In this document: piece by piece, positions 1-22,722 of the stretch | How positions within the stretch are numbered: position 1 is the stretch's first letter | Layout: every line of letters starts with the position of its first letter | Virus record (IMG/VR): IMGVR_UViG_3300018083_000790 | Span: 1 to 22,722 of that record | Strand: one strand, 5' to 3' | Source: a virus | DNA length: 22,722 bases | Program-made: the position numbers and the translations under genes | The notes under the pieces: model-generated | Databases searched by the model: none | What the model was told of the DNA's origin: nothing | Seen by the model: only the letters and a program-made list of their open reading frames with translations

Positions 1-282
1 ATTTTCCTGGCGGACGAGGTAACGGTCCTGGTGTTTTATTTGAACGGCAGCAGCAAGGCGATCAAGATATACCCGATGGGCTATACCGGCGACCAGGTCC
101 AGTACAACGAAGCGACGCAAACCTTTACCTGGATCACACCGCTCGCGGCAGGAGATTACATAAAAATATTATACATTGACGTGGAGAACGTCCCACTACC
201 GGGAGCACCAGAGACGGCCAGGGATATCGGGGACGGGGACGTCCGGGTGGACGGCAGCGGAGAATACCGAGTTTACGCATGA
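1..282 (+). CDS. Small virion/tail-associated protein, C-terminal part (5' truncated)
   Basis: The frame is open from base 1 and ends with TGA, so the gene starts upstream of the window. The 93 visible residues are rich in beta-prone segments and carry the phrase IYPMG. They end in GDVRVDGSGEYRVYA, which resembles the C-termini of small appendage proteins. The stop overlaps the next start (ATGA), implying translational coupling. The next protein has a similar I-x-PMG phrase near its N-terminus, so the two may be distant relatives. No enzyme motif is visible. A virion role is inferred from its position upstream of the fibre-like and glycosidase genes, not from a recognised domain. Confidence 0.6.
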   Translation: MFLADEVTVLVFYLNGSSKAIKIYPMGYTGDQVQYNEATQTFTWITPLAAGDYIKILYIDVENVPLPGAPETARDIGDGDVRVDGSGEYRVYA

Positions 283-509
283 TAGCAGCGATCCAATACC
301 AGTACAAAGGAACCGAGACCGGGCCGGTCTACATCCACCCGATGGGAGGACACAGGTGCCTGGACGTTATTTTTAAAGGCCTTAGCCTGGAGATTGGAGC
401 AGACTGCAACGTGAACGAGACGACAGGGGCTGTGGAAGTTTTACTACCGACAACCAGGACGGACGAGCTCCTGGTACTTTTTGTAACGAAGCCCTGGTTT
501 ATTCCATAA
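279..509 (+). CDS. Small hypothetical protein of the tail module
   Basis: This 76-residue protein starts at the ATG that overlaps the preceding stop (ATGA). It contains VYIHPMGG near the N-terminus, echoing IYPMG in the preceding gene, followed by alternating hydrophobic beta-like stretches and a short hydrophobic C-terminus. It has no signal peptide or membrane helix. Its position between virion-type genes suggests a structural or assembly role, but I do not recognise the family. Confidence 0.6.
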   Translation: MIAAIQYQYKGTETGPVYIHPMGGHRCLDVIFKGLSLEIGADCNVNETTGAVEVLLPTTRTDELLVLFVTKPWFIP

Positions 510-527
510 GGCGGAATTTAAAACAAA

Positions 528-788
528 ATGATATCGCACAAAGCTATGCAGGCACTCTTTAACAAAGCCAACGAAGTGGAGGGAGACGTTATGCGCTGGT
601 CCGATTTTTTGAGCGTGCTAACACAATTCAAGCACCCGAATACACCACCACTAACGGTCAAGCCTCCGCGATTTTCAGACCTGCCGGTTTTCGCTAACGA
701 TGCCCAGGCAGGCGCGGGAGGATTAACAGACGGAGAATTATATAGAACGGCAACCGGAGACCTTCGGGTTAAAAACCCAGGCCCTTAA
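528..788 (+). CDS. Small structural protein with fibre-type C-terminus
   Basis: This 86-residue protein begins at an ATG preceded by an A-rich leader. The N-terminal half looks helical (KAMQALFNKANEVEGDVMRW). The C-terminal half has the stretch GGLTDGELYRTATGDLRVK, of a kind I associate with small phage appendage proteins, where a short beta segment ends the chain. It lies 11 bases upstream of the fibre-like gene and probably shares its transcript. A role as a fibre or baseplate component is inference. Confidence 0.6.
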   Translation: MISHKAMQALFNKANEVEGDVMRWSDFLSVLTQFKHPNTPPLTVKPPRFSDLPVFANDAQAGAGGLTDGELYRTATGDLRVKNPGP

Positions 789-799
789 AAATTAATACA

Positions 800-2503
800 A
801 TGGGAAAAACGATCCACCAGTTATCTAGCATAGGGGCCAGCCTGGCCACCACCACAGAGATGGAGGGACAGCTCTCCGGTTTCCCGACCACCGGGAGATT
901 TACCCTGGCCCAGCTAAGCGCATTAATAGGAGGCGGGACCGTCGGCCTGGAAAACAAAGGAGCGGTCGCCGGCGCTGTTGCGTTTAACCTGGCGCTTTAT
1001 AGCGACTTCAGGCTGTCGATTTCCGCGAACATTGCGGTGAGTTTTTCAACACCAGCAACACCGTCCTACGTTTTGATCGAGGTGGCACATACGATCGCGG
1101 GCACGACGATCACCAACCTGCCCGGAGACATGGAAACAGACTTTGCCTGGGCGACAGGAGCGGGAGAAACGACGGTCCTGATAGGCAGATATAACGGATC
1201 GAGCTGGCAATGGAAAAGCGATACCTACAGCACGGCTATTGTTATACCGCCAGCAGCTGGAGCCGTTGTGGACGATGCCATGACAGGCACGGCAGCAGCA
1301 GACTTAACCGCGCACACCCCGACGATCGGCGGAGCCCTTACAAAGATATTCGGCACTACGGGCGTTGCGGTGACTAACGGAGACGGCACAGCGAAAGTAA
1401 CGACCCCGGACAGCACAGTCGCCACCTACACCTGGGCAAATGTGTTTAGTGGTGCCGACCAAAGAATAATCTGCAGACTTAAAAAGAGCGGCTCTGTTCC
1501 AAGCGGGGAAATCGAAGCACTTGAATTGTGGCTTAGAGTTGATGCAGGGGCATTGCCCACAAAGAATGGCTACTATGTTCAGCTCATTAATGCCTATTCG
1601 ACCGGCGTACTTGCATATATCTACAAAAATGTATCGGGAACAAATACCGAAATAGGGGCAGCGAATCCCAACCTTGACGCTGAATTTTCAGACGGACTTT
1701 ATCACGAATTGATTATTGAAGTTATCGGGAATACCATTACCACTAAATTAGATGGTGTTACATTGGATACCGCGACCGATTCCTCATTAACAGCAGGAAG
1801 GAAATTAGGTTTTACGCTTTTTGCTACGAATTCATCGGTCGCTACGCTATTCATAGTTGATAGAATTCTGGCGGAGAACTTCTCACCCGTTGCATGGGAT
1901 ACCTTTACAGGGACAGCGGGCACTAACCTCACCGCACACACGCCGGAACTGGGTGGCGCCATCTCCAAACTGTGGGGATCAACAGGCAACGCGCATTTAT
2001 CCGGCACGGGTTTTATGGGCGAAACAACACCACACAGTACAGAGGCGAACTACGCATACACGGCCGTTTTTTCAGGAGCGAACCAAAGGGCAACCGTCGT
2101 CCTAAAGAAAACAGGACAAGTCGCAGACGGCGATTACGATGTGGTTTCTCTTTTGCTTAGAGCCGACTCAGCCCTGGCCGGTTTTACCGCATATTACGCG
2201 CAAATAATTGACGCGGGTCCCCTGGGTGGAACCGCCATCAGTATCAATAAAAAGACCAACGGCGGAGCGAACGTGGTGGTAACAGCGGGCATAGGTATTG
2301 CAGCCTTGCACGACGGAAACCTGCACTCCGTTAGTTTTGAAATATCAGGCAGCGCGTTGACCGTAAAATTTGACGGCGCAACGGTACTAACGGGAACGGA
2401 TAGCGGATTAACAGCAGGGCGCCGGGCCATGATCCAGACCTACAGCGTTAACCCGACAGCAGCACAATGGCTAGTGGATAGTTTTAACGCAGAAAATTTA
2501 TAA
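800..2503 (+). CDS. Putative tail fibre / receptor-binding protein with two tandem beta-sandwich repeats
   Basis: This 567-residue protein has a short N-terminal region (MGKTIHQLSS..., residues 1-45) resembling an assembly or attachment segment, then a linker domain (46-155). Two homologous repeats follow, residues about 158-360 and 366-566. Both contain the pattern TGTA..(D/N)LTAHTP..GG(A)..K, then FSGA(D/N)QR, LKK(T/S)G, LLRAD-like, a KLDGV/KFDGA strand, DS.LTAGR and a terminal D(R/S)..AEN. The repeat layout (FDG..., SLTAGR, a closing VD strand) fits a LamG/concanavalin-like sugar-binding sandwich, which is an inference from pattern. The protein sits upstream of a glycosidase, so glycan recognition on the host surface is plausible. 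The C-terminal part of repeat 1 has clearly lower GC than the rest of the gene. Confidence 0.7.
   Translation: MGKTIHQLSSIGASLATTTEMEGQLSGFPTTGRFTLAQLSALIGGGTVGLENKGAVAGAVAFNLALYSDFRLSISANIAVSFSTPATPSYVLIEVAHTIAGTTITNLPGDMETDFAWATGAGETTVLIGRYNGSSWQWKSDTYSTAIVIPPAAGAVVDDAMTGTAAADLTAHTPTIGGALTKIFGTTGVAVTNGDGTAKVTTPDSTVATYTWANVFSGADQRIICRLKKSGSVPSGEIEALELWLRVDAGALPTKNGYYVQLINAYSTGVLAYIYKNVSGTNTEIGAANPNLDAEFSDGLYHELIIEVIGNTITTKLDGVTLDTATDSSLTAGRKLGFTLFATNSSVATLFIVDRILAENFSPVAWDTFTGTAGTNLTAHTPELGGAISKLWGSTGNAHLSGTGFMGETTPHSTEANYAYTAVFSGANQRATVVLKKTGQVADGDYDVVSLLLRADSALAGFTAYYAQIIDAGPLGGTAISINKKTNGGANVVVTAGIGIAALHDGNLHSVSFEISGSALTVKFDGATVLTGTDSGLTAGRRAMIQTYSVNPTAAQWLVDSFNAENL
1271..2497 (+). repeat. 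Tandem duplicated ~200-residue domain within the fibre-like gene
   Basis: Two copies encoded at about 1271-1879 and 1895-2497 align along their whole length at the protein level. Shared landmarks are LTAHTP, FSGA-QR, LKK-G, SLTAGR/GLTAGR and the closing AEN. At DNA level they have diverged, so this is an old duplication or two separate acquisitions. The end of copy 1 (about 1440-1880) has much lower GC than copy 2; counted lines at 1681, 1741 and 1801 are 33, 43 and 38 per cent, against 55 per cent at 2041. Confidence 0.75.
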
Positions 2504-2505
2504 TC

Positions 2506-3513
2506 ATGCCGGGGATCGGATCTTTAGAATTTAAATTGAAGGGCGTGAACCTGACGCCAGTTTTTAACAACTTGGGTTTGCCCCTAAACAACGCTAGCTG
2601 GGGCAACGTCCTCCTTAATTGGGATGAAACTTTTCCGTTGATTAAAGACTTGATAGACAAGGCGATCGAGGAAATGGGTGTGAATTGTTTTAGACAGATC
2701 GCCTCTCCGGACTTTGTTTTATCAGCCACACCCAGGATGACCCTGACGACATACCTGAACAACTACAGCGAACTGATTTATTATTGCGAATCAAAGGGCT
2801 GTTTTTTTGAGGCAACCGGATGCGGATGGCAGAACCTGGTAGACGTCGATACGCTGGCACCTTTCACAGAAACAAATATCAGGAACCACCTGGTCGAGTT
2901 TGCACAAATGGCCGACGTGCACGACAACGTGATCGGCATAGATTTGATCCAGGAATTTAATGGCTGGGGAAAACTGGATGCCACCAGGACAGAAGCACAA
3001 AACGTCGCGTTCGTGGACTCCCTGACCAGCGCAATAAGGACAGCCGGCGTGACCAAGCAACTGACCTGCAGCATCCAACCCTGGGGAACTTATGATAATT
3101 TATTTGGACAGACCGTCGTACCGTTAGTAGCACCTTATGTGGACTACCTAAATTTTCACACCTACTACTACCCGTTCGACCCTGCCGATATGGCCCCGGC
3201 GCTGTACCTGGGTAAACCGATTTACATGGGCGAAACCGGATGCGCGAGATCAGGACCACTAAGTTACGGAGGTAACCGTTTAGCGTTTACCGTAGATTGG
3301 CAAACACATATCCTGGACCCTAACATAACAGGTATTTCTTTTTGGGCTTTGAACGAGGACGCGACGCCCATCGAAAATTTCCCCTGGGGCCTGTACGACA
3401 ACCTCGGCGTACCCTACGACACGGCCGTTATCGCAGCCTACGCAGCCGTTCCAACTTTCGCCGGCAGCGAGGGAGGCGGAGGACCAAAACCGATACCGGC
3501 GTTTATGTTCTAA
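2506..3513 (+). CDS. GH5-like clan A glycoside hydrolase, tail-associated
   Basis: This 335-residue protein has the layout of a clan GH-A TIM-barrel retaining glycosidase (cellulase/mannanase-like). The predicted acid/base Glu150 lies in IGIDLIQEFNGWG, where the usual Asn before it is replaced by Gln149. The H-x-Y motif (His218, Tyr220) is in LNFHTYYY, the nucleophile Glu243 is in KPIYMGETGCA, and the conserved barrel-end Trp280 is in GISFWALNED. There is no signal peptide, as expected for an enzyme carried on a virion rather than secreted. It starts two bases after the stop of the fibre-like gene, so it probably acts with that protein by cutting a capsule, cell-wall or exopolysaccharide glycan. 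The substrate cannot be read from the sequence. The C-terminus is a Gly/Pro-rich tail. Confidence 0.75.
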   Translation: MPGIGSLEFKLKGVNLTPVFNNLGLPLNNASWGNVLLNWDETFPLIKDLIDKAIEEMGVNCFRQIASPDFVLSATPRMTLTTYLNNYSELIYYCESKGCFFEATGCGWQNLVDVDTLAPFTETNIRNHLVEFAQMADVHDNVIGIDLIQEFNGWGKLDATRTEAQNVAFVDSLTSAIRTAGVTKQLTCSIQPWGTYDNLFGQTVVPLVAPYVDYLNFHTYYYPFDPADMAPALYLGKPIYMGETGCARSGPLSYGGNRLAFTVDWQTHILDPNITGISFWALNEDATPIENFPWGLYDNLGVPYDTAVIAAYAAVPTFAGSEGGGGPKPIPAFMF

Positions 3514-3523
3514 ACAAACCGAC

Positions 3524-6034
3524 ATGAAAAAATTATTTTTTGCTCTGCTCTTACTGTCAAGCATAACCGCTGTGGCACAACCCAAGCACTACGTTGTCCC
3601 GGTCGCCGTTACCGTCGGCAACGAACAACAGAATTCGAACCAGGGAATAAGGGCTGTGGGAGGGACGGCATACGGAGGACCCGAGTACAACGAGAACCGC
3701 AACGTTGTCCGTTTCCAGGAAACCCTGGCACCAGGAGAGACCCTGAGCTTTGACATCATAAACCAGAACAACATGTACGTGATCGGCCTGGCCCCAGGGA
3801 CCAGCCACACCAACGTATACTCCACCCCGGTCGGCAACACCCAGGTAAGGTACGGGATGACCGTAGGGAACAGCTCCAAGGCCAGCGTTTACGAGGGCGG
3901 ATACATTATCACCAACACGACGATCGCCTCGGGAAACTACCTGCAAATCGCCTACGAGGGCACGCAGATCAAGTACAAAAAGAGCACCAACGGCGGAAGC
4001 ACCTGGTCAACTTTTTACACCTCGACCTGGACGGCCAGCGGGAGCTATAACATTTATTTCGAGGCACCACCGCAATACGCCGGACCAAATAACATTTATA
4101 AACAGGGGACTGTGACCAACCAGGCGCCGACGGTTTCCGCCGGACCGGATAAGGCGACGACCCTACCGACAAACCAGGTGACCCTGACCGGAACAGCGAC
4201 AGACCCGGACGGCACCATAGCCACCAGGGCCTGGACCAAGGTCAGCGGACCAGCGGGAGGAGACCTGGCCACAGCCAATAACATCAGCACCCAGGTAACC
4301 AACCTGCAGCTGGGATCATACGTTTACCGATTTACCGCAACCGACAACCAGGGAGCAAGCGCCCAGGACGAAGCGACGGTCACGGTTTCAGGAGCGGACC
4401 CCAACGGATCTACCACCCTGACCTTTCCGGTTATACCCTTCAGCCAACCAGACTTTAAATGGCGGGGAGGAGGATCGGAGCAATGGCACGACCAATACTA
4501 CGTGAACATACCCACCGAGGCCGACCGCAAACCGCTGGACGCCGTTTATTTCCGGTTTGCCTGGAAGGAAATCGAGACCAGCCAAAACGTATTCCGGTGG
4601 GCGACCCTGGAGGACGAGATCAAGCGATGCATAGACGCCGGCCAGGTTTTCGGATTTGGGATCATGACGCAAACTGCCAGCTCGAGCTGGAGGACCGGCG
4701 TGCAGATGGACCAGGACCAAGGCGTCACAATGTACTACCCGGTTTATTTGCACCGGATGATGCAGGCCGGCGCAACCAACACCCGCGACTACATCCGGCA
4801 CGACGGCGGAGAATGGGTGCCCAATTATAACCACCCGGAATTTATAGCGCAAACCAGGAAACTGAACGACTCGATCTACGCCTGGCTGAACCGGACCAGC
4901 TACAAGGGGCACAAATACGCCGACGTTATAAATTACATCGACATCCGCCACGTTGGGGAGTGGGGAGAATGGCACTACAACCACACCGCCCCGGACACGA
5001 CCTACTGGCCAGCCGGGAGGCAGCCAACGATAGCGAGTTACAAGGCGATCATAGACGCCTACGTGGACGCCTACCCGACATTAAAGACAGCGATCAACGT
5101 CTCGGTTTACGACGCCAGGCAAATACCCAACACCTGGATACCAGCGGAAGTGGCGCACTACGCCCTGACCAAAAGGAATGCCTGGGGCCTGGTCGGCTGG
5201 CGCCGGGACCAATGGGGATTTGCCGACAACCAGGCCACCTACGTCCGCACCTGGACGGACCAGAACGTTAAAACTTTTGGAGGGATGAGATTTGACACCG
5301 TGATCATGGACCGCCACAACTTCGCCCCGGTGATCGGGGAGCCGCCAGGGAACTGGAACAACGGCGACCAGCCCTACATGAAAAACCTGCCGACCGAGAC
5401 CAGGAGATATAAACCGATGAGCTGGGGCAATGGAAACTTTTGGACCAGCCCGATGTACCGACCCGACCTGTTGACCCAGGGGACCCGCGACAGCGTCCGC
5501 CTGGCCAGCAAGCTGGCTGGCGCCCGCCTGCAGATAGATAGCGCCGTAATGAGCACGCAGACGACCCAGGGAGGCATAATCAACCTAAAGGTTTACTGGC
5601 GCAACGCTGGCGTTTGCCCGACCTACGAAACCTGGATCGTTAAATACCGGATCAAAGATGGCAGCGGAACGACGGTCATGACCAGCACCAGCAACTTTAA
5701 ACCTAAATGGTTTAGGGTTAACCCGACACCGACCCTGGTCGAGGACCAGATCACGGTCCCAGGGAACCTGCCGACAGGGAGCTACAGCCTCTGGATGATC
5801 ATAGAGGACAGCCTGGCCTACCGACCACCGCTGGCCATAGCCAACCAGGGAAGGACAGCGGCAGGAGAATACCAGCTCCGGTCCTCTTTCCAGATCGGAG
5901 AGGAGTGCACGGACTGCGTGGCCATGAGGAGCAGCCGGAACAAGTGGAGGATCAGTTTCTTTATTTTACTCGGCGTGGCGCTGATCGTTACGCTCCTGGG
6001 CAACACCCTGAGAGCCAAGCTGAAAGGACGTTAA
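3524..6034 (+). CDS. Secreted, membrane-anchored multidomain protein with glycosidase-like barrel (DUF4832-like)
   Basis: This 836-residue protein has a Sec signal peptide (MKKLFFALLLLSSITAVA, likely cut after Ala18). A beta-sandwich of carbohydrate-binding type follows at about 31-182, then a PKD/K319-like domain at 200-290 (GPDKATTLPTNQVTLTGTA... with TATDPDG and RAWTKVSGP). Next is a TIM-barrel-like region at 300-620 containing DIRHVGEWGEWH (Glu479, Glu482) and GEPPGNW (Glu606). A C-terminal beta-sandwich at about 660-790 resembles DUF4832, and a membrane helix at about 808-829 is followed by a basic end (RAKLKGR). The signal peptide plus basic-ended anchor predicts a type I protein facing the periplasm. 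This architecture is odd for a virion protein and suggests export by the infected host. The two carboxylates make hydrolase activity possible but unproven. Confidence 0.7.
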   Translation: MKKLFFALLLLSSITAVAQPKHYVVPVAVTVGNEQQNSNQGIRAVGGTAYGGPEYNENRNVVRFQETLAPGETLSFDIINQNNMYVIGLAPGTSHTNVYSTPVGNTQVRYGMTVGNSSKASVYEGGYIITNTTIASGNYLQIAYEGTQIKYKKSTNGGSTWSTFYTSTWTASGSYNIYFEAPPQYAGPNNIYKQGTVTNQAPTVSAGPDKATTLPTNQVTLTGTATDPDGTIATRAWTKVSGPAGGDLATANNISTQVTNLQLGSYVYRFTATDNQGASAQDEATVTVSGADPNGSTTLTFPVIPFSQPDFKWRGGGSEQWHDQYYVNIPTEADRKPLDAVYFRFAWKEIETSQNVFRWATLEDEIKRCIDAGQVFGFGIMTQTASSSWRTGVQMDQDQGVTMYYPVYLHRMMQAGATNTRDYIRHDGGEWVPNYNHPEFIAQTRKLNDSIYAWLNRTSYKGHKYADVINYIDIRHVGEWGEWHYNHTAPDTTYWPAGRQPTIASYKAIIDAYVDAYPTLKTAINVSVYDARQIPNTWIPAEVAHYALTKRNAWGLVGWRRDQWGFADNQATYVRTWTDQNVKTFGGMRFDTVIMDRHNFAPVIGEPPGNWNNGDQPYMKNLPTETRRYKPMSWGNGNFWTSPMYRPDLLTQGTRDSVRLASKLAGARLQIDSAVMSTQTTQGGIINLKVYWRNAGVCPTYETWIVKYRIKDGSGTTVMTSTSNFKPKWFRVNPTPTLVEDQITVPGNLPTGSYSLWMIIEDSLAYRPPLAIANQGRTAAGEYQLRSSFQIGEECTDCVAMRSSRNKWRISFFILLGVALIVTLLGNTLRAKLKGR

Positions 6035-6040
6035 CAGAAT

Positions 6041-6098
6041 TTTAACAAATAAATATACACGAAGGTGCACGAAAGTGCACCTTTTTGTTTTATGTTCG
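6041..6098 (+). promoter_or_regulatory. Hairpin-promoter element, copy 1
   Basis: The block opens with TTTAACAAAT, contains GTGCACGAAAGTGCAC, and ends in TATGTTCG (6091-6098). That box has one mismatch to the Bacteroidota -7 box TAnnTTTG. It starts the small-gene block 18 bases before an ATG. No TTTG -33 box is visible; the inverted repeat occupies that position, so it could be an operator. It matches copy 2 at 6961-7017 almost base for base. Confidence 0.55.
6062..6090 (+). terminator. GAAA-capped hairpin with T-run, likely terminator of the tail operon
   Basis: A perfect 9-bp stem (6062-6070 with 6075-6083) closes on a GAAA loop through a C-G pair and is followed by TTTGTTT. It lies 27 bases after the stop of the 836-residue gene. 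The T-rich tail supports intrinsic termination. The same hairpin recurs at 6982-7003 without a T-run, so termination may not be its only function. Confidence 0.6.
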
Positions 6099-6116
6099 CA
6101 TTTCAAACAACAAGCC

Positions 6117-6362
6117 ATGACACTACAACAGCAGAACGACGACCACTACCTGATTAAGGACAGCAAGGGAGAGAAAGTTATAGAGCTCTACGTCCGCGAG
6201 AACTTCCCCTGGTTTGAAGCCAGGCTCCACAGCTACTGGACCAAGGCGAACACCTGCCTGAAGGCGGATTGCAAGACGGCCAACGAGGCCCGCAACTACC
6301 TGGTACGTTTTTCTTCGGTTTGGTTAAAAGCCGGACCCGAGACCAGGGAAAGGATTTATTAA
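6117..6362 (+). CDS. Small hypothetical protein, first gene of the accessory block
   Basis: This protein has 81 residues from the ATG at 6117. The frame could open from a GTG at 6075, but that lies inside the hairpin and upstream of the promoter-like box, so I prefer the ATG after the A-rich leader. The sequence is soluble and basic, with an N-terminal beta-like part (YLIKDSKGEKVIELYVRENFPWFEARL) and a helical C-terminal part containing two cysteines (TCLKADC). I do not recognise a family. It is the first gene downstream of hairpin-promoter copy 1 and is followed by a UNCG hairpin. Confidence 0.6.
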   Translation: MTLQQQNDDHYLIKDSKGEKVIELYVRENFPWFEARLHSYWTKANTCLKADCKTANEARNYLVRFSSVWLKAGPETRERIY

Positions 6363-6369
6363 AATAACC

Positions 6370-6385
6370 GGGGCCTCCGGGCCCC
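6370..6385 (+). promoter_or_regulatory. UNCG-capped intergenic hairpin, copy 1 (loop UCCG)
   Basis: A perfect 6-bp stem GGGGCC/GGCCCC encloses TCCG, 7 bases after a stop codon and 14 bases before the next ATG. The flanks AACC and ACAA are shared with copies at 7382 and 7629. There is no T-run afterwards, so a standard intrinsic terminator is unlikely. RNA processing, mRNA stabilisation or translational insulation are possible. Confidence 0.7.
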
Positions 6386-6399
6386 ACAATACCAACAGC

Positions 6400-6609
6400 A
6401 TGAAATCAAGAAACGAATTTGCCAACGACGCCTTTTATAACGACTACCTCCTGGCCTATTACGCCGGACAATTCCTGGCAGCCAGGGCGACCGGCCCCTA
6501 CGTGGTGAACGCGGAAGCAGCCGTTCTCCAGGCCCAAGCCCTGATCAACGCCCTGAAGGCTTACCAGCCAGGAACCAAGACAGCCGACACCAAAACCTTC
6601 AACTATTAA
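6400..6609 (+). CDS. Small hypothetical protein
   Basis: A 69-residue acidic-to-neutral protein, predicted mainly helical, with an aromatic N-terminal half (DAFYNDYLLAYYAGQFLA), an Ala-rich helix (NAEAAVLQAQALINALKAY) and a polar tail. It has no membrane helix or signal peptide. It sits between a UNCG hairpin and a 111-residue gene of common phage type. I do not recognise the family. Confidence 0.55.
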   Translation: MKSRNEFANDAFYNDYLLAYYAGQFLAARATGPYVVNAEAAVLQAQALINALKAYQPGTKTADTKTFNY

Positions 6610-6618
6610 AACCCCGAT

Positions 6619-6954
6619 ATGAACAACAAACACAGCAAAGGACCCTGGGCCGTTTCCTGGAACACGTTAAACGGAGGAGAGGCTCACGGCATCTACGCCA
6701 GCGGCGAGATGGACCTAACCGACTTCAGGATCGCGACCGTTAACTGGTACCCGACCATGAACCAGGATGCCGACGAGGAGACCGGCAAAGGGAACGCCAG
6801 GCTCATAGCAGCGGCGCCCGAGCTCCTGCAGGCCCTGGTAAACATGGTGGTTTATTTCGGGACCGTGCCAGGGATGAACAGGAGCGAACCCCAGGAGCTG
6901 GTGATCAAGGAGGCCAGGCGACTGATCCTGGGTTTGAACAGCGTACCCCACTAA
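6619..6954 (+). CDS. Phage protein with NARLIAAAPELL motif
   Basis: This 111-residue protein has an N-terminal KGPWAVSWN segment, a central beta-like region, and the motif GNARLIAAAPELLQALVNMV (residues about 58-77). That motif is seen in many small phage and prophage proteins of unknown role. The C-terminal region is an amphipathic helix (ELVIKEARRLILGL). The ATG is 9 bases after the preceding stop. Family membership is recognised from the motif; the biochemical function of such proteins is not known to me. Confidence 0.65.
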   Translation: MNNKHSKGPWAVSWNTLNGGEAHGIYASGEMDLTDFRIATVNWYPTMNQDADEETGKGNARLIAAAPELLQALVNMVVYFGTVPGMNRSEPQELVIKEARRLILGLNSVPH

Positions 6955-6960
6955 CAAAAC

Positions 6961-7017
6961 TTTAACAAATTTATTTACACGATAGTGCACGAAAGTGCAC
7001 TATTCGCGTTATGTTTG
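6961..7017 (+). promoter_or_regulatory. Hairpin-promoter element, copy 2
   Basis: The block has TTTAACAAAT, a perfect 9-bp stem (6982-6990 with 6995-7003) capped by GAAA, and TATGTTTG (7010-7017), a full match to the Bacteroidota -7 box TAnnTTTG. Two outer stem pairs differ from copy 1 but remain paired, so the hairpin itself is conserved. No T-run follows, so this copy reads as a promoter with an operator or leader hairpin rather than a terminator. The next ATG is 34 bases downstream. Confidence 0.65.
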
Positions 7018-7051
7018 CAATTCACCCGGCGGAAGCCACAAACACAAAAAC

Positions 7052-7375
7052 ATGACCACCTACAAACTGACCAAGACCCCGATCGGAAAAAAAGGAATCG
7101 AATTTTTATACCAGGTCATCGACCAGGACGGCAAAGAGATCAGCCGCCGGACCAGCATGAGAAACTACGTGGCCTGCACGATCAGCGGCAGCCACTACTT
7201 CGGACGCCGGGACCTGGTAGGCAAAGGAGAGCACGGCGACATGATCAAGATGGCCCAAGGCTGGGGCAGGAGACGCGATGCACGCGGCAGGTACAACTGG
7301 GTAAAAGTGAACGAGCCGAACCAGGACATGATAGACCGCGCCAACCAGGTCGCCTACCTGGACGAGACCAAATAA
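7052..7375 (+). CDS. Small basic hypothetical protein
   Basis: A 107-residue basic protein counted from ATG 7052. An in-frame ATG at 6995 lies inside the hairpin upstream of the promoter box and is rejected. Visible features are TYKLTKTPIGKKGIEFLYQVID, then YVACTISGSHYFGRRDLVGKG and a strongly basic run (GRRRDARGRYNW). The basic run would suit nucleic-acid binding, but no known fold is recognisable. It is the first gene after hairpin-promoter copy 2 and is followed by UNCG hairpin copy 2. Confidence 0.6.
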   Translation: MTTYKLTKTPIGKKGIEFLYQVIDQDGKEISRRTSMRNYVACTISGSHYFGRRDLVGKGEHGDMIKMAQGWGRRRDARGRYNWVKVNEPNQDMIDRANQVAYLDETK

Positions 7376-7381
7376 ATAACC

Positions 7382-7397
7382 GGGGCCTACGGGCCCC
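7382..7397 (+). promoter_or_regulatory. UNCG-capped intergenic hairpin, copy 2 (loop UACG)
   Basis: The stem GGGGCC/GGCCCC matches the copies at 6370 and 7629, with loop TACG. It lies 15 bases before the next ATG and has the same AACC and ACAA flanks. No T-run follows. Confidence 0.7.
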
Positions 7398-7412
7398 ACA
7401 AAACCAACCACC

Positions 7413-7622
7413 ATGACCATCGAACAAAAAAGAAGCCTGGCGATCATAAACGAGCACCTGGAGGACCAGGGCGCCAGCACCTGGAGCGAATACAACGCCA
7501 AGGACCTGGGCCTGACCGGCCAGGAAAGCGAGGCTGAGCTTTACGAGATCGCCCGCGAGATAGCCAGCGAGGAGGCCACCGAGAAGGCCTACTTCAAAAA
7601 CGCCTGGAGATTTGAGATTTAA
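7413..7622 (+). CDS. Small acidic hypothetical protein
   Basis: A 69-residue, strongly acidic, mostly helical protein (many Glu and Ala, e.g. ESEAELYEIAREIASEEATEKAY). It has no cysteines, membrane helix or signal peptide. Small acidic phage early proteins are often DNA mimics or inhibitors of host enzymes; that is a possibility only, since no specific family is recognised. It is flanked on both sides by UNCG hairpins. Confidence 0.55.
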   Translation: MTIEQKRSLAIINEHLEDQGASTWSEYNAKDLGLTGQESEAELYEIAREIASEEATEKAYFKNAWRFEI

Positions 7623-7628
7623 ACAACC

Positions 7629-7644
7629 GGGGCCTTCGGGCCCC
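7629..7644 (+). promoter_or_regulatory. UNCG-capped intergenic hairpin, copy 3 (loop UUCG)
   Basis: The stem GGGGCC/GGCCCC has loop TTCG, the most stable UNCG tetraloop. It starts 6 bases after a stop codon and ends 14 bases before the next ATG. Across the three copies the stem is invariant and the loop differs only at its second base, the position left free in UNCG loops. Confidence 0.7.
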
Positions 7645-7658
7645 ACAAAACCCAAGAC

Positions 7659-7973
7659 ATGATACAGATCACAAAAACCCAGGGGAGCAGCGTGGAGACC
7701 CGCTACTTCCCTCACACCACCCGAGGACAACAGCAGGCCACAAAATGGATACAGGAGCTCCACGACGCGCAAAAGCGCAACCGCTGGTTTTACCTGATGG
7801 ACCGGATACAGCGACGCCAGGTCATCATCGACAGCCAATGGAACTACAACAGCGACAAAGCCAGGCAGGCCCGCCGGGAGATACGCGACCTTATGGACGA
7901 GCGGGCCGTTTTCATCGCGGCCAACGGCCTCACCAAACCCGACCCTATCACCGTAAAAATTGAGACGACATGA
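7659..7973 (+). CDS. Small basic helical hypothetical protein
   Basis: A 104-residue basic protein. A beta-like N-terminus (MIQITKTQGSSVETRYF) leads into a long Arg/Gln-rich helical region (residues about 22-90). The stop overlaps the start of the lipoprotein gene (ATGA), so the two are translationally coupled. No recognised domain. It lacks a membrane helix, which argues against it being an inner-membrane spanin partner for the lipoprotein. Confidence 0.55.
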   Translation: MIQITKTQGSSVETRYFPHTTRGQQQATKWIQELHDAQKRNRWFYLMDRIQRRQVIIDSQWNYNSDKARQARREIRDLMDERAVFIAANGLTKPDPITVKIETT

Positions 7974-8251
7974 AACGACTACTACCGGCCCTTTTTCTTT
8001 TAGCCATCGGCTGCAGCAAGGACGAGAACCCGTGCCCCGGACCAGGGACGATAGGCCTCCGCCCGCCAGGGATCGTGACCTGGACCAACCCGGTCCAGGT
8101 ACAGATCGAGGTGCAGGGAATTAGCTGGCCAGGTCACGCGATCATGACGCCCAACGAGACCCTAGAGCACCGGATCGAGGGGCACGCGATGGTGCGGATC
8201 AAAACTGATTGTTCACCCTGGTCCACCTGGATCGAGATCAACAAGCCATAA
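7970..8251 (+). CDS. Small lipoprotein with putative surface-export signal
   Basis: This 93-residue protein has a signal peptide (MKRLLPALFLLAIGC) ending in a lipobox, so Cys15 should be lipidated. The residues just after it, SKDEN, fit the Lys-Asp/Glu-rich lipoprotein export signal that sends lipoproteins to the outer face of the Bacteroidota outer membrane. The mature part is about 78 residues, with a Pro/Gly-rich start (CPGPGTIGLRPPG), beta-like strands and a second and third Cys. It is coupled to the preceding gene by ATGA. Phage lipoproteins are known as superinfection-exclusion factors and as outer-membrane spanins. The surface signal favours exclusion, but this is inference. Confidence 0.65.
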   Translation: MKRLLPALFLLAIGCSKDENPCPGPGTIGLRPPGIVTWTNPVQVQIEVQGISWPGHAIMTPNETLEHRIEGHAMVRIKTDCSPWSTWIEINKP

Positions 8252-8291
8252 AATAAATACCCGGACCTGCACGCGATTACACGAACTTCCT

Positions 8292-8299
8292 TATATTTG
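8292..8299 (+). promoter_or_regulatory. Promoter-like -7 box TATATTTG
   Basis: TATATTTG is a full match to the Bacteroidota -7 consensus, 16 bases upstream of an ATG and in a 64-base gap after the lipoprotein gene. No clear TTG -33 box is visible at the usual distance. Upstream sequence includes TACACGAA (8277-8284), part of which also occurs in the hairpin-promoter elements at 6041 and 6961. Confidence 0.5.
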
Positions 8300-8315
8300 C
8301 ACAAACCCAACCAGC

Positions 8316-8588
8316 ATGGCCAAAAAAGGACCCGACCAGACCTACTTCAGCAACCAGATAAGCGCCATCGCCTACGCGATCAACAAGACAGAAACCTCGG
8401 GCCGTTTCCGGGTTTTTGTTTCCGGCAACTTCCTGGTGAAGGACTGCAAGCCAGGCACGACGATGACCTACCGATTTGAGATACAGAACAGGCAAACCGG
8501 CCTCTGGACCCAGGAGAACCTGCACCTGCAGATTTACAAGATGGAGGACAGCGCCGGGAGTTTTGAGCTAAATTTTTACACCAATTAA
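8316..8588 (+). CDS. Small hypothetical protein
   Basis: A 90-residue protein starting with MAKKGPDQTYFSNQISAIAYAINKTE and continuing with predicted beta strands (GRFRVFVSGNFLV, MTYRFEIQN, LHLQIYKM, SFELNFYTN). It is soluble, slightly basic and has one cysteine. It follows the promoter-like box and is probably the first gene of a run extending through the HTH gene. I do not recognise the family. Confidence 0.55.
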   Translation: MAKKGPDQTYFSNQISAIAYAINKTETSGRFRVFVSGNFLVKDCKPGTTMTYRFEIQNRQTGLWTQENLHLQIYKMEDSAGSFELNFYTN

Positions 8589-8598
8589 ACCAACGACA

Positions 8599-8826
8599 AT
8601 GGAAGCGACAGACAGCAAGACGGACCTCCAGGTCCAGCTCGACCCGGACCTGGTCGACGAGAAGCAGGCCGCCGAGCTCCTGGGGATTTCCAGGCGGACC
8701 TTTCAAAACAGGTTTTACCTGGGCGATATACCCAGGGACCACTACATCACCCTGGTAACCGGCAAGCGCCGGTACTACAAAAGCCGGCTCCTGGGACAGC
8801 CGAAACCAAAAACCAAAAACCGATAA
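8599..8826 (+). CDS. Small helix-turn-helix DNA-binding protein
   Basis: A 75-residue protein containing VDEKQAAELLGISRRTFQNRFYLGDIP (residues about 19-45), a typical helix-turn-helix of the MerR-like/excisionase (HTH_17) kind. A basic region with paired Arg/Tyr (GKRRYYKSRLLG) resembling the wing follows, then a Lys/Pro-rich tail. Such proteins act as transcriptional regulators or excisionases. No integrase is present here, so regulation of the neighbouring promoters is the simpler guess. It is the only obvious sequence-specific DNA-binding candidate in the small-gene block that could recognise the GTGCAC operators. Confidence 0.7.
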   Translation: MEATDSKTDLQVQLDPDLVDEKQAAELLGISRRTFQNRFYLGDIPRDHYITLVTGKRRYYKSRLLGQPKPKTKNR

Positions 8827-8837
8827 ACCGATACACG

Positions 8838-9113
8838 ATGCAACGAACCCTGAAATTTACGACCCCGGTCAACGACCAACGCCACCTGCACGGCCACCTG
8901 CTGGTGACCTTCACCCTGAGCGGCAGCGACATAGAGCTGCAGCGGATCGAATACGAGGAGGCCTACAGGACCAGCAAGCGAGCGGAGATCACCTGGATGA
9001 TCCAGGAGCACGCCCCTGCCCTTTTTCAAACCCTGGAAGCGATGGCAGCCGACCTGGTAGCCACCAACAGGATACCGGCCAAGGGACAGAAAATCAGGGA
9101 GGAGGACATATGA
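8838..9113 (+). CDS. Small hypothetical protein
   Basis: A 91-residue protein with an N-terminal beta-type region (LKFTTPVNDQRHLHGHLLVTFTLSGSDIELQRIEY), then a helical C-terminal half (EITWMIQEHAPALFQTLEAMAADLV) and a basic/acidic tail. It ends with an ATGA overlap into the next gene, which encodes a membrane protein, suggesting the pair works together. No family recognised. Confidence 0.55.
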   Translation: MQRTLKFTTPVNDQRHLHGHLLVTFTLSGSDIELQRIEYEEAYRTSKRAEITWMIQEHAPALFQTLEAMAADLVATNRIPAKGQKIREEDI

Positions 9114-9442
9114 GACTAATTTATAACATCCTAGCGGCGGGCCTGGTAACCAGCATTTTCTTACTTCTCCGGTTTGCCTGGAAGGCGCACCGGGAGATGG
9201 TAACCGAGGACCGGGGAGAGCTGGACCAGAAAGCCAGGGACCTGATCAAGTGCAGCTACGATATCAGGGAGCACATACACCGAGCCGACACGACCGCCGA
9301 GCTGAACGAGTGCAGCCGGGAAGTTACCTGGCTCCTGGACACCTTCACGGAGATCTGCGACCCGGAAACCCTGGACCGGCACCGGGTCCGTCTCCAGGAC
9401 GCGATGGACGATAAGGCCTCCCGGATCGCGGCCAAGAATTAG
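9110..9442 (+). CDS. Single-span membrane protein with cytoplasmic helical domain
   Basis: A 110-residue protein with an N-terminal membrane helix (about residues 4-22, ILAAGLVTSIFLLL) followed by basic residues (RFAWKAHR) and a long, charged, helical domain containing Cys and many Glu/Arg. The positive-inside rule places the C-terminal domain in the cytoplasm. The shape resembles an i-spanin (Rz), but that orientation and the lack of a paired outer lipoprotein in overlap argue against it. It is coupled to the preceding gene by ATGA. Function unknown. Confidence 0.55.
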   Translation: MRLIYNILAAGLVTSIFLLLRFAWKAHREMVTEDRGELDQKARDLIKCSYDIREHIHRADTTAELNECSREVTWLLDTFTEICDPETLDRHRVRLQDAMDDKASRIAAKN

Positions 9443-9445
9443 AAA

Positions 9446-9469
9446 CTTTTTTAAACACGAATAAAAACG
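9446..9469 (+). promoter_or_regulatory. T-run/A-rich leader element, copy 1
   Basis: A stretch starting CTTTTTTAAA, then ACGA and TAAAAACG, sits in the 35-base gap upstream of the ATG at 9478. It is nearly repeated at 11482-11504 upstream of the SSB gene. It is likely an A-rich translation leader, perhaps with promoter function; no TAnnTTTG box is present. Confidence 0.4.
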
Positions 9470-9477
9470 ACCCACAC

Positions 9478-10023
9478 ATGGACATCAACGTTAAGATCAC
9501 GATCGCCCTAGACCCCAGCGCCGAAGCAGGCCTGGAAAAATTAGTAAAAGCCTTTGGCCGACCCCAGGCAGCCGACCTGGACAGACTTCTGCAGGCCATT
9601 AACGGCCTGGATGAACTGAAAAGAAAAGCGGAGGAGAGGCGCCCGGATTTCGGCAAACCGGCTGAATTCAAAAGCGAAGCCGGCTGGACCGACACCGGCG
9701 AAACCCTGGACAGCGTGGACCAGGTAGCGGAGACCCCGGCACCACCACCGGCCAAGGAAAAACGCAGCCACAAAAAGAAAGAAGCGCCCAAGGTGGAGGA
9801 GCCCCTGGAAACCGGCGAGACCTACACCCCAGGCTACGACCAACCCAGCGCCAACGGCCTGGAGATAGGCCTGGAGACGATCCAGGAGCTTAGCCGCAAA
9901 AAGGCCCAAGCCGGCAAGGCCAAAGGGATCAAAACCCTCCTGGCCGACCTGGACCTGGCCAAGATCAGCCACCTGCAGCCCAAGGATTACGCGGCCTTTT
10001 ACAGCAAACTGGAAGCACTATGA
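9478..10023 (+). CDS. Replication-module protein of unknown function
   Basis: A 181-residue protein whose N-terminal part (1-60) is helical (LEKLVKAFGRPQAADLDRLLQAI). The middle (60-125) is a low-complexity, Pro/Lys/Glu-rich linker (APPPAKEKRSHKKKEAPK). The C-terminal part (about 138-181) is a compact helical module ending HLQPKDYAAFYSKLEAL. C-terminal modules of this kind, with a final L-x-P..Y.AF...LEAL, occur in phage proteins next to single-strand-annealing or SSB genes. It starts the replication cassette and couples to the DUF2800 gene by ATGA, so a recombination accessory role is plausible but unproven. Confidence 0.6.
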   Translation: MDINVKITIALDPSAEAGLEKLVKAFGRPQAADLDRLLQAINGLDELKRKAEERRPDFGKPAEFKSEAGWTDTGETLDSVDQVAETPAPPPAKEKRSHKKKEAPKVEEPLETGETYTPGYDQPSANGLEIGLETIQELSRKKAQAGKAKGIKTLLADLDLAKISHLQPKDYAAFYSKLEAL

Positions 10024-11189
10024 GCAACGGGCACGCCCTTCTGTCCCCGAGCAGCGCCCACCGCTGGCTGGTCTGCACACCGAGCGCACGGATCGAAGCC
10101 GAGCAACCGGACCGCCCCAGCGAGGCAGCGGCAGAAGGAACCCTGGCTCATAGCATTAGCGAGATTTTAATACGCCAGGAAATCCTGGGAGCCGACGCCG
10201 GCATAACCGAGCTGGAGCTCCAGGCCTGCCAGGCGGACCCGCTATACAGCGAGGCGATGCTGGAGGACTGCTACACCTACGCCGACTTCGTGGCCGAGCG
10301 ATACCACAGCGCCAAGGACCCGGTTATTTTTCTGGAGGACAAACTGGACCTGCGGGAATACGCGCCCGAGTGCACCGGCACCGGCGACGTTGTCCTGGTC
10401 ACCCACCAGGTCCTGGAGATGATCGACCTGAAATATGGCAAGGGCGTCCTGGTGAACGCAGCCAGGAACAAGCAGCTGATGCTTTACGGCCTGGGCGCCT
10501 ATTTGAAGTACGGGTTTTTATATGACATCACGATCGTCCGGTTAACGATTTACCAGCCGAGAATTCAGAACTTCTCGAGCTGGGACATTTCAACCGACGA
10601 GCTCCTGAGATGGGCGATCGACGAGCTTAGACCACTAGCGGCCAAGGCCTACGCCGGCGAGGGAGACCTGGTAGCGGGCGATCATTGCCGGTTTTGCCGC
10701 ATAGCGGCGACCTGCCGGGCCAACGCAGCACGCAACCAGGCGACAGCAGCGGCAGCCTTCCAGGAGCCGGTAGAGCTTACCCCGGAGGAGATCAGCACGG
10801 TCCTGACAGGGGCCCTGGCCCTGGAGAACTGGCTAACGGCCGTGAAGGAATACGCCCTGGACCAGGCCGTGAATCACGGGACAAAATGGCCAGGCCTAAA
10901 ACTGGTGGAAGGAACCGCCCGCAGGATCATAACCAGCACGGACCAAGCAGCCGTTAAGTTGATCCAGGCAGGCCACCAGCCCGAGGACATCTACAAACCA
11001 AAAGCCCTACGCGCCCTGGGAGAGCTCGAGAAGCTGGCCGGCAAAAAGAAACTGGCCGAGCTTTTAACGGGCATCCTGGTCAAGCCGGAAGGCAAACCAA
11101 CCCTGGCACCGCTGGAGGACAAGCGACCAGCCTGGCATAGCGCCACAGCGGCAGCCGGACATTTCACCACCGAAAAATCAGACGACTAA
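10020..11189 (+). CDS. DUF2800 family PD-(D/E)XK nuclease with Fe-S-type cysteines
   Basis: A 389-residue protein resembling RecB/Cas4-type nucleases. Core elements in order are EGTLAHS (His44), GTGDVVLV (Asp123), EMIDLKYGKG (Asp136 and Lys138, a D-x-K version of the E-x-K motif) and QLMLYGLGAY (Gln152, Tyr156). Four cysteines fit an Fe-S cluster: Cys19 in WLVCTPSAR, and Cys223, Cys226 and Cys232 in CRFCRIAATC. This matches the known layout of AddB/Cas4-like enzymes. In phages, DUF2800 genes lie beside a DUF2815 SSB and a family A polymerase, as here, so it probably processes DNA ends during replication or recombination. ATG overlaps the preceding stop, and TAATG links it to the next gene. 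Confidence 0.85.
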   Translation: MSNGHALLSPSSAHRWLVCTPSARIEAEQPDRPSEAAAEGTLAHSISEILIRQEILGADAGITELELQACQADPLYSEAMLEDCYTYADFVAERYHSAKDPVIFLEDKLDLREYAPECTGTGDVVLVTHQVLEMIDLKYGKGVLVNAARNKQLMLYGLGAYLKYGFLYDITIVRLTIYQPRIQNFSSWDISTDELLRWAIDELRPLAAKAYAGEGDLVAGDHCRFCRIAATCRANAARNQATAAAAFQEPVELTPEEISTVLTGALALENWLTAVKEYALDQAVNHGTKWPGLKLVEGTARRIITSTDQAAVKLIQAGHQPEDIYKPKALRALGELEKLAGKKKLAELLTGILVKPEGKPTLAPLEDKRPAWHSATAAAGHFTTEKSDD

Positions 11190-11470
11190 TGGAGAGCGCA
11201 AACAAAGCGATGTGGATGGGCGACCGCCTAGCCAACGCCAACGCCAACGACCCGAAGCCAAAAACCCTGTCCACCGGACGGACCGAGGACTTCCTGGAAA
11301 AGTTATCCACGACTTTCATGGAGGACTTCACCAGCGACGAAAGATCAATTATATTAGCTGCCCTCCGGGACCGGGCGGACCAACGCCGGCACCAGGAGAT
11401 CAAGGAGAACGAGGCCCGGATCATGGAGCACCAGGCCTACATTAAGAACCTGAGCCAGCTCAATTTTTAG
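11189..11470 (+). CDS. Small helical hypothetical protein
   Basis: A 93-residue protein whose start overlaps the DUF2800 stop by one base (TAATG). It has a polar N-terminus, a segment rich in Thr/Asp/Glu (TEDFLEKLSTTFMEDF) and a long charged C-terminal coiled-coil-like helix (RRHQEIKENEARIMEHQAYIKNL). No catalytic motif. Its position between the nuclease and the SSB suggests an accessory protein for DNA processing, but the family is not recognised. Confidence 0.55.
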   Translation: MESANKAMWMGDRLANANANDPKPKTLSTGRTEDFLEKLSTTFMEDFTSDERSIILAALRDRADQRRHQEIKENEARIMEHQAYIKNLSQLNF

Positions 11471-11504
11471 TTTTGTAACCCCTTTTTTTAAAACGATAAA
11501 AACG
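11468..11504 (+). promoter_or_regulatory. Leader/promoter-like element upstream of the SSB gene, copy 2
   Basis: TAGTTTTG (11468-11475) fits the -7 consensus TAnnTTTG but overlaps the preceding stop codon and has no -33 box. Downstream, 11482-11504 nearly repeats the leader at 9446-9469. The A-rich run next to the ATG fits a strongly translated Bacteroidota leader, as expected for an abundant SSB. Confidence 0.4.
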
Positions 11505-11509
11505 TAAAC

Positions 11510-12070
11510 ATGTCAAACACGACGACCACACAGCCCACGATGATCACGACCAACCTGGTCCGTTTCAGCTACCTGAAAGTTTTCAAGGCCGAAAGCATTG
11601 AAGGCAGCGATCCCAAGTTTTCCACCGCGATCCTGATCCCCAAATCGGATAAGGCCGGAGTGCTGAAAATCCAGAACGCGATCAAGGCAGCGATCGAGGC
11701 CGGCAAGACTACCAAATTCGCAGGCAAAACCGGAGGCCTGAAACTTCCACTAAGGGACGGCGACACGGAGAAACCGGACGACACGACCTACGCAGGTATG
11801 TATTTTTTGAACGCCTCAGCCAAGACCAAGCCAGGGATCGTGGACAAAGATGTCCAGGAAATCCTGGACCCCACAGCCGTAAAGAGCGGCGACTGGGGCA
11901 AGGTGAACCTGACCTTTTACGCCTTCAACACCAACGGCAACAAGGGCATCGCAGCGGGCCTGAACCACCTGCAGAAAATCAAGGACGGCGAGGCGCTGGG
12001 AGGACCCCGCGTATCCGCTGACGAAGCATTTGAGGAAGAAAATGCAGAAGATTACGACTTCCTAGATTAA
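11510..12070 (+). CDS. DUF2815 single-stranded-DNA-binding protein
   Basis: A 186-residue protein with an OB-fold-like core. An N-terminal strand region leads into VRFSYLKVFKAE, then PKFSTAILIPKSDK, a helical arm, GMYFLNASAKTKPGIVD, and a GDWGKVNLTFYAFNTNGNKGIAAGLNHLQKIKDGE segment. The tail EEENAEDYDFLD is acidic with aromatic residues near the end, as in T7 gp2.5-like SSBs, where it contacts other replication proteins. DUF2815 proteins are regular partners of DUF2800 and family A polymerases in phages. The gene has its own A-rich leader and a strong terminator immediately after it, consistent with high, separate expression. Confidence 0.85.
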   Translation: MSNTTTTQPTMITTNLVRFSYLKVFKAESIEGSDPKFSTAILIPKSDKAGVLKIQNAIKAAIEAGKTTKFAGKTGGLKLPLRDGDTEKPDDTTYAGMYFLNASAKTKPGIVDKDVQEILDPTAVKSGDWGKVNLTFYAFNTNGNKGIAAGLNHLQKIKDGEALGGPRVSADEAFEEENAEDYDFLD

Positions 12071-12090
12071 CACCGACGACAAGCAAGCAC

Positions 12091-12122
12091 GGCCTGGAGC
12101 AATAGCCTCCGGGCCTTTTTTT
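12091..12122 (+). terminator. Rho-independent terminator after the SSB gene
   Basis: A 9-bp stem (12091-12099 with 12107-12115, one G-U pair) closes a 7-base loop and is followed by seven T residues (12116-12122). It lies 20 bases after the SSB stop. It would cut transcription before the HNH/polymerase genes unless there is antitermination or a promoter downstream. Confidence 0.85.
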
Positions 12123-12148
12123 CCACCAACAAAAACCAACCGACCAAG

Positions 12149-12790
12149 ATGGGAAAATGCATAGACTTAACAGGGCGAACATTCCACCGCCTCACCGTGA
12201 TATCCCGCCACGAAAACCGAAACAACAAAGCCCGGTGGCGGGTCCGCTGTGAATGCGGCCAGGAGTCTGTTGTAACCTCCGGCGACCTTAACAGCGGGCA
12301 CATAAAATCCTGCGGGTGCCACAGCTCCAGAAGGTCGATAGGGAAGCGATCCACGACGCACGGGTGCTCTAAGCACCCCGTTTATGACGTTTGGAAAGAA
12401 ATGAAAGCTCGATGCCTAAAATCAACACATAAAAACTGGACTAATTACGGCGGGCGCGGCATAACCGTCTGCCAGCGTTGGCTTGACGACTTCCAGAACT
12501 TCTGGAACGATATGAGCACCGGGTACCAGGACGGACTGACCCTAGAGCGGATCAACAACAGCGGGAACTACGAACCAGGAAACTGCAAGTGGGCGACAAG
12601 AAAAGAGCAAAACAATAATACGAGGGCTAACGTGATAATACCGACCCCCTGGGGACCAATGACCGTCGCCCAGGCGGGTGACCGCGTAGAGGTATCAGCA
12701 AGGGCTATCGCCTGGCGCAAAAGGAAAGGCTGGTCAGAGGAGCGGATTTTAAAACCGGCCCGGCCAATAAAAAGAGGAGGCCGACCATGA
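12149..12790 (+). CDS. HNH homing-type endonuclease
   Basis: A 213-residue protein with an N-terminal DNA-binding region (GKCIDLTGRTFHRLTVISR) carrying a CxC...CxC zinc site (Cys34, Cys36, Cys55, Cys57). The core is typical of phage HNH-like endonucleases: THG..KHPVYDVWKEMKARC, YGGRGITVCQRW, FWNDM and LERINNSGNYEPGNCKWATRKEQNNN (residues about 132-157). A C-terminal repeated-HTH-like segment (TVAQAGDRVEVSARAIAWRKRKGW) follows. Such genes are mobile and insert next to replication genes. This one lies between the SSB terminator and the polymerase and overlaps the polymerase start by ATGA. Its GC is somewhat lower than that of its neighbours (47 and 52 per cent in two counted lines). Confidence 0.8.
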   Translation: MGKCIDLTGRTFHRLTVISRHENRNNKARWRVRCECGQESVVTSGDLNSGHIKSCGCHSSRRSIGKRSTTHGCSKHPVYDVWKEMKARCLKSTHKNWTNYGGRGITVCQRWLDDFQNFWNDMSTGYQDGLTLERINNSGNYEPGNCKWATRKEQNNNTRANVIIPTPWGPMTVAQAGDRVEVSARAIAWRKRKGWSEERILKPARPIKRGGRP

Positions 12791-14721
12791 CCGACCTGCA
12801 CGTAGACATAGAGACCTACAGCGACCTGGACCTGGCCGACGTCGGCGTTTACAAGTACACCGAGCACCGGAGCTTTAAGGTTTTATGGATCGCCTACAGC
12901 CTGGACGGAGGACCAACGATCCTGGTCGAAATGAACAGCAAGCCAGGAATTCACTATTCCAATTTTTTAGCCCTTTTGCTTTCCAGGGACTGCACCAAGC
13001 ACGCCTGGAACGCCCAATTTGAACGGACCTGCCTGGCAAAGCACACCGGTAGACCGATGCACCCCGAACAATGGCGATGCACGATGGTGAAAGCAGCCAA
13101 CCTGGGACTACCCCTAAGCCTGGAGGTTTGCGCCCGGGTTTTGGACACCCCACCCAAGGACCCCGAGGGAACCAGGCTCATGAAATTATTCTCGATGCCG
13201 CAAAAGCCGACCAAGAAAAACGGGAACCGGACACGGATCTACCCGGAGGACGCGCCCGAGGACTGGAAGGCATACGGGGCCTATTGCCAGCGGGACGTGG
13301 AGGCGGAACTGGCGATCGACAAAGCAATCCAGCACTACAAGATAACCAGCACGGAGCAACAGCTCTGGAACCTGGACCAGCGGATCAACGACCGAGGCAT
13401 CCGGGTAGACCTGGACCTGGCCAGGGAGGCCGTAACGATGGACCGGGACCACCGGGAGACCGTGATGGCGGAGGCCAGGGAACTGACCGGTCTGGCCAAC
13501 CCAGGGAGCCGGCAGCAACTGATCGGATGGCTGGATAGCCAGGGCCTGCAGATGGACCAGCTCACCAAGACGACGGTACAAACCGCGATGACCAGCACGA
13601 CCGGCGACGTTTACCGGGCCCTGCAACTTAGACAGCAGCTCAGCAAAACCAGCATAGGAAAATACCAGACCATGATCGACGCGGCCGGCAGCGACAGCCG
13701 GCTCCGGGGAATGCTGCAGTTTTACGGCGCCAACCGGACCGGCAGGTGGGCCGGACGCCTGGTACAATTACAGAACCTCCCCAGGATTAACATCACCGGC
13801 CTGGACACGGCCCGAGAGATCGTGAAGGACGGCGACCAGGAGACCCTGGAGCTGATATTTGACACGGTCCCAGGGACCCTGAGCCAACTAATCAGAACGG
13901 CCTTCATACCCGAGGACGGCCAGGTTTTAACGACCCTGGACTTCTCCGCGATCGAGGCCAGGGTGATCGCCTGGCTGGCCAGGGAAGAATGGCTCCTGGA
14001 CGTTTTCAGGGGCGACGGCCGCGTTTACGAGGCGACCGCCAGCCGGATGTTTAACATCCCGATCGAACAAGTAGACAAGGCAGCCAGGCAACGCGGCAAG
14101 GTCGCAACTTTGGCCCTGGGATACCAGGGAGGAGCCGGAGCCCTGATGACGATGGGAGCCCTGGAGATGGGCCTAACCGAGGACGAGCTCGGACCCCTGG
14201 TCGTGGCCTGGCGACAAGCCAACCCCAGGATCGTCCGGTTTTGGAAGGCCTGCCAGGACGCAGCGATGGAGGCCCTCCTGACCGGCCACAGCCGGGTGGG
14301 ACGTTTCCTAACCTTCACCAGGGAACGCGGCACCCTGCACATTATTCTGCCCTCTGGAAGGCGCCTGAGCTATTGGAGCGCCAGGCTCGACCGCGACGGC
14401 GGATGGCCCCGGATCAAATACCAGGGAATGAACCAGACCACCAAGAAGTGGGAGTGGGAAGAAACCTACGGAGGCAAGCTGGCGGAGAACATAACCCAGG
14501 CGATCGCCAGGGACCTGCTAGCCGACAAGCTCCTACTTTTAGACGACGCCTGCCACGACACCAAGCAACGGATCGTCGCGCACGTTCACGATGAAATTAT
14601 CCTGGAAGGCAAGGCCGGACACCTGGCCTATTTCCTGGAACTGATGGAGCGCCCGGTTTTTTGGGCGCCCGACCTACCGCTGAGAGCGGAGGGAGCCGAG
14701 CAAAATTATTACCACAAATAA
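12787..14721 (+). CDS. Family A DNA polymerase with 3'-5' exonuclease
   Basis: A 644-residue replicative polymerase. The proofreading exonuclease domain (1-180) has DIETYS (Asp7, Glu9), WNAQFE (Asn75) and YCQRD (Tyr166, Asp170). The polymerase domain has motif A DFSAIEARV (Asp385, Glu390), motif B RQRGKVATLALGYQGG (Lys438, Tyr446) and motif C HVHDEI (His601, Asp602, Glu603). Ser387 and Glu390 in motif A fit phage-type PolA. The palm includes a long insertion around 500-565 with LPSGRRLSYW. There is no 5'-nuclease domain, as usual for phage versions of this length. All catalytic residues are present, so it should be active. It is coupled to the HNH gene by ATGA. Confidence 0.93.
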   Translation: MTDLHVDIETYSDLDLADVGVYKYTEHRSFKVLWIAYSLDGGPTILVEMNSKPGIHYSNFLALLLSRDCTKHAWNAQFERTCLAKHTGRPMHPEQWRCTMVKAANLGLPLSLEVCARVLDTPPKDPEGTRLMKLFSMPQKPTKKNGNRTRIYPEDAPEDWKAYGAYCQRDVEAELAIDKAIQHYKITSTEQQLWNLDQRINDRGIRVDLDLAREAVTMDRDHRETVMAEARELTGLANPGSRQQLIGWLDSQGLQMDQLTKTTVQTAMTSTTGDVYRALQLRQQLSKTSIGKYQTMIDAAGSDSRLRGMLQFYGANRTGRWAGRLVQLQNLPRINITGLDTAREIVKDGDQETLELIFDTVPGTLSQLIRTAFIPEDGQVLTTLDFSAIEARVIAWLAREEWLLDVFRGDGRVYEATASRMFNIPIEQVDKAARQRGKVATLALGYQGGAGALMTMGALEMGLTEDELGPLVVAWRQANPRIVRFWKACQDAAMEALLTGHSRVGRFLTFTRERGTLHIILPSGRRLSYWSARLDRDGGWPRIKYQGMNQTTKKWEWEETYGGKLAENITQAIARDLLADKLLLLDDACHDTKQRIVAHVHDEIILEGKAGHLAYFLELMERPVFWAPDLPLRAEGAEQNYYHK

Positions 14722-14734
14722 AAACAACACGACC

Positions 14735-15118
14735 ATGAACGAAGTAACACGCGACGAAATCCAACAACTGATCAATGTTTTTACCTGGATGGCAGACGGC
14801 GTCACCGACGAGGAGACCGCCAGGATTTACAGACATTGTGCCGGGATCGCCGGCACGGTAATCCAGGACCGCAAACCCGCGCCGGAACCAAAGCCGACAG
14901 CCCTGAACAGAATCCTGGCCTGGCTGGACGAGAACCACCTGCCGCACGGCAGCTCGGTCCAATGCTGCAGCGACGACGTCGGAATCGACCACCTGCACCT
15001 GACCGTACCCAGCAAGGACGGTGGCGTTTACGCCAAGACGATCGACGCCAACGACGACCTGGAAGCAAACCTGGACAAGTGGCTGGCCCGCGTTAAAAAA
15101 GAGGAGCGTAGCCGATGA
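14735..15118 (+). CDS. Small hypothetical protein of the replication module
   Basis: A 127-residue protein with an N-terminal helical half (EIQQLINVFTWMADGVTDEETARIYRHCAGIAGTVI), a Pro-rich linker (PAPEPKPTA) and a C-terminal part with LAWLDENHLPHGSSVQCC, then a beta strand pair (GIDHLHLTVPSKDGGVYAKTI) and a closing helix. It ends with an ATGA overlap into the membrane-anchored deoxyribosyltransferase-like gene. No family recognised; coupling hints at joint function with that gene. Confidence 0.55.
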   Translation: MNEVTRDEIQQLINVFTWMADGVTDEETARIYRHCAGIAGTVIQDRKPAPEPKPTALNRILAWLDENHLPHGSSVQCCSDDVGIDHLHLTVPSKDGGVYAKTIDANDDLEANLDKWLARVKKEERSR

Positions 15119-15879
15119 AGATCGTATACCTGGCGCACCCGATAGGCGCATACGGAACAACGACGGTCCAGGACAACCTGGCCAGCCTTCGCCGGATCAT
15201 TCGGCAGATCAACCTGGAGGAGCCGGACACGGTACCCTTCGCACCCTATTATACCGACGTGGTCAGCCTGGACGACTCGGTCCCCGAGGAGCGGGCACGC
15301 GGGATGAAAAACGGCGCTGAGATTTTGCGCCGGGGATTTTACGACGAGCTCTGGATTTGTTCGACCAGGATCAGCAGCGGCATGGAGGCGGAGATAGCGG
15401 CAGCCAGGGAGGCGGAGATGCCGGTAAGGCACTACCTGCTACCCTGGGGCCTGGACCCCGAGCGTTACAAACCGCTGACGGCGGAGGACATGATCGCCGG
15501 CACCACGATAGTGAAACCCTGGAAGCTGAAGCACCCCAGCAAGATCGACCTGGAGGACCAGGCTAACGACTGGGCCCTGAAGAACCAGATCGAAGCAAGG
15601 ACCGAGGCTAGCCGGGGACCAAGGGCGACTATCCAGGTGCAGACCGACACCAGCCTGCAACCCAGGTGGAAGGTCCCGCGCTGGCTGGTAAAAGCCCTCC
15701 GGTATATTTTCTTTTTACCCCTGGCCCTGGCAGCCTGGGCGATCACGGTCGGGTACATCGCCGGAGAGGGAGGCACCAGCGTCGCCGGACGGGTCGTCGG
15801 GGCCTTTTTCGGGTTAGTTTTTCTCCTTATCATTACCGCCTACATTTTTGAATTCAATCAAAAGCACGACAAGCCATGA
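15115..15879 (+). CDS. Nucleoside 2-deoxyribosyltransferase-like (DUF4406-type) domain fused to two membrane helices
   Basis: A 254-residue protein. Residues 1-115 look like the NDT/DUF4406 Rossmann-type fold: YLAHPIG at the start (like YLAGP of NDT), a helix with NLASLRRIIRQI, PFAPYYTD, then DELWICSTRISSGMEAEIAAAREAEMPV with Glu93 at the expected catalytic Glu position. After a polar linker (116-188) come two hydrophobic helices at about 195-215 and 226-246 and a short charged end. The hairpin topology should leave the enzyme domain in the cytoplasm. NDT-fold enzymes act on nucleosides or related N-glycosides; membrane tethering is not what I know of the family. ATGA overlaps join it to both neighbours, placing it firmly in the replication operon. 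Confidence 0.7.
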   Translation: MKIVYLAHPIGAYGTTTVQDNLASLRRIIRQINLEEPDTVPFAPYYTDVVSLDDSVPEERARGMKNGAEILRRGFYDELWICSTRISSGMEAEIAAAREAEMPVRHYLLPWGLDPERYKPLTAEDMIAGTTIVKPWKLKHPSKIDLEDQANDWALKNQIEARTEASRGPRATIQVQTDTSLQPRWKVPRWLVKALRYIFFLPLALAAWAITVGYIAGEGGTSVAGRVVGAFFGLVFLLIITAYIFEFNQKHDKP

Positions 15880-18272
15880 CCAACCAAAAACTAGACATCG
15901 CCCTGGGCAAAAGCCGGGAGACGGTCCGATGGAAAAACGAGAAGTGGGAATGGGACGACCTACGGCTCCGCCTGGCAGAAACCCAGCGCACCCACGAAAG
16001 CCTGACCGACTACATGAAACTGCCCAAGGGAAAGCAGGACCAGATCAAGGACGTCGGCGGGTTTGTTGGCGGATATTTACGCAACGGCAAGCGAGGGAAG
16101 GGGACGGTTAAGCACCGGCAGATTTTGACCCTGGACATCGACCAGGCGGAGCCGGATCTTTGGGACCGGGTAGAGATCGCCCTGCAGGACCTGGAGGCCC
16201 TGGTTTATTCCACCCACAAACACAGCATCGAAGCACCCCGGCTCCGACTGGTGATGCCCCTCACCAAGCCGGTCCAGGAGGAGCAATACGAACCCCTGGC
16301 CAGGAAAATAGCGGAGCGCCTGGGCATGGATCAATTCGACCAGACCAGCTACCGACCGACCCAACTGATGTACTGGCCGTCGACCGCCAAGGACGGGGAG
16401 TTTTTATACCGGCACCAGGGAGGAGACTGGCTGAACCCGGACGACTACCTGGACGAATACCCGAACGGATGGCAGGACACCTCGGCCTGGCCAAGGAGCG
16501 CCAAGGAGGCCGAACATGTACAACACGCGATCGGCCTGGCCGGCGATCCCCTGGACAAGCCAGGGATGGTCGGCGCCTTCTGCCGGACCCGCGACGTACA
16601 CCAGGCGATAGCCGATTTTTTGGCCGACGTTTACGAGGGGACGGACCAGCCCAACCGCTATACGTTTAAGGGCGGAAGCACCAGCGCCGGCCTGGTCGTT
16701 TACAATCAGGGCCGGTTTGCCTTCTCCAATCACGGCACCGACCCGGCCTCGGAACAACTTTGCAACGCCTGGGACCTGGTGAGAATTCACAAGTTCGGAG
16801 GAGCCGACACCGAGAAGGATGTGGACCTGCCGATCAACCAGAAACCATCGCAAAAGGCCATGCTCGAATTTGCAGCGGCGGACCAGGCCACCAGGATGAC
16901 CCTGGGACGGGAGCGGATCGCGGCCACCAAGGGAGCCTTTAAGGTGGAGACCGGGGCGGAGGAGGAGCCCGACGACACCTGGATGGCGGGCCTGGACACG
17001 ACCAAAGGAGGGGACCCAAAAAAGACGATCGATAACATTTATTTGATCCTGGAGAACGACCCCAGGCTGAAGGGACGCCTACGGCGGAACCTTTTCTCAG
17101 GGAAGGAAACCGTTGGCGCCGGCGTCCCCTGGAAGGCCGACGGCCAGCTCACCGACGGAGACATAAACGGATTGCTCCACTACCTGGAGCACGCCTACCG
17201 GATCGACAGCAAGCCAAAGATTTTGACAGCCCTGGACCTGGTACTACGGGAACACAGCCACCACCCGGTCAAGGATTACCTTAACTGGGCCTTTACGAAA
17301 TGGGATGGCTTTAGCCGGGTCGAGCGACTCCTGGTCGATTACCTGGGAGCGGAGGACACGGCCTACACCCGAGCCGTGACCCGCAAAACCCTGGCAGCGG
17401 CCTGCGCCAGGATACAGGAACCAGGCTGCAAGTTCGACTACGTCCTGACCCTGGTCGGCAAGCAGGGAGCCGGCAAAAGCACCTTTGTTGCCAAGCTCGG
17501 CGGGGATTGGTATAGCGACAACCTGCCGACGGTCCAGGGAAAGGAGGGCGCCGAGCAAATCCAGGGCGTCTGGATCATGGAGATGGGAGAGCTGGCCGGG
17601 ATCAAGAAGGCGGAAGTGGAGATCGTTAAGCATTTTATCAGCCGGCAGGAGGACAGCTACCGACCGGCCTACGGGATCAAGAAGGTGACCTACCCCAGGC
17701 AATGCATCTTTATAGGCACCACCAACACCGACAACTTCCTACGGGACTCCACCGGGAATCGCCGGTTTTGGCCGGTTAAAGTTGACCGGAACCAGGCGAC
17801 CAAGGACCCGGCGACGATCGGAGCGTTTGAACGGGCTCAAATTTGGGGCGAAGCGATGGCCATATGGGCCAACCGGGAGGACATGTACCTATCCAGGGAG
17901 CTGGAGGATAAAGCCAGGGAACAGCAGGAGGACCACAGCGAGGAGGACGACAGAACGGCGGACGTTATACGGTACCTGGAGACGCCGATAACCGAGGACT
18001 GGGACAGGATGGACCTGGCCGAACGGCGGGCCTTTATAAACGGATACGACGGCATCCGCAAAGGGACGATCGAGCGAACGGTGGTTAGTGTTGCGGAGAT
18101 TTGGGCGGAGGCGCTGGACGGGGACAAAAAAGGAATGAACAACTTTAGTACAAAACCGATCCACGACATCATGAGAAAGCTCCCCGGATGGGAACCAGGG
18201 AAGGCCAAGCGACAACGCGGAGGAGTGTACGGGAAGCAGACCGTTTATATACGCAAAAACCTGGAACCGTGA
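15876..18272 (+). CDS. Primase-helicase: AEP primase domain plus VirE-type (SF3-like) ATPase
   Basis: A 798-residue protein. The N-terminal archaeo-eukaryotic primase-like domain has LTLDIDQ (Asp87, Asp89), STHKHS (His114) and PRLRLVMPL (Arg122, Arg124). The C-terminal virulence-associated-E-type ATPase begins at about residue 385. It has Walker A GKQGAGKS (528-535), Walker B-type VWIMEMGEL (Glu569), VEIVKHFISRQEDSYRPAYG, TTNTDNFL and the arginine-finger segment TGNRRFWPV. A winged-helix-like end (about 725-798) resembles origin-binding tails of such proteins. It would unwind the origin and make primers for the family A polymerase. It is followed directly by an intergenic gap with iteron-like repeats that this protein could bind. 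Confidence 0.88.
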   Translation: MTNQKLDIALGKSRETVRWKNEKWEWDDLRLRLAETQRTHESLTDYMKLPKGKQDQIKDVGGFVGGYLRNGKRGKGTVKHRQILTLDIDQAEPDLWDRVEIALQDLEALVYSTHKHSIEAPRLRLVMPLTKPVQEEQYEPLARKIAERLGMDQFDQTSYRPTQLMYWPSTAKDGEFLYRHQGGDWLNPDDYLDEYPNGWQDTSAWPRSAKEAEHVQHAIGLAGDPLDKPGMVGAFCRTRDVHQAIADFLADVYEGTDQPNRYTFKGGSTSAGLVVYNQGRFAFSNHGTDPASEQLCNAWDLVRIHKFGGADTEKDVDLPINQKPSQKAMLEFAAADQATRMTLGRERIAATKGAFKVETGAEEEPDDTWMAGLDTTKGGDPKKTIDNIYLILENDPRLKGRLRRNLFSGKETVGAGVPWKADGQLTDGDINGLLHYLEHAYRIDSKPKILTALDLVLREHSHHPVKDYLNWAFTKWDGFSRVERLLVDYLGAEDTAYTRAVTRKTLAAACARIQEPGCKFDYVLTLVGKQGAGKSTFVAKLGGDWYSDNLPTVQGKEGAEQIQGVWIMEMGELAGIKKAEVEIVKHFISRQEDSYRPAYGIKKVTYPRQCIFIGTTNTDNFLRDSTGNRRFWPVKVDRNQATKDPATIGAFERAQIWGEAMAIWANREDMYLSRELEDKAREQQEDHSEEDDRTADVIRYLETPITEDWDRMDLAERRAFINGYDGIRKGTIERTVVSVAEIWAEALDGDKKGMNNFSTKPIHDIMRKLPGWEPGKAKRQRGGVYGKQTVYIRKNLEP

Positions 18273-18288
18273 CTGGACCAACAAAAAC

Positions 18289-18534
18289 CCTGGACCCGCA
18301 AACCAGGACAGACGCCGGACCCGCAGGAACCGCTATAACTTACCAGCGGGTCCAACAGCGGGTCCAGGTCAAAACCAAACCAGGACAGCGATACGAGCCA
18401 ACGGACCTACTGGAACCACAAATAAATATAAAAATAGATATTGTTTATTTAGGAGGGGAAACGCCCCCGCGAGGCACCCGCGTAACACGTAAATGCGCCC
18501 GCGAGAGATTTGGTAATGTTTGCGGGTCCGCGAG
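18289..18534 (+). other. Candidate replication origin: iteron-like repeats plus AT-rich tract
   Basis: The 284-base gap between primase-helicase and VRR-NUC genes holds five copies of the octamer GGACCCGC, two forward (18292, 18317) and three inverted (18346, 18358, 18522). The outer pair extends to an 11-bp inverted repeat (18289-18299 with 18358-18368). A second family, CCGCGAG, recurs at 18467, 18499 and 18528. Between them, 18418-18451 is almost pure A/T in a GC-rich genome. Repeats beside an AT-rich tract next to the initiator gene are the usual form of a phage origin. A regulatory region is the alternative. Confidence 0.5.
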
Positions 18535-18556
18535 GCCAAGGGAAAAACCAACCAAG

Positions 18557-18847
18557 ATGAGCATAGAAAAATGGATCGAGACGAGGCTTAAAATTGAGAT
18601 AGGGAAGCGAGGCGGACTGGCCCTTAAATTCTGGTGCGTTTCTTTCACCGGGATGCCCGACCGGATGGTTTTGTTACCAGGCACCAGGATCGACTTTATA
18701 GAACTGAAGGATGCCGGCAAGCGACCGAACCCCAGGCAGGCATACGTACACCGGCAACTGGCACGCCTGGGTTTCCCGGTACGAACGATAAGAACGCCGG
18801 AGCAACTAGCGGATTATTTGGCAAGCATAAAAACAACAGCAAAATGA
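18557..18847 (+). CDS. VRR-NUC domain nuclease
   Basis: A 96-residue stand-alone VRR-NUC (PD-(D/E)XK family) nuclease. Motifs are GMPDRMVL (Asp35), IDFIELKDAGKRP (Glu49, Lys51) and RQAYVHRQLARLGF (Gln61), followed by a TPEQLADYL helix. The length is typical for phage versions. These enzymes cut branched or flap DNA and regularly sit beside an SNF2 helicase in phages, as here. The frame stays open upstream into the primase gene, but the ATG at 18557 after an A-rich leader matches the family N-terminus. The stop overlaps the helicase start (ATGA). A TAATGTTTG at 18514 may serve as a weak promoter. Confidence 0.85.
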   Translation: MSIEKWIETRLKIEIGKRGGLALKFWCVSFTGMPDRMVLLPGTRIDFIELKDAGKRPNPRQAYVHRQLARLGFPVRTIRTPEQLADYLASIKTTAK

Positions 18848-20241
18848 AAGGACCCGAACAACTACACGAATACCAGCGGCACGCAATACAGCACGCCCTG
18901 GACAACCCGGCCTGCGGCCTGTTCCTGGAGATGGGACTAGGCAAGACGATCTCCACCCTGACCGTGATTCAGGAGCTTATGTTTGATCGGTTTGAGACCA
19001 GGAAAACCCTGGTGATCGCACCCAAGCGAGTAGCGGCATACACCTGGGGAGCGGAGATCAGGGAATGGACCCACACCTGCCACCTACGGACCAGCAAAAT
19101 AATGGGCACACCGCAGGAGCGGATAGCGGCGATCAAAAGGCCAGCGGACATTTACCTGATTAACCGGGAGAACCTGGCCTGGCTGATCGAGCACCTGGAC
19201 AAAGGGAAGGCCTGGGACTACGACCTGGTTATTTTGGACGAGCTAAGCAGTTTCAAGAACGCCGGCTCAAAACGTTTCCGTGCTCTGCGGAAGGTGCGTG
19301 GCAAGATCAGCCGGATCATTGGCCTGACCGGCACACCAGCTCCCAACGGACTGCTGGACCTTTGGCCACAGATTTATTTGCTGGACCAGGGACAGCGACT
19401 AGGGCAGACGATCACCGGATACCGCAGCCAGTATTTTACACCGGCAGCCATGATGGGGATGATCGTTACCAAGTACGCCCTGAAAAAAGGAGCCGACCAG
19501 GAGATACACAACAAGATCGCGGACATTTGCATAAGCATGAAGGCGGAGGATTACCTGGAACTGCAGGGACGGATCGACCTGATACACCCGGTTTATTTGA
19601 ACCAGGCGCTAGCGGAACGCTACACCGCCTTCGAGGAGGACGCCGTGATGCAGATCGAGGACCAGGAGATCACGGCCGTGAACGCGGCAGCCATGACCAC
19701 CAAACTGCTGCAGTTTTGCAGCGGAGCGGCCTACAGCCAGGAGGGCAGGTGGGCCTGGATACACGACGAGAAACTGGACGCCCTGGAAGATTTATACGAA
19801 GCCGCCGTCGGAAACCCGGTCCTGGTGCTATACCAATACAAGCACGAAGCCGAGCGGATAGCGGCCAGGTTTCCCAAAGCAAAGCTGGGACTGGACAGCC
19901 AGGCCGACCTGGACAAGTGGAACCGGGGAGAGATCGAGATGCTGGTCGTTCACCCGGCGAGCGTCGGGCACGGCCTGAACCTGCAGCAAGGCGGGCACCA
20001 ACTGATCTGGTTTACCTTACCCTGGAGCCTGGAGCTTTACACCCAGGCCGTCGCCCGCCTGGACCGCCAGGGACAAACCAGGATGGTAACCAACACGATC
20101 CTGGCCACCAAGGACACGGTAGAGGCCGACGTCGCCCTGGCGCTGACCAACAAGGCGAGAACCCAGGCCAAACTGATGGAAGCCGTGAAGGCCAGGATTA
20201 AGGCCGTACAACGCAAAATAGGGAGGAGGGAAACAGCATGA
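18844..20241 (+). CDS. SNF2-type superfamily 2 DNA helicase
   Basis: A 465-residue protein starting at the ATG overlapping the VRR-NUC stop; the longer upstream frame runs through that gene and is rejected. Motifs are LHEYQRHAI (Q-motif-like start), GLFLEMGLGKT (Walker A Lys34), VIAPKRVAAYTW (Ia), LVILDELSSFKN (II, Asp132-Glu133), GLTGTPAPNG (III), VLVLYQYKHEAERI (IV), VVHPASVGHGLNLQ (V) and QAVARLDRQGQT (VI, Arg405, Arg408). The protein is compact, without extra domains, as in phage replication cassettes. It probably moves on duplex or forked DNA and works with the VRR-NUC nuclease in recombination or fork processing. Confidence 0.92.
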   Translation: MKGPEQLHEYQRHAIQHALDNPACGLFLEMGLGKTISTLTVIQELMFDRFETRKTLVIAPKRVAAYTWGAEIREWTHTCHLRTSKIMGTPQERIAAIKRPADIYLINRENLAWLIEHLDKGKAWDYDLVILDELSSFKNAGSKRFRALRKVRGKISRIIGLTGTPAPNGLLDLWPQIYLLDQGQRLGQTITGYRSQYFTPAAMMGMIVTKYALKKGADQEIHNKIADICISMKAEDYLELQGRIDLIHPVYLNQALAERYTAFEEDAVMQIEDQEITAVNAAAMTTKLLQFCSGAAYSQEGRWAWIHDEKLDALEDLYEAAVGNPVLVLYQYKHEAERIAARFPKAKLGLDSQADLDKWNRGEIEMLVVHPASVGHGLNLQQGGHQLIWFTLPWSLELYTQAVARLDRQGQTRMVTNTILATKDTVEADVALALTNKARTQAKLMEAVKARIKAVQRKIGRRETA

Positions 20242-20435
20242 GAAAATACGTGGCCGTTTTCATAATTTTAGGGAAGGGAGAGGACCGAAGCAATCCCCTA
20301 CCTTTGAAGGAAGCCAGGGAATGGATCGCGGACCGGCAAAAGACATATGCCAACGTTTTGCAGCGGACCCGTTGGCAAGCCTACCTGGAGACAGAAAGCA
20401 GACCAGACCTGGCCAAGCCACCAAAAACACGTTAA
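20238..20435 (+). CDS. Small basic hypothetical protein
   Basis: A 65-residue basic protein coupled to the SNF2 helicase gene by an ATGA overlap. It opens with a hydrophobic strand-like stretch (YVAVFIILGKGE), too short for a confident membrane helix. A helical segment follows (LKEAREWIADRQKTYANVLQRTRW) and a Lys/Pro-rich tail (KPPKTR). No family recognised. Confidence 0.5.
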   Translation: MRKYVAVFIILGKGEDRSNPLPLKEAREWIADRQKTYANVLQRTRWQAYLETESRPDLAKPPKTR

Positions 20436-20446
20436 AAACTAAAGCC

Positions 20447-20632
20447 ATGATAACAAGAAAGCTCTTCCGACAACTTATGTTCATACTCGCGACCGTCGCC
20501 GTTTTCCTGATCCTGGGCGCCTACGTTTTCAACTTCAAACCGATCGCGATGTCCGTAAAAACAATTTACACCCTGGGCTTTATTGCCCTGATCGTTTACC
20601 TGGCCCTGGGCACGGCAGACGACAAGATTTAA
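20447..20632 (+). CDS. Small double-span membrane protein
   Basis: A 61-residue protein from the ATG at 20447; a longer in-frame reading overlaps the previous gene and is rejected. Basic N-terminus (MITRKLFRQ), a membrane helix at about 10-28 (LMFILATVAVFLILGAYVF), a short basic loop (NFKPIAMSVK), a second helix at about 40-57 (TIYTLGFIALIVYLAL) and a short acidic end. Size and topology resemble class II holins, but many small phage membrane proteins share this shape and no endolysin is adjacent, so holin is only a possibility. Confidence 0.55.
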   Translation: MITRKLFRQLMFILATVAVFLILGAYVFNFKPIAMSVKTIYTLGFIALIVYLALGTADDKI

Positions 20633-20643
20633 AACCAGCAGCC

Positions 20644-20901
20644 ATGAACAGCAAGCTATTTATCCAGATGACCCTGGAGGAGATCATAGAGGCCTACCCC
20701 GAGCGGGAGTTTTTAAGCGCCGACGGATTGGAGGCAGCCGTGATCGGCCTGAAGGGAGACCGCCTGGTATACAGCACCAAGAAGATCATAGAGATATTGC
20801 AAACCAGGGACGGCATGAGCGAGGACGACGCCTGGGAGTTTTTCAGTTTTAACATTGAAGGCGCCTACGTCGGGACCAAGACGCCGATCTTCATGGATTA
20901 A
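20644..20901 (+). CDS. Conserved phage protein of unknown function
   Basis: An 85-residue acidic protein. The segment DRLVYSTKKIIEILQTRDGMSEDDAWEFFSFNIEGAYVGTKTPIFMD (residues about 40-85) matches a pattern I recognise in many small phage proteins: Y-x-x-x-K-x-I-E-x-L, RDGMS, EFFxFN and GAYVG-x-x-TPIF. Those proteins have no assigned function that I know. It is the last gene before a terminator and the long intergenic gap. Confidence 0.7.
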   Translation: MNSKLFIQMTLEEIIEAYPEREFLSADGLEAAVIGLKGDRLVYSTKKIIEILQTRDGMSEDDAWEFFSFNIEGAYVGTKTPIFMD

Positions 20902-20908
20902 AAAAAAG

Positions 20909-20943
20909 GGGCCGGCAGAGAACTGCCAGCCCGTTAACTTTTT
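20909..20943 (+). terminator. Intrinsic terminator closing the replication operon
   Basis: A 10-bp stem with one C-A mismatch (20909-20918 with 20923-20932) is capped by AGAA and followed by GTTAAC and a five-T run. It lies 7 bases after the last gene of the operon. An A-run before the stem would let it work weakly in the other direction too. Confidence 0.75.
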
Positions 20944-21158
20944 CCAATATCCATTAAAATCAAAACATTAACGCCACCCCCACATCCAAACAGGAATAGC
21001 CGACAGCAAGATATAAAAAAAGCCGGACTTTTACGCCCGGCCCAAAATACAACCCATGACCCAAGAAAGGTCGACCAGGGCCGAAGATAGGGAGAAATAA
21101 ACAGCCTGTTGATAAAAAAAGGGGAATTTGTGGACAAACCCGCGTTAATTTGGCACCG
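20944..21158. other. Noncoding gap between replication and packaging modules
   Basis: Together with the terminator this is the second-longest noncoding stretch in the window. It has no convincing + strand gene. Besides the minus-strand terminator it contains TGTTGATAA (21108) and TGTGGACAA (21129), each one base off the DnaA-box complement TGTGGATAA; this is weak evidence. I find no clear promoter for the methyltransferase gene. Confidence 0.45.
21015..21041 (-). terminator. Minus-strand intrinsic terminator
   Basis: Read on the minus strand, a 7-bp stem with one G-U pair (21041-21035 with 21028-21022) has a GTAAAA loop and is followed by seven T residues (complement of 21015-21021). It would stop leftward transcription coming from the methyltransferase region. 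No convincing minus-strand gene is visible there, so it may block antisense transcription or end a small antisense RNA. Confidence 0.65.
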
Positions 21159-22424
21159 ATGGAGATAGAAATGATAGCCATAGACCGGATCAAACCGAAC
21201 CCGGACAACCCGCGCACCATAACCGACGCCAAGTTTAAGCAACTGGTCCAGTCGATTAAGGACTTCCCGGAGATGCTGAAACTACGCCCGATCGTCGTCA
21301 ACCAGGACGGCATGGCCCTGGGCGGGAACATGAGGCACCGGGCTGCAAAAGCAGCGGGACTGAAGCAGGTCCCGGTCGTTCGGGCGGAGCACCTGACGGA
21401 GGCACAACAGAAGGAATTTATTATCAAGGATAACGTTGGCTTTGGAGAATGGGACTGGCACCAGTTAAGCGAGGCCTGGGACCTTCCGGCCCTGGAGGCC
21501 TGGGGCCTGGACATACCAGAGATGGCCCTGGACCTGCCCGAAGTTAAGGAGGACGGATACGACGTCCCCGATGACCTGGACAGCGAAGTGAACCCAGGCG
21601 ACCTGTTCCAGATCGGGCCCCACCGGCTGATTTGCGGGGACAGCACAAAGGGATCTACCCTGGCCAGGCTGATGGCAGGCAAGCAGGCCGACATGGTGCT
21701 GACCGATCCACCCTATAACGTGGACTACGAGGGCGGGACCGGCATGAAACTGCAGAACGACAACATGAGCGATGGCGCCTTTTACGAGTTTTTACTGGCA
21801 GCCTTCCAGACCGCAGCGGAGCACACGAGGGACGGCGGAGCCTGGTACGTATGGCACGCAGATAGCGAGGGCCTGAACTTCCGCCGGGCCTTTAAGGACA
21901 GCGGCATCCTGATGAAACAGACCCTGGTATGGGCCAAGAACGCCCTGGTGATGGGACGCCAGGACTACCAATGGCGCCACGAGCCCTGCCTATACGGCTG
22001 GAAACCAGGAGCGGCCCACTACTTCGTGACCGACCGGACCAACACCACCCTGATCGACGACAAGGCCGACTACCACAAAATGACCAAGGCAGAACTGCTG
22101 AAATTCGTCGACGAGATCATGGCGGAGGAGACCAAAACCACCGTCCTATACCACAATAAACCACAGCGGAACGACCTGCACCCAACGATGAAGCCGGTCG
22201 TTTTGATGGGAGAACTTATACAGAACAGCAGCCGACCAGGCCAGCTGGTCCTGGACCCCTTCGCGGGAGCAGCCAGCACCCTGATCGCCGGGCACCAGCT
22301 ACGCCGAACCGTTTACCTGGCGGAGCTCGACCCGAGATACTGCAGCGTGATATTAGATCGGGTGCGTAAATTCGCCCCGGAACTGGAAATAAAACGAATT
22401 ACCGATGGCCACGAATTTAACTGA
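21159..22424 (+). CDS. ParB-N domain fused to beta-class DNA methyltransferase
   Basis: A 421-residue protein. Residues 1-125 form a ParB/Sulfiredoxin-like domain (IDRIKPNPDNPRT, then MALGGNMRHRAAKAAGL). Residues 146-410 are a SAM-dependent methyltransferase with catalytic DPPY (183-186) preceding the SAM-binding DPFAGAAS (366-373), an order typical of the beta class. DPPY favours N6-adenine methylation, though N4-cytosine enzymes share it. A HPTMKP motif (341-346) is also present. An in-frame TTG at 21150 is possible but ATG 21159 gives the normal family start. This fusion is common in phages just upstream of terminase genes, as here, and may protect phage DNA from host restriction. It overlaps the terminase gene by 20 bases. 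Confidence 0.9.
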   Translation: MEIEMIAIDRIKPNPDNPRTITDAKFKQLVQSIKDFPEMLKLRPIVVNQDGMALGGNMRHRAAKAAGLKQVPVVRAEHLTEAQQKEFIIKDNVGFGEWDWHQLSEAWDLPALEAWGLDIPEMALDLPEVKEDGYDVPDDLDSEVNPGDLFQIGPHRLICGDSTKGSTLARLMAGKQADMVLTDPPYNVDYEGGTGMKLQNDNMSDGAFYEFLLAAFQTAAEHTRDGGAWYVWHADSEGLNFRRAFKDSGILMKQTLVWAKNALVMGRQDYQWRHEPCLYGWKPGAAHYFVTDRTNTTLIDDKADYHKMTKAELLKFVDEIMAEETKTTVLYHNKPQRNDLHPTMKPVVLMGELIQNSSRPGQLVLDPFAGAASTLIAGHQLRRTVYLAELDPRYCSVILDRVRKFAPELEIKRITDGHEFN

Positions 22425-22722
22425 CGAGGGGAGGGAAAAGGGGCGAGCCAAAAACCGTAACAAGAGTGACGCCTTAAAAAAGGCGATGCTCGAGGCGCTC
22501 AAATCCACCCTGGGCGTGGTTACCCCAGCGGCGGAGATCACAGGGATCGCCAGGGAATCCCACTACCGATGGTACGAAACCGACAGCAAATACCGGAAGC
22601 AGGTCGACAGCATTAAGGATATCGCCCTGGACTTTGCCGAATCGAAGCTCCACCAATCGATCAAGGGAGGCAGCGACACGGCTAACATCTTCTTTCTGAA
22701 AACCCAGGGCAAGCGCCGAGGG
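22405..22722 (+). CDS. terS: Terminase small subunit, N-terminal part (truncated by window end)
   Basis: The ATG at 22405 lies inside the end of the methyltransferase gene (20-base overlap, different frame) and the frame stays open to the window end, giving 106 residues. A basic N-terminus (EKGRAKNRNKSDALKKAML) is followed by a helix-turn-helix (TPAAEITGIARESHYRWYETDSKYRKQVDSI). The segment DFAESKLHQSIKGGSDTANIFFLKTQGKRRG is characteristic of HTH-type phage small terminase subunits. The protein recognises the packaging site and loads the large subunit, expected just beyond the window. Confidence 0.82.
   Translation, partial: MATNLTDEGREKGRAKNRNKSDALKKAMLEALKSTLGVVTPAAEITGIARESHYRWYETDSKYRKQVDSIKDIALDFAESKLHQSIKGGSDTANIFFLKTQGKRRG

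Follow-up and report, generated by a model that had tools for sequence, protein, structure and literature searches.

The window, that is, the whole stretch of DNA that was analysed, is a virus record of 22722 bases whose main gene series lies on the + strand, and at two places in this series a perfect GAAA-capped hairpin stands directly ahead of a promoter-like box. Is the hairpin a part of the promoter, as an initial annotation had proposed, or do the hairpin and the box belong to a wider arrangement? The gene families (DUF2800, ssDNA-binding protein, family A polymerase and VapE-like protein) point to a tailed phage that carries a replication module. Relatives of this module were found in Bacteroidota prophage-like loci (one Chitinophaga and two Chitinophagaceae assemblies among them) and also in many Firmicutes. 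These relatives, together with the promoter boxes described below, point to Bacteroidota as the probable host phylum.

Cassettes and gene units

From the sequence we infer three phage promoter cassettes of one family (P1, P2 and P3), each heading a rightward gene set. The cassettes, their parts and the units behind them are as follows.

6041..6100, + strand: putative cassette P1, with TTTAACAAAT, phased units at 6055-6064, 6065-6074 and 6075-6084, a spacer and TTATGTTCGCA
6062..6083, + strand: hairpin copy 1, a 9-bp stem AAGGTGCAC-GAAA-GTGCACCTT with a T-run behind it, resembling an intrinsic terminator
6091..6098, + strand: -7-type box of P1, TATGTTCG, with 5/6 consensus positions, G at -9 and C for T at -6
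6117..6954, + strand: unit behind P1, ORFs 6117-6362, 6400-6609 and 6619-6954 (the last in PHROG 1273, of unknown function)
6961..7019, + strand: putative cassette P2, with TTTAACAAAT, phased units at 6975-6984, 6985-6994 and 6995-7004, and TTATGTTTGCA
6982..7003, + strand: hairpin copy 2, a 9-bp stem ATAGTGCAC-GAAA-GTGCACTAT without a T-run
7010..7017, + strand: -7-type box of P2, TATGTTTG, an exact TAnnTTTG with G at -9
7052..8251, + strand: unit behind P2, ORFs 7052-7375, 7413-7622, 7659-7973 and 7970-8251, with no known family above cut-off
8251..8301, + strand: putative cassette P3, with units at 8257-8266 (ATACCCGGAC), 8267-8276 (CTGCACGCGA) and 8277-8286 (TTACACGAAC), then TTATATTTGCA; no hairpin
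8292..8299, + strand: -7-type box of P3, TATATTTG, with the full TAHHTTTG consensus
8316..9442, + strand: first genes of the unit behind P3, 8316-8588, 8599-8826 (helix-turn-helix, HTH), 8838-9113 and 9110-9442, with the replication module next
8599..8826, + strand: 75-aa HTH protein, excisionase/transcriptional-regulator PHROG 66, in the operon behind P3

The third homologous cassette, P3 at 8251-8301, had been overlooked in the initial annotation. A profile built from the 40 nt upstream of the P1 and P2 boxes, with the boxes left out, was scanned over the window, and its best + strand place outside the two copies was 8251 (score 15.0), in exact register with TTATATTTGCA; the next unrelated + strand place scored 10.2. 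On the minus strand, the copies' own dyads scored 16.5 and 15.6, above the 15.0 of P3, and one unrelated place scored 13.1. Upstream of its box, P3 is identical to P1 at 23/40 positions and to P2 at 21/40, and none of 20000 dinucleotide shuffles of P3 reached 23/40 in a test that took the better of P1 (shifted one base) and P2. The P1 and P2 blocks form a 49-nt repeat of 86% identity that starts at the TAA stop codon of the upstream gene, and the core GTGCACGAAAGTGCAC occurs exactly twice in the window, both times on the + strand.

In each of the three cassettes, three units of the type T[A/G]C[A/C]C, in most cases with a G behind, recur at exact 10-bp steps and lead into TTATnTTYGCA. In P1 and P2 the G is missing from the third unit (CACC and CACT, respectively), and the units of P3 are looser (ACCCGG, GCACGC and ACACGA). 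A looser unit in P1 and P2, TACACGA, one turn upstream of the GTGCAC pair, had also escaped the initial annotation. CACGN6CACG has three sites in the window. TTATnTTYGCA likewise has just three exact sites, and each of these has one of the CACG pairs before it. The number of CACG pairs by itself is not rare, as 12 of 100 shuffles reached three; it is their co-location with the boxes that carries weight. Moreover, a triple-repeat score at period 10 equalled 14 in each of P1, P2 and P3, a value reached by 0, 1 and 1 of 1000 shuffles, respectively. This score peaked at period 10 and was lower at 8, 9, 11 and 12, which corresponds to the arrays of Apl, Cox and Xis (three or more short direct repeats spaced by about one turn). 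By comparison, only one of 44 boxes from eight related loci, taken without a filter for coding sequence, reached 14. The cassette family is real and non-random.

Promoter boxes in the host context

A TAnnTTTG -7 box of the Bacteroidota primary sigma type lies shortly before the start codon in all three cassettes, exact in P2 and P3 and with one change in P1, and the proposed joining of a hairpin to such a box holds for P1 and P2. A Bacteroidota-type TTTG or TTG at -33 is absent from the cassettes, and TGCACG stands there instead, covering -36 to -31 in all three (one base further in P1). This placement over the -33 region is consistent with the operator-like role at -33 that had been suggested. 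No strong -33 motif was seen across 62 aligned Chitinophaga promoters, and excerpts of the F. johnsoniae promoter survey describe the -33 element as weak there too, G at -9 as virtually absent and many transcription starts as lying 4-5 nt past the -7 element (PMC6847099). By that spacing, transcription would start near 6103, 7022 and 8304.

In 760 kb of Chitinophaga genome, the density of TAnnTTTG was 1.47/kb upstream of genes and 0.107/kb within genes, a difference of ~14-fold. Boxes with G at the fourth position were less common: TA[ACT]GTTTG was seen 7 times upstream against 1.1 scaled from coding sequence, and TATGTTTG once against 0.4. In contrast, TATGTTCG was not enriched upstream of Chitinophaga genes in the same 760 kb (0 seen against 1.5 scaled from coding). 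According to these counts, the box of P3 is therefore the best and those of P1 and P2 are off-consensus; the latter two may need help.

A bidirectional promoter with TAAATTTG on the minus strand (6966-6973) was dropped because no leftward gene of the series lies there. Two host-side candidates were dropped as well. TTTAACAAA followed by TATGTTTG, prompted by one Chitinophaga match, was tried as a host promoter architecture and gave 14 matches against 22 in a reversed control over 244 Chitinophagaceae genomes. Phased CACG followed by TAnnTTTGC, as a host feature, gave 3 matches against 18 in the control over 147 Chitinophagaceae genomes. The latter pattern occurred in 12 stretches of viral contigs, 2 from the phage of the window and 10 in coding (judged by eye) or unrelated DNA. 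Three tandem TAnnTTTG boxes at 8-bp steps were observed in a Bacteroidetes prophage-like locus (L103:5935-5958).

Hairpins and competing readings

The sequence and positions of the two hairpins and their boxes were confirmed, and stems of at least 9 bp with a 4-nt loop are far beyond chance: the window has two, whereas 60 dinucleotide shuffles averaged 0.05. The RNA fold z-scores were -3.37 and -3.81 for the regions of copy 1 and copy 2, and the ssDNA fold z-scores of the two copies were -4.35 and -2.96, respectively. GTGCAC is its own reverse complement, which the initial annotation did not remark. Because this hexamer is self-palindromic and repeated directly at 10 bp, the inner 6 bp of the stem are automatic, and it is the outer three pairs alone that need a further reason. 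Two of these outer pairs differ between the copies and are kept paired in both, as had been noted; the argument for selection drawn from them is weak, with two sequences and 140 of 500 column shuffles scoring as well.

P3 lacks the fold (z +1.19 as RNA and +1.27 as DNA) and keeps 4/9 stem pairs, 5/9 being broken. Because P3 nevertheless retains the phased repeats and the box, the initial proposal of the hairpin as the conserved promoter unit is not supported. The hairpin thus appears to be an extra in two of the three cassettes, the phased units and the box being the common part, and the P1 and P2 elements seem better described as part of a three-member phased-site promoter family than as a hairpin-promoter fusion. 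Both hairpins lie upstream of the predicted starts and therefore can act only on RNA arriving from the upstream operon. The stem follows the stop codon of the preceding gene by 27 nt in both copies, as part of the duplicated block, and for copy 1 this is the last tail gene. The 8 nt downstream contain 7 T in copy 1, which scores as a terminator, and 3 T in copy 2. Copy 1 hence reads as a probable terminator of the tail operon, in line with the earlier view of it as a junction where this operon ends and the next begins, and copy 2 would be at most a weak terminator, or the 3'-end hairpin of the P1 unit. In two unrelated viral contigs (L005 and L008), the same core occurs as a plain hairpin with a long T-run, which suggests that it serves well as a terminator stem.

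Taken together, our best reading, with a probability of about 0.6, is a family of phage promoters, each with a helix-phased regulator array of the Apl/Cox/Xis type, to which P1 and P2 would add hairpins acting on upstream RNA.

The initial annotation had proposed to look for the hairpin plus box in related phages with a covariance model. Such a model (R1), run over the window and 66 loci, found beyond the window only two terminator loci with the core and weak matches to the core alone, and it matched 1 of 98 Chitinophagaceae genomes, at a terminator between genes. That this single match is a terminator would fit a plain duplicated intergenic junction, in which an intrinsic terminator is followed by a host-type promoter and the phased repeats come from shared descent alone and hold no regulatory site. 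The terminator score of copy 1 would fit it too, as would a Chitinophaga terminator with TATCTTTG close behind. However, copy 2 has no T-run, and the hairpin-free P3 keeps the phased units and their register, for whose retention over the remainder of the cassette descent by itself gives no reason; we consider this reading rather unlikely. If the elements were only a terminator-promoter junction, they would be ordinary.

The perfect 9-bp dyads of both copies, which so exceed the shuffle mean, their strong ssDNA fold and the paired changes on both arms could also mean that the hairpin itself is a promoter part, namely a DNA dyad or cruciform at -33 bound by a dimeric operator protein, with P3 as a decayed or differently regulated copy. 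Yet P3 keeps box, register and phased units with most of the pairs broken, a sequence-reading dimer would be expected to hold its half-site letters rather than covary, and the covariation is not significant, all of which makes this explanation improbable. An RNA leader or riboregulator for the downstream genes, to which the stable GAAA tetraloop on the coding strand and the location of all five perfect stable-tetraloop stems (at least 6 bp) of the window on the + strand had lent some appeal, is very hard to maintain, as both hairpins lie wholly upstream of the starts predicted from the boxes by the 4-5-nt spacing given in excerpts of PMC6847099, and Rfam 15 gave 0 matches in the window at the gathering score.

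Other hairpins were observed between genes. Three intercistronic hairpins of the form GGGGCC-UNCG-GGCCCC lie on the + strand at 6370-6385, 7382-7397 and 7629-7644, with the loops UCCG, UACG and UUCG, varying only at the free loop position; each stands 6-7 nt past a stop codon and 14-15 nt ahead of the next ATG. By their appearance they may insulate genes at the RNA level or stabilise the mRNA. Counting these three and the two GAAA hairpins, perfect UNCG or GNRA tetraloop stems of at least 6 bp number 5 on the + strand and 0 on the - strand, with a shuffle mean of 0.35 per strand. A strong terminator-like hairpin followed by TTTTTTT lies at 12091-12122 (+) behind the ssDNA-binding protein gene, which is also followed by hairpins in two other loci (L106 and L022).

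Candidate regulator and known systems

Helix-phased direct repeats are known sites of excisionase-type regulators. The best local candidate to bind the phased units is the HTH protein at 8599-8826, and its earlier naming as a candidate binder is retained on the basis of its match to PHROG 66 (E 6.4e-5) and its location behind P3. Its matches to HTH_17 and to TIGR01764 (excise; E 0.04) are below the cut-offs, the former that of Pfam; the fold model is poor and the family assignment weak. No paralogy was found among the early proteins.

Under the preferred reading of a phased-site promoter family, host RNA polymerase with its primary sigma would read the -7 box, and a regulator occupying the three units cooperatively along a single helix face would replace or block the -33 contact. 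The excisionase-like HTH protein, expressed from the P3 unit, would bind the three units and either activate or repress P1-P3, so that the three gene units would be joined in a single feedback loop. The second and third units of P1 and P2, GTGCAC palindromes lengthened by three matching bases, would form the 9-bp hairpins before the predicted start, copy 1 serving as the intrinsic terminator of the tail operon and copy 2 in one of the two roles given above. Promoter activity itself, the binder and the direction of control are what we infer here. A wider interpretation, which is possible but doubtful, is a class of Bacteroidota-sigma phage promoters in which a phased regulator-site array replaces the -33 element, as a counterpart of T4 sigma appropriation, and palindromic units of the array also supply the hairpin that terminates the preceding operon.

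In excerpts of the work on phage 186, Apl is described as recognizing 6-bp operators in direct repeats 10-11 bp apart, with three adjacent ones needed for binding in vitro (PMC7498355). Like the sites of Apl (186) and Cox/Xis (P2, lambda and P22), the cassettes have at least three adjacent direct repeats one turn apart over putative phage promoters, and a small HTH excisionase-like protein, here the candidate binder, is encoded nearby. In contrast to those systems, the units are TGCACG/TACACG-like and belong to a probable Bacteroidota phage, and no integrase or att site was seen in the window; unlike the Apl sites, P1-P3 precede three co-directional units rather than lying between facing lytic and lysogenic promoters. 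According to excerpts of the work on RdfS, this excisionase-type protein increases the transcription of one gene and reduces that of its own (PMC11963761). A phage site can also stand in for an upstream promoter element, as excerpts on T4 MotA state (PMC2988021). The cassettes resemble T4 middle promoters (MotA box and -10) in having a phage element at the place of the host upstream element and a host-type downstream box, but they carry three phased units rather than one box and a box of the Bacteroidota-type host sigma, and no relative of MotA or AsiA appeared in the family scans made. The extended start-associated sequences (ESAS) of cluster K mycobacteriophages, according to excerpts on them, are likewise inverted repeats upstream of several phage genes, but they measure 17 bp, are imperfect and accompany start-associated sequences (PMC3203893), whereas the repeat here is tied to a promoter box and an upstream stop codon. 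Copy 1 resembles intrinsic terminators in having a stem, a tetraloop and a T-run behind the last tail gene; copy 2 differs from them in lacking the T-run.

Viral contigs searched by protein and by pattern yielded no further, independent phage that carries the cassette, so the proposed function is deduced from three cassettes in one phage. The core was found in 8 stretches of viral contigs: one (L003) is the same phage, two are the hairpins with T-runs of L005 and L008, and the other five, whose flanks were read, have no -7 box of the P1-P3 kind. A longer 23-base pattern gave 3 stretches, namely L003 and two unrelated repeats. L003 and L011, both 100% matches to the window, derive from a single sample and hence are not independent. 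Apart from the same phage, searches with the 107-aa, 90-aa and DNA polymerase proteins reached distant replication relatives only. In a phage collection, no relative was found by DNA match, and the sole match to three early proteins was a partial one (6619-6951) in a Pseudomonas phage. Protein 7052-7375 had no match in 294 genomes in a search without a positive control, and a literature search with a few terms among open papers listed none that deals with regulated promoters in Bacteroidota phages.

The three putative promoters share a defined phased site and have a candidate regulator that can be named, which makes gene timing in such a phage open to test, and the use of one sequence as both a DNA site array and an RNA hairpin would be of interest for compact phage genomes.

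Three further features of the gene series were observed. The last tail-region gene (3524-6034, +) encodes an 836-aa protein with a PKD domain and DUF4832/DUF4874-like parts, an unusual cargo for a tail operon. At 20902-21149, 248 nt without a called gene contain more hairpin-like and T-/A-rich stretches ahead of the ParB/methylase gene. Past the right end of the window, L243 (record G298) has terminase-like and portal-like ORFs, judged from their translations, behind the methylase gene, which places late genes to the right of the early block.

Follow-up and report, generated by a model that had tools for sequence, protein, structure and literature searches.

Stop-codon-locked tetraloop hairpins between small phage genes form a recurrent family and may act as barriers to 3′-5′ mRNA decay

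Three GC-rich tetraloop hairpins separate small genes in a 22,722-base stretch of viral DNA (IMG/VR record IMGVR_UViG_3300018083_000790, positions 1 to 22,722; hereafter the window), and they belong to a module, stop codon-AACC-GC-rich stem-mostly UNCG loop-ACA(A)-start codon, that recurs on dozens of IMG/VR phage contigs. Comparison of the family members indicates that the RNA structure is under selection, and the hairpin keeps a nearly fixed distance to the upstream stop codon. We put at about 0.5 the probability that the hairpin is an intercistronic 3′-boundary element, a barrier without a U-tract that would resist 3′-5′ decay inside phage operons. This kind of hairpin is known from the CUUCGG hairpins of phage T4, and the stop-locked family flanked by AACC and ACAA is new.

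Exact matches to GGGGCCTNCGGGCCCC occur three times on the + strand of the window (Table 1). All three form a perfect 6-bp stem, GGGGCC/GGCCCC, closed by a C-G pair and capped by the loops UCCG, UACG, and UUCG, and they have the block AACC-hairpin-ACAA in common. Each occupies a gap of 36–37 nt between co-directional genes, starting 6–7 nt past the stop codon and ending 14, 15, and 14 nt before the ATG, respectively, and the positions, flanks, and placement between stop and ATG reported in the initial annotation are thus exact. The hairpins are real and non-random: Markov-1 simulation gives an expectation of 0.045 perfect 6-bp UNCG hairpins per window against three observed, and the highest count in 200 simulations was two. 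A tolerant motif search with up to three mismatches was less informative than exact matching, because palindromes also match the other strand. The predicted energy of each 16-mer is approximately −13 to −14 kcal/mol. The only other listed perfect tetraloop hairpins of at least 6 bp in the gene gaps of the window are the GAAA palindromes at 6062 and 6982 and an AT-rich hairpin, CGCCTT-AAAA-AAGGCG, at 22470. Between positions 5900 and 8400, Rfam covariance models gave no match at the gathering score. The sequences 3′ of hairpins 1, 2, and 3 are ACAATACC, ACAAAACC, and ACAAAACC, and the hairpins therefore have no T-run, with 0–1 T in the first 8 nt past each stem.

Table 1. Features of the hairpin region of the window. 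The window copies were training members of hairpin model R1, so their scores of 42–45 bits are not independent.
Feature	Position	Strand	Details
Likely terminator and promoter region before gene A	6035..6116	+	AAGGTGCAC-GAAA-GTGCACCTT at 6062-6083, T-run, then TTATGTTCG
Small gene A, 81 aa	6117..6362	+	Upstream of hairpin 1; no family match
Junction 1, gene A stop to gene B start	6363..6399	+	GGGGCC-TCCG-GGCCCC at 6370-6385; model R1 43.8 bits
Small gene B, 69 aa	6400..6609	+	Between hairpin 1 and gene C; no family match
Small gene C, 111 aa	6619..6954	+	PHROG 1273 (unknown function), E 2.9e-13
Second copy of the likely terminator and promoter region, before gene D	6955..7051	+	ATAGTGCAC-GAAA-GTGCACTAT at 6982-7003, then TTATGTTTG
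Small gene D, 107 aa	7052..7375	+	Upstream of hairpin 2
Junction 2, gene D to gene E	7376..7412	+	GGGGCC-TACG-GGCCCC at 7382-7397; model R1 42.4 bits
Small gene E, 69 aa	7413..7622	+	Between hairpins 2 and 3; weak PHROG 1796 match, E 0.013
Junction 3, gene E to gene F	7623..7658	+	GGGGCC-TTCG-GGCCCC at 7629-7644; model R1 45 bits
Small gene F, 104 aa	7659..7973	+	Downstream of hairpin 3

Around the hairpins is a series of small genes without assigned function, located 3′ of the gene for a large PKD-domain protein and 5′ of a replication module encoding DUF2800, a single-stranded DNA-binding protein, DNA polymerase A, a VapE-like protein, an SNF2 helicase, and a ParB/methyltransferase protein. 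One further IMG/VR contig (L001) represents the same virus, with 8,153 bases in common at 100% identity, and no relatives of genes D and E were found in IMG/VR beyond that virus. Genes A to J, compared with each other, exhibit no significant similarity, and duplication of neighboring genes was therefore rejected as the origin of the hairpin repeats. The gaps before genes A and D are themselves repeats (81% identical over 74 bp) with promoter-like TTATGTT(T/C)G boxes, and they may function as promoters. In each of them a 9-bp palindrome with a GAAA loop is centered around GTGCACGAAAGTGCAC, with outer pairs that differ between the two copies and remain complementary, and is followed by a TAnnTTTG-like box, possibly representing a promoter with a regulator site. 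A third promoter-like gap at 8252–8315 (TTATATTTG) has an ACACGA element in common with these repeats. We infer that hairpin 1 is internal to an operon of genes A, B, and C, and that hairpins 2 and 3 are internal to an operon of genes D, E, F, and G. The remaining gaps within these putative operons are free of hairpins: genes B and C are separated by 9 nt, and gene G (7970–8251) overlaps gene F by 4 nt. After the single-stranded DNA-binding protein gene, at 12091–12115, there is a hairpin resembling a canonical intrinsic terminator (9 pairs, 7 T), suggesting that this virus uses T-run terminators. A GGAGG- or AGGAG-like motif is found upstream of 4 of the 26 listed starts in the window and the other starts have none; the three hairpins precede starts without a Shine-Dalgarno sequence. 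Two papers (PMC6847099, PMC3155529) describe Bacteroidota mRNAs without Shine-Dalgarno sequences. The host is probably a member of the Bacteroidota, which fits the scarcity of Shine-Dalgarno motifs and the TAnnTTTG-like boxes. Toward the left of the window, the 335-aa product of positions 2506–3513 has no Pfam match and by eye resembles a glycoside hydrolase; its gene is flanked by two other large genes.

The initial annotation had read selection on RNA structure from the varying loop base of the window copies. A single varying loop base among three copies is no proof of covariation, so IMG/VR was searched with parts of the motif left free, and it is these other phages that supply the evidence for structural selection, the window copies being insufficient by themselves. 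A pattern that fixed TNCG but left the two inner base pairs free matched 51 sites on 49 contigs, and 47 of the 51 form both pairs (46 with two Watson-Crick pairs and one with a G-U pair). Called gene junctions contain 46 of the 47 paired sites and none of the four unpaired hits. The commonest stem in the family is GGGGGC/GCCCCC, from which the window's GGGGCC/GGCCCC differs by a compensated change at pair five. Both GGGGGC/GCCCCC and its arm-swapped form GCCCCC/GGGGGC occur within identical flanks, TAAACCAACC...ACAACCAAGGAG, in contigs L287 and L293, and the arm-swapped stem is also seen with UCAC or CUCG loops. Because freed inner pairs still pair and the arms swap within identical flanks, selection on structure is indicated for the family, and this part of the earlier proposal is supported. 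An alignment of 38 sequences is 100% paired, with two-sided changes in five of the six pairs and pair counts above every shuffled and slid control, although its rows were picked partly by their stems, which makes the free-pair scan and the arm swap the less bias-prone evidence. When the outer three stem pairs were freed with a TNCG loop, full hairpins came from the GGGGCC copies only and there was no covariation. The search patterns held parts of the stem and flanks constant, so that selection bias accounts for some of the conservation seen there. Some sites also come from related contigs.

The loop is less constrained than was originally thought. A scan with CC/ACAA flanks and a free loop identified 10 contigs, with the hairpin in short sense-strand gaps before an ATG, the exceptions being L213, where the upstream stop is uncalled, and L211, where the contig ends. 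The loops include not only UNCG but also GAAA, GCAA, GATA, GCAC, CCAC, and GAGG, and GCAA and GAAA loops cap three related hairpins at junctions of one contig (L207). The loop can therefore leave the UNCG class while the stem stays. The initial interpretation is accordingly supported in part: the stems pair and unpaired hits fall off the junctions, but the loop changes at positions other than N.

Automatic ORF calling was unreliable in GC-rich loci, and direct tests for stops and starts were therefore applied. The family was defined by a stop codon, a short spacer ending in ACC, a 6-bp stem, a tetraloop, ACA(A), a start within 40 nt, and no T-run, and the window copies conform to it in spacing and sequence. 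A called stop and an ATG bracket 48 of the 51 distinct family sites on the sense strand, and the upstream stop codon is TAA at 42 of these 48. The distance from stop to hairpin is 6 nt at 18 sites and 7 nt at 15 (33 of 48; s.d. 1.7), whereas the distance from hairpin to ATG ranges from 11 to 37 nt (s.d. 4.7). No T is present in the first 8 nt past the stem at 29 sites, and 0–2 T are present at 45 of the 48. The tight stop distance and variable start distance suggest that the hairpin is tied to the end of the upstream gene, and the spacing of 14–15 bases before the start, emphasized initially, is a feature of the window copies and not of the family. Given the size of the ribosome footprint, a spacing of 6–7 nt puts the base of the stem close to the front of a ribosome terminating at the stop. 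Processing by RNase III, which requires a long stem, is unlikely for a stem of 6 bp with flanks that are unpaired in the predicted folds.

Family members are found in isolated as well as environmental phages. In Delftia phage PhiW-14 the hairpin lies between the genes for the alpha and beta subunits of ribonucleotide reductase; across positions 1–50000 of that genome (L328), a strong hairpin follows soon after the stop in many co-directional gaps, with a T-run in some of them. Other named carriers are Sphingomonas phage Birtae and Rhodobacter phage RcSpartan. Xanthomonas phage DoCa7 has a 7-bp variant stem after the major capsid gene, and GGGGCC-TTCG-GGCCCC, with different flanks, is present at a junction in the T4 relatives JD18 and Merlin. 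Some environmental contigs carry several copies: a model search (E up to 1) found 7 matches in one record and 6 in another, six of these matches lying within approximately 2 kb among consecutive small genes. In cellular genomes (84,980 species), 25 matches to the GGGGCC stem in its ACC...ACA form were obtained when the loop was left free; all lacked the ACAA tail, and on reading none lay at an evident stop-hairpin-start junction. The GGGGGC form was absent from all 301 genomes searched of one bacterial family. A host origin of the module was rejected on the basis of these searches.

We favor a decay barrier within operons. In its favor are the locking to the stop codon, the T-poor tail, the selected structure, the copies between the ribonucleotide reductase genes of PhiW-14 and after the capsid gene of DoCa7, and the placement of the window hairpins in 36–37-nt gaps of putative operons whose other junctions are 9 nt long or overlap. 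Within a polycistronic mRNA, the hairpin would form a very stable, short fold 6–7 nt past the stop. With the stem approximately at the leading edge of the terminating ribosome, translation of the upstream gene could be completed without melting the stem, and without a U-tract RNA polymerase would mostly read through. Once the downstream message was cut or decaying, the hairpin would halt 3′-5′ exonucleases and protect the upstream cistron, and neighboring small genes would thereby acquire separate message lifetimes. The A/C-rich, unstructured spacers might hold the next start region open as a side effect, and recurrence of the same module between unrelated small genes may also make it a site of gene exchange. 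Two features count against a pure decay barrier: the conserved AACC and ACAA flanks are left unexplained by it, and some loops in the family (CCAC, UCAC, and CUCG) are outside the ultra-stable classes.

In E. coli, 26 of 34 stabilized upstream operon segments end just past a stable hairpin without a U-tract (PMC5927463). The present hairpins resemble these in their predicted stability, their lack of a U-tract, and their position at the 3′ end of the segment that would be stabilized. However, the E. coli structures are generally within coding regions, not at stops, and do not constitute a single sequence family (PMC5927463); their hallmarks, 3′ ends of RNA located at the base of the hairpin and a prolonged upstream half-life, come from measured decay, whereas the present family is defined by sequence. 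In many phages CUUCGG hairpins are found mainly between genes, and T4 phages are particularly rich in them; the transcript of T4 gene 32 is described as stabilized by a 5′ CUUCGG hairpin (PMC8948821). The intercistronic T4 hairpins go back to Tuerk et al. 1988, as described in PMC8948821. The short GC-rich stem, UUCG loop, C-G closing pair, and mostly intergenic, sense-strand location are alike in the two families (PMC8948821). All three window copies and 48 of the 51 family sites are between genes, and the closing pair is C-G in all three window copies, although a strict C(UUCG)G cap is present in one only, the others having UCCG and UACG. In the first 50 kb of T4, several CUUCGG sites coincide with a stop or lie close to one and lack a strong T-run. 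The examined T4 sites lie closer to the stop than the 6–7 nt of the present family, or overlap it. The present family also differs in its recurrent AACC/ACAA flanks, its variable N of UNCG, its other tetraloops, and, in the window, its position before starts that lack a Shine-Dalgarno sequence. The T4 type is further characterized by stable RNA that stops reverse transcriptase, whereas the stability of the window copies is a matter of predicted energies.

An alternative is that the hairpin and its A/C-rich leader insulate translation, shielding the start region from pairing with upstream sequence and so separating the translation of neighboring cistrons. Consistent with this, the 20 nt before the three window starts are 80–95% A/C, predicted openness of the start regions (0.72–0.83) is at the high end for the window, all window copies end at nearly the same distance from the ATG, and the other gaps of the same putative operons are hairpin-free and short or overlapping. 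However, forbidding the hairpin pairs during folding in a longer context changed openness from 0.81 to 0.80, 0.90 to 0.90, and 0.72 to 0.67, which is a small effect without a single direction, and start-region accessibility was rejected as the main effect. Because the start distance is loose across the family, with the stop distance tight, and the predicted effect on openness is small, we consider translation control unlikely to be the main role.

Termination also fits poorly with the placement, in the form of a partial or Rho-assisted terminator at which polymerase pauses and some transcripts end at the hairpin, or further on and are then trimmed back. The bare GGGGCC-TNCG-GGCCCC hairpin, with any flanks, is common in phages (at least 120 IMG/VR stretches) and usually resembles a terminator: of the 122 sites among the matches listed, 85 are followed by 6 or more T within 12 nt and 95 have a TTCG loop. 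The junction hairpins of PhiW-14 have a T-run in some cases and are T-poor in others, and A/C-rich leaders could admit Rho. In contrast to those T-tailed sites, the window copies have the GC-rich stem of an intrinsic terminator without its U-tract, as do nearly all family members, even though the window has canonical T-run hairpins elsewhere (12091–12115 and 6061–6084). A terminator scan of the + strand did not report the window hairpins, and its total matches there were within the shuffled background. The T-poor tail and the operon-internal placement, for example between two ribonucleotide reductase genes where a full stop would be unexpected, argue against a full terminator, in agreement with the initial view that these are not ordinary terminators, and we regard even a partial one as doubtful.

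A border function for exchange of small genes had also been proposed at the outset, and genes are replaced or gained at the hairpin in a few comparisons, which are suggestive only. Contigs L279 and L299 encode the same 97-aa protein downstream of the hairpin and unrelated proteins upstream of it; L290 and L316 have both flanking genes in common, with an additional 51-aa gene in L316 between the upstream homolog and the hairpin; and between two contig groups the upstream gene is conserved and the downstream gene replaced. The hairpin zone, 1.2% of the sequence, contains 32 of 407 similarity boundaries, but these represent approximately three or four independent events at loci that were chosen for their shared hairpin, and similarity boundaries tend toward gaps anyway. 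DNA recombination would require neither locking to the stop nor paired changes in the stem, and it is improbable that gene exchange is what the repeated hairpin mainly serves. Promoter-stem-loop cassettes, repeated regulatory units between non-homologous small genes, have reportedly been found in T4-type phages. The window is similar in its repeated units between non-homologous small genes and its promoter-like repeats near the hairpins, but here the hairpin and promoter-like units are separate. A broader and speculative view, which we hold with low confidence, is that stop-AACC-hairpin-ACAA is a phage-specific punctuation that isolates cistrons and also serves as a common border for the swapping of small accessory genes among phages whose hosts differ widely. 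Recognition of the stem and AACC/ACAA flanks by a phage or host RNA-binding protein would account for flanks that recur in unrelated phages, including around the arm-swapped stem, but the loop and stem sequences are variable and such a site is very improbable.

Phage genomes are dense in small genes without assigned function, and a transcript mark that separates them may reveal how message levels differ within each operon. If the hairpin is also an exchange border, it would mark where accessory genes come and go. The family is sharply defined and present in isolated phages such as PhiW-14, so that a problem posed by the T4 hairpins in 1988 becomes accessible to direct testing.

Other repeated hairpins were encountered during the searches. 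Among 80 loci with relatives of the DUF2800 gene, none convincingly matched the hairpin model. One of these relatives (L148) has identical 10-bp UUCG hairpins, GCTCACGCAC/GTGCGTGAGC, at two junctions, 11841 and 12301. Contig L277 carries, on the − strand, several junction hairpins GCCGGTG-CGGTT-CACCGGC after a stop codon and ACCCGTA, representing another repeated family, with a pentaloop.
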